From a virus: a DNA stretch of 39,420 nucleotides. Where the stretch lies: IMG/VR virus record IMGVR_UViG_3300020197_000058, positions 1-39,420 of that record. One strand, written 5' to 3'. A program made the translations under genes and the position numbers. Under the pieces are notes generated by a model. It was not told where the DNA came from. It saw only the letters and a program-made list of their open reading frames with translations, and ran no database searches. Positions 1 through 39,420 of this stretch are shown here, one piece after another (the first letter of the stretch is position 1; every line of letters begins with the position of its first letter).

Positions 1-1
1 A

Positions 2-94
2 AAAGGAACTGATGAAAACATAAAGACTGAATTGCTAGTTACCAGTTATCCTACAGAAAAAATTAACTCACTGGAGAGTATTCTTTATGCCTGA
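2..94 (+). CDS. 44: C-terminal end of a gene cut by the window, probably clamp loader large subunit gp44
   Basis: An open frame runs from base 2 to a TGA at 92-94 and gives about 30 residues ending in SLESILYA. Its end overlaps the start of gp62 by 8 bases. In T4 and in cyanophages the gene just before gp62 is gp44, the AAA+ ATPase subunit of the sliding-clamp loader, so the name rests on gene order. No gp44 motif lies in this short tail. It could be another gene inserted before gp62. Confidence 0.55.
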   Translation, partial: KGTDENIKTELLVTSYPTEKINSLESILYA

Positions 95-470
95 ACTAAA
101 AGATTGGTTGAACTCGATTAATTTTACTAAAGAGAATCTGATTGATGTAGACCCATCATTAGAAAAAGATTATTCTCCTTACATCATCAATCGGTGTTTA
201 TCTGGACATGTTGATTGTATTATGTTTGCAAATGCTGTAAATCAATATCACTTTCTTCCTAAAAAAATGCAGTATGATTTCTTTATAAATAGTCTGAGGA
301 AAAAGAAGAGATTTTCTCCTTGGCTCCGAAAAGATAAAATTGATAATCTTGAACTTGTTAAAAAATATTATGGTTACAGTAATGAGAAAGCACATCAAGT
401 ACTTAAAATTTTATCAAAAGAACAACTTACATTTATTAAACAGCGACTTGAAACTGGAGGAAAAAAATGA
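87..470 (+). CDS. 62: Clamp loader small subunit gp62
   Basis: A 127-residue protein beginning MPELKDWLNSINF, recognised as the cyanophage form of T4 gp62. It carries the conserved stretch YIINRCLSGH followed by FLPKKMQYDFF. In T4, gp62 joins four gp44 subunits to load the gp45 sliding clamp on DNA for gp43. The cyanophage protein is shorter than the 187-residue T4 one, which is usual for this group. The ATG follows a GGAGAG ribosome site, and the stop overlaps the regA start as ATGA, so the two genes are translationally coupled. Confidence 0.9.
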   Translation: MPELKDWLNSINFTKENLIDVDPSLEKDYSPYIINRCLSGHVDCIMFANAVNQYHFLPKKMQYDFFINSLRKKKRFSPWLRKDKIDNLELVKKYYGYSNEKAHQVLKILSKEQLTFIKQRLETGGKK

Positions 471-898
471 GTCAAATTGTTGAACTTGAAGTAAAATGGT
501 CTCCCGATGTGATGATTGAAGTGGTTCTCAATGAACCCGATGATTTTTTAAAAGTTCGTGAAACATTAACACGTATTGGAGTTGCCTCCAGAAAAGAAAA
601 AAAATTATATCAATCTTGTCACATTCTTCACAAACAAGGTAGATATTACATTGTTCATTTTAAAGAGTTATTTGCTCTCGATGGGAAAAAAGCAAATCTA
701 ACCCAGAATGATGTTCAACGTCGTAATCGTATTGTGCAACTATTATCTGATTGGGGTTTGATTGAAGTCATGCATCCAGAAAAAATTACAGAAATTGCTC
801 CTCTCAACCAAATCAAAGTTCTTTCTTACAAAGAAAAAAACGAGTGGATTTTAGAAACAAAATATTCTATTGGTAAGAAAAGAGAAGAGTCGAAATAA
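467..898 (+). CDS. regA: RegA translational repressor of early genes
   Basis: A 143-residue homologue of T4 RegA, an RNA-binding protein that represses translation of early phage mRNAs by occluding their start regions. The family core is clear: DDFLKVRETLTRIGVA, then YQSCHILHKQGRYYIVHFKEL, then RRNRIVQLLSDWGLIEV near residue 100. Compared with T4 it has a short N-terminal extension (MSQIVELEVKW) and a C-terminal tail of about 25 residues. It overlaps gp62 by four bases, a GGAGG site precedes the ATG, and a rho-independent terminator follows the stop. Confidence 0.93.
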   Translation: MSQIVELEVKWSPDVMIEVVLNEPDDFLKVRETLTRIGVASRKEKKLYQSCHILHKQGRYYIVHFKELFALDGKKANLTQNDVQRRNRIVQLLSDWGLIEVMHPEKITEIAPLNQIKVLSYKEKNEWILETKYSIGKKREESK

Positions 899-912
899 CC
901 GAATCTAAATTA

Positions 913-938
913 GACGGGTTTCCTACCTGTCTTTTTTT
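913..938 (+). terminator. Rho-independent terminator after regA
   Basis: Seven-pair stem GACGGGT (913-919) with ACCTGTC (925-931), one G-T wobble, five-base loop, then seven T. It closes the clamp loader-regA transcript. Confidence 0.88.
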
Positions 939-947
939 ATAAAGTGT

Positions 948-971
948 TATAATTATAGTATGGATGCCGAA
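948..971 (+). promoter_or_regulatory. Probable promoter and leader of hsp20
   Basis: A TATAAT hexamer lies at 948-953 and an overlapping TATAGT at 954-959, just after the regA terminator and about 60 bases before the Hsp20 start. No good -35 box is visible. The decamer GGATGCCGAA (962-971) recurs exactly in front of the lysozyme gene at 20338-20347. Promoter function is inferred from position. Confidence 0.4.
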
Positions 972-1014
972 AGGGTCCACAAAATCAAACCTCGCTTTTT
1001 AAGGAGCTACTAAA

Positions 1015-1449
1015 ATGACTAACCTTACAAGGTATACTGCTGCGGATCTTCCTGCACTGATGGAGAAGATTACTCGCAACTCTATTGGAATGGACGAATA
1101 CTTTGACCGTCTTTTCCATCTTCACGAAACTACAACAAATTATCCACCTTATAACCTTATTCAAGTAAATAATGTTGAGTCGCATTTGGAAATTGCACTC
1201 GCAGGATTTAAGAGGGAAGAAGTCAATGTATTCACAGAGTATGGAAAACTTTTTGTCGAAGGGCAAAAATCCGATACTGAATCGGACGGGACGTTTATCC
1301 ACAAGGGTTTGGCTCAAAGAAGTTTTAAACGAGCGTGGTCTTTATCAGACGATACAGAAGTCCGTGAAGTCATCTTTGAAGACGGATTACTTAGAGTTGT
1401 CTTAAGTAAAATTGTTCCAGAGCATCATGCAAGAAAAGATTATCTCTAA
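1015..1449 (+). CDS. hsp20: Small heat-shock protein, Hsp20/alpha-crystallin family
   Basis: A 144-residue protein with an alpha-crystallin domain at about residues 42-138. Visible features are YNLIQVNNVESHLEIALAGF, EVNVFTEYGKLFVEGQK, the KGLAQRSFKRAWSL strand and the GLLRVVL motif that carries the family G-x-L. Small heat-shock proteins are ATP-independent chaperones that hold unfolded proteins. They are almost universal in T4-like cyanophages, where a role in assembly or host stress is assumed. An AAGGAG site precedes the ATG. The gene stands alone between two terminators. Confidence 0.93.
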   Translation: MTNLTRYTAADLPALMEKITRNSIGMDEYFDRLFHLHETTTNYPPYNLIQVNNVESHLEIALAGFKREEVNVFTEYGKLFVEGQKSDTESDGTFIHKGLAQRSFKRAWSLSDDTEVREVIFEDGLLRVVLSKIVPEHHARKDYL

Positions 1450-1472
1450 ATAAAAACGAATATCGTCGCTAA

Positions 1473-1514
1473 AGGGGATAAGATGACAAAGACCATCTAA
1501 TCCCCTATTTTTTT
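1473..1514 (+). terminator. Rho-independent terminator after hsp20
   Basis: A 13-position stem (1473-1485 with 1494-1506, one A-A mismatch), eight-base loop, then A and seven T (1508-1514). It is one of the strongest terminators in the window. Confidence 0.9.
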
Positions 1515-1518
1515 AAGC

Positions 1519-1677
1519 ATGAAAACTTTTAATCAGTTTATTCGGGAAGTCAAAACTATTCCTTATCTGATGTCAAAAAAACATAAGATTTATGATAAAG
1601 GAAGAGTAACTAATGTTGGATCTGGAAGAGCAGTTCCAGACAGATCTCCTTCCAGTGCTGGTGGAGATGGAGATTGA
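1519..1677 (+). CDS. 52-residue protein with a capsid-targeting-like N-terminus
   Basis: A short gene beginning MKTFNQFIREVKTIP and ending in a glycine/serine/aspartate tail (SSAGGDGD). The start resembles the capsid-targeting sequence of T4 internal head proteins (MKTYQEFIAEA), which directs proteins into the prohead core and is trimmed by the gp21 protease. The rest has no recognisable domain. The ATG comes five bases after the hsp20 terminator T-run and no good ribosome site is seen. Its stop codon forms part of the -35 box of the next promoter. A packaged internal peptide is an inference. Confidence 0.6.
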   Translation: MKTFNQFIREVKTIPYLMSKKHKIYDKGRVTNVGSGRAVPDRSPSSAGGDGD

Positions 1678-1702
1678 CAATTTGTATTAATTCACTTATA
1701 CT
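1674..1702 (+). promoter_or_regulatory. Consensus sigma-70 early promoter of the gp43 operon
   Basis: TTGACA at 1674-1679, a 17-base spacer and TATACT at 1697-1702. The -35 box is perfect and the -10 has one mismatch. It lies 20 bases before the first gene of the polymerase-recombinase-helicase operon and overlaps the stop codon of the gene before it. Confidence 0.88.
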
Positions 1703-1722
1703 GATAAAAACTGTTTTTGAAA

Positions 1723-2121
1723 ATGAGCATTCGACTTGCGGTATTAAAATCTGGTGAAGATATTATTGCGGACATGAAAGAAATTCGCAGAGAAGATTCT
1801 GATGAAATAGTTGCATATCTTTTTGTGGATCCATTGGTATTAAAAACTTCATTCAAAAATGAACCAGTTGTCTTAACTGAAAATTCATTAGAGTCTGGTA
1901 ACACGGCAACAATGAGCACTAAACTTGACATTAAGTTTTATCCATGGATTCCTCTTTCTGCAACAAATAGAATACCGTGTTCTGCAGATTGGGTCGTTAC
2001 TGTTGTTGAACCAGTTGCAAATCTTAAAAATCTTTATTTGGAGAAGTTAAATGGAAGAGGAAGTGAAACAGGAAGTCAAAAAAACGAAATTAATCAAGAG
2101 TCTTTTGATTTCAACGAATGA
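1723..2121 (+). CDS. Small conserved cyanophage protein, possibly Sm-like
   Basis: A 132-residue protein starting MSIRLAVLKSGEDIIADM. A TTG two codons upstream is possible, but the ATG is preferred. The first 50 residues have the look of an Sm/Lsm fold: VLKSGEDIIADMKEI, then AYLFVDPLVL. This resembles the SGE...I...V pattern of Sm1 in bacterial and archaeal Lsm proteins, which bind U-rich RNA. The C-terminus (from about residue 105) is polar and poorly structured. It is first in the gp43 operon and overlaps the next gene by 71 bases. The fold is a guess from pattern only. Confidence 0.8.
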   Translation: MSIRLAVLKSGEDIIADMKEIRREDSDEIVAYLFVDPLVLKTSFKNEPVVLTENSLESGNTATMSTKLDIKFYPWIPLSATNRIPCSADWVVTVVEPVANLKNLYLEKLNGRGSETGSQKNEINQESFDFNE

Positions 2122-2332
2122 AATTTTAATTTCTGAAATTGAAGAAGTTACATCTGAAATTGGTGAACCTGACTGCAAATTAATTAATCCATGTGTTATC
2201 AAAGATGACTTAGTTCCTTGGTTAAATGATGTTACAGATCAAACTCAATTTATGATTAGTTCTGATAAAATCATTACTTTGATGAATCCAAAATCATCAC
2301 TTTTATTGAAGTACAAAAAACTTTTTTCTTGA
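2051..2332 (+). CDS. Second small conserved cyanophage protein, possibly Sm-like
   Basis: A 93-residue protein that begins inside the previous gene in another frame, with a charged N-terminus (MEEEVKQEVKK). Its core, SLLISTNEILISEIEEV and CKLINPCVI followed by MISSDKIITLMNP, parallels VLKSGEDIIADMKEI and LFVDPLVL of its neighbour. The two may be distant paralogues with the same small beta fold. No catalytic motif is seen. TTG at 2105 is an alternative start that would reduce the overlap to 17 bases. Confidence 0.75.
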   Translation: MEEEVKQEVKKTKLIKSLLISTNEILISEIEEVTSEIGEPDCKLINPCVIKDDLVPWLNDVTDQTQFMISSDKIITLMNPKSSLLLKYKKLFS

Positions 2333-2342
2333 ATTATTTGTA

Positions 2343-4850
2343 ATGTCTCAAAGATTTTATACTAATGTTCAACTTGTTGGAAATCAATTTCTTGTCCGTG
2401 GTTATGAAAATGGTAAAAGTTTTATAACAAGAGATGAGTGGAGACCAACTCTCTATGTTCCTTCAAAACAAAAAAGTAAATTTAAATCTTTGAGTGGAAA
2501 ATATTTAGAACCAGTTGTTCCTGGTTATGTGCGAGATTGTAGAGAATTCTATAAAAAGTATGATGGAGTAGATGGATTTGAGATTTATGGTAACGATAGA
2601 TACATCTATCAATACATTTCGGAAAATTATCCAGAAGAACGTATTGAATTTGATTTAACTAAGATTAAAGTAGCAACTCTTGACATTGAGGTTGCATCTG
2701 AAAATGGATTTCCAGATGTTGAAAGTTGCTCCGAAGAAATTCTTACTATAACAATACAGGATTACTCAACAAAAAAAATTATTACCTGGGGGATTTATCC
2801 ATTTACAGTTAATCAGGATAATGTTAGGTATATTGAGTGTGGAACAGAGAAGCAGCTGCTATCAAATTTCATTGACTATTGGATGAACAATACTCCAGAA
2901 ATTATTACTGGGTGGAATATTATGCTATATGATATTCCATACATTGTTGGTAGACTGAATCGCATTCTTGGTGAAAATTTGATGAAAAGAATGTCTCTTT
3001 GGGGACTTGTAAATTACAAAGAAATTTATATTCAAGGGAGAAAAAATACTTCTTATGACATTGGTGGTTTGACTCAACTTGATTATCTTGATCTCTATAA
3101 GAAATTCACCTATAAAGCACAGGAGTCTTATCGTCTGGATTACATTGCTGAGGTGGAACTTGGTCAGAAAAAACTTGATCACTCTGAGTACGAAACGTTC
3201 AAAGATTTTTATACTCAAAATTGGCAGAAATTCGTTGAGTATAACATCAAAGACGTAGAACTAGTAGATCAACTTGAAGATAAAATGAAGTTGATTGAAT
3301 TGGCAGTGACTATGGCATACGATGCTAAGGTCAATTTTTCGGATGTGTATTCCCAGGTTCGTATGTGGGATACTATCATTTACAATTATCTCAAGAAAAA
3401 GAACATCATCATTCCACCTAAAGAGAACAAGAAAAAAAGTGAAAGGTATGCTGGTGCTTATGTGAAAGAACCAGTTCCTGGAAAGTATGATTGGGTCGTA
3501 TCATTTGACCTCAACTCTCTATACCCACATTTGATCATGCAGTATAACATTTCACCAGAAACTCTTTTGGATGAGAAACATTCGTTAGCTTCTGTAGACC
3601 GTATTTTGAGTCAACAGATTAATTTTGAGATGTATAAAGACTATGCGGTGTGTGCGAATGGTGCAATGTTCCGTAAAGATGTTCGAGGATTTCTTCCAGA
3701 ACTCATGGAGAAGATTTATAATGAACGTGTTATCTTCAAAGAAAAAATGCTTGCTGCTAAGCAGCAATATGAAAAAACTCCATCTAAAAAATTAGAGAAA
3801 GAGATTGCTCGTTGTAATAACATTCAGATGGCACGAAAGATTCAACTGAACTCTGCTTATGGCGCAATTGGTAATGAATATTTTCGTTATTATAAGTTAG
3901 AAAATGCGGAGGCAATTACTCTGTCTGGGCAAGTTGCAATTCGTTGGATCGAAAATAAAATGAATAGATACCTTAACAAATTGCTTAAAACTGAAAATGA
4001 AGATTATGTTATTGCTTCTGATACTGATTCCATCTATCTCAATTTGGGTCCTTTGGTTCAAACTGTATACAAGGGAAGAGAGAAAACTACTGAAGGTATT
4101 GTTTCGTTCCTTGATAAGGTCTGTAAAATGGAACTTGAAAAGTATATTGAGAGTTCTTACCAAGAGTTGGCAGAGTATGTGAACGCTTATGATCAAAAAA
4201 TGTTCATGAAAAGAGAGAACATTGCTGATCGTGGAATTTGGATGGCAAAGAAAAGATACATTCTAAATGTTTGGGATAGTGAAGGTGTTCGTTATGATGA
4301 ACCAAAACTTAAGATAATGGGAATTGAAGCAATCAAGTCTTCAACACCAGCACCTTGTCGTAAAATGATTAAAGATGCTCTTCAATTAATGATGACGGGT
4401 AGTGAGGATGATGTCATAGAATTTATTGATAGAAAGAAGAAACAATTTAAAACTTTGCCTGCAGAAACAATTTCATTTCCAAGGTCTGTCAATAATGTTG
4501 CAAAATATAAATCAAATTCTGCAAGTCAAATTTATATAAAAGCAACTCCGATTCAAGTTCGTGGTGCTTTATTGTTTAATCATTATATTAAAGAAAATAA
4601 TTTGACTCACAAATATTCTTTAATTCAAAATGGAGAAAAAATTAAATTTTGCTATCTCAAAAAACCAAATCCAATTCATGAAAATGTAATTTCTTTCATT
4701 CAGGAATTTCCCAAGGAACTGAATCTTGACAAATACATAGACTATGAACTACAATTTGAGAAGAGTTTCTTAGAACCACTTAAATCAATTCTTGAGGCAA
4801 TTGGTTGGAAAATAGAAAAAACTGTAAATCTTGAATCATTTTTTGCTTAA
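2343..4850 (+). CDS. 43: DNA polymerase gp43, family B
   Basis: An 835-residue replicative polymerase. The 3'-5' exonuclease comes first: ExoI LDIEVAS near residue 115, Exo[17 protein letters not shown] near 190-205, and Exo[14 protein letters not shown] near 300. The polymerase motifs follow: A ([11 protein letters not shown], near 389), B ([13 protein letters not shown], near 500) and C (ASDTDSIYL, near 560). All catalytic aspartates are present, so the enzyme should be active. The length is normal for cyanophage gp43 and there is no intron or split. The stop TAA overlaps the uvsX ATG as TAATG. Confidence 0.97.
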
Positions 4851-5851
4851 TGGACTTCTTAAAAGATATTGTAAAAGAAATTGGTGGAGAATACACCCAA
4901 CTTGCATCAGAGATTGATGAAACCGAAACTTTTGTGGATACAGGTTCGTACATTTTTAATGCTCTTGTATCTGGTAGTATATTTGGTGGTGTATCTGGGA
5001 ATAAGATTACTGCAATCGCAGGTGAAAGTTCTACTGGCAAAACTTTTTTCTCTCTCGCCGTCGTTAAAAATTTCCTTGACAATAATCCTACTGGATATTG
5101 TTTGTATTTTGATACTGAAGCAGCAATCACAAAATCTCTTTTGGAAAGTAGGGGAATTGACACAACTCGTTTGGTGGTTGTCAATGTCGTAACCGTTGAG
5201 GAGTTTCGTGGAAAGGCACTCAAGGCACTTGATCTTTATATGAAAAAACCAGAAGGAGATCGTAATCCTTGTATGTTTGTGTTAGACTCTTTGGGAATGC
5301 TTTCTACAAGTAAAGAGATTAATGATGCTCTGAACGATAAAGAAGTTCGGGACATGACTAAATCTCAACTGATTAAAGGTGCATTCCGTATGCTTACCCT
5401 TAAGTTGGGTCAGGCAAAAATTCCTATGATTGTAACTAATCACACTTATGATGTTATTGGTTCTTATGTTCCAACAAAAGAAATGGGTGGTGGTAGTGGC
5501 CTTAAGTATGCTGCCTCTACTATCATTTACCTTTCGAAGAAAAAGGAAAAGGACGGGACAGAAATTATTGGAAATATTATTAAAGCAAAGACTCATAAAT
5601 CACGTTTGAGTAAAGAAAATCAAAGTGTTGAAATTCGTTTGTATTACGATGATCGTGGTCTTGATCGTTATTATGGTCTTCTGGAACTTGGTGAGATTGG
5701 TGGACTCTGGAAGAATGCAGCAGGTCGCTATGAAATAAATGGTAAAAAGATTTATGCAAAAGAAATTTTGAAAAATCCCGAACAGTATTTTACTACAGAA
5801 GTGATGCAAGCACTTGATGAAATTGCCCAAAAGGAATTTTCCTATGGTTGA
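4850..5851 (+). CDS. uvsX: RecA-like recombinase UvsX
   Basis: A 333-residue homologue of T4 UvsX, the ATP-dependent strand-exchange protein of recombination-dependent replication. The Walker A motif [11 protein letters not shown] is near residue 60 and a Walker B-like [11 protein letters not shown] is near 145. The region from [14 protein letters not shown] to [13 protein letters not shown] matches the DNA-binding loop area. It starts on the ATG that overlaps the gp43 stop and ends eight bases inside the next gene, in the conserved cyanophage order gp43-uvsX-gp41. Confidence 0.95.
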
Positions 5852-6401
5852 TTTGTGTGATTTTATTTGCGTCTATGATGATGTATTAGATTCTGATACT
5901 TGCAAATTTTTAATAAACTTTTATGAGTCGCATAAAGATTTGCAAGAAAGAGTTGATAATGATAAAAAACCAAATTTTACTCAAATTAATCTCACACAGA
6001 ATGCATCAATTTCGGATCAAATAAATCAAACTCATAATCTGTTAATTTCAAAAACTTTGGAGTATCGTAACCAATACTATGAAATTTTTGATAAAAGAGT
6101 CTTCCCAGAAAGTCATGCATTTGAGCAGTTTAGAATTAAAAAATATCACAATGACGGTAACGATTTGTTTGATACACATGTAGATGTTCAGGACTATTCT
6201 AGTGCTCGTAGATTTCTCACATTTATGTGGTATCTAAATGATGTTGATGAAGGAGGAAAAACAATTTTTTATAAGTTCAATGTTCAACCAAAAATTGGTA
6301 GACTGTTAGTTTTTCCACCTCTTTGGATGTTTCCACATAAAGGAGAACCTCCGATCAGTAATGAAAAATACATTCTTCATACTTACTTGCATTACAAATA
6401 A
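5844..6401 (+). CDS. 2-oxoglutarate/Fe(II)-dependent oxygenase, prolyl 4-hydroxylase type
   Basis: A 185-residue enzyme with the facial triad of the 2OG-Fe(II) family: His112 and Asp114 in THVDV, a distal His165 in FPHKG, and Lys175 placed to bind 2-oxoglutarate. A jelly-roll strand [18 protein letters not shown] lies between them, as in P4H-like enzymes. Such genes are common in cyanophages. Their substrates, protein residues or DNA/RNA bases, are mostly unknown. The start chosen is the ATG at 5844, which has an AAGGA site, rather than TTG at 5814. It sits between uvsX and gp41 with short overlaps, so it is made with the replisome. Confidence 0.88.
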
Positions 6402-7777
6402 TGGATCGAATTGAGACTACAATTTTACATAATCTAATTTCCAATGAAGAATTTTTGAGAAAGGTATTACCGTTTATTCAACCCGAATACTTTAATAATA
6501 GAGAAGAAAAAATTATCTTTGAGGAAATTGCTCAGTTTGCAGTAAAGTATAACAATACAATTCCTAAGGAAGCTTTATTGATTGAAATTGAAAATCGTAA
6601 TGATTTAACGCAGCAGGAGGAAACAAAAATTAATTCAACTATTGAATTATTTGATGATTCCACTACAGATTTAAATTGGATGATTGATACGACTGAAAAG
6701 TGGTGTCGTGATCGTGCCATTTATCTTGCTTTAATGGAATCTATCAAGATTGCTGATGGACAGGATGATAATAAAAATCGTGACGCTATTCCATCAATTT
6801 TGTCAAAAGCATTATCGGTATCTTTTGATACTCACATCGGGCATGATTATCTGTTAGACTATGAATTGCGTTATGATTCTTATCACAGAAAGGAGGACAA
6901 AATTGAATTTGATCTCGAATATTTTAACAAAATTACAAAAGGTGGTTTACCTAATAAGACTCTCAATATCGCTCTTGCTGGTACGGGTGTCGGAAAAAGT
7001 CTCTTTATGTGCCATGTTGCTGCTTCCGTCTTATTGCAAGGCAGGAGCGTTCTCTACATCACTCTTGAAATGGCGGAGGAAAGAATTGCTGAACGAATTG
7101 ATGCAAATCTTTTGAACGTAAACATTCAAGAGATTATTGATTTGCCCAAACAAACCTTTGAAAATAAAGTTACCAGTTTGTCAAAAAAGACTCAGGGAAC
7201 TCTTATAATTAAAGAGTATCCAACAGCATCTGCTCACAGTGGTCATTTCAAATCACTTCTTAATGAACTTGCACTTAAAAAATCATTTAGACCTGATATT
7301 ATTTTCATTGATTACCTTAACATTTGTGCTTCCTCAAGATACAAAGGAAATAGTAATATTAATTCATATACCTTTGTAAAAGCAATCGCAGAAGAACTTC
7401 GTGGTCTTGCCGTGGAGTTTAATGTGCCAATTGTCAGTGCTACACAAACTACAAGATCTGGTTTTGGTTCTTCTGATGTTGATATCACTGATACTTCTGA
7501 GTCCTTTGGTCTCCCTGCTACTGCTGATCTTATGTTTGCCCTTATTAGCACAGAAGAGTTGGAGCAGTTGGGACAGATTATGGTGAAACAACTGAAGAAT
7601 CGCTATAATGATCCTACCATTTATAAGAGATTTGTGATTGGAATTGATCGTGCAAAAATGAGACTTTATGATTGTGAGCAGTCCGCACAAAATGATATTC
7701 TTGACAGTGGACAAGAAGATGATTATAATGATGAAGGAAGAAAACCTAAAAAATCATTTGAGGGATTTAAATTTTGA
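6401..7777 (+). CDS. 41: Replicative DNA helicase gp41, DnaB family
   Basis: A 458-residue hexameric 5'-3' helicase. An N-terminal helical domain (1-150) is followed by the RecA-like motor with Walker A AGTGVGKSLFM near 192-202, the family signature LYITLEMAEERIAERIDANL, Walker B DIIFIDYLNI near 305, and the SATQTTRSG motif. The C-terminus is acidic and lysine-rich, as in T4 gp41 where it contacts gp59 and gp61. The ATG overlaps the stop of the oxygenase gene. The primase partner gp61 is about 6.7 kb further on, beyond a block of late-type genes. Confidence 0.96.
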   Translation: MDRIETTILHNLISNEEFLRKVLPFIQPEYFNNREEKIIFEEIAQFAVKYNNTIPKEALLIEIENRNDLTQQEETKINSTIELFDDSTTDLNWMIDTTEKWCRDRAIYLALMESIKIADGQDDNKNRDAIPSILSKALSVSFDTHIGHDYLLDYELRYDSYHRKEDKIEFDLEYFNKITKGGLPNKTLNIALAGTGVGKSLFMCHVAASVLLQGRSVLYITLEMAEERIAERIDANLLNVNIQEIIDLPKQTFENKVTSLSKKTQGTLIIKEYPTASAHSGHFKSLLNELALKKSFRPDIIFIDYLNICASSRYKGNSNINSYTFVKAIAEELRGLAVEFNVPIVSATQTTRSGFGSSDVDITDTSESFGLPATADLMFALISTEELEQLGQIMVKQLKNRYNDPTIYKRFVIGIDRAKMRLYDCEQSAQNDILDSGQEDDYNDEGRKPKKSFEGFKF

Positions 7778-8079
7778 AATACAAGTCAGAAGATTATTTT
7801 TCTATTCTTAATAAAAGAACTGGTAAAAAAATCTGCGATTGCTCAGATGAAATTGATGCACTTATGATGGTATCATTTGATCCCACAAACAGAACTATTT
7901 CAAGAAATCAATTTCTTATGAGTGATGTTATTGATGTCGAAATTAAAAAACAACTACCGACCTCAAATGTTACAGTTTCTAATACTAAAGAAAACGGATG
8001 TTCTCCTAGAAAGGAGCAACTTGAAGATGTCACACCTTTAAAACTACCACAAAGTGATTTGCAACCATTAGACTTATGA
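7774..8079 (+). CDS. Conserved cyanophage protein of unknown function
   Basis: A 101-residue protein read from a TTG that overlaps the gp41 stop (TTGA). The first in-frame ATG is about 90 bases later, which would remove the best-conserved-looking part (YKSEDYFSILNKRTGKKICDCSDEIDALMMVSF). The N-terminal half looks like a compact domain. The second half is polar and probably disordered. It overlaps the mazG start by four bases. Not recognised beyond its place in the operon. Confidence 0.72.
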   Translation: MKYKSEDYFSILNKRTGKKICDCSDEIDALMMVSFDPTNRTISRNQFLMSDVIDVEIKKQLPTSNVTVSNTKENGCSPRKEQLEDVTPLKLPQSDLQPLDL

Positions 8080-8480
8080 CTATTGATCTTAAAAAGTATG
8101 TTGAGTTCGTTGATACAACTACATCAAATCCCAGCAAACAACATAGTGAGTTTCTCAAACGTCTTCAGGATCTTGAGACACAAGGATTTCCTACCCAGCG
8201 ATTGCTTACTGCTGCTGTAGGAATGTCTGCTGAAGCAGGTGAGTTTACTGAAGTCGTAAAAAAAATGATCTTTCAAGGCAAACCAGTTAGTGAAGAAAAT
8301 CTGTTTCATCTGAAGCGTGAACTTGGAGACATTATGTGGTATGTTTCACAAGCATGTCTTGGACTGGGAGTCACTCTTGAACAAGTCATTCAAATGAACT
8401 TCGAAAAACTGAGTGCTCGTTATCCTGAGGGTGCTTTTACTATTGAACGTTCTGAAAATCGTGTTAAAGGAGATTTATGA
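8076..8480 (+). CDS. mazG: MazG-like nucleotide pyrophosphohydrolase
   Basis: A 134-residue all-alpha NTP pyrophosphatase. The metal-binding pattern is visible as SAEAGEFTEVVKK near residue 55 and ELGDIMWYVSQA near residue 88, giving the ExxE and ExxD helices that hold Mg2+. MazG-type enzymes hydrolyse (d)NTPs to monophosphates. Cyanophage MazG was first proposed to lower host ppGpp, while later biochemistry favours dGTP and dCTP as substrates. It lies at the end of the gp41 transcription unit with four-base overlaps on both sides. Confidence 0.9.
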   Translation: MTIDLKKYVEFVDTTTSNPSKQHSEFLKRLQDLETQGFPTQRLLTAAVGMSAEAGEFTEVVKKMIFQGKPVSEENLFHLKRELGDIMWYVSQACLGLGVTLEQVIQMNFEKLSARYPEGAFTIERSENRVKGDL

Positions 8481-8662
8481 GTAAAGAAAAACAAGTAACA
8501 ATCAAAATGGATACTTATGCTGCAGCAGCAGTTCGTCAAGTATTGTTTGAGTCACAAAAATCTTATACTTATGATGATGTGAGTGTTCCACCTAGAATTA
8601 CAAGTATTAGGTCTGTGATTCTAGATCTGGATCAAAAAATTGAAGAAAATGTAACTGAATAA
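8477..8662 (+). CDS. Small conserved protein, 61 residues, unknown
   Basis: Begins MSKEKQVTIKMDTYAAAAVRQVLFESQKSY and ends in an acidic helix. The start overlaps mazG as ATGA and AAAGGAG precedes it, so translation is well supported. No domain is recognised. The alanine-rich helix followed by a short basic strand and a C-terminal helix suggests a small oligomeric protein. It is last in the early operon, just before a strong terminator. Confidence 0.78.
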   Translation: MSKEKQVTIKMDTYAAAAVRQVLFESQKSYTYDDVSVPPRITSIRSVILDLDQKIEENVTE

Positions 8663-8666
8663 TCTA

Positions 8667-8699
8667 AACCCTTTCATAAATAAATGGAAGGGTTTTTTT
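8667..8699 (+). terminator. Strong terminator ending the gp43-mazG operon
   Basis: An 11-pair stem, AACCCTTTCAT (8667-8677) with ATGGAAGGGTT (8684-8694), one wobble, six-base loop AAATAA, followed by a T run to 8699. The octamer CATAAATA at 8675-8682 sits across the stem and loop. Confidence 0.92.
8675..8682 (+). promoter_or_regulatory. Late-promoter-like octamer inside the terminator
   Basis: CATAAATA differs by one base from the T4 late consensus TATAAATA and lies 42 bases before the next start. The gene block that follows looks late. Confidence 0.45.
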
Positions 8700-8723
8700 A
8701 ATACTAAAAAAGTATTTCAATAG

Positions 8724-9782
8724 ATGGCTAAATTAAATGAGGGAGATGTTATAGAAGGAATCTTCTCCATCACTATTGCTCAACTTTTTGCTTATGGAAC
8801 AGTTGATAAAGGAAAATTAAATGCATTGAGAGCAAGAATAGATCCATCAATGTTCTCTACTGGTAGATTTACTACCACAGTGAGAGAATATAGAGATGGA
8901 AAACCAGAGGATAAAATAAAAGTTATACTTACTGTTAGACTGAAACCATCTAGTGTATCGGAGGCTTTTGGACCTCAATATGAATTGCTTTATAAGGAAT
9001 CACGTGACGTTGGAAACATCAATCAAAAAATAGACCAATTAATAACACAAACAAATACAAATTATAGAAGAAGAATAGAAACAATTAAAACAAATTTTCT
9101 TAAGAATAATCAAAGTGATGTTGTAGATATTGATATTATCGCAGACGGAATTGCAGGAGAATCTTCTGGTGGACTAATAAAAGGTGATATTGATGTTAAA
9201 GTAACAATAAATGGAAAAGAGTCAATGGATGATAGATTATCTTTTTCTTTAAAATCTGGTAGTAAAACTCTTGCAAATTTGAGTCCTTTCAATGGAATGA
9301 TGGACGTTGTTTCTAGATTTGGAATTACTTTGAAAGACAGAAAAAAATATGAGGAACTTCTTGGAAAAACACTTGCCTCTGCAAAAACATCCGCAGAGAA
9401 AAGAATGAAAGTTGAACTAATTGAAGAACTTTATAGTGAAATTAAAAATGCTCTTAAAAGCAAAAGCGGAACTCCTCAGTTTAGTAACTCTGCTTATGAA
9501 TTGTTTAAAGATAGTGCTTTTGGTAGTGATTTAGCAGAAGTTGTTGATATTAATAAAACAAAAATAAAAGAAATGAACGTTGATGCAATAAATCAACTTC
9601 AACAAAGTAAAGAAAAAGTTACCTGTACAATAAGTGGCAATAACATGAAATTCCTGGTAAAGAACAAAGAATTATTCCAAATGAGATTTAAAAAGAGAGC
9701 AGAGGAAATAGGATCGAATGATTATGCAATTAAAGAATTGAAATTCTATATTGAAGCAGGTCCAGCTGCATACAGCAAATAG
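8724..9782 (+). CDS. Conserved phage protein, possible restriction-endonuclease-like fold
   Basis: A 352-residue protein not firmly recognised. Residues 150-185 read as a glycine-rich turn, the strand GDIDVKVTI, then LSFSLKSGSKT. An acidic residue on one strand followed by a (S/E)xK strand is the layout of the PD-(D/E)XK nuclease core, and a preceding glutamate (GIAGESSGG) could complete the site. The C-terminal third is helical and lysine-rich. There is no signal peptide or membrane segment. It is first in a late-type block. A virion or packaged protein is equally possible. Confidence 0.75.
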   Translation: MAKLNEGDVIEGIFSITIAQLFAYGTVDKGKLNALRARIDPSMFSTGRFTTTVREYRDGKPEDKIKVILTVRLKPSSVSEAFGPQYELLYKESRDVGNINQKIDQLITQTNTNYRRRIETIKTNFLKNNQSDVVDIDIIADGIAGESSGGLIKGDIDVKVTINGKESMDDRLSFSLKSGSKTLANLSPFNGMMDVVSRFGITLKDRKKYEELLGKTLASAKTSAEKRMKVELIEELYSEIKNALKSKSGTPQFSNSAYELFKDSAFGSDLAEVVDINKTKIKEMNVDAINQLQQSKEKVTCTISGNNMKFLVKNKELFQMRFKKRAEEIGSNDYAIKELKFYIEAGPAAYSK

Positions 9783-9789
9783 ATAAATA
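9782..9789 (+). promoter_or_regulatory. Late-promoter-like octamer
   Basis: GATAAATA, one mismatch from TATAAATA, 34 bases before the nucleotidyltransferase gene in the short gap after the previous stop. Confidence 0.5.
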
Positions 9790-9823
9790 ATTAGAAAGCA
9801 AATAAGTGCAATAAGACACATTA

Positions 9824-11062
9824 ATGAAAAGTTTTTTACAGTTTCTATCTGAAGTAGTAACAGATGCATCTAAGCAAGCTCATGAAATGGGTTTGAAAGG
9901 TGATGGACATGGTGGATGGGTTGATGATAAGGGAACTTATGTTGCAAAAACTGTAAAGGGAAAATTATATTTTTTTGGTAAGCATAAAAGAAAAGAAGAA
10001 CCTCAAAAAGCACCTGCTGCAAAAGCATCTGCTGCAAAACCCCAACAAGCATTTAAGTTACCAGCACCTGCTCCAGTTCAACAGACATCTGGTATGCCTC
10101 TTCCTCCAGCTGGGGCACCAGAACAAGGAGAAGAGCAGCAAGTTGTTCCGTTGACTGTTGTGTTTGGTAGATTTAATCCACCTACAATTGGTCATAAGAA
10201 ACTTTTAGATCGTGCAAAGGCAATCTCAAAAGGTGGTGACTTTTTAGTGTTTCCATCAAGATCGCATGATCCTAAGAAGAATCCATTATCACCTGCAGTG
10301 AAAATTGATTTCATGCGTCAAATGTTTCCTAAGTATGCAGATAACATTGTAGACGATTCTAATGCTAAGACAATCTTTGATGTTTTGATAGATGCTCAAG
10401 AACAAGGTTATACTGATGTTACACTTGTTGTTGGTGCAGATAGATTGAAAGAATTTGAAAATCTTGCAATGAAATATAATGGTGAACTTTACAACTTTAA
10501 TTCTATTGAAGTATTATCTGCAGGAGACCGTGATGCTGAATCTGAGGGTGTTGAGGGAATGTCTGCATCTAAGTTGAGAAAGTTTGCTGCTGCAGGAGAT
10601 TTTGATTCTTTTGTGAGAGGAGTTCCGAAAGAACTTGATGATGAATCAGTAGATAAACTGTTTAAGATTCTTCGTAAATCTATGAACATTAAGGAAGGAG
10701 TTTCTCTTTGGGAAATTGCACCAAAACTTGACTATTCTGGGTTACGTGAAAATTACGTTGGTGGTTATGTTTTTGAAGTAGGTGATGTAGTTCAGAATGA
10801 TAACACTGGTTTGTGTGGAGAAATTATTCGTGCTGGTGCCAATCATGTGATTGTAATTACTGAAGATGGGGTTATGTTTAAATCGTGGATTAAAGATCTC
10901 TCTGAGTGGACTGAAGTATCTGGTGTTCCAGCAGATCAAAGATTAGTCGGAACTGATTCTTATAGGGAATACGTCAGAGACTTGACTCCACCTCGTCAAC
11001 CAATTTTAAATTTCATAAATAATTCAAGGAAAAATCGTTCAAGATCTGGCAATGTACGATAG
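9824..11062 (+). CDS. Cytidylyltransferase-like nucleotidyltransferase with capsid-targeting-like N-terminus
   Basis: A 412-residue multidomain protein. The start MKSFLQFLSEVV resembles T4 capsid-targeting peptides, and a basic Ala/Pro-rich linker follows to about residue 105. The catalytic domain carries VVFGRFNPPTIGHKKLL, the (T/H)xGH site of the cytidylyltransferase/NMNAT superfamily, near residue 112-122, and MSASKLRKFAAAGD near 248, the matching S-x-x-x-(L/I)R motif. Residues 315-370 form a small beta-rich, SH3/KOW-like region (VFEVGDVVQND to VMFKSWIKDL). Such enzymes join NTPs to nicotinamide mononucleotide, pantetheine or phospho-alcohols. The substrate is not evident here. It overlaps the next gene by 11 bases. 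Confidence 0.82.
   Translation: MKSFLQFLSEVVTDASKQAHEMGLKGDGHGGWVDDKGTYVAKTVKGKLYFFGKHKRKEEPQKAPAAKASAAKPQQAFKLPAPAPVQQTSGMPLPPAGAPEQGEEQQVVPLTVVFGRFNPPTIGHKKLLDRAKAISKGGDFLVFPSRSHDPKKNPLSPAVKIDFMRQMFPKYADNIVDDSNAKTIFDVLIDAQEQGYTDVTLVVGADRLKEFENLAMKYNGELYNFNSIEVLSAGDRDAESEGVEGMSASKLRKFAAAGDFDSFVRGVPKELDDESVDKLFKILRKSMNIKEGVSLWEIAPKLDYSGLRENYVGGYVFEVGDVVQNDNTGLCGEIIRAGANHVIVITEDGVMFKSWIKDLSEWTEVSGVPADQRLVGTDSYREYVRDLTPPRQPILNFINNSRKNRSRSGNVR
11014..11021 (+). promoter_or_regulatory. Late-promoter-like octamer
   Basis: CATAAATA inside the 3' end of the nucleotidyltransferase gene, 30 bases before the next start. One mismatch from the T4 late consensus. Confidence 0.4.
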
Positions 11063-12521
11063 AGAAGACTTCATTCAAGAAAAAGCACCTCCTGGTGCAA
11101 AGTATGAGCGTATGGTAAAACATATAAAAGCAAAGTACAAAAAGGGTGGATTATCCGATAAAGAAAAATCAATTGCTTATGCGACTGCTCGGAAGCAATA
11201 TAATAAGGAAGAAGTGGAGCAACTTGATGAAAGAAGAAGAGCAGAGAAAGGAACTCCAAGAAAACCACGCAATCCGGCATTTGAGTTGGTTGCTAAGTCT
11301 ATGGCAACTGGTAGATTAGGAGTGCAACCAAGAGGTCAGAAAAAAGAACCAGGCAAAAAACCACCCGCTGCTGGTGAGTATGGATCTGAAAGAAGATCTC
11401 CTGCACAGAAAGTAGAAAAGCGTCGTGCTGATGCTCAAAGAGCACAAAACATGATGCATTCTAGATTTGATCATTTTGAATTAGATGGAAATGATCTTCA
11501 AGAAAAGTATCTTTACACTTATCTGTATGAGCGTAATTATGATGCTCTAGATAAAGACATGGATGGTGATAAAGATTTTGCTGATGTGATGATTGCTAGA
11601 ATGATTGCTTCTGGTAAAAGCAGAGAGGAAGCGATTAAAGCAACCATGAGTAAAGAGTATAACAAGAAAGGGAAAAAGGTTAAAATCTCCGATGAGTTTT
11701 CTGATTGGAGAGATGAGTTGGAAGAGTCACTCTCAAAAAAGTCTCCATTCGTTGATGTGATGCCTAGAGATGGGCAAAATGGTGATGAAAGTAACAGTTT
11801 AAAGGCAGCAAGAAATAGACAACAACCAAATCAAAATGTAACTGCAGAAAGTCTTGATGAATTTGCAGATTCTATTGGTGGATTTTTGGTTGAAGCAGAG
11901 CAACTAAATGAGTTTCTTCCTGCTGTTGGTGTTGCTGCTAGCAAATTACCTTTTCTTGTTCGTGCAGTTACAACTGCTGTAAAATCTCCTGCTGCTAGGA
12001 ATGTAATTGTTAGAGGACCTAAGGGGTTTAAACCACCGACAATTCCCAAACCTGGACCATCAACACCAGTTGTAACACCAGGAACAAAACCAGCAGTTCC
12101 AGTCCCAGTTACACCTGTTCGAACTCCAGGAACAAAACCACAAACACCAACAATTCCCGGACCAGCACCAGGTCCAAAACCAACACCAACACCAGCACCA
12201 GGTCCAAAACCAACACCAACACCAGCACCAGGTCCAAAACCAGTTCCATTTGTAACACCAACAATTCCCGGAGTAAAATCACCTGTTAAAACTGGATTAG
12301 CAGTTGGAACTGGATTAGCAGTTGGCGCTGCTGTAAAAACAGCAACTGATATTCTTCTTGATCCATTAAAAAAACCAGAAATTGATTCAGTAATTCCAAG
12401 TGGACCTGATGGGCCTGAGGGTCCTACCTATGGTGATAATCAAATACCAAACATTCCAACACCCAAACCAAGAAAAAACAGATACAAAGGAATTATTGGA
12501 TCCACATTAAATCCTCAATAA
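11052..12521 (+). CDS. Proline-rich, low-complexity phage protein, probably virion-associated
   Basis: A 489-residue protein. The first 60 residues hold a basic helix with IKAKYKKGGLSDKEKSIAYATARKQ, a stretch that recurs in cyanophage proteins. Residues 170-190 show LDKDMDGDKDFADVMIARMI, an EF-hand-like acidic loop. The region from about 325 to 410 is made of Pro/Thr/Ala/Lys repeats, including a 30-base DNA repeat. The tail from 415 is glycine-rich and hydrophobic (GLAVGTGLAVGAAV). No enzyme motif is seen. The late-type context suggests a structural or head-internal protein. Confidence 0.78.
   Translation: MYDREDFIQEKAPPGAKYERMVKHIKAKYKKGGLSDKEKSIAYATARKQYNKEEVEQLDERRRAEKGTPRKPRNPAFELVAKSMATGRLGVQPRGQKKEPGKKPPAAGEYGSERRSPAQKVEKRRADAQRAQNMMHSRFDHFELDGNDLQEKYLYTYLYERNYDALDKDMDGDKDFADVMIARMIASGKSREEAIKATMSKEYNKKGKKVKISDEFSDWRDELEESLSKKSPFVDVMPRDGQNGDESNSLKAARNRQQPNQNVTAESLDEFADSIGGFLVEAEQLNEFLPAVGVAASKLPFLVRAVTTAVKSPAARNVIVRGPKGFKPPTIPKPGPSTPVVTPGTKPAVPVPVTPVRTPGTKPQTPTIPGPAPGPKPTPTPAPGPKPTPTPAPGPKPVPFVTPTIPGVKSPVKTGLAVGTGLAVGAAVKTATDILLDPLKKPEIDSVIPSGPDGPEGPTYGDNQIPNIPTPKPRKNRYKGIIGSTLNPQ
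12161..12240 (+). repeat. 30-bp tandem repeat coding for PTPTPAPGPK
   Basis: Two identical 30-base units (12181-12210 and 12211-12240) and an upstream 20-base partial copy (12161-12180), in frame within the proline-rich protein. Copy number probably varies between related phages by slippage. Confidence 0.93.
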
Positions 12522-12533
12522 AACAACAAAAAA

Positions 12534-12540
12534 CTAAATA
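12534..12540 (+). promoter_or_regulatory. Late-promoter-like CTAAATA
   Basis: CTAAATA, close to the T4-type late octamer, 26 bases before the start of the small membrane protein. The AGGAGG ribosome site lies between. Confidence 0.4.
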
Positions 12541-12566
12541 ATTAAAGAATAACTTAGGAGGTTACT

Positions 12567-12752
12567 ATGTCTGCAGGACTTATCTGGGCTTGGGTTGTTG
12601 CTAATGAAGCAACAGTAGCTACACTTCTTTTACTTATTTCTGAACTTCTTGGAGCAATTCCCAAAGTTAAGTCAAACGGAATTATATCTTTTGTGATTAT
12701 TCAAATTCAACAGCATCTTAAGAAAAGGGGTGCAGTAGACCCAACTCCTTAA
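12567..12752 (+). CDS. Small membrane protein, possible holin-like
   Basis: A 61-residue protein with one or two closely spaced membrane segments (AGLIWAWVVANEATVATLLLLISELLGAI and a weaker GIISFVIIQIQ), then a basic tail (HLKKRG). A strong AGGAGG site precedes the ATG. The size, hydrophobicity and late context fit a holin or virion membrane protein, but no holin family is recognised. The gene has its own late-type promoter and its own terminator. Confidence 0.8.
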   Translation: MSAGLIWAWVVANEATVATLLLLISELLGAIPKVKSNGIISFVIIQIQQHLKKRGAVDPTP

Positions 12753-12770
12753 ATTTTATACAAATAATCC

Positions 12771-12799
12771 AAGGAGACCAAGTTAAGGTCTCCTTTTAT
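12771..12799 (+). terminator. Terminator after the small membrane protein
   Basis: A perfect nine-pair stem, AAGGAGACC (12771-12779) with GGTCTCCTT (12787-12795), and a seven-base loop, then a short TTATT tract. The T run is weak. Confidence 0.75.
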
Positions 12800-12807
12800 T
12801 ATAAATA
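12800..12807 (+). promoter_or_regulatory. T4-type late promoter TATAAATA
   Basis: An exact match to the T4 late consensus, directly after a terminator and 28 bases before the start of the virion-type protein. Confidence 0.75.
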
Positions 12808-12834
12808 ATAACAGGAATTTATAAGGTAAGAAAC

Positions 12835-13392
12835 ATGTCTCTTTGGGGCGATACGGACGCAGTACCATCAGTATCTACCGCCACAGTTAGCCTTTCTGGA
12901 TTTACTGTAACTGGATCTGGAACATCATTCGGTCTTACTGGTTGTGCTCAAACTGGTGATATTATTAGATTTGGCGCTCCTAGCAGAGGGGCAACTGGTG
13001 CAGGTCATACATATTACGGTGATGCGGTTATCACGGGAATTACTAGTGCATCTATTTGCACGATTGGATCAACTGCTGGATTAGATGCTCATGCAGGAAT
13101 GAGTACTCATTTTACTATCAGTAGATATCCAAAGTTCCTTGTCAAGGATTCTTTGTATAGTCATGCAAGAACTGATGCTGATGCTGTAGTTTATGGCATC
13201 TCAACAACTTCATCAACGACTTATTCTGTTACACATCAAGGTTGGGTAGGTGTTACCACTTATCTTGATAATGCAGGAAATCTGAGAGTAAAGAATGAAG
13301 TTATGGTTGCAATGTCTGGTATTAATACTGCCGCAAATGTAATTAATAATACACCTAGCCTGACATTCCCAACAGATGCTGGTAGATCTTGA
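12835..13392 (+). CDS. Probable virion structural protein
   Basis: A 185-residue beta-rich protein beginning MSLWGDTDAVPSVSTATVSLSG. Composition is Gly/Thr/Ser/Ala-rich with few charges, as in phage tail or head-decoration proteins. The MSLWG start is shared with several cyanophage structural proteins. The last 60 residues hold SVTHQGWVGVTTYLDNAGNLRVKNEVMVAMSGI, which looks like a compact beta domain. Base composition is richer in GC than the flanking genes, as expected of a highly expressed late gene. An exact late promoter lies 28 bases upstream. Confidence 0.8.
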   Translation: MSLWGDTDAVPSVSTATVSLSGFTVTGSGTSFGLTGCAQTGDIIRFGAPSRGATGAGHTYYGDAVITGITSASICTIGSTAGLDAHAGMSTHFTISRYPKFLVKDSLYSHARTDADAVVYGISTTSSTTYSVTHQGWVGVTTYLDNAGNLRVKNEVMVAMSGINTAANVINNTPSLTFPTDAGRS

Positions 13393-13406
13393 TTGAATAA
13401 ACTCAG

Positions 13407-13778
13407 ATGAGATTTGATGAATTGAATGATAATAATTATTTAATGTTTGCTATTAAAAATTATGAAAATCCTCAAGCCTTAACGCAAGAAGATTTTTATG
13501 AAGATTTAAAGCGTTTTAAATACATCACTCGTCTTTTGCGTCGTTATAAAAAAACTGGAGAACTGAAATCTCATTTAATTTTAAATCATTTTATTTGTTT
13601 ATATAATGTTTGGGGTGAAGCAGCAACTCCTTTATTATTTTTTAAATTAGAAAAAGAATTTTGGTCTTCAATAAAAACATTTTTAATGTATTTAAATAGA
13701 ATACCAGAGTATCCAAGAACTGTATTACATGAAATTCCTATAGATCAAAATTGCTTAAAGGAGTTGGAAAAGGTATGA
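13407..13778 (+). CDS. Conserved cyanophage protein, unknown function
   Basis: A 123-residue, lysine- and aromatic-rich, mostly helical protein (LNDNNYLMFAIKNYENPQAL at the start, then LKRFKYITRLLRRYKKTGELK). It resembles small hypothetical proteins found in many T4-like cyanophages, but no function is known to me. It follows the structural protein by 14 bases, and its stop overlaps the start of the next gene (ATGA). Confidence 0.85.
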   Translation: MRFDELNDNNYLMFAIKNYENPQALTQEDFYEDLKRFKYITRLLRRYKKTGELKSHLILNHFICLYNVWGEAATPLLFFKLEKEFWSSIKTFLMYLNRIPEYPRTVLHEIPIDQNCLKELEKV

Positions 13779-13999
13779 TGAACCCAGAAAAACTAAATAA
13801 AATTATGAAAATTCTTCATGACTTAAAGGAGGATGGGACAGCAATTGAACCAACCAATTCTCTTGCTGCTGGCAAAATTGCAGGAACTGTTGAGTCTGGA
13901 GATAATCCACCAGTTGATTTAAGAAAAAGAAATACAAAAAGATGGAATCCCTTTTTCAAACAAATGGCCCAGGTTCAGAGGAGAAAGTCCGCAAAGTAA
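13775..13999 (+). CDS. Small basic protein, unknown
   Basis: A 74-residue protein beginning MMNPEKLNKIMKILHDLKEDG and ending in a very basic tail (RKRNTKRWNPFFKQMAQVQRRKSAK). The ATG at 13775 is preferred over TTG at 13751 because it has a purine-rich GGAGTTGGAAAAGG ahead and overlaps the preceding stop. The basic C-terminus suggests binding to nucleic acid or to an acidic partner. No domain is recognised. Confidence 0.78.
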   Translation: MMNPEKLNKIMKILHDLKEDGTAIEPTNSLAAGKIAGTVESGDNPPVDLRKRNTKRWNPFFKQMAQVQRRKSAK

Positions 14000-14428
14000 A
14001 TGTTCAATCAAAACACCATAGCAGACACTAAAATTGCTGTGTTAGAAGAAAGACTTTCTTCCTATGAAGTTATGATTAAAAGAATTGATGAAGCAATACA
14101 ATTGATGGGAAAGAGTAGTCAAAACATCAGTAAAATGCTTGCCGTTCATGAGGAAAGAATTGAGCAGTGTCACAAAACAGATGATTCTATTGCTAGAATG
14201 ATTGAAGAATTAAGACTTGAAAATAAAGATCAACATGACGCAGTTTCAGAAAGAATTAACCGAATTGAAAATGAAGTTAAAGAAATTGGTAAAATAAAAT
14301 GGATGGTCGTTGGGTGTGGTACTCTTTTGGCAGTATTGGTAGCAGCGTTTTCTTCACTTGCTTCAGGGTGGTGGACTCCATCAGAAATGCAACAGCATCA
14401 CAGAATAAATTCAGAAAGAGTAAATTGA
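14000..14428 (+). CDS. Coiled-coil membrane-anchored protein
   Basis: A 142-residue protein whose residues 8-95 are predicted coiled coil (heptads of Ile/Leu/Met among Glu/Lys), followed by one membrane segment (WMVVGCGTLLAVLVAAFSSL, about 98-117) and a short polar tail. The layout resembles the XhlA-type haemolysin accessory proteins and other phage lysis or virion-anchor proteins, without clear family motifs. The ATG directly follows the previous stop. Three genes (13407-14428) form one translational block. Confidence 0.8.
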   Translation: MFNQNTIADTKIAVLEERLSSYEVMIKRIDEAIQLMGKSSQNISKMLAVHEERIEQCHKTDDSIARMIEELRLENKDQHDAVSERINRIENEVKEIGKIKWMVVGCGTLLAVLVAAFSSLASGWWTPSEMQQHHRINSERVN

Positions 14429-14453
14429 CATTTTATCTAAGGCATGATAAAGT
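14425..14453 (+). promoter_or_regulatory. Likely early promoter for primase-nrdAB
   Basis: Perfect -35 TTGACA (14425-14430), a 17-base spacer and a weaker -10 TAAAGT (14448-14453). It overlaps the last codons of the coiled-coil gene and returns the map to early functions. Confidence 0.55.
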
Positions 14454-14464
14454 AGAATACTTGA

Positions 14465-15484
14465 TTGCCTAAGCAAATGCTATACAATGAGACAAAATAC
14501 ATTGGATTAATATCTGTACGTCTTGGAAAATTTGCAAAGAAAAAAATAGGTTTATACAATTTTAGATGCCCGTATTGTGGAGACTCTAAGAATAGTAGAA
14601 ATAAAGCCAGAGGATATTTATATCAAGTTAAGAATGATTATAATTTTAAGTGTCATAATTGTGGTATTTGTAAATCCTTTTCCAATTTTTTAAAGGATCA
14701 AGATCCTTCACTTTATGATGAGTATGTGATGGAAAGATATAAAAGTGGTCTCACGGGAAAAGCAACTGTCGTAGCAGATCCAAAATTTACATTTAAGCAA
14801 CCAATTTTTCAAAAAAAATCTAAAAGTATCTTAGAAGAATTGGACACTGTGTATTCTCTAAATACATCGCATCCAGCTAAAGAATATCTTTTATCAAGAA
14901 AAATTACTGAAAATAACCTAAAAGATTTATATTTCTGTCCCCATTTCAAAGAATGGACAAATAAACATTTAAAGGTTTTTAATGATACAACTAATGATGA
15001 TGAAAGAATTATTATTCCACTTAAAGACGAGGAGGAGAATGTTTTTGGTTATCAAGGAAGATCATTAAATGCAAAATCAAAACTTAGATACATTACGGTT
15101 ATGATGGATAATACCAAACCAAAAGTGTTTGGATTAAATAAAATAAATCAAAAAGAAAGAATTTATGTTACGGAGGGTCCATTTGATAGTTTGTTTTTAA
15201 AAAACTCAATAGCAATGTGTGGAGCAGACGTTTCTCTGGACTCGTTTGACTTTTCAGAAATTGTTTATGTTCTTGATAATGAACCAAGAAACTTTGAAAT
15301 TGTAAAAAGACTTTCTGCTTTAATTGAAAGAAGCAATAAAGTTGTCATTTATCCCAGTGATCTAAAAGAGAAGGATTTAAATGAAATGGTAATGAATGGT
15401 AAAAATGTACAAGATATTGTAGAATGCAATGTATATGAAGGTCTTGAAGCAAAGTTAAAACTACTAAACTGGAAGAAAGTATGA
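14465..15484 (+). CDS. 61: DNA primase gp61
   Basis: A 339-residue primase that makes RNA primers for lagging-strand synthesis in complex with gp41. The N-terminal zinc ribbon has Cys35 and Cys38 (CPYC) and Cys63 and Cys66 (CHNC). The Toprim-type core shows IIIPLKDEEENVFGYQGRSL near 183, YVTEGPFDSLFL near 233 with the catalytic glutamate, and VYVLDNEPRN near 270. The start taken is TTG at 14465. ATG at 14477 is the alternative and loses only four residues. It overlaps nrdA by four bases. Confidence 0.93.
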   Translation: MPKQMLYNETKYIGLISVRLGKFAKKKIGLYNFRCPYCGDSKNSRNKARGYLYQVKNDYNFKCHNCGICKSFSNFLKDQDPSLYDEYVMERYKSGLTGKATVVADPKFTFKQPIFQKKSKSILEELDTVYSLNTSHPAKEYLLSRKITENNLKDLYFCPHFKEWTNKHLKVFNDTTNDDERIIIPLKDEEENVFGYQGRSLNAKSKLRYITVMMDNTKPKVFGLNKINQKERIYVTEGPFDSLFLKNSIAMCGADVSLDSFDFSEIVYVLDNEPRNFEIVKRLSALIERSNKVVIYPSDLKEKDLNEMVMNGKNVQDIVECNVYEGLEAKLKLLNWKKV

Positions 15485-17775
15485 GCAACGGAACAAAAGT
15501 TAAAAAAAGAAACGGATTATTTGAGGGACTCAATTTAGATAAAATTCACAAAATGGTTGACAGTGCTTGTGAAGGATTAACTGGAGTTTCTCCGTCACAA
15601 GTTGAAATTAATTCTGGTATTCAATTTTATGATGGTATCACCACTGAAGAAATTCAAGAAATTTTAATTCGATCTGCTAGTGATCTTATTGATTTAGAAT
15701 CTCCTAATTATCAATTTGTTGCTGCCAGACTTCTTTTGTTTGGATTGTATAAACAAGTATTTGGCCAATCGTGGAATCAGGGATTCCTTCACATTTATGA
15801 TCATCTCATGCATGGTGCATGTAGTGGAATTTATGATAAACATCTTCCTGCAAAATATTCTACAGAAGATTGGGATAAAATTAATTCGTGGATTGATCAC
15901 GATAGAGATTTTCTGTTTACCTATGCTGGTCTTCGTCAAGTTGTAGATAAATATTTGGTACAGGATAGAAGCAGTGGACGTGTCTTTGAGACACCGCAGT
16001 ATGCTTACATGTTGGTTTCAACCACCATTTTTGCTGAGTATCCAAAGGAAACCCGTCTCTCTTACGTCAAAAAATACTATGACGCAATCAGCAAACACAA
16101 AATCAACGTACCAACCCCCATTTTGGCAGGAGTGCGAACCCCACTTCGTCAATTTGCATCTTGCGTTCTCGTTGATGTTGATGACACCCTCGATAGTATC
16201 TTTAGCAGTGATATGGCTATTGGCAGGTATGTCGCACAAAGGGCTGGTATCGGTATTAACGCTGGAAGAATCCGTGGCATTAACTCTAAAATCAGAGGTG
16301 GAGAGGTACAACACACAGGCGTTGTCCCCTTCCTTAAGAAGTTTGAGGCAACTGTCCGATGCTGCACTCAGAACGGCATCAGAGGTGGTTCTGCTACAGT
16401 TCACTTTCCTATCTGGCACCAAGAAATAGAAGACATTCTAGTTCTGAAAAACAATAAAGGAACCGAAGATAATCGTGTTCGCAAACTTGATTATTCCATT
16501 CAAATTAGCAAGTTATTCTATGAAAGATTCATTCAAGATGGTGAGATCACTCTTTTCTCCCCGCATGATGTTCCTGGACTTTATGATGCTTTTGGAACAG
16601 ATCGTTTTGACGATCTCTATGTTTCGTATGAAAAAGATTCGACCATTCCGAAAAAAACTATTAAAGCACAAGAACTCATCCTCAACTTTCTTAAGGAACG
16701 TGCGGAAACAGGTCGTATTTACATTATGAATATCGACCACTGCAATTCTCATTCCTCTTTTGTTGATAAGGTTGAGATGAGTAACCTTTGCCAAGAGATT
16801 ACTTTACCTACTAAACCATTAAAGCACATTGATGATTCAGAAGGTGAAATTGCATTATGTATTCTTTCTGCTGTCAATGTTGGAAAAATTAAACATCTTG
16901 AAGAACTTGAGGAATTGTGCGATCTTTCGGTTCGTTCTCTTGATGAGCTGATTGATTATCAGGGGTATCCAATTATTGCTGCTGAAAAGTCTACAAAGGC
17001 ACGTAGATCACTTGGAATAGGATACATTGGTCTTGCACACTTTCTTGCAAGACATCAAGTAAAGTATTCTGATGCTGCTGCTGCTCTTATCGTGCATGAT
17101 CTTACCGAAGCATTTCAGTACTATCTTCTTAAGTCATCTAATCAACTTGCGATCGAAAAAGGTAAATGTGAATTTTTTAACAAAACAAAATATTCACAAG
17201 GTATTCTTCCCATAGATACTTATAAAAAAGATGTAGATGAAATCACAAACCAGGAGTATAAGTATGACTGGGAAGCATTACGCAGAAATATTGTGGACAA
17301 GGGTTTACGGAACTCCACCTTGTCTGCTCAGATGCCATCAGAGAGTAGTTCCGTTGTGTCAAACGCAACTAATGGAATCGAACCGCCTCGTGGGTATTTG
17401 TCCATTAAAAAATCGAAAAAAGGTCCACTCAAACAAATTGTTCCACAATATCATACTCTCAAAAACCACTATACTCTTCTTTGGGACATGCCTGATAACA
17501 CTGGTTATATTAATGTTGTTTCTGTGATACAAAAATTCTTTGACCAAGCAATTTCAGGAAACTGGTCTTATAATCCAGAAAACTATCCGAATAATGAAGT
17601 TCCTGTCTCCGAAATGGCAAACGATCTATTAAGAACATATAAGTATGGTTGGAAGACATCATATTATCAAAATACCTATGACATTAAAACTGACGAAGTT
17701 ATGGAAGAAAAAAATAGTTTAATTTGTGACATTTTAAATTCTGGTGAGGAAGATTGTGAAAGTTGTAAAATTTAA
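15481..17775 (+). CDS. nrdA: Ribonucleotide reductase class Ia, large subunit NrdA
   Basis: A 764-residue alpha subunit that reduces ribonucleoside diphosphates to deoxy forms. A partial ATP-cone lies at the N-terminus (KKRNGLFEGLNLDKIHKMVD). The first redox cysteine is in ASCVLVDVDDTL (about 227), the catalytic Asn-Cys-Glu group in NLCQEITLPT (about 435) and the second redox cysteine in ALCILSAVNVGK (about 459). The PSESSSVVSNATNGIEPPR phosphate loop follows. The C-terminal CESCKI pair accepts electrons from thioredoxin or glutaredoxin. All catalytic residues are present. It overlaps gp61 by four bases. Confidence 0.97.
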   Translation: MSNGTKVKKRNGLFEGLNLDKIHKMVDSACEGLTGVSPSQVEINSGIQFYDGITTEEIQEILIRSASDLIDLESPNYQFVAARLLLFGLYKQVFGQSWNQGFLHIYDHLMHGACSGIYDKHLPAKYSTEDWDKINSWIDHDRDFLFTYAGLRQVVDKYLVQDRSSGRVFETPQYAYMLVSTTIFAEYPKETRLSYVKKYYDAISKHKINVPTPILAGVRTPLRQFASCVLVDVDDTLDSIFSSDMAIGRYVAQRAGIGINAGRIRGINSKIRGGEVQHTGVVPFLKKFEATVRCCTQNGIRGGSATVHFPIWHQEIEDILVLKNNKGTEDNRVRKLDYSIQISKLFYERFIQDGEITLFSPHDVPGLYDAFGTDRFDDLYVSYEKDSTIPKKTIKAQELILNFLKERAETGRIYIMNIDHCNSHSSFVDKVEMSNLCQEITLPTKPLKHIDDSEGEIALCILSAVNVGKIKHLEELEELCDLSVRSLDELIDYQGYPIIAAEKSTKARRSLGIGYIGLAHFLARHQVKYSDAAAALIVHDLTEAFQYYLLKSSNQLAIEKGKCEFFNKTKYSQGILPIDTYKKDVDEITNQEYKYDWEALRRNIVDKGLRNSTLSAQMPSESSSVVSNATNGIEPPRGYLSIKKSKKGPLKQIVPQYHTLKNHYTLLWDMPDNTGYINVVSVIQKFFDQAISGNWSYNPENYPNNEVPVSEMANDLLRTYKYGWKTSYYQNTYDIKTDEVMEEKNSLICDILNSGEEDCESCKI

Positions 17776-17803
17776 TTTCAAAACCAACTACGAGGAAGAT
17801 TCA

Positions 17804-18943
17804 ATGAAAGGAATGACTGTCTTTAATACTGAAGAGGTTGATACAAAAAAACAACCAATGTTTTTTGGAAAACCTTTAGGCGTCCAGAGGTATGATTCTT
17901 ATAAGTATCCTGTTTTTGATAAACTTACAACTCAGCAACTTGGATATTTTTGGAGACCAGAAGAAGTTTCTCTTCAGAAAGATAGAGCAGATTATCATCA
18001 ATTGCGTCCAGAACAAAAACACATTTTTACTTCAAATCTAAAGTATCAAATCCTTCTTGATTCTGTTCAAGGTCGTGGTCCTGGTATGGCATTTGCTCCA
18101 TACTGCTCTCTTCCTGAACTGGAAGCATGTATGAAAGTTTGGGAGTTTATGGAGATGATACATTCCAGATCATATACATACATTATTAAGAACGTTTATT
18201 CAGATCCATCTGAAATTTTTGATTCAATTTTAAATAATGAAAAAATCTTAGAAAGAGCATCTTCTGTTACAGGTGCTTATGATGATTTTATAAATTCTGC
18301 TCATCTTTACGATTCTTCTAATACATGGAAGTTTGCTAATGAGGGTGTGAATTTGGGTAAAACGGAACGTTATGAATTAAAAAGAAAACTTTATCGTGCT
18401 ATTGCAAATGTCAACATTCTCGAAGGTATCAGGTTTTATGTCTCGTTCGCTTGCAGCTTTGCGTTCGGAGAACTTAAACTTATGGAAGGATCCGCTAAAA
18501 TTATCTCTCTCATCGCAAGAGACGAAAATCAGCACCTTGTCATTACTCAGAACATCCTCAATAAATGGCGTGAAGGAGATGATCCAGAAATGCAACAGAT
18601 TACTAAAGAAGAGGAAGAATGGGTAGTATCTGCCTTCGAAAACTGTGCAAATCAGGAGAAATCTTGGGCACAGTATCTATTTAAAGATGGTTCAATCATT
18701 GGATTGAATGATAAATTGCTCAACAATTATGTTGAGTGGATTACAAATCGTCGTATGAAATCTATTGGGTTAAAGCCTATCTATGATATCTCTGCCAGAA
18801 ATAATCCTCTCCCCTGGACAGAACACTGGATCTCCTCTAAAGGTCTACAGGTGGCACCACAAGAAACGGAACAAGAAACATACATTGTAGGTGGATTGAA
18901 GCAAGACATGAAAAGCGATACTTTCGCTGATTTTAGACTATAA
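17804..18943 (+). CDS. nrdB: Ribonucleotide reductase class Ia, small subunit NrdB
   Basis: A 379-residue beta subunit carrying the diiron-tyrosyl radical cofactor. The ligands and radical site match E. coli NrdB: Asp in LLDSVQGR, Glu and His in MEMIHSRSY with the radical Tyr in HSRSY, Glu in EGIRFYVSFA, and Glu and His in ARDENQHL. The start taken is the ATG at 17804, which has a GAGGAA site. An in-frame GTG at 17744 would overlap nrdA. No terminator follows, so transcripts may run on into the riboswitch region. Confidence 0.96.
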   Translation: MKGMTVFNTEEVDTKKQPMFFGKPLGVQRYDSYKYPVFDKLTTQQLGYFWRPEEVSLQKDRADYHQLRPEQKHIFTSNLKYQILLDSVQGRGPGMAFAPYCSLPELEACMKVWEFMEMIHSRSYTYIIKNVYSDPSEIFDSILNNEKILERASSVTGAYDDFINSAHLYDSSNTWKFANEGVNLGKTERYELKRKLYRAIANVNILEGIRFYVSFACSFAFGELKLMEGSAKIISLIARDENQHLVITQNILNKWREGDDPEMQQITKEEEEWVVSAFENCANQEKSWAQYLFKDGSIIGLNDKLLNNYVEWITNRRMKSIGLKPIYDISARNNPLPWTEHWISSKGLQVAPQETEQETYIVGGLKQDMKSDTFADFRL

Positions 18944-18966
18944 TTTAAGACTGAAGCTGAATGTAT

Positions 18967-18974
18967 TATAAATA
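18967..18974 (+). promoter_or_regulatory. T4-type late promoter TATAAATA
   Basis: An exact late octamer just after nrdB and 128 bases before the first micro-ORF. Late transcripts from here would also include the glutamine riboswitch. Confidence 0.6.
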
Positions 18975-18988
18975 AATGCAGATCATCC

Positions 18989-19004
18989 TGTAACAAATGT
19001 TACA
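18989..19004 (+). promoter_or_regulatory. NtcA-type box GTA-N8-TAC within a 7-bp palindrome
   Basis: TGTAACA AA TGTTACA is a perfect palindrome with a two-base centre and fits the cyanobacterial NtcA consensus GTAN8TAC (18990-19003) exactly. NtcA is the host CRP-family regulator that senses 2-oxoglutarate and activates nitrogen genes. The site ends eight bases before the -35 box of the next promoter. The distance to the -10 (31 bases) is longer than the usual 20-24 of NtcA-activated promoters, so its mode of action is uncertain. Confidence 0.65.
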
Positions 19005-19011
19005 AAACTAC

Positions 19012-19040
19012 TTGACTACATAATAGAGAGTAACTATACT
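19012..19040 (+). promoter_or_regulatory. Sigma-70 promoter of the riboswitch operon
   Basis: TTGACT (19012-19017), a 17-base spacer and TATACT (19035-19040). The predicted transcript start (about 19047) falls at the first base of the riboswitch P1 stem. Confidence 0.85.
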
Positions 19041-19045
19041 CTAAT

Positions 19046-19098
19046 AACGTTCATCGGAGAAATCCGACGGAAGTAAGCCGACTCGGAACGGATCGTTC
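19046..19098 (+). ncRNA. Glutamine riboswitch (glnA / downstream-peptide class)
   Basis: P1 is CGTTC (19048-19052) with GAACG (19086-19090). The conserved CATC follows, then a P2 hairpin CGGA-GAAA-TCCG (19055-19066), then the hallmark ACGGAAGTA (19067-19075) and a CCGA...CGGAACG closure. This matches the aptamer shared by the glnA and downstream-peptide RNA motifs, which bind L-glutamine. In phages they sit before short peptide genes, as here. The strand CGTTCATC recurs at 19094-19101, just before the start codon, and GAACG could pair with it instead (three-base loop), giving a candidate switch between two folds. No ribosome site precedes the ATG. Confidence 0.85.
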
Positions 19099-19102
19099 AT
19101 CT

Positions 19103-19261
19103 ATGGAAATCATTCTCTGGACTTGCGTTGAATCTCAAAAGCTTATTGACAATGTTCGCACCTCAAAAGTGCCAAATAAGGTAAAAGCAGAGCTCATTCA
19201 AATTCATAAAGAACACGCACCAAAGACCTGTAAATTTACCATAGACGCAAAAGCCGACTGA
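19103..19261 (+). CDS. 52-residue peptide controlled by the glutamine riboswitch
   Basis: Starts five bases after the alternative stem of the riboswitch and reads MEIILWTCVESQKLIDNV to FTIDAKAD. It is basic in the middle (SKVPNKVKAELIQIHKEHAPK) with two cysteines and has no membrane segment or signal. By position it is the downstream peptide of the riboswitch class. It does not resemble the glutamine synthetase inactivating factors IF7/IF17 that related riboswitches control in cyanobacteria. A host nitrogen-metabolism target is inference only. Confidence 0.75.
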   Translation: MEIILWTCVESQKLIDNVRTSKVPNKVKAELIQIHKEHAPKTCKFTIDAKAD

Positions 19262-19300
19262 AGGAACGCTCTTTAACCTCAAAACCTAAGGAGAAACCTA

Positions 19301-19441
19301 ATGTCGAAAGTCGTATACCGTGGTGTCGAATATGATACCGAACAACGCCGTCAAGCACAGGCACAAACACAGCAACAACCTCAACAATACAATGAGACCT
19401 ATCGTGGGGTCAAATTTGTAAAAGAGGGGAACAAGGGATGA
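19301..19441 (+). CDS. 46-residue YRG-motif protein, DUF4278-like
   Basis: Carries the motif twice, as VVYRGVEYDTE at the start and TYRGVKFVKE near the end, separated by a glutamine-rich linker. The YRG(V)xY signature is that of DUF4278, a small cyanobacterial family of unknown function. A good AAGGAG site precedes the ATG. The stop overlaps the next start (ATGA), so the two YRG proteins are coupled. Confidence 0.75.
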   Translation: MSKVVYRGVEYDTEQRRQAQAQTQQQPQQYNETYRGVKFVKEGNKG

Positions 19442-19599
19442 CAGCAACCTATCGTGGTGTGAAGTATAATACTCACACTCCGAAACTACAATACCGTAAG
19501 TGGTATTCAGAAACACACGCCCCATCACATTCAACAAACACATATCGTGGTGTTGCTTACCGTCCTTGTAACAACTGGAACTGGGAGGAGAAGAAATGA
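19438..19599 (+). CDS. 53-residue YRG-motif protein, DUF4278-like
   Basis: A second YRG protein, with TYRGVKYNT at residue 4 and TYRGVAYRP near residue 36, and a tryptophan-rich acidic end (NNWNWEEKK). It is a paralogue of the gene before it, with the same two-motif layout. The start overlaps the previous stop by four bases and the stop overlaps the next start the same way. Confidence 0.75.
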   Translation: MTATYRGVKYNTHTPKLQYRKWYSETHAPSHSTNTYRGVAYRPCNNWNWEEKK

Positions 19600-19694
19600 A
19601 AAAACTTAACTTCCTGCAATTGATTAAGGAGCAAAAGCAAAAAGAAGAGCGTCGTCATCAAGCACAACTAGCACAACTAGTGGGAGCAAAGTAA
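19596..19694 (+). CDS. 32-residue charged helical micro-protein
   Basis: Reads MKKLNFLQLIKEQKQKEERR then HQAQLAQLVGAK, a single amphipathic helix rich in Lys, Glu and Gln. A GGGAGGAG site precedes it. It sits in the chain of overlapping starts (ATGA before, TAATG after), which supports translation. Function unknown. Confidence 0.62.
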   Translation: MKKLNFLQLIKEQKQKEERRHQAQLAQLVGAK

Positions 19695-19783
19695 TGGCAC
19701 AAACCGTCGTATCTTTAACTGCTGGACTTGCCTTAAGCACAATTCTACTCTCAACCTATATTCAATGGTTGTATAAGTATTAA
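19694..19783 (+). CDS. 29-residue single-pass membrane micro-protein
   Basis: Reads MAQTVVSLTAGLALSTILL then STYIQWLYKY, one membrane helix with a short basic-aromatic tail. It overlaps the preceding stop by one base and has a GGGAG site. Similar tiny hydrophobic peptides occur in T4-like cyanophages. It closes the riboswitch operon before a terminator. Confidence 0.65.
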   Translation: MAQTVVSLTAGLALSTILLSTYIQWLYKY

Positions 19784-19790
19784 TCAAACG

Positions 19791-19817
19791 GAGGGCTTGA
19801 CACCCTCTCTTTTTTTG
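19791..19817 (+). terminator. Terminator of the riboswitch operon, with a promoter -35 in its loop
   Basis: GAGGG (19791-19795) pairs with CCCTC (19803-19807) around the loop CTTGACA, then TCT and a run of T. The loop holds the -35 box of the next promoter. Confidence 0.85.
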
Positions 19818-19825
19818 TGTATAAT
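19797..19825 (+). promoter_or_regulatory. Consensus sigma-70 promoter of the small nuclease gene
   Basis: TTGACA (19797-19802), a 17-base spacer and TATAAT (19820-19825), both perfect. It overlaps the preceding terminator. Confidence 0.9.
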
Positions 19826-19845
19826 AACTCTGTCAGGGTTAATAG

Positions 19846-19871
19846 ATAGTATTAGATATATCTAATACTAT
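19846..19871. repeat. Perfect 26-bp palindrome directly before a nuclease start codon
   Basis: ATAGTATTAGATA (19846-19858) is followed at once by its exact reverse complement (19859-19871). The next base is the A of the ATG of the nuclease gene. It lies in the 5' leader, leaves no room for a ribosome site and could act as an operator, an RNA hairpin that blocks initiation, or a cruciform. Confidence 0.95.
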
Positions 19872-20207
19872 ATGAAGACTAGTAGTGCAAAGAATAAGGG
19901 TAGGACACTACAGAAGTGGGTTGTAGAAAGACTTATAGAAACCTTTAACATTCATCCAGAAGATATTAAATCCTGTTCTATGGGAGCAGGAGGAGAAGAT
20001 GTTGTAATGGCAAGAGCAGCAAGAGAAAAGTTTCCTTTTAGTGTTGAGTGTAAGAACGTTGAAAAGCTTAATGTGTGGGAAGCATACGAACAAGCAAAAA
20101 GCAATTGTAATGGTTATGAACCAATAGTAGTCATGAAAAAGAATCATAAAAAACCACTAGTCGTTGTTGATGCTGAATTCTTTATTCATCATTTTGGTAA
20201 ATCTTGA
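19872..20207 (+). CDS. Small PD-(D/E)XK-type nuclease, resolvase-like
   Basis: A 111-residue protein with MGAGGEDVVMA near residue 40 and PFSVECKNVEKLNVWEAYEQA near 58. An aspartate on one strand followed by E-x-K on the next, with a helix and a Gln after it, is the catalytic layout of PD-(D/E)XK nucleases such as archaeal-type Holliday junction resolvases and small phage endonucleases. The N-terminus is basic (SSAKNKGRTLQKWVVERL). It is transcribed alone from a consensus promoter through a 26-bp palindrome. The exact substrate is unknown. Confidence 0.8.
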   Translation: MKTSSAKNKGRTLQKWVVERLIETFNIHPEDIKSCSMGAGGEDVVMARAAREKFPFSVECKNVEKLNVWEAYEQAKSNCNGYEPIVVMKKNHKKPLVVVDAEFFIHHFGKS

Positions 20208-20232
20208 CAAAACCTAAATAGTGACTTATAAT
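20204..20232 (+). promoter_or_regulatory. Consensus sigma-70 promoter before the lysozyme leader
   Basis: TTGACA (20204-20209), a 17-base spacer and TATAAT (20227-20232), both perfect, overlapping the nuclease stop codon. A terminator follows within eight bases. Confidence 0.88.
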
Positions 20233-20239
20233 GTAAAAT

Positions 20240-20265
20240 CCCTGTTATGAGCAGGGTCTTTTTTT
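20240..20265 (+). terminator. Terminator at the start of the lysozyme leader
   Basis: CCCTG (20240-20244) pairs with CAGGG (20252-20256), seven-base loop, then TC and seven T. It ends the nuclease transcript. A transcript from the promoter at 20204 would start within or at the edge of this hairpin. Confidence 0.82.
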
Positions 20266-20361
20266 ATGAGTCTTTGAAGTGACACTTAGAGCCGTGGAAG
20301 ATGCCCTTTGAGAAAGGGGTGGACCCCTCTTCTATACGGATGCCGAATTCAATGTAACTAA
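20266..20361 (+). promoter_or_regulatory. Structured leader with two mutually exclusive hairpins before the lysozyme gene
   Basis: CCCTTT (20304-20309) pairs with AAAGGG (20313-20318), while AGGGG (20315-20319) pairs with CCCCT (20324-20328). Both use the same central strand, so only one can form. The decamer GGATGCCGAA (20338-20347) is shared with the hsp20 leader. TATACG at 20333-20338 might be a second -10. There is no clear ribosome site before the ATG. Confidence 0.45.
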
Positions 20362-21009
20362 ATGCTTAAAAACTTAACAAATGTAACCGTAGCTCTTTTA
20401 GGTGCGGTTGCAACATCAGCGGCAACACTGCCAGCACCGAGTTATGCGACTTCTTCAGCACTACAACCGCCTTTCGCAATTGTTCCTGAAGGTCCTACTC
20501 AAGAGACAGAGACCAAAGAGGTTGTTCCCGAAAAACCTAAAGTGAAACGATTAGTTTGTAAAGGATGCAATACTAATGAATCCCGAACTTTGGATTTTCT
20601 CCAAGATCGTGGTATTACTGACAAAAACGCCCTAGCAACCATTATGGGCAATATTCGACAGGAATCAACATTCATTCCTAACATCTGCGAAGGTGGTGCT
20701 AGAATCTCCTACAGAGGGTGTACGAGTGGTGGTTATGGATTAATTCAGTGGACTAATGCACCTCGTTATTATGGTCTTGGTAATTTTTCTGCTAAGATTG
20801 GTGCAAATCCATCCTCTCTTGATGCCCAGTTGAATTATATGCTTCATGAGGGTGATTGGAAAATGATTGAGAACTACATGAAAAGACCCGGTGGAACCAT
20901 TCATGATTATATGCGGCTTGCTCGCAGGTGGATTCGTTGGGGTCATCATGGTGCTCGCACTGATTTTGCTTATAACTATGCACAAAAACTTGTATTAACT
21001 GAAGTGTGA
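20362..21009 (+). CDS. Secreted or virion lysozyme, phage tail lysozyme-type
   Basis: A 215-residue protein. Residues 1-30 look like a signal peptide (MLKNLTNVTVALLGAVATSAAT, then PSYA), followed by a Pro/Glu/Lys linker to about 65. The domain from 72 to 215 matches the phage tail lysozyme family: RTLDFLQDRGIT, IMGNIRQESTF with the likely catalytic Glu at 101, GGYGLIQWTNAPRY, QLNYMLHEGDW and ARRWIRWGHHGA. It would cleave peptidoglycan, for lysis or entry. Two cysteines (CKGC) lie just before the domain. A strong terminator follows. Confidence 0.85.
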   Translation: MLKNLTNVTVALLGAVATSAATLPAPSYATSSALQPPFAIVPEGPTQETETKEVVPEKPKVKRLVCKGCNTNESRTLDFLQDRGITDKNALATIMGNIRQESTFIPNICEGGARISYRGCTSGGYGLIQWTNAPRYYGLGNFSAKIGANPSSLDAQLNYMLHEGDWKMIENYMKRPGGTIHDYMRLARRWIRWGHHGARTDFAYNYAQKLVLTEV

Positions 21010-21022
21010 TACAATAAAATAA

Positions 21023-21030
21023 TATAAATA
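21023..21030 (+). promoter_or_regulatory. T4-type late promoter abutting a terminator
   Basis: An exact TATAAATA octamer whose last base touches the first base of the terminator stem at 21031. A late transcript would start inside the 5' arm of that stem. Confidence 0.65.
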
Positions 21031-21062
21031 GGGAGGAGTGCTGCAGAACTTCTCCCTTTTTT
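21031..21062 (+). terminator. Strong terminator after the lysozyme gene
   Basis: GGGAGGAGT (21031-21039) pairs with ACTTCTCCC (21048-21056), one wobble, eight-base loop, then six T. Confidence 0.92.
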
Positions 21063-21112
21063 AGTGCGATGAAAACTTTCAAACAATGATGGTGCAATAG
21101 AGGATTTTTTTA

Positions 21113-21391
21113 ATGAGCAAGTTTAATATTTTTGAATTTAAATTTGGTAAAGAAAAAAAATCTCTTAAAGAACTGATTCAATTTGGAGCAATTCTTCATT
21201 TATCACTTGATACTCTTTCATTAGTACCTGGAATACAAAAAAGAAGATTGTTTAATTTGATTGACGAATTTCAACTTAGATTGAACATAGAAATTTTAAA
21301 TGATTACATTGTTAGAGATACTGAATTATTGAGTTATCGTATAGATAGAGTAATTGATAAATCACTTAGAGATTATGAAAATGCCTCCTGA
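21113..21391 (+). CDS. 92-residue protein, unknown
   Basis: Lysine- and leucine-rich, mostly helical (ELIQFGAILHLSLDTLSLVPG, then KRRLFNLIDEFQLRLNIEIL). The C-terminal part DTELLSYRIDRVIDKSLRDYENA parallels NPKLLDYKIKREVDDAIWSYQ in the next gene, so the two are probably related. No catalytic motif or signal. AGAGGA precedes the ATG, with a late promoter about 85 bases upstream. The end overlaps the next gene. Confidence 0.75.
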   Translation: MSKFNIFEFKFGKEKKSLKELIQFGAILHLSLDTLSLVPGIQKRRLFNLIDEFQLRLNIEILNDYIVRDTELLSYRIDRVIDKSLRDYENAS

Positions 21392-21833
21392 AATAACAAG
21401 TTTTTCATTTTCTTTTAGATTATCTCCAAGAAGATCTTTGATTGGTGCTGCTGTTGCCGCTGCACTCACCTTTATGACTGTTAAATGTGGAATAAGTCAA
21501 GAAGATTTACTTAAGTTTTATAATGAAATTCGCAAGTCAATTAAGTCTGATTTACCAGATGAAAAAAACATACTTAATGAAATTGATTTTCAATTAAATG
21601 AAAGAATTAATCGAAATCCAAAATTATTAGATTATAAAATTAAACGAGAAGTTGATGATGCAATTTGGAGTTATCAACGATTGACAGGAGATGATGAAAT
21701 TGTTGGAATACAATCACCAAGATATTTGGAAACCCCAATAGATACTTCTGTGTGTTATAGTGATGAGTGTAAGAAACTTGGTGGAGAAATGAGAATCTGT
21801 GCTCCTTGGGTTGACACCTGCAAAAAGGAGTGA
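21375..21833 (+). CDS. 152-residue protein with one membrane segment, unknown
   Basis: The start taken is ATG at 21375 (MKMPPEITSFSFSF); a TTG at 21354 is less likely. A hydrophobic stretch at about residues 22-36 (LIGAAVAAALTFMTV) is followed by a polar, helical region resembling the previous protein (NPKLLDYKIKREVDDAI). The C-terminal end has four cysteines in about 30 residues (SVCYSDECKKLGGEMRICAPWVDTC is the region), suggesting disulfides or a metal site outside the membrane. It overlaps the previous gene by 17 bases. Confidence 0.75.
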   Translation: MKMPPEITSFSFSFRLSPRRSLIGAAVAAALTFMTVKCGISQEDLLKFYNEIRKSIKSDLPDEKNILNEIDFQLNERINRNPKLLDYKIKREVDDAIWSYQRLTGDDEIVGIQSPRYLETPIDTSVCYSDECKKLGGEMRICAPWVDTCKKE

Positions 21834-21928
21834 TACAATAACTTCATGAGCAGCAGAGGTCCACACTCTGCATAAGTCTCGACCCTCCCATGCCTCTCAA
21901 CGATGCACAAACAGGGAGGTTCCTTTAT

Positions 21929-22001
21929 GGGCACGTAGCATAATGGATAATGCACCAACCTTCTAAGTTGTCTATTGCTGGTTCGAGTCCAGCCGTGCCT
22001 G
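21929..22001 (+). tRNA. tRNA-Arg (UCU)
   Basis: Acceptor GGGCACG with CGTGCCT, a D-arm AGCATAATGGATAATGC, anticodon loop CTTCTAA, and a T-arm CTGG-TTCGAGT-CCAG. No CCA is encoded. It is the first of four tRNA or tRNA-like genes packed between 21929 and 22258. Confidence 0.93.
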
Positions 22002-22004
22002 CTT

Positions 22005-22077
22005 GGGGAATTAGCTCAGTTGGTAGAGCATCGCCTTTGCAAGGCGGGTGTCAGGAGTTCGAGTCTCCTATTCTCCA
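22005..22077 (+). tRNA. tRNA-Ala (UGC)
   Basis: Acceptor GGGGAAT with ATTCTCC, D-arm GCTCAGTTGGTAGAGC, anticodon loop TTTGCAA in a CGCCT/AGGCG-type stem, and a canonical T-arm (GGAG-TTCGAGT-CTCC). It starts three bases after tRNA-Arg. Confidence 0.95.
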
Positions 22078-22106
22078 TCAAAGATAATAATCTTTGAAAA
22101 CATATG

Positions 22107-22178
22107 CCGTGGGTAGTCTAGTGGTCAGGACAGGCAGACAATGCACTTGGAGTTTGGGTTCGATTCCCGATCTGCGGC
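22107..22178 (+). tRNA. tRNA-like gene with an aberrant anticodon arm
   Basis: The acceptor CCGTGGG pairs with TCTGCGG (several wobbles), extended by G-1 with C73. The D-arm GTCT-AGTGGTCA-GGAC and the T-arm TTGGG-TTCGATT-CCCGA are normal. The 21 bases between them (GGCAGACAATGCACTTGGAGT) do not form a five-pair stem with a seven-base loop, so no anticodon can be assigned safely. It is either a decayed tRNA, a tRNA mimic, or one whose arm I cannot fold by hand. TTG (Gln) and TGG (Pro) triplets are present but lack a proper stem. Confidence 0.5.
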
Positions 22179-22185
22179 ACACAAA

Positions 22186-22258
22186 GGGCGAATAGCTCAG
22201 CGGTAGTAGCGTCTCCTTTACACGGAGGATGTCGGGGGTTCGAATCCCTCTTCGCCCA
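22186..22258 (+). tRNA. tRNA-Val (UAC)
   Basis: Acceptor GGGCGAA with TTCGCCC, D-arm GCTCAGCGGTAGTAGC, anticodon loop TTTACAC flanked by TCTCC and GGAGG, and T-arm GGGGG-TTCGAAT-CCCTC. A late promoter begins three bases after it. Confidence 0.92.
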
Positions 22259-22260
22259 CT

Positions 22261-22268
22261 TATAAATA
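22261..22268 (+). promoter_or_regulatory. T4-type late promoter before the Dps-like gene
   Basis: An exact TATAAATA, 14 bases before the ATG at 22283 and three bases after tRNA-Val. The transcript leader would be extremely short. Confidence 0.65.
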
Positions 22269-22282
22269 CTTCAAAAACTATA

Positions 22283-22720
22283 ATGGAATCTCTATACGAA
22301 TCTTTATATAAAACTCAAGCAAGTTTATTTCAACTGTTCCAAAAAACTTGGGTCTATCATTGGAATGTAATAGGATCGGACTTTCATCAGTTGCATACAT
22401 TGTTTGGTGAACAGTATACTGCTATGTTCGAAGAACTTGATAGATTGACTGAACACATGCGTTATCTTCGCATGAAAGCACCTGCTCAACTTTCGAGAGT
22501 GTTGGATTTATCTGAAATTTCAGAAGCAGATTCAGCACCAACGGATAAAGTAATGGTAAGTCAACTTTTGTCTGACAATAAAACATTGATTACATTCTTT
22601 GCTGAGATATCAGAGATGGCAGAAGATCATAAATCTTATGCTACTGCTAATCTTGCACAAGATCTTATGGAATCGCATGGAAAATTTGTTTGGATGTTGA
22701 GATCATTTTTAAAGGAGTAG
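22283..22720 (+). CDS. dps: Dps-like ferritin-fold protein
   Basis: A 145-residue four-helix protein. The Dps signature is clear: KTWVYHWNVIGSDFHQLHTLFGEQYTAM near residues 20-45, with the ferroxidase His, Asp and Glu spaced as H-x(11)-D-x(3)-E between subunits, then LDRLTEHMRYLRMKAP. Dps proteins form dodecamers that oxidise and store iron with H2O2 and can shield DNA. The upstream part of the open frame lies in tRNA-Val and is not real. Start ATG 22283 is chosen because a late promoter precedes it. Confidence 0.85.
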   Translation: MESLYESLYKTQASLFQLFQKTWVYHWNVIGSDFHQLHTLFGEQYTAMFEELDRLTEHMRYLRMKAPAQLSRVLDLSEISEADSAPTDKVMVSQLLSDNKTLITFFAEISEMAEDHKSYATANLAQDLMESHGKFVWMLRSFLKE

Positions 22721-22724
22721 AAAA

Positions 22725-22976
22725 ATGTTAACCATAAGATGTAAAGAATGTAATACAGAACTTGTTGCAAACAATTCAAAAAGTCAATGCTGCGGTTGCC
22801 CAAACATGACAACAGTTAAGGGAGATAAAATTACTGCAGTTGACTTATCAAAGGTTGTAATGTTAAACTCAATAAAGCAAAATCAAAAATCTAATGTTTT
22901 GTCTTCGCAAGATATTGCTTGGCAAGAAGCAAGGCGACAACGTAAGGTTCGTCGTTTAGACTTTGAAGTTCGTTAA
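22725..22976 (+). CDS. Small zinc-ribbon-like protein, unknown
   Basis: An 83-residue protein with four or five cysteines in the N-terminal third (CKEC near residue 6 and CCGC near 23), a likely zinc ribbon. The rest is polar, ending in a basic helix (ARRQRKVRRLDFEVR). It begins four bases after the Dps-like gene with a GGAG site at the end of that gene, so the two are probably co-translated. DNA, RNA or protein binding is possible. Confidence 0.78.
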   Translation: MLTIRCKECNTELVANNSKSQCCGCPNMTTVKGDKITAVDLSKVVMLNSIKQNQKSNVLSSQDIAWQEARRQRKVRRLDFEVR

Positions 22977-22998
22977 ACCATTGGAATACTCAAAATAT

Positions 22999-23080
22999 GG
23001 AGAATAGCACCGATGGTTGGTAAATCGTCTTGAAAACGATGCCAGGGTAACACCTGATAGTTCGATTCTATTATTCTCCG
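22999..23080 (+). tRNA. tRNA-Ser (UGA), copy 1
   Basis: A perfect acceptor GGAGAAT with ATTCTCC, anticodon loop CTTGAAA in stem ATCGT/ACGAT, a long variable arm (CCAGGGTAACACCTG) and T-arm GATAG-TTCGATT-CTATT. A second gene with the same anticodon lies at 39154. Confidence 0.88.
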
Positions 23081-23137
23081 TTACTATTAATATACATTTT
23101 AGATTTTATTAATGTATGTTTTGAAATTCTCACAAAG

Positions 23138-23165
23138 TTGACATTTGCTTTATGTGCATTACAAT
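23138..23165 (+). promoter_or_regulatory. Sigma-70 promoter before two small genes
   Basis: TTGACA (23138-23143), a 16-base spacer and TACAAT (23160-23165), 24 bases before the ATG at 23190. Confidence 0.7.
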
Positions 23166-23189
23166 ACATAGTAGTACGTGTTTAATTTC

Positions 23190-23336
23190 ATGGACCAACA
23201 CACTTATGATAATTGGGTCCGAATAAAAGCAACGTTTGAGTCTTCTGGAAATACTAATAATACCTTTTATAAAAGAGCATGTGAGATTGTAAAATCAAAA
23301 AAAGATCCTTTGGAAAAATATTTAAACGGCAAATGA
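23190..23336 (+). CDS. 48-residue protein, unknown
   Basis: Reads MDQHTYDNWVRIKATFESSG to KKDPLEKYLNGK, helical and charged. A promoter lies just upstream, and the stop overlaps the next start by one base (TGATG). No ribosome site is obvious. It resembles short conserved cyanophage peptides but is not recognised. Confidence 0.6.
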   Translation: MDQHTYDNWVRIKATFESSGNTNNTFYKRACEIVKSKKDPLEKYLNGK

Positions 23337-23494
23337 TGGATAAGGACGAAGTTCAATCAATGATCAATCAGTCAATTGCAAAGGCTATTGACAAACACAA
23401 TAAAACTGCTACAATTATTTCAGCAGCAATCGGTTCGGTTCTGCTTTTCTTTTATGCTCATGGAGTTTTAGCAGTGATTGATAAAGTTCGATAA
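23336..23494 (+). CDS. 52-residue single-pass membrane protein
   Basis: An N-terminal charged helix (MDKDEVQSMINQSIAKAIDK) is followed by one membrane segment (ATIISAAIGSVLLFFYAHGVLAV) and a short basic end. The layout is common in cyanophage small membrane proteins of unknown role. The start overlaps the preceding stop. Confidence 0.68.
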   Translation: MDKDEVQSMINQSIAKAIDKHNKTATIISAAIGSVLLFFYAHGVLAVIDKVR

Positions 23495-23520
23495 ATCTAA
23501 CAAGAATATATAAACAACAA

Positions 23521-23591
23521 CCGGGTGTAGTAGAAAAGTATAACTCTGCGTTTGGGACGCAGCGAAGAGGGGGCAGTACCTTCCACTCGGA
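23521..23591 (+). tRNA. tRNA-Pro (UGG) with non-canonical D and T loops
   Basis: The acceptor CCGGGTG pairs with CACTCGG, and the anticodon stem CTGCG/CGCAG holds loop TTTGGGA. The T stem GAGGG/CCTTC pairs, but its loop is GGCAGTA instead of TTCRANY. The D stem is weak and its loop (AAAAGTA) lacks the GG pair. The normal D-loop/T-loop contact of the elbow is therefore not possible in the usual way. Confidence 0.72.
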
Positions 23592-23624
23592 CTCATAAAT
23601 TATTACATAATCTATTTTTTACTT

Positions 23625-24185
23625 ATGTCCTCGCTTCTTACACAAGAATATAAAACTGCTTGTGAAACACCATCTGACATCAATGAGCATCTTCCTATTT
23701 TGAAACAACTTGCAGATGAATGTAAGCATGTTACCGAAATGGGAACCAGAACTGGAGTAAGCACTAGAGCATTTTTAGCATCAGATGTTATTCTTAGTGC
23801 TTATGATCTATCTTTAGATCGAAGAATGATTGAACTTTTTGAACATGCTGCAGAAGAAGGTAAAAACGTTCAGTACATTGAAGCAAATGTTTTAGAAGTA
23901 GACATTGAAGAAACTGACATGTTGTTTATTGATACTTGGCATTGTTATGATCAATTAATACAAGAATTGAATCTTCATGCAGATAAGGTTAAAAAGTATC
24001 TGGTATTTCATGATACACAAACTTATGCTGCAAGAAGTGAAGAATTTTTGGGAAGAAAGGGTAGCAATGGACTTCTTCCAGCAATTATACATTACATGAT
24101 AGCAAATCCTGGAGTGTGGCAATTTAAAATACACCGCACAAATAATAACGGTCTTAGTGTATTGGAAAGAATTAGTTATGAATAA
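23625..24185 (+). CDS. Class I SAM-dependent methyltransferase-like protein
   Basis: A 186-residue Rossmann-fold protein. TEMGTRTGVSTRAFLAS near residue 38 is the SAM-binding loop (E-x-G-x-x-x-G), ILSAYDLSLDRR near 56 gives the acidic strand end, DMLFIDTWHCYDQLIQEL near 97 gives the second motif and KKYLVFHDT near 122 the third. This resembles small methyltransferases that act on sugars or lipids near glycosyltransferase genes. It overlaps the Phd-like gene by eight bases. Confidence 0.75.
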   Translation: MSSLLTQEYKTACETPSDINEHLPILKQLADECKHVTEMGTRTGVSTRAFLASDVILSAYDLSLDRRMIELFEHAAEEGKNVQYIEANVLEVDIEETDMLFIDTWHCYDQLIQELNLHADKVKKYLVFHDTQTYAARSEEFLGRKGSNGLLPAIIHYMIANPGVWQFKIHRTNNNGLSVLERISYE

Positions 24186-24402
24186 CAACATCAATGAACT
24201 TGAAAAATTTACAGTTGAAGAGTTTCAATCAGATTTTGATAACCTAATGAATCGAGTTGAAAATGGAGAATCCTTTATGGTTACAAGCGAGCACGGAAAT
24301 GCTGTAATGATTCCTTACAATCAAGTAGTGCAAGTATTTGAAGATACTGGTGTGGATCAAGAGGTAATACGCATTCACACTGATCACGAAGAAGGTTCGT
24401 GA
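24178..24402 (+). CDS. Phd/YefM-like antitoxin-type protein
   Basis: A 74-residue protein. The start is taken at ATG 24178, as the upstream GTG at 24157 lies deep in the previous gene. The core KFTVEEFQSDFDNLMNRVENG, then ESFMVTSEHGNAVMIPYNQV, is the Phd/YefM fold: strand, helix, then the G-x-A-V-x-(I/L) strand. In toxin-antitoxin pairs this domain binds its own operator. No toxin gene (Doc, RelE, YoeB type) is beside it: tRNAs follow and a methyltransferase precedes. Confidence 0.75.
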   Translation: MNNNINELEKFTVEEFQSDFDNLMNRVENGESFMVTSEHGNAVMIPYNQVVQVFEDTGVDQEVIRIHTDHEEGS

Positions 24403-24409
24403 TTTTTAT

Positions 24410-24497
24410 GCGAGTGAGACTTGGTAGTCAGAGGAGTCTTATAAACTCTTTCCGCCAGATTAGCGGCTTTGACCTGGTTCGAATCCAGGCACTCGTA
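24410..24497 (+). tRNA. Class II tRNA with long variable arm; anticodon reads UAU
   Basis: Acceptor GCGAGTG with CACTCGT, anticodon stem GGAGT/ACTCT around the loop CTTATAA, a long variable arm (CCGC-CAGATTA-GCGG) and a canonical T-arm CCTGG-TTCGAAT-CCAGG. By the code UAU reads AUA (Ile), but long variable arms belong to Leu, Ser and Tyr. A one-base change from a Leu UAA loop (CTTAAAA type) would explain it. Base 8 is A instead of the near-universal T. Identity is therefore open. Confidence 0.72.
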
Positions 24498-24500
24498 TCT

Positions 24501-24572
24501 GCTCGTTTAGCAATCTGGGAATGCAATCGTCTCATAAACGATGGAAGGTCGGATCGTAACCGACAACGAGCA
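24501..24572 (+). tRNA. tRNA with CAU anticodon (Met or lysidine Ile)
   Basis: A perfect acceptor GCTCGTT with AACGAGC, D-arm GCAATCTGGGAATGC, anticodon stem ATCGT/ACGAT with loop CTCATAA, and T stem GTCGG/CCGAC with loop ATCGTAA (A instead of the usual T54). It begins four bases after the preceding tRNA. Whether it acts as elongator Met or as Ile2 cannot be settled here. Confidence 0.88.
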
Positions 24573-24573
24573 C

Positions 24574-24603
24574 TTGACAGAAACCCTGTCAAACCTGTAT
24601 AAT
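24574..24603 (+). promoter_or_regulatory. Sigma-70 promoter whose -35 is one arm of a 7-bp inverted repeat
   Basis: TTGACA (24574-24579), an 18-base spacer and TATAAT (24598-24603). TTGACAG (24574-24580) and CTGTCAA (24586-24592) are perfect inverted repeats around AAACC, so the -35 box lies in an operator-like palindrome. Confidence 0.82.
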
Positions 24604-24625
24604 ACATAGGTCAACATTCAAAACA

Positions 24626-24841
24626 ATGACTCTCACAGCAAAATTCAAGAAAGATGTCCAAACCCTTCGTGGTGCAGCAAATGGTGAATTCTACCTTGAT
24701 GTAAAGAATCCGAAACTTTATAAAAAGGTTCGTCGTTACTATGAAAATGAAGGTATGGTGTTCTCTGGTGATCCTCTTGATGATTATGAAATTCTAATGG
24801 AATATGTTGCTTCCGATCTTGAAACTGTTGAAGTTGTATGA
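24626..24841 (+). CDS. 71-residue conserved cyanophage protein, unknown
   Basis: Reads MTLTAKFKKDVQTLRGAANG then EFYLDVKNPKLYKKVRRYYENEG, followed by an acidic tail. The basic first half and acidic second half suggest a compact alpha-beta fold. It is transcribed from the promoter 23 bases upstream, and its stop overlaps the next start (ATGA). Not recognised. Confidence 0.78.
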   Translation: MTLTAKFKKDVQTLRGAANGEFYLDVKNPKLYKKVRRYYENEGMVFSGDPLDDYEILMEYVASDLETVEVV

Positions 24842-25077
24842 AACCCAAAGTTCTTTTTGAACGAGAAGGATATCGTTTTGTTGAAGCAGGAATTCTGGAA
24901 ATCAACGGTAAACCTGATTATCGTATGCAAAAGCAAAATGAATATACAAAACGCTGGAATGACATCTATCTTTTTGATAATGGTATGCAGTGTTCTCTTG
25001 CTATGGAGGACGTTGATTACGCCCGTTGGCTTGACCCAGACAGGGTTCCTTGTTATGTAAAAGATGATGAAGAGTAA
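24838..25077 (+). CDS. 79-residue conserved cyanophage protein, unknown
   Basis: Beta-rich and charged (VLFEREGYRFVEAGILEING, then DIYLFDNGMQCSLAMEDVDY), without membrane segments or a signal. The start overlaps the preceding stop by four bases, so it is translated together with the 71-residue protein. No family recognised. Confidence 0.76.
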   Translation: MKPKVLFEREGYRFVEAGILEINGKPDYRMQKQNEYTKRWNDIYLFDNGMQCSLAMEDVDYARWLDPDRVPCYVKDDEE

Positions 25078-25198
25078 ATAGTCACGGATGGACTTTAACA
25101 GCACTGGTGGAGTCAACCATTGACATGGAGAGTCATAAAAAATCCTGGTCGGGAAACCCCCCTTCTACACACAACACAAACACACAAGGAGTAAAATT

Positions 25199-25405
25199 AT
25201 GACACCTTACGAACTTAGATTCAACATTTTTCAGGAAGCAGAAGCATTAGCAGATCGTCAGTATCAATCTGAATATGCTGCTGTTACAATGTGGAATGAA
25301 AAACAATGTAACTCAAATAACTTGAAAGAATTTCCAACATTTCCTACTTTTGAGTATATTCAACAACTTGCCGAGAATATTAATAACTTTGTAAGTTCTA
25401 AGTAG
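25199..25405 (+). CDS. 68-residue conserved cyanophage protein, unknown
   Basis: Reads MTPYELRFNIFQEAEALADR then a middle helix and FPTFPTFEYIQQLAENINNF at the end. The helical pattern and the PTFE...LA...IN end recall a small family seen in many T4-like cyanophages. An AAGGAG site lies seven bases before the ATG. The 121 bases before it hold no promoter that I trust. Function unknown. Confidence 0.8.
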   Translation: MTPYELRFNIFQEAEALADRQYQSEYAAVTMWNEKQCNSNNLKEFPTFPTFEYIQQLAENINNFVSSK

Positions 25406-25488
25406 GTTTCCAATTTCCTAAAAAAATTGGTGGTGCGGATGGAGAATACTCCCGCCTGGTTTCCAATTTCCAGTTAAAGAATTGGTGG
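25405..25488. repeat. Two copies of an imperfect hairpin unit GGTTTCCAATTTCC...AATTGGTGG
   Basis: Copy 1 is 25405-25433 and copy 2 is 25458-25488. Each begins with the same 14 bases and ends with the same nine, and each can fold through CCAATT with AATTGG. A third element, GGAAACC at 25508-25514 followed by eight T, can pair with the GGTTTCC of either copy. The array lies between a small gene and tRNA-Gly. Confidence 0.8.
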
Positions 25489-25506
25489 CGAGCCTGAAAC
25501 TTAAGA

Positions 25507-25522
25507 GGGAAACCTTTTTTTT
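25507..25522 (+). terminator. Possible terminator with long-range stem before tRNA-Gly
   Basis: GGGAAACC and eight T. The stem partner would be GGTTTCC at 25458-25464 (or 25405-25411), giving a branched structure. tRNA-Gly begins immediately after the T run. Confidence 0.5.
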
Positions 25523-25593
25523 GCGGGTGTAGTTTAGAGGTAAAATAAGAGCCTTCCAAGCTCCAGTCACGGGTTCGATTCCCGTCACCCGCT
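25523..25593 (+). tRNA. tRNA-Gly (UCC)
   Basis: Perfect acceptor GCGGGTG with CACCCGC, anticodon stem GAGC/GCTC with loop CTTCCAA, and T-arm ACGGG-TTCGATT-CCCGT. The D-arm is AT-rich (TTTAGAGGTAAAA). It separates the small accessory genes from the sugar cluster. Confidence 0.94.
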
Positions 25594-25618
25594 TGTCAAA
25601 CACCATTAATTGTAGTAA

Positions 25619-25626
25619 AATAAATA
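25619..25626 (+). promoter_or_regulatory. Late-promoter-like octamer before the sugar cluster
   Basis: AATAAATA, one mismatch from TATAAATA, 25 bases before the first gene of the cluster. Confidence 0.45.
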
Positions 25627-25651
25627 CGATTAGTGAAAATTAATTATTCAA

Positions 25652-26686
25652 ATGAGAACAGCATTAGTTCTGGGAGCAGGTGGTTTCATTGGAAGTCACA
25701 TGGTTAAAAGACTAAAAGAAGAAGGATACTGGGTTTGTGGCGTAGATCTTAAACATCCAGAATTTTCAAAAACAGAAGCAGACGAATTTATAATTGCAGA
25801 TCTTCGATCTGAAGAAATAATGCGAAGAGTTATTCAATTTAAAGGTCGTCTTGGAAATTATTATAAGATAGTTTCTCAGCATTTTGTAGAAACGTTTGAT
25901 GAGATCTATCAGTTTGCTGCCGACATGGGTGGTGCTGGATTTGTTTTTACGGGAAATCATGATGCCGAAATACTTCATAATTCGGCAAAAATTAATTTAA
26001 ACTTGTTAGATGAGCAGAGCAAATTAAATAATCAGAAAAAAATCAATAAAACTAAAATTTTCTATTCTGGATCTGCTTGCATGTATCCTGAGTATAATCA
26101 ACTTGACCCAGATAATCCAGATTGTCGTGAAGAATCCGCATACCCAGCAGCACCAGACTCTGAATACGGTTGGGAAAAACTTTTCTCCGAACGACTATTT
26201 TTCGCTTATCATCGTAATTATGGGATCCCTATTCGGGTTGCTCGCTATCATAATATCTTTGGACCAGAAGGAACTTTTGAAGGTGGAAGAGAGAAAGCAC
26301 CTGCAGCAATCTGTCGTAAAGTAGCAGAACTTCCTGATGTTGGTGGAGAAATTGAAGTGTGGGGAGATGGTCGTCAAACTCGATCATTCCTATACATTGA
26401 TGAATGTATTGAAGCAACTCGTCGTATGATGGAGAGTGATTTTATTGGTCCAGTAAATATTGGATCAGAAGAAATCGTAACTATTAATCAACTTGTAGAT
26501 ACTGTTGCAAAGGTTGCTGGAAAAGTTGTGAGAAAGATGCATAAGTTAGATGCTCCTCTTGGTGTTCGTGGTCGTAACAGTAACAATGATCTAATTAAAA
26601 AGGAATTGGGATGGAACTATTCTATGACTCTTGAAGAAGGTATTTCGAAAACTTACGCATGGATTAAATCGCAGATTGAAAAATGA
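25652..26686 (+). CDS. GDP-mannose 3,5-epimerase-like enzyme
   Basis: A 344-residue extended SDR. The NAD site is GAGGFIGSHM at residues 8-17. The catalytic set matches plant GDP-mannose 3,5-epimerase with a constant offset of two: Cys143 in GSACMYP (plant Cys145), Tyr172 and Lys176 in YGWEK (174 and 178), and Lys215 in GGREKAPAA (217). Other family stretches are RYHNIFGPEGTFEGGREK, WGDGRQTRSFLYIDEC, PVNIGSEE and GVRGRNSNNDLIKKELGW. The plant enzyme turns GDP-D-mannose into GDP-L-galactose (and GDP-L-gulose). It is first in the sugar cluster and overlaps the next gene by four bases. Confidence 0.88.
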   Translation: MRTALVLGAGGFIGSHMVKRLKEEGYWVCGVDLKHPEFSKTEADEFIIADLRSEEIMRRVIQFKGRLGNYYKIVSQHFVETFDEIYQFAADMGGAGFVFTGNHDAEILHNSAKINLNLLDEQSKLNNQKKINKTKIFYSGSACMYPEYNQLDPDNPDCREESAYPAAPDSEYGWEKLFSERLFFAYHRNYGIPIRVARYHNIFGPEGTFEGGREKAPAAICRKVAELPDVGGEIEVWGDGRQTRSFLYIDECIEATRRMMESDFIGPVNIGSEEIVTINQLVDTVAKVAGKVVRKMHKLDAPLGVRGRNSNNDLIKKELGWNYSMTLEEGISKTYAWIKSQIEK

Positions 26687-27534
26687 AAGTGACTGTTCTT
26701 GGATCTAAAGGTCAAATTGGTGCTTATCTTACAGAGCATCTTCGTAAAAAAGGTCACATTGTAGTTGAGTTTGATGTTGTAAATGCTGATTGGCAAGACA
26801 TGACTATCATTCCAAATCACAATCTCTATGAATCTTTATGTGACACAGATTTTGTATTTTTCTTAGCATTTGATGTTGGTGGATCACGGTATCTTAAAAA
26901 GTATCAACATACTTATGATTTCATTAACAATAATAGTCGAATTATGGTCAACGTTTTTCAGTATCTAAGAAAATTTAAAACTCCATTTGTGTTTGCATCA
27001 TCTCAAATGAGTAACATGAGTTATTCTCCTTATGGTGTTCTTAAAAATGTTGGGGAACTTTATACCAAATCTTTAAATGGATTGATCGTAAAATTTTGGA
27101 ATGTCTATGGTATCGAAAAGGACTATGAAAAATCTCATGTAATTACAGACTTTATTCGTAAAGGATTTGAAACTGGTGTGATTGACATGCTTACTGATGG
27201 AGAAGAGGAAAGAGAATTTTTGTATGCCGAAGATTGCTGTGAAGCACTTGAAATTTTAATGCTAAATTATAAGGATTTTACATCTCAAGATTCATTGCAC
27301 ATTACAAGTTTTCGTCCAACAAAAATTATAGACATTGCACATATTATCTCTGGTCAGTTCAATCTGATTGGAAAACATGAAATAAAAATATCTCCATCTG
27401 ACGAAAAGGATACTGTTCAAATGGATAAAAAAAATAAACCTGATACCTACATCGTTAAATGGTGGCAACCAAAAACAACTATTGAGCAAGGTATTGCAAA
27501 AGTTTTTGCGGAGATGAAAAATGATTGGGTTTGA
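26683..27534 (+). CDS. NAD-dependent epimerase/dehydratase (extended SDR)
   Basis: A 283-residue SDR with the nucleotide site GSKGQIGAYL at residue 7 and a Y-x-x-x-K site in SPYGVLKN near 115-121, preceded by a serine-rich strand (FASSQMSNMS). EEREFLYAEDCCEALEIL is the usual SDR substrate-domain motif. It is shorter than its neighbour and not close to a named subfamily. A sugar-nucleotide epimerase or reductase is likely, perhaps acting on the product of the first enzyme. It overlaps the next gene by 14 bases. Confidence 0.82.
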   Translation: MKVTVLGSKGQIGAYLTEHLRKKGHIVVEFDVVNADWQDMTIIPNHNLYESLCDTDFVFFLAFDVGGSRYLKKYQHTYDFINNNSRIMVNVFQYLRKFKTPFVFASSQMSNMSYSPYGVLKNVGELYTKSLNGLIVKFWNVYGIEKDYEKSHVITDFIRKGFETGVIDMLTDGEEEREFLYAEDCCEALEILMLNYKDFTSQDSLHITSFRPTKIIDIAHIISGQFNLIGKHEIKISPSDEKDTVQMDKKNKPDTYIVKWWQPKTTIEQGIAKVFAEMKNDWV

Positions 27535-28375
27535 TGCTTTGGGAACAATGGGACGTTTGGGAAATCAAATGTTTCAACATGCAGCAATTAAAGGTATTGC
27601 TCGGCATAAAGGTTATCAATATTGTATTCCTCCTAAAAATCCTGAAGTTCAAATTGATAATTATGGATTGCTTGATGCATTTGAAATGAAGAATGTAGAT
27701 GTCGTCAAGTTTTGTTACAACTTTATTCCTGTTCAGGAATCATTTTTTCATTTTGATCAAAACTTATTTGATAACTGCTTAGACAATACAAATGTTGCAG
27801 GATTTTTTCAGACTGAAAAGTATTTTAAACATGTTGAAAATGAAGTGAGAGAAGATTATCAATTTAAGAAGGAATGGTTAGAACCCTGCCAAGAGTTCAT
27901 GAAGCAGTTTGAGGGGCAGGAGGTTGCATTCCTCCATGTTCGTAGAGGAGATCCTAATCTTACAGACAAGCGTGGATTCAAATGGGCTTATGTGAATTGT
28001 TCGGATCAACATCCGGTGCAACCACTGGAATACTATGAAGAAGCGATTAAACATTTTCCAGAAGACATGCCTATTCTTGTTTTTTCTGATTCAATTGATT
28101 GGTGTAAAGAACAAGAATTTTTTCAACCAGATCGGTTTATGTTTTCAGAATCAGAAGATAAGTATGATGATGGTGCATTAGTCCCTTATGTTGATCTATG
28201 TTTAATGTCTCTTTGTGATCATGCTATTATTGCTAATAGTTCTATGAGTTGGTGGGGTGCTTGGTTAATCAATAACCCTAATAAAAAAGTGATTGCACCA
28301 AAACGATGGTTTGGACCAGCATACTCATTTCATAATACAAAAGATCTTTATTGTGATGATTGGGTTGTTTTATGA
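27521..28375 (+). CDS. Glycosyltransferase family 11 (alpha-1,2-fucosyltransferase-like)
   Basis: A 284-residue enzyme. The start holds MGRLGNQMFQHAAIKGIA, the GT11 N-terminal motif. FLHVRRGDPN near 142 is the GDP-binding HxRRxD motif. The C-terminal set PILVFSDSIDWC, CDHAIIANSSMSWWGAWL and KKVIAPKRWFGP is also typical of GT11. GT11 enzymes add L-fucose in alpha-1,2 linkage to galactose from GDP-L-fucose. Some fucosyltransferases accept GDP-L-galactose. Its stop overlaps the GT6 start (ATGA). Confidence 0.92.
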   Translation: MIGFDALGTMGRLGNQMFQHAAIKGIARHKGYQYCIPPKNPEVQIDNYGLLDAFEMKNVDVVKFCYNFIPVQESFFHFDQNLFDNCLDNTNVAGFFQTEKYFKHVENEVREDYQFKKEWLEPCQEFMKQFEGQEVAFLHVRRGDPNLTDKRGFKWAYVNCSDQHPVQPLEYYEEAIKHFPEDMPILVFSDSIDWCKEQEFFQPDRFMFSESEDKYDDGALVPYVDLCLMSLCDHAIIANSSMSWWGAWLINNPNKKVIAPKRWFGPAYSFHNTKDLYCDDWVVL

Positions 28376-29088
28376 GACTGGCAGTTATTTTTATTGGTAC
28401 TGATAGGTATCTTAATTTTTTACCATCTTGGTATGAGTCATGTGAAAAACATTTAGTTGTGTCAGTTGAAAAACAATACTTTGTTTTTACTGATGGTGAA
28501 ATGCAAGACACTCCAAACAATATTAGTGTTTATAAACAGGAGCATCAATCATGGCCATTCATTACCCTTTTAAGATTTGACACTATTCTTAAAGCAAGAG
28601 AGGAACTTGAAGAGTATGACTGGATTCTTTTTATAGATGCTGACATGATGGTAGTTGATACTGTTCGACCTGAAGAAATTTTTACTGATAAAGAATACAT
28701 TGGTGTGCATCATCCTTGCCACTATTTGAAAATGTCTCCGCATAATCAGTTTCCAGGAGCATTTGAAACGAGTGAGTTGTCTCTTGCCGCAATTAAAAAT
28801 GAAGACGAAACATCTGTTTATTATCAAGGATGTGTGTGGGGTGGGAAAGTTCCTCATGTAATTGAAATGATTGAGGAACTTCATAGAAGAATACAAAAGG
28901 ATTTGGAAAAAAATGTGATTGCACAGTGGCATGATGAAAGTCATCTCAATAAATTTTACGCAGAAAATTCTGATAAAGTGAATGTTCTCTCACCATCTTT
29001 TGCTTATCCTGAAGATTTTGCATCTCAATGTAATTTTTCTCCAAAAATTGTTCATCTATCCAAAGATAATTCTAAGTATCATCAATGA
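28372..29088 (+). CDS. Glycosyltransferase family 6 (ABO blood-group / alpha-1,3-galactosyltransferase type)
   Basis: A 238-residue GT-A enzyme starting at ATG 28372. The metal-binding DxD is present as FIDADMMVVD near 87. SVYYQGCVWGGKVPHVIEMI matches the acceptor-site strand of GT6. WHDESHLNKFY near 193 matches the family hallmark WHDESHLNKY of mammalian ABO and alpha-1,3-galactosyltransferases. Most bacterial GT6 enzymes lack the DxD, whereas a GT6 known from Prochlorococcus phage P-SSM2 keeps it, as here. The enzyme would transfer Gal or GalNAc with retention of configuration. Confidence 0.9.
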   Translation: MRLAVIFIGTDRYLNFLPSWYESCEKHLVVSVEKQYFVFTDGEMQDTPNNISVYKQEHQSWPFITLLRFDTILKAREELEEYDWILFIDADMMVVDTVRPEEIFTDKEYIGVHHPCHYLKMSPHNQFPGAFETSELSLAAIKNEDETSVYYQGCVWGGKVPHVIEMIEELHRRIQKDLEKNVIAQWHDESHLNKFYAENSDKVNVLSPSFAYPEDFASQCNFSPKIVHLSKDNSKYHQ

Positions 29089-29930
29089 TTAATTTGAACT
29101 GTGGATTATCAGGATGTAAGATAGAACTGCTCGATGAAAATACAATTCGAAAAATTTCTTCTGGATCCGACTACAATAAAAGATTGTTACGACAATGTGA
29201 TAAACAAATGTTTTTTTCTAAAAAAATTTTAAAAAACATTTATGTCCCATCTGTTTATAACATAAAAAAGGATGATGTATATTCTTTCGACATGGAATAC
29301 GTAACTGGTTATTCTTTTGACCAGTTTTTTTCTTTCTGTAGCATTTCTGATGTAAATTTTGTGATAGAAAGTTTGATTGAATATTTTGATTGTATTTTTG
29401 AATCTTCAAAAATGTATTCTGAAGACGAATCAAAAGAAAAAATCATAAACAAAATTAATTCATTAGAAAATAAAACTCAACATAAAGAATATCTTTCTTT
29501 TTTAAAAGCATCTGTATGTGCAGAAAAACTTGAGATTCCGAAGTCTTTTTGTCATGGAGATTTGACATTTACTAATATTATTTTTAGTAATAAAAGAATC
29601 TATTTAATAGATTTTTTAGACTCATTTTTAGATACACCACTAGTTGATTTTGTTAAATTGAAACAAGATCTCTTTTATTTTTGGAGTCTTAATGTTCAAA
29701 ATATAAAGAACATAAGAATACAGCAAATCTATAAAAAAATTTGGGCAATTCTTTATGATAAGTACAAATGTATTATTGATACTCCTGCTTTTGATATTCT
29801 TGATGCTTTAAATTGTTTAAGAATAGAACCATACTTGACAAACAAACATCAAAGAATTATACTGAATAAGATTATAAAAAGTTCTGAATTATATGAAAAC
29901 ATTAATTGTTCCTATGGCGGGACAATCTAG
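29085..29930 (+). CDS. APH/choline-kinase-fold small-molecule kinase
   Basis: A 281-residue kinase with the Brenner motif CHGDLTFTNIIF near 158-169 (catalytic Asp and metal-binding Asn) and YLIDFLDSF near 178 as the DFG-like aspartate. The N-lobe is short. Relatives phosphorylate aminoglycosides, choline, ethanolamine or sugars. The next gene is a nucleotidyltransferase, so this kinase probably supplies its phosphorylated substrate, as LicA does for LicC or fucokinase for GDP-fucose pyrophosphorylase. The substrate is not predicted. It overlaps the next gene by 38 bases. Confidence 0.82.
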   Translation: MINLNCGLSGCKIELLDENTIRKISSGSDYNKRLLRQCDKQMFFSKKILKNIYVPSVYNIKKDDVYSFDMEYVTGYSFDQFFSFCSISDVNFVIESLIEYFDCIFESSKMYSEDESKEKIINKINSLENKTQHKEYLSFLKASVCAEKLEIPKSFCHGDLTFTNIIFSNKRIYLIDFLDSFLDTPLVDFVKLKQDLFYFWSLNVQNIKNIRIQQIYKKIWAILYDKYKCIIDTPAFDILDALNCLRIEPYLTNKHQRIILNKIIKSSELYENINCSYGGTI

Positions 29931-30951
29931 TAGATTTCCAAATACAAGACCCAAATGGATGTTAACTCATCCAGCAACAAACAGATTTATGGTTACTGAA
30001 TCTCTTGCTGGCATGAATTTAGATTTTTTTGATCAAATTTATTTCGTTTGTTTACAAGATCATGAAGATCGGTACATGTTTATGGACGGATTTGTTCATG
30101 AATTAGAAGAGGTTGGGCTTAAAGAAAAATCGCACATTGCTTTTCTTCCAGAAAAAACACAGTCACAATCAGAAACTGTATATAAATTAATTAAAAATCA
30201 AAACATTGAAGGTTTTGTTTTTATTAAAGATTCAGATGGGTATTTTGAATGCAACCTTAGTTCTCAAAATAATCAAGTTGCCTACTTTGATTTAAATGAT
30301 TTGGATAACATTAATGCAAGAACAAAAAGTTACATTCAATTAGATGTAAATGGAATTGTTACCAATATTGTTGAAAAAAAAGTTATTAGTTCTAATTTTT
30401 GTGTAGGTGGATATGGTTTTGAAGATGCACATGAGTTTTGTGAAACCTATGAAAAACTTCAAAGTATTCCTGGAGAGTGTTATGTGAGTCATGTCATCTA
30501 TGAAATGATGCTCTTTGGTTCGTCATTCTATGGAACAAAAACTAACAACTTTGTTGATTGGGGAACACTGGAAGAATGGAACAAATTTAAAAAAGAACAC
30601 AGATGTCTATTCGTAGACATTGACGGAACTATCGTTACAAATTCTTCAGTTCACTTTCCCCCTTATGTTGGAACTGGAGAACCACTACAAGAAAACATTA
30701 ACTTCTTGAATAGTCTTAGAGATAGTGATAAAGTTGTAATCATTCTTACGACAAGTAGACCAGATAGTATGAGAGCAGCAACGGAAAGAGAAATGAAAAG
30801 AATTGGAATGAGATATGATAATCTTATTATGGGATTACCTCATTGCCAAAGAATTGTCATTAATGATTTTGCAAATAGTAATCCATACCCATCGTGTAGT
30901 GCTATCAATCTTCCCAGAAATTCAAATAATCTTAAGGAGTTTTATCAGTGA
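29893..30951 (+). CDS. Fused nucleotidyltransferase-HAD phosphatase
   Basis: A 352-residue bifunctional protein. Residues 1-230 are a GT-A-type nucleotidyltransferase (LIVPMAGQSSRFPNTRPKWML at the start holds the G-x-x-x-R...PK signature and FIKDSDGYFE near 108 the metal site). Residues 233-345 are a HAD domain with LFVDIDGTIV at 236 (nucleophile Asp and acid Asp), LTTSRPD near 293 and IVINDFANSNPYP near 320. With the kinase before it, it looks like an activated-sugar or activated-alcohol pathway. The HAD part could remove a phosphate, as in heptose activation. Confidence 0.85.
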   Translation: MKTLIVPMAGQSSRFPNTRPKWMLTHPATNRFMVTESLAGMNLDFFDQIYFVCLQDHEDRYMFMDGFVHELEEVGLKEKSHIAFLPEKTQSQSETVYKLIKNQNIEGFVFIKDSDGYFECNLSSQNNQVAYFDLNDLDNINARTKSYIQLDVNGIVTNIVEKKVISSNFCVGGYGFEDAHEFCETYEKLQSIPGECYVSHVIYEMMLFGSSFYGTKTNNFVDWGTLEEWNKFKKEHRCLFVDIDGTIVTNSSVHFPPYVGTGEPLQENINFLNSLRDSDKVVIILTTSRPDSMRAATEREMKRIGMRYDNLIMGLPHCQRIVINDFANSNPYPSCSAINLPRNSNNLKEFYQ

Positions 30952-31940
30952 AAATTTTAATTACAGGTGCTGCGGGTCAAATTGGATCTGGTCTTGCTAA
31001 AAGATTGAAAAGTTCTGATCATGACCTTATTCTTGTTGATAATCTTAGAAATGGATATGTAGATAATCTTTATCGAGATGGAGAAATTGTTGCACCATTC
31101 TATTGTGTGGATGTTTTAAGACCAGATTTTTCTTCTTGGTGTAACGATAATTATGATGCGATAATTCATCTTGCTGCAATCACATCTCTTCCAGATTGTG
31201 AAAGTAATCCGCTGGAAACAATTATGATTAATGTTGCGGGAACTGCTGCTGTTCTGGAGTTCGCTAGAAAGAATAATGTTCCACATGTCATCTTTGCTAG
31301 TACAAGTGCTGTGTATGAAAATACGAATGCTGAAATTTTTACTGAAGAAATGGAGATTAATCCACGACTTTATTATTCTTTGTCAAAGAAAATGGCAGAG
31401 GAAATCGTTCAATCTTATCGTGAAAACTATGGAAGTAAGGTAACTGTTCTTCGTTTCTTTAATGTTTTTGGTCCAGATGGTGATTCCACAAGACCAAATC
31501 CACCACTTCTTAATTTTTTGGTTAGAGAATTTAAGAAAGGAGTTCCTCCAGAATTGAGTGGAGATGGTGAGCAAGTTAGAGATTTTATTCATGTTGATGA
31601 TGTTGTTTCTATGATTGAATTGTGTTTGGATAAAAAACCAAATGATGTTTTTAATGTTTGTACTGGAAAGACAATTAGTGTAAATCAAATGGGTAATTGG
31701 GTTGCTCAAGCACTTAATTGTGAGCACATTGGTCTTGCCTACAAACCAGCACAAGAACTTTGGAGTCGGTATCCAGAAATGTTCGAGGGTGAATATCCAC
31801 TGAGTAAAGAGATCGTTGCCAAAGAAACAACAAGAAAATCTAATGGATCTTATCAAAAAGCAAAAGAAGTTCTTGGGTGGCAACCAAACACAAACATTGA
31901 AAAATTAGTTAAAAAGGTAGCACTGGAGATTAAATTGTGA
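30948..31940 (+). CDS. NAD-dependent epimerase/dehydratase (UDP-glucose 4-epimerase-like SDR)
   Basis: A 330-residue SDR read from a GTG that overlaps the previous stop (GTGA). The NAD site is GAAGQIGSGL near 7. The active site is Ser in FASTSAVYE near 124 and Y-x-x-x-K in YYSLSKKMAEE near 143-148. RFFNVFGPDGD, LSGDGEQVRDFIHVDDV and the closing ALGW-type end (KEVLGWQPNTN) are typical of UDP-sugar 4-epimerases and WcaG-type enzymes. It could make UDP-Gal or UDP-GalNAc for the GT6 enzyme. It overlaps the next gene by four bases. Confidence 0.87.
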   Translation: MKILITGAAGQIGSGLAKRLKSSDHDLILVDNLRNGYVDNLYRDGEIVAPFYCVDVLRPDFSSWCNDNYDAIIHLAAITSLPDCESNPLETIMINVAGTAAVLEFARKNNVPHVIFASTSAVYENTNAEIFTEEMEINPRLYYSLSKKMAEEIVQSYRENYGSKVTVLRFFNVFGPDGDSTRPNPPLLNFLVREFKKGVPPELSGDGEQVRDFIHVDDVVSMIELCLDKKPNDVFNVCTGKTISVNQMGNWVAQALNCEHIGLAYKPAQELWSRYPEMFEGEYPLSKEIVAKETTRKSNGSYQKAKEVLGWQPNTNIEKLVKKVALEIKL

Positions 31941-32695
31941 AAATTGCATTATGTTTGTCGGGTCAACCAAGATTTGTTGAAGAAGTTGCACCTCACATTT
32001 TATCTAATGTATGTGAAGGATATGATGTTGACGTGTTCTGTCATTTTTGGTTTGATGAAAAACTTCAATCAGAACCTTATAAATTTGGAGAGTGTGGTAA
32101 GGGGGATTGGCATAACCAAAGAATTTCTTCCAATGCTGTAGAAACTGCATTAAAAATTTATAAACCTGTTTCATATAAAATTGAATCTAGCAAATCTTTT
32201 TTTGATTCTGCCGTGCCATTTGAACCATCTCTCAAAAGATATTGGTATGGTGCATTAGATGATCCTGATCAAAAGGGATTTCGTGATAGGACGGTTAATA
32301 ATTGTCTTTCATATTTTTATAGTTTGAATGAAGTTAATAAACTTAAAAAAGAGCATGAGTACGCACATGACTTTAAGTATGATTGGGTTGTGAGATGTAG
32401 AACTGATACGATTTTGCATACTAAAATTCCCTTTGAACAACTTGATCCATCTGTAATTAACTTCTCCAATCTTCAGAATCAACCAGATGGAATGATTAAT
32501 GATTGGTTTGATTTTGCTGGATCAAAGGAAATGGATGTTTTCATGAGTGTTTTTCCAGTGTGGCAAGTTGTTCTTGAGAAGTGTATGAGAGAAACAGGAT
32601 CTTGGTGCCATGAACTTATGCACAGAAAAATGGTTGATAGTTTTGGGATAAATACGCAAGGTCATCCAATTATTATTACATTGCCTAGATTCTAA
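31937..32695 (+). CDS. Glycosyltransferase-like protein, copy 1 of a tandem pair
   Basis: A 252-residue protein read from GTG at 31937, starting MKIALCLSGQPRFVEEVAPH. The motif DWVVRCRTDTIL near 150 looks like the DxD region of a GT-A fold, and WCHELMHRKMVDSFGI gives a conserved His-Glu near the end. It shares its first 13 residues and general plan with the gene at 32750. The family, frequent in marine cyanophages, has no known activity. A 54-base gap follows, the only real break in the cluster. Confidence 0.75.
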   Translation: MKIALCLSGQPRFVEEVAPHILSNVCEGYDVDVFCHFWFDEKLQSEPYKFGECGKGDWHNQRISSNAVETALKIYKPVSYKIESSKSFFDSAVPFEPSLKRYWYGALDDPDQKGFRDRTVNNCLSYFYSLNEVNKLKKEHEYAHDFKYDWVVRCRTDTILHTKIPFEQLDPSVINFSNLQNQPDGMINDWFDFAGSKEMDVFMSVFPVWQVVLEKCMRETGSWCHELMHRKMVDSFGINTQGHPIIITLPRF

Positions 32696-32749
32696 TTCCT
32701 TACGATGGGACCAATCTACAAGTAGTATGTTTTACGTTTAAAAAATAAT

Positions 32750-33439
32750 ATGAAAATTGCTCTTTGTTTTGCTGGTCAACCAAGATTTATTGACCGCATG
32801 AACTTTGTTAATCTGGCACAAGAACATCAAGTGGATACTTATGCACACTTCTGGTGGGATGAAAGTTATCGTGGACAGCAATTTGCTTGGAATAGTGAAT
32901 TGAAGTATCCTGAAGATTATGATCCAATTGTGGATTTCACCGAGAGAATGAATCCTAAAAAGATTGTATTTGAAAAGTATCCAGATCTTGATCTGAGTTC
33001 ATTTAAGATGGTCAGTCAAATGGAATTTCCTTTGTCTGAAGAAGTTGTTGGACAGTCAATCTATCGTCAAAAGTGTCAATGGATTTCTGTCAAAAAAAGT
33101 GTTGAATTGGTTGAGGGTGATTATGATCTTGTGATTAGAATGAGAACTGATCTTGAGTTTCCTGAAAGAGTTCCTGTAGAGGAACTTAATGGTGATGGTC
33201 TTTATTTGATGGACGGGTCATTGCAAGCTGGTAGGGGTAGAGAGTATTGTGATTGGTTTTATTGTGGACCCCTACATAGAATGAAGGAGTTTGATGTTCT
33301 AAAAGTTTACGACGAATTTTATAAGAATGGAATTCGTCACATGCATGAATTGATAATTGAAACATTGGCAACTTTACAAATGCCTCATAGTGTATTAGAC
33401 TTGAAGGCATGGATGACCGACCGTAACAAAATTAAATGA
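32750..33439 (+). CDS. Glycosyltransferase-like protein, copy 2 of the tandem pair
   Basis: A 229-residue paralogue of the preceding gene. It begins MKIALCFAGQPRFIDRMNF, has LVIRMRTDLEF near 127 in place of WVVRCRTDTIL, and HMHELIIETLATL near 200 in place of WCHELMHRKMV. The HFWWDESY stretch near 43 matches HFWFDEKL in copy 1. The pair arose by duplication and has diverged strongly. The stop overlaps the next start (ATGA). Confidence 0.75.
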   Translation: MKIALCFAGQPRFIDRMNFVNLAQEHQVDTYAHFWWDESYRGQQFAWNSELKYPEDYDPIVDFTERMNPKKIVFEKYPDLDLSSFKMVSQMEFPLSEEVVGQSIYRQKCQWISVKKSVELVEGDYDLVIRMRTDLEFPERVPVEELNGDGLYLMDGSLQAGRGREYCDWFYCGPLHRMKEFDVLKVYDEFYKNGIRHMHELIIETLATLQMPHSVLDLKAWMTDRNKIK

Positions 33440-34350
33440 AAATTGTAATTTGGGGATATCCTCTTCATACTCACACACATTCATACATTCACAACGGATT
33501 TAAAAAAGGATTTGAATATCTTGGTCATGAAGTTCATTGGTTTCATGATGAAGACTATCCTGAAAATTTTGATTATGATAACTGTGTATTTCTTACAGAG
33601 GGGTTTGCTGATAAAAATATTCCACTCAAAAAAACCAGCACATACTTTGTTCATGTATGTGTAAACCCTCAGAAGTATTTGGGTAATGTTAAAAAATTAA
33701 TTGATGTTCGATACTTACAAGAAAGTATGGACAAAGATAATTATGAGTTTGTTTTGGATCGGTCTAATTGTGAAGTGTTAGATCGAGGAGTTTTGTATGA
33801 TCAAAATTCTGATGATTATGACATCGTTTATGCTGCTTGGGCAACAGATCTTTTACCGCATGAAATTCTTGATGAATGGGTAAACATTGAAAGAGAGAAT
33901 CATTATTACTTTATTGGTAGTGTAAGTGGAACTGGAAGATTTGCAAACGCACAGTTGATACAACAATTTGTTGATTGCTGTGCAGAAAATAACATAGGAT
34001 TTACATACATTGATCCATGGCAGTCTCCAGTCAGTGATGAAGATAATCGTATCATTACTCAAAAAAGTATTTTATCTCCAGATTTTAGAAATGTAACTCA
34101 CAAAAAGTGGGGATACCTTGCTTGTAGATTAGTTAAAAGTATTAGTTATGGTCATTTGGGAATGACAAATTCACCTATTAATGCTAGATTTATTGATGAT
34201 AGTATTATTTGCGAACAGGACATTCGCAAATTGTTTGTGGAGGGTATGAAAAATAAAGATGATAAGAATCTTATTCTTCATCAAATGAATGTGGTTAGGC
34301 AGCATCACACTTATCTTAATCGTATTGAAGGACTTCTTAAATTGGTATGA
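33436..34350 (+). CDS. Probable glycosyltransferase, GT-B-like, family not assigned
   Basis: A 304-residue protein beginning MKIVIWGYPLHTHTHSYIHNG, a Rossmann-like strand and glycine turn. NGFKKGFEYLGHEVHWFHDED fits the first domain of GT-B enzymes. A second domain from about 150 has YYFIGSVSGTGRFAN and, near 225-245, CRLVKSISYGHLGMTNSPIN, where GT-B enzymes hold the nucleotide-sugar loop. No E-x7-E motif is clear. It overlaps both neighbours by four bases. Confidence 0.72.
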   Translation: MKIVIWGYPLHTHTHSYIHNGFKKGFEYLGHEVHWFHDEDYPENFDYDNCVFLTEGFADKNIPLKKTSTYFVHVCVNPQKYLGNVKKLIDVRYLQESMDKDNYEFVLDRSNCEVLDRGVLYDQNSDDYDIVYAAWATDLLPHEILDEWVNIERENHYYFIGSVSGTGRFANAQLIQQFVDCCAENNIGFTYIDPWQSPVSDEDNRIITQKSILSPDFRNVTHKKWGYLACRLVKSISYGHLGMTNSPINARFIDDSIICEQDIRKLFVEGMKNKDDKNLILHQMNVVRQHHTYLNRIEGLLKLV

Positions 34351-35063
34351 CATTATCAGTATTTCATCAGTGCTATAAACAACGTAAAGCAACAACTGAA
34401 GCAATTAGATCATTTAGAGAGTTTTATCCAACAGAGAATTATTTTTTAATTTCTGATGGTGGAGATGATTTTTCTGACATTGCTGCAGAATTTAAGTGTC
34501 ATTATTATCATGACCCAATAAATCTTGGGTATCGTGATCACACACATTCATCTGGAATTTATGGGATGACTAAAGATGAAGTTCTTCTTTGGTTATCAAG
34601 ATTTCGTCTTGCGTGTGAACTTAATAGTACTAAGTACATTTTAATGATGGAGGATGATGTATTAATTAGAGGTAAGATTGAGATGCCAGAAGATACTCAA
34701 TTCTCTGGATTTGGTCTTCCAGGAAATAAATTTCAACCAGAATTTATAAACTATTTGAAATCAAAGTATGATGTGAAGTTTAATGTTGACTACTACGGAA
34801 CTGGTGGTGGAAGTATTTTTAATGCCGAAACTTTTCTAAAAAATTACGATAAAGTTACTCAAATTTTTAGATCTGAATTTGACTTTATTAAAAATAATCT
34901 TTGTGGAAACTTGGGTTGGGTAGATGTTTGGATGCCAGTCTATTATTTTCTTTCTGGTAAAGAATATACTCAAAATCCTAATCTTACAGAAATTCCTCAC
35001 AATCCTGCATGGGAATCTGGAAATCATAGTATTGTTCATCAGTATAAAAAGTTTTATGTCTAA
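34347..35063 (+). CDS. GT-A fold glycosyltransferase, GT2-like
   Basis: A 238-residue enzyme starting MTLSVFHQCYKQRKATTEAI. YFLISDGGDDFS near 38 is the first nucleotide-binding acidic site, and KYILMMEDDVLIRG near 100 gives the D-x-D/E-D-D metal site. YGTGGGSIFNAETFL near 151 resembles the acceptor loop of GT2-type transferases. There is no membrane segment. It overlaps the next gene by eight bases. Confidence 0.78.
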   Translation: MTLSVFHQCYKQRKATTEAIRSFREFYPTENYFLISDGGDDFSDIAAEFKCHYYHDPINLGYRDHTHSSGIYGMTKDEVLLWLSRFRLACELNSTKYILMMEDDVLIRGKIEMPEDTQFSGFGLPGNKFQPEFINYLKSKYDVKFNVDYYGTGGGSIFNAETFLKNYDKVTQIFRSEFDFIKNNLCGNLGWVDVWMPVYYFLSGKEYTQNPNLTEIPHNPAWESGNHSIVHQYKKFYV

Positions 35064-35916
35064 GATCACATTTGGATACATCGTTGGTGGTGCTGATAAG
35101 CACTATAATAATTTACTACGGTCTTTGGAATCATTAGATCGTATTCAACAGTCTCATGAAGTTGTTATTTTGGATGCAGATAGTCGGTTACAAACCGATG
35201 ATATTATGCCAAATGTACGAATTATTCCTTTTCCAGTTGATGAGGAAAGGGGTGGTGGTTGGTTTAAACCACATTATTGGCAAATGAGATATCATTTGAA
35301 TAAGTATCTTGAAACTGATTATTGTTTTTACATGGATACTGATACTGTCATTGTAAATGACCGTGTTGATGAACTTCTTGAAGAAGCAGAAGATGAGTTT
35401 TTGATTTGTAATCATTGGTGGGTTCCTAAACTTCAAGATTATTTGTCGCATGTGAGAGTTAATGTAAGTCTTATTAATCCATTAATAGAAAATGATGAAG
35501 TTTTGAATAGTCCTTATTTTGCATCAGGATTATTTCTTTTTCAAAAAGAAAAGCATGATCACATCTTTGAAACTTTCTTAAATAAATTTGGTAAAGTTTT
35601 TGATAATCTTCCAAATAATGCAAGTCCAGAAGGAATTACAGATGAACTTCTTCTTGCTCTAACTTTACATGATACGGGAAATTATAAAATGACAAATGGT
35701 TCTATGAACCATAGTTCTGAACAAGAACAAATGCCATTAAAATTTGAGAATCAAACCTTTTGGGGTAAAAATCCTCAAGATGATGAGTACAAAAAGGTTT
35801 TTGCATTTCATAATGATCTAGAAGAATTTAATACTCTTTCTTATTTTAGAAAACCTGGGTCTGTGAATGAAGAATTTATGAACAATTTTAAAAAAGTTTG
35901 TTTTGCTGAAAGATGA
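35056..35916 (+). CDS. GT-A fold glycosyltransferase
   Basis: A 286-residue enzyme. The start is ATG 35056, since the longer open frame reads through the end of the previous gene. It begins MSKITFGYIVGGADKHYNNL, has EVVILDADSRL near 36, and YCFYMDTDTVIVND near 92 with the D-x-D metal site. GITDELLLALTLHDTGNYKM near 194 gives a conserved acidic-aromatic end. The layout is that of GT8 or related retaining transferases, but the family is not certain. It overlaps the next start by four bases. Confidence 0.78.
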   Translation: MSKITFGYIVGGADKHYNNLLRSLESLDRIQQSHEVVILDADSRLQTDDIMPNVRIIPFPVDEERGGGWFKPHYWQMRYHLNKYLETDYCFYMDTDTVIVNDRVDELLEEAEDEFLICNHWWVPKLQDYLSHVRVNVSLINPLIENDEVLNSPYFASGLFLFQKEKHDHIFETFLNKFGKVFDNLPNNASPEGITDELLLALTLHDTGNYKMTNGSMNHSSEQEQMPLKFENQTFWGKNPQDDEYKKVFAFHNDLEEFNTLSYFRKPGSVNEEFMNNFKKVCFAER

Positions 35917-36878
35917 AAATTGCATTGATAGGTCCAGGCATCATAGAAATCCCACCTAAAGGATGGGGTGCTGTTGAAAGTTTGATCTGGGATTATGCAA
36001 CAGAGTTGACTGAGTTGGGACATGAAGGTGTTATTATTAATACTCCAGATCCAAATCAAATTATACTAGAACTAAAGCAAGATGATTTTGATTTTATACA
36101 TGTTCATTATGATATGTTTTATCCTCTCATGGATTACATTTATTCTACGTATCCTAAAACAAAACTTGCGATAAGTTCCCATTATCCATATATTGATCAA
36201 CCAGATAGGCATCAGTACGATGGATACTATCGTGTCTATGATTGGTTAATTCATAATGATAAGTATTACAATTTTTGTATTTCCAAAAAGGATTATGAAA
36301 CATTTAAAAAAGATGGAGCATCAACTGATAAACTTTTAGTTTGTGAAAATGGTGCATCACATCGTACTTATTCATTTCAAGAAAAGGCATCTAAACCAGA
36401 TAAAACTTTATACCTTGGAAAAATTGAATTAAGAAAAAGGCAGTATCTTTATCAAAAAATAGATAGCATAGATTTTGTTGGGCACTATACCAACACAACA
36501 TCATTTGATCCAAATAAAAATTATCTTGGAGAGTGGGAGCACGAATATAAGTTGCAACATGTCACCGATTATGGTAATATGTTACTTCTATCTGATGGAG
36601 AGAATGGAACTCCTCTTGTAATTAAAGAGGCACTAATATGTGGGTTGGGTGTAGTTGTATCTCAGTATGCAGCACATGACTTAGATCAATCTCTACCTTT
36701 TGTTACAGTTATTCCGGATGATAAATGGGATGATATTGAATTTGTAAATCAAAAACTGATTGAAAATAGAAAAATTTCTATTTCAATGCGAAAAAAAATA
36801 CGTGATTATGGTGTAAATAATTTTTCATGGGAACACTTAGTTAAGATTTACGTTAAAAACATTGAGGAAATGAAATGA
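35913..36878 (+). CDS. GT4-type (GT-B) glycosyltransferase
   Basis: A 321-residue GT-B enzyme. The start MKIALIGPGIIEIPPKGWGA, then VESLIWDYATELTELGHE, is the GT4 N-terminal motif with the G-G-(x)-E-like donor/acceptor loop. ENGASHRTY near 150 and LYLGKIELRKRQYLYQ near 166 mark the second domain. LLLSDGENGTPLVIKEALICGLGVVVS near 230 carries the E-x7-E motif of retaining GT-B enzymes. It is a close paralogue of the N-terminal half of the next gene and overlaps it by four bases. Confidence 0.86.
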   Translation: MKIALIGPGIIEIPPKGWGAVESLIWDYATELTELGHEGVIINTPDPNQIILELKQDDFDFIHVHYDMFYPLMDYIYSTYPKTKLAISSHYPYIDQPDRHQYDGYYRVYDWLIHNDKYYNFCISKKDYETFKKDGASTDKLLVCENGASHRTYSFQEKASKPDKTLYLGKIELRKRQYLYQKIDSIDFVGHYTNTTSFDPNKNYLGEWEHEYKLQHVTDYGNMLLLSDGENGTPLVIKEALICGLGVVVSQYAAHDLDQSLPFVTVIPDDKWDDIEFVNQKLIENRKISISMRKKIRDYGVNNFSWEHLVKIYVKNIEEMK

Positions 36879-38641
36879 AGATAAGTATTGTTGGTCCTGG
36901 GTTAATGCCAATTCCCCCCAAAGGATGGGGTGCTGTGGAGAGTTTAATATGGGACATGAACAATGCTCTTCAAGAACTTGGACATGAAGTTCAAATTGTA
37001 AATACCACTGATGCAAACGAAGTTTTAAAACAAATTAATAATTTTAATCCCGACTTTGTTCATGTAAATTATGATGATTTTATTGTCTTATATCCATTCA
37101 TTGATAAACCAAAGGCAATGACATCTCACTTTGGTTATCTGGAAAGACCAGACATGATGAGTTCTTATGTAAACATTTTTAATAAGTTTACAGAGATTAA
37201 GCCAAACATCTTTTGTCTTTCTGAAGGAATTAAAAAAATCTATAAAATTTTTAGTTCTTTTCCAGATGAAAAACTTTTTGTTTCACCAAATGGTGTAAAC
37301 TTAGATGTGTTTAGATTTACACTTGAACCAAAGTATGCTGATCGCAGTATCTATCTTGCAAAGATAGATTATAGAAAGAGGCAAAATTTATTTCAAGAGA
37401 TTCAAAGTCTTTATTTTGCGGGAAACATTGTAGACGAAAGGTACAATACTAAAAATAATTATCTTGGAGAGTGGTCAAAGGAGAAACTCTTTCAAGAGTT
37501 AACAGATTACGGAAATCTTGTGCTTCTTTCTGATGGAGAGGCACATTCTCTTGTAGTTATGGAAGCATTTGCTGCTGGACTTGGTGTTGTGATTAGTGAG
37601 TTCGCAACAGCAAATTTAGATTTAACTAAGGATTTTATCACTATAATTCCTGAGAAGAAAATCAATGACATAAAATTTGTAGAAGATGCTATAATTAAAA
37701 ACAGAGAATACTCCATACAACACCGTGAAGAAATCAGAGAATATGCAAAACAATTTGAGTGGAAAAATGTTTTGCAAAAACATTACATACCAAACATTGA
37801 AAAACTTATTCAAGAACAACAAACACAAAAATTGATGACTTATAGTGTAAATTACTTGGAGAATAATAAAGCTAAGCCTAAACTTTCTGGATTTGGACCT
37901 CTGTACTACATCAATCTTGATGAACAACCAGAAAGAAATGCTGAGATGCAAAGAATGCTTGATTACTGGGGAATCAGTGCTACTCGTATTTCTGCTTATG
38001 ATGGTAGAAATGATGATTTAAGTGAAATTATTTCGGGTCGTTATCCGGAGGGAGTTACATCTGGAGAAGTTGGATGTGTAACATCACATCTCAAAGCAAT
38101 TAAGCATTGGTATGAAACATCAAATACAGATTATGCTATTTTTGCTGAGGATGATGTTAGTTTTGATACTGCAAGATTTTGGAAATTTTCTTGGAAAGAT
38201 TTCTTTTCTAAAATTCCTTATGACTGGGATTGTGTGCAACTTGCAATTATCAATCCTGGAGCAGTCTATGCCAACTTACATCAAAGGTGGGTGAATGATT
38301 TTTCTACAGCTTGCTACATGATCACTCGACATCATGCAGAAAAATTAATTAAATATCATTGTAGAGGAGACAAATACAAATTGGATAATGGTGTTGCTCC
38401 TCGTGCCGTTGCTGACGATCTGATTTATAATTGTGGAAAGACTTATGCAATTCCACTTTTTCATTATAAAATTGAATTAGGATCATCTATTCACCCAGAA
38501 CATCTTGAAATTTTTCATCGTTCCTCTTATACGGGTATTTTAGATTATTGGAGGGAGACCGCTTCAAGAATGGAAGATCAAATGGTATTATTTAATTATG
38601 ATCCATATCTTGGAAGACTTCCACCAGAAGCTAATAAATGA
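36875..38641 (+). CDS. Fused GT4-GT25 glycosyltransferase
   Basis: A 588-residue two-enzyme fusion. Residues 1-315 are GT4, paralogous to the previous gene (shared PPKGWGAVESLIWD, LAKIDYRKRQNL, LLSDGEAHSLVVMEAFAAGLG). A linker of about 25 polar residues follows. Residues 345-588 are a GT25 (LPS beta-1,4-galactosyltransferase LgtB/glycan) domain: LYYINLDEQPERNAEM, GEVGCVTSHLKAIKHW, YAIFAEDDVSF near 421 (E-D-D metal site) and CYMITRHHAEKLI. The domains could act one after the other on the same chain. It is the last gene of the sugar cluster. Confidence 0.88.
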   Translation: MKISIVGPGLMPIPPKGWGAVESLIWDMNNALQELGHEVQIVNTTDANEVLKQINNFNPDFVHVNYDDFIVLYPFIDKPKAMTSHFGYLERPDMMSSYVNIFNKFTEIKPNIFCLSEGIKKIYKIFSSFPDEKLFVSPNGVNLDVFRFTLEPKYADRSIYLAKIDYRKRQNLFQEIQSLYFAGNIVDERYNTKNNYLGEWSKEKLFQELTDYGNLVLLSDGEAHSLVVMEAFAAGLGVVISEFATANLDLTKDFITIIPEKKINDIKFVEDAIIKNREYSIQHREEIREYAKQFEWKNVLQKHYIPNIEKLIQEQQTQKLMTYSVNYLENNKAKPKLSGFGPLYYINLDEQPERNAEMQRMLDYWGISATRISAYDGRNDDLSEIISGRYPEGVTSGEVGCVTSHLKAIKHWYETSNTDYAIFAEDDVSFDTARFWKFSWKDFFSKIPYDWDCVQLAIINPGAVYANLHQRWVNDFSTACYMITRHHAEKLIKYHCRGDKYKLDNGVAPRAVADDLIYNCGKTYAIPLFHYKIELGSSIHPEHLEIFHRSSYTGILDYWRETASRMEDQMVLFNYDPYLGRLPPEANK

Positions 38642-38644
38642 TAC

Positions 38645-38674
38645 TTGACAAAATCTTAAAAAATGTGTTAAGAT
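38645..38674 (+). promoter_or_regulatory. Probable sigma-70 promoter before the secreted-protein gene
   Basis: A perfect -35 TTGACA (38645-38650), then an 18-base spacer and a weak -10 TAAGAT (38669-38674). It lies just after the sugar cluster. Confidence 0.5.
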
Positions 38675-38678
38675 TACT

Positions 38679-38698
38679 TGCCCTTAATTTTTTGGGCA
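38679..38698 (+). terminator. Hairpin TGCCC...GGGCA in the leader of the secreted-protein gene
   Basis: TGCCC (38679-38683) pairs with GGGCA (38694-38698) around a T-rich ten-base loop, with no T run after it. A related hairpin precedes the paralogous gene at 39279. It may be a leader structure of the duplicated module rather than a terminator. Confidence 0.4.
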
Positions 38699-38720
38699 CT
38701 ATCCTATGTTTTTAATTTTT

Positions 38721-39098
38721 ATGAAACAATTCCTTGCTCTTGCTGTTCTCCCTATGATGACAGCACCTGCTATGGCAGCTCCTTACGTGGAGTCGAAGAC
38801 CACTGTAGGTCTTTCTGATGGCACCTACAAAGGTTCCCAGACTGAACTTCGTGTTGGTTACGAAGAGAAAGTTGCTCCTACTGTAACTCTCTATGGTGAA
38901 ATCGGTCCTGGTTATGAGTGGACGGCGGTTGATGGATACCTGCAGGGCACTGGTGAAACCGTTGTCGTTGGTGAAGTTGGTGTAACGGTGCAAGCATCCG
39001 AACGTGTTAGCATCAATGCTAAAGTTGGTGGTGAGTACGGTAACACTAGCGAACTCTTTGACCTTGGTGGCGAACTGAAAGTTCGTTACTCTTTCTGA
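38721..39098 (+). CDS. Secreted beta-rich protein, outer-membrane-barrel-like
   Basis: A 125-residue protein with a signal peptide (MKQFLALAVLPMMTAPAMA, cut before APYV). The mature part is made of alternating strands with Gly and aromatic residues (TELRVGYEEKV, VTLYGEIGPGYEW, VVVGEVGVTVQ, ELKVRYSF) and ends in Phe, as outer-membrane barrels do. The start at 38721 rather than ATG 38706 is supported by the paralogous N-terminus at 39279. Codon use is richer in GC than the neighbours, suggesting high expression or a different origin. No ribosome site is clear. Confidence 0.78.
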   Translation: MKQFLALAVLPMMTAPAMAAPYVESKTTVGLSDGTYKGSQTELRVGYEEKVAPTVTLYGEIGPGYEWTAVDGYLQGTGETVVVGEVGVTVQASERVSINAKVGGEYGNTSELFDLGGELKVRYSF

Positions 39099-39110
39099 TA
39101 ACATAGGGGG

Positions 39111-39139
39111 TTGACATACTCCCACCCTCCCTATATACT
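39111..39139 (+). promoter_or_regulatory. Sigma-70 promoter before tRNA-Ser, -10 inside a perfect inverted repeat
   Basis: TTGACA (39111-39116), a 17-base spacer and TATACT (39134-39139). The inverted repeat ACCCTCCC (39124-39131) and GGGAGGGT (39140-39147) encloses the -10 box exactly. Confidence 0.85.
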
Positions 39140-39153
39140 GGGAGGGTAAACAT

Positions 39154-39238
39154 GGAAAGGTGGCCGAGTGGTTTAAGGCAGCAGTCTTGAAAACTGCCGA
39201 TGTGAAAGCATCCGTTGGTTCGAATCCAACCACTTCCG
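39154..39238 (+). tRNA. tRNA-Ser (UGA), copy 2
   Basis: Anticodon stem GCAGT/ACTGC with loop CTTGAAA, a long variable arm (GATG-TGAAAG-CATC) and T-arm GTTGG-TTCGAAT-CCAAC. The acceptor GGAAAGG with CACTTCC has two mismatched positions (5-68 and 6-67). It has its own consensus promoter. It repeats the anticodon of the tRNA at 22999 but is not a recent copy. Confidence 0.9.
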
Positions 39239-39239
39239 T

Positions 39240-39256
39240 TGCCCTTTGGGCATTTT
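39240..39256 (+). terminator. Terminator or processing hairpin after tRNA-Ser
   Basis: TGCCC (39240-39244) pairs with GGGCA (39248-39252) around TTT, then TTTT. It is the downstream member of the repeated TGCCC/GGGCA leader hairpin. Confidence 0.65.
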
Positions 39257-39278
39257 GTAAACATAACATTAGAAAAAT

Positions 39279-39420
39279 ATGAAACAATTGCTTGCCCTTG
39301 CTGCTCTTCCTTTTATGGCAGCACCTGTGATGGAAGCACCTGTTATGGCAGCTCCTCGTGTGAAAACAAAAATCTCTCGTCCTATTAAAATGAAAGACAA
39401 TCTAACTGGAATCAAAATCA
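39279..39420 (+). CDS. Second secreted-protein gene, cut by the window end
   Basis: Begins MKQLLALAALPFMAAPVMEA then PVMAAPRVKTK, a signal peptide closely related to that at 38721 (MKQFLALAVLPMMTAPAMAAP) with an extra PVMEA/PVMAA repeat. The mature part starts basic (KTKISRPIKMKDN) and runs out of the window without a stop. It is probably a paralogue from a local duplication, though only the signal region can be compared. Confidence 0.78.
   Translation, partial: MKQLLALAALPFMAAPVMEAPVMAAPRVKTKISRPIKMKDNLTGIKI

Follow-up and report, generated by a model that had tools for sequence, protein, structure and literature searches.

Two neighbouring genes at the end of a viral DNA record begin with related signal peptides, each preceded by a TGCCC/GGGCA leader hairpin, and a serine tRNA gene lies between them. 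This arrangement raises the question of whether the locus is a duplicated secreted-protein module or was assembled in another way. The window, meaning the whole stretch of DNA that was analysed, is the complete 39,420-base IMG/VR record IMGVR_UViG_3300020197_000058, and its replication genes are 75-77% identical to those of T4-like Synechococcus phages (DSL-LC03, obtained from a lake, and S-SRM01). A sequence-only reading had described the repeated hairpins and signal peptides, the intervening tRNA and a short repeat within the second signal region, and had interpreted them as a duplication. These observations are mostly right and were recovered here, while the duplication is wrong: the mature part of the first protein and that of the second, read from its complete relative in locus L009, are unrelated (best E 4.3).

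Genomic context of the locus

Glycan genes, including those for epimerases and glycosyltransferases of families GT6, GT11 and GT25, occupy about 13 kb just upstream in the window, and the GT25 glycosyltransferase is the final gene of this cluster. The features from this gene to the end of the record are as follows.

36875..38641, + strand: upstream glycosyltransferase with a GT25 C-terminal domain (PF01755, E 1.1e-9)
38645..38674, + strand: sigma-70-like promoter of gene 1, TTGACA-18 nt-TAAGAT (from sequence, by pattern scan)
38679..38698, + strand: leader hairpin 1, TGCCC/GGGCA, with a 5-bp stem (arms 38679-38683/38694-38698) and a 10-nt loop
38721..39098, + strand: gene 1, Phage_OMP, 125 aa (PF24653, E 1.3e-22; phrog_417, E 3.5e-21)
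38721-38777, + strand: putative Sec-type signal peptide of gene 1, MKQFLALAVLPMM
38778-39095, + strand: predicted mature barrel of gene 1, about 106 aa (from sequence and family)
39111..39139, + strand: promoter-like site of the tRNA-Ser/gene-2 unit, TTGACA-17 nt-TATACT
39153..39239, + strand: tRNA-Ser(UGA) (ARAGORN; Infernal 50.1 bits at 39154-39238)
39240..39252, + strand: leader hairpin 2, TGCCC-TTT-GGGCA, with a 5-bp stem (arms 39240-39244/39248-39252), abutting the 3' end of tRNA-Ser
39279..39420, + strand: gene 2, 47 codons up to the record end, comprising a signal peptide, a linker and the start of a probable glycoside-hydrolase-like protein (from homologues L009 and L041)
39279..39353, + strand: putative signal region of gene 2, MKQLLALAALPFMAAPVMEAPVMAA, which starts with MKQLLALAALPFM
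39390..39420, + strand: start of the enzyme-like domain at a retained ancestral Met, MKDNLTGIKI (from L056:5001 and alignment)

Several RNA elements were recorded elsewhere in the window. A wcaG RNA (93.7 bits) lies at 25402-25499 (+), upstream of the glycan cluster, and a borderline match to the Glutamine riboswitch (35.4 bits, cut-off 35) at 19046-19094 (+). An abiF RNA (RF03085; 53.8 bits vs a cut-off of 37) at 21884-21920 (+) stands just before a tRNA cluster, and another occurs in L010 (2539-2575) beside tRNA-Arg; PADLOC found no AbiF-type protein among the 8 ORFs near the copy in the window. At 22998-23081, 24409-24499 and 22107-22178 there are two tRNAs that ARAGORN alone recognised and a third that was reported just by Infernal, i.e. 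decayed or unusual tRNAs.

Gene 1 belongs to the cyanophage outer membrane protein-like barrel family

Judged by its sequence, gene 1 falls squarely within PF24653, "Cyanophage outer membrane protein like beta barrel domain" (alias DUF680/PhCOG173, phrog_417), and probably encodes the standard outer-membrane beta-barrel protein of cyanophages. It scored 80.8 bits, three times the curated family cut-off of 27, along positions 3-122 of the 122 in the model. It resembles the other members in size, signal peptide, C-terminal aromatic residue and six predicted strands, and departs from them only by normal divergence and by a leader of the single-hairpin type, many relatives having a two-hairpin type. 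A related protein from L018 matches 447 phage records, of which 443 are named Synechococcus, Prochlorococcus or Cyanophage.

An AF2 model of gene 1 has six strands (pLDDT 72, pTM 0.57). It aligned with OprF (4rlc) at Z 10.8 and 3.2 A over 102 residues, with OmpA and NspA tied, so that these small outer-membrane barrels all gave Z 10-11 over about 100 residues; the best viral matches in Foldseek are the Phage_OMP family itself. The model (38721-39095) thus shows only six strands, fewer than eight, and the smallest known monomeric outer-membrane barrels have eight. Given the six predicted strands, the product may act as an oligomer. The proposal of the sequence-only reading that exported beta-rich proteins reach the host envelope is therefore supported for gene 1 by its family and by its OmpA/OprF-like model, and is not supported for gene 2, whose relatives are glycoside-hydrolase-like.

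Published data bear on homologues of this gene. In phage S-TIM4 the homologue ORF224, called nonstructural, accumulated frameshifts, nonsense changes and deletions on evolution with Synechococcus WH8102, and these changes reached a summed frequency of about 100% on that host (PMC6224464). Because S-TIM4 loses the homologue in one host under selection, the Phage_OMP gene appears to affect host-dependent fitness; the same paper reads it as a nutrient-response gene (PMC6224464). LC-MS of the structural proteome of S-SZBM1 identified the homologue there (PMC9146016).

In 21 fetched loci, redundant copies included (among them L047, L075, L093, L101, L128, L134, L136, L141 and L145), Phage_OMP genes stand in neighbouring pairs with a spacing of about 0.4-0.6 kb; often one gene of the pair has a two-hairpin leader and the other a different leader. 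Downstream of position 5345 in L010, a reading frame that looks PstS-like by eye, with its own signal peptide, lies directly 3' of the OMP gene.

Gene 2 is a chimera

The record ends at 39420, which leaves gene 2 with only its first 47 codons. Searching with a 48-aa stretch revealed one complete relative, L009:2048-3091, which encodes 347 aa and is 83% identical over the shared 47 aa, and a second, incomplete one with the signal region, L041. The surroundings in L009 are like those of the window with a changed order, namely glycosyltransferase, gene 2 and then an OMP gene; the glycosyltransferase preceding the gene-2 homologue there (L009:1181-1966) is 62% identical to that of the window over 258 aa. 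By analogy with L009, the gene-2 product of the window phage is assumed to be intact. An assembly artefact of one contig was considered and rejected, as the junction region recurs in L009 and L041.

The L009 protein in turn identified L056, a 55-kb cyanophage contig with tail-fibre similarity to Synechococcus phages. The L056 protein begins exactly at MKDNLTGI (L056:5001), with an in-frame stop 7 codons upstream, and from the shared ATG its DNA is identical to the window at 30 of 31 nt. The window retains this former start as M38 (39390), and in alignment A2 L009 and L041 have Ile in its place. Five further distinct relatives, all lacking a signal peptide, came from a motif search (L060, L064, L065, L066 and L067; L063 duplicates L066 and was counted once). 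Together with L056, 6/6 lack a signal peptide and have a stop codon in frame 7-8 codons upstream of the ATG. Since all six relatives outside the window/L009/L041 group lack the signal peptide, its gain within this group is the simpler history. On this sequence comparison gene 2 is a chimera, in which a leader and signal peptide of the OMP type are fused before an enzyme-like protein of about 303 aa.

No match was obtained by tblastn with the 47-aa gene-2 fragment in phages or with the degenerate peptide pattern KI..PIKMKDN in viral contigs (0 matches), and no homologues of the L009 or L060 protein were found in 50,697 phage records, or of the L056 or L060 protein in 72,556 plasmid records (tblastn). 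Scans of genome contigs with the L009 protein and with alignment A2 also gave none.

A glycoside-hydrolase-like enzyme is the best reading

The gene-2 family is named by none of the libraries searched here. None of its members reaches a Pfam cut-off, L009 and L056, the nearest complete relatives, gave no Pfam match at all, no NCBIfam or PHROGs match was found, a PDB sequence search returned nothing credible, and the searches run gave no match to a peptidoglycan-hydrolase family. Two distant members come just under the threshold for Cellulase/GH5 (PF00150), L060 with E 5.7e-5 and 23.2 bits vs the cut-off of 23.5, and L067 with E 6.1e-4 and 19.8 bits. In the alignment there are about eight strand-like motifs, which we read as a clan GH-A barrel, and N178-E179 is invariant in 5/5 aligned relatives; its placement in strand 4 is by motif alone, and the window copy ends before NE. 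The only conserved acids in the strand-7 region are D251/D253, so the canonical GH5 nucleophile Glu is not evident in the alignment.

The near-threshold Cellulase/GH5 matches and the invariant NE indicate that the family is probably glycoside-hydrolase-like. It is not filed as GH5, because the alignment shows no canonical second Glu and AF2 gave a pLDDT of only 35 for a gene-2 relative, modelled with 4 sequences. Compared with clan GH-A (Cellulase PF00150/GH5 and Apiosidase PF13204), distant members of the family have sub-threshold matches over part of the barrel, NE included; the family differs in staying below the cut-off, in the strand-7 Glu not being evident and in its nearest relatives having no Pfam match. 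Phage glycan enzymes that work outside the virion, such as GH32 of Bacillus phages, offer a parallel, since they too are sugar enzymes with a predicted extracellular action. PMC4595243 reports no signal peptide in the phage GH32 enzymes, whereas gene 2 has had one added. In the part of the literature surveyed, no signal-peptide-bearing glycoside hydrolase of a cyanophage was found.

Origin of the gene-2 signal peptide

The signal-peptide DNAs of the two window genes are 83% identical over 64 nt, and the PVMEA/PVMAA repeat (39324-39353) offers gene 2 two candidate signal-peptidase sites. The closest counterparts of the gene-2 signal DNA are found elsewhere: it is 88-90% identical to OMP signal peptides of L021, L016, L020, L018 and L002, against 82% to gene 1, and the best counterparts of its 5'UTR are OMP leaders linked to tRNAs (L019 77%, L015 69%, L094 68%). 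Where the gene-2 signal peptide and the L021 OMP have the same amino acid, 11 of 12 codons are identical, above codon-usage expectation (P 0.0006); the other seven OMP comparisons, window gene 1 among them, gave P 0.0007-0.04, all eight values being uncorrected. A pattern for MKQ(F)-type signal peptides found 12 stretches in viral contigs, and 12/12 encode OMPs, several being mutual copies. The excess of identical codons, together with the similarity of UTR and signal DNA, argues for a common DNA origin with OMP leaders, and for neither convergence nor a local copy.

A signal peptide nearly that of gene 1 was also observed on an SLH-domain, porin-like phage protein of 291 aa (L012:5001-5876, also L013), for which the codon test was not significant (P 0.08). 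Three mature proteins that are unrelated to one another, namely the OMP, the glycoside-hydrolase-like enzyme and the SLH porin-like protein of L012, accordingly bear similar signal peptides.

Leader hairpins and promoters

Hairpin 1 starts 4 nt past the -10 box, which from the spacing is predicted to be at about +1 of the mRNA. A long-loop hairpin pattern occurs once in the window, with 0 expected in shuffles, and excludes hairpin 2, whose loop is shorter. Taken singly, the window hairpins fold modestly better than chance, as 11/200 and 23/200 shuffles fold as well. With single-hairpin statistics so modest, the case for their reality rests on the relatives, which carry them. In the closest relative, L002, hairpin 1 reads TGTCC/GGACA, a compensatory change, and the replacement of C-G by U-A in the window-type stem occurred there and, separately, in L094. 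An arrangement with the hairpin abutting a tRNA was also found before OMP genes in L016, L019, L020, L025, L080, L094 and L015. The sequence-only reading had regarded an unrelated second mature protein together with unconserved hairpins as speaking against it; the mature parts are indeed unrelated, yet the hairpins are conserved as structures. At the two leaders there was no match to the Rfam cis-regulatory RNAs of cyanophages (wcaG, PhotoRC), the 38600-39420 region giving only the tRNA and one chance-level match. A hairpin-plus-ATG pattern run over viral contigs hit 11 stretches, none preceding an OMP-like gene.

The -10 box of the tRNA-Ser promoter is situated in the loop of a palindrome (39124-39147). 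A -10-like box likewise lies in a palindrome loop in L042, L047 and L048, and leaders of the L042 type then have a T run, which we read as a promoter and a terminator-like hairpin combined.

Hairpins of varying sequence are found about 20-50 nt before the ATG of OMP genes. From 144 OMP ORFs, 141 had a leader and 55 remained after those at least 80% alike were dropped; 167 control leaders from the same loci (159 non-redundant) provided 150 drawn at random. The -50..-16 interval, which was picked after a first inspection of leader hairpins, folds better than shuffles (p<=0.05) in 31/55 OMP leaders vs 12/150 controls (Fisher 1.3e-12), and the wider -75..-16 stretch in 36/55 vs 39/150 (4.7e-7). 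The evidence from these sequences is that the leaders of OMP genes are structured RNA.

Three types of leaders could be distinguished. Type 1 has a stem 1-8 nt past the -10 box (window gene 1, L001, L002, L023, L029, L045 and others); such a stem follows the -10 box in 11/14 promoter-bearing OMP leaders vs 4/7 control promoters, which is not significant (P 0.35). In type 2 the stem abuts a tRNA, as in 8/8 export genes vs 41/133 other tRNAs (P 1.4e-4; L094 was placed with the OMP genes by hand, and L014 is a copy of the window). Type 3 is a two-hairpin leader, the first hairpin with a GUCGA loop and the second with a CAUCYGCRGG...CYGCRAG stem, located about 70 nt before Phage_OMP starts (L003, L006, L017, L073, L093, L136 and others). 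In this leader both-side changes occur at 7/12 pairs, a number also reached by shuffles; double-changed cells number 32 vs 15 in shuffles (0/500 as high), and the second helix is 100% paired. A model of it has no Rfam family match and found 39 places, all directly before an OMP gene (18 being training sequences), plus one chance-level match in the window (3800-3861, minus strand, E 0.8), which was left out. Within the loci searched, the motif is confined to Phage_OMP leaders. Pho-box-like sites were detected in 7/55 OMP leaders vs 3/150 controls, and at none of the window genes.

Stem-loops of the ompA type at the 5' terminus stabilise bacterial mRNAs by slowing 5'-end-dependent decay. The window leaders resemble them in having a short stem that precedes the ribosome site and lies at or near the predicted 5' end of the mRNA, and differ in that this position would be set by a promoter or by the 3' end of a tRNA.

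Proposed function and alternative explanations

The explanation that we consider rather probable, taken as a whole, is that an island of glycan genes in a T4-like Synechococcus phage ends in this locus, which carries two proteins destined for export, a standard OMP barrel and a chimeric sugar-active enzyme. The 5' module of an OMP gene, consisting of a tRNA-linked leader hairpin, a short UTR and a signal peptide, would have been joined to the gene of the glycoside-hydrolase-like protein at its start codon or close to it. The mRNA of gene 1 would begin at its hairpin through transcription start, while that of gene 2 would be freed by excision of tRNA-Ser (3' processing), leaving the hairpin as its 5' end. 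Hairpins at these ends may protect the message and keep the start codon open. The infected cell would thus place the small barrel into its outer membrane, and the enzyme would leave the cytoplasm before lysis for the periplasm or surface, where it may trim or remodel glycans built by the neighbouring glycosyltransferases. A broader idea, tentative and less likely than not, is that of an export cassette which moves between cyanophage genes and makes cytoplasmic phage enzymes secreted; it would consist of a 5' end defined by promoter or tRNA, an end hairpin and a signal peptide.

If the OMP gene had been duplicated locally in tandem, with the tRNA between the copies and the second copy diverging, the 83% identity of the signal regions would be accounted for, and adjacent OMP genes do exist in the 21 loci mentioned above. 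Such an origin is nevertheless very improbable, since the signal DNA and the UTR of gene 2 both have closer counterparts in OMP genes of other cyanophages than in gene 1; moreover, gene 2 of L009 adjoins an OMP whose signal peptide differs markedly. A local duplication is largely refuted by L009 and L056, and gene 2 as a second OMP was rejected on its unrelated mature part. A separate objection concerns the hairpins, which could belong to the tRNAs or promoters as 3' trailers, processing signals, terminators or promoter palindromes, unrelated to the exported genes. The abutting hairpins of the 41 other tRNAs, those of the four control promoters and the palindrome around the tRNA-Ser -10 box agree with this view; against it, the hairpin of gene 1 has no adjoining tRNA, all eight tRNA-linked export genes have a hairpin, and the enrichment before OMP genes over other genes of the same loci is large. 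We think this view rather unlikely.

Cyanobacterial Sec signals serve the periplasm and the thylakoid lumen alike, and the gene-2 protein could accordingly be exported to the lumen, or for lysis or particle release by acting on cell wall or slime, instead of remodelling surface glycans. The neighbourhood in DSL-LC02 continues into genes annotated as C39 peptidase and lysozyme, ORFs of similar appearance are present by eye in L009, and the relatives lacking a signal peptide could get outside only at lysis. Considering the missing peptidoglycan-hydrolase match in the searches above and the adjoining glycosyltransferases, we are doubtful of such a role. Superinfection exclusion, in which gene 1, and possibly gene 2, would alter the host envelope and stop adsorption of other phages, matches the envelope-type nature of gene 1 and the loss of ORF224 in one S-TIM4 host under selection (PMC6224464). 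The nutrient-response interpretation in that same paper and the LC-MS detection of the homologue in the S-SZBM1 structural proteome (PMC9146016) run counter to it, and it appears improbable. Surface remodelling, the other role suggested in the sequence-only reading, fits better than before, because gene 2 looks sugar-active and stands beside a glycan gene cluster.

Implications

The preferred reading, an OMP barrel next to a chimeric enzyme, makes gene 2 a clear case in which a virus gained export of an enzyme through the attachment of a leader and signal peptide; unsecreted relatives are still extant and the old start Met is visible at the junction. DUF680/Phage_OMP genes are abundant and functionally unknown, and experimental evolution has shown that such a gene matters for host fit (PMC6224464); their structured leaders provide a handle on them. 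If the export cassette is real, a tRNA gene would double as a device making the 5' end of an mRNA. If the enzyme acts on host glycans, a lytic phage would edit the exterior of the infected cell before lysis, beside its own glycan-building genes.
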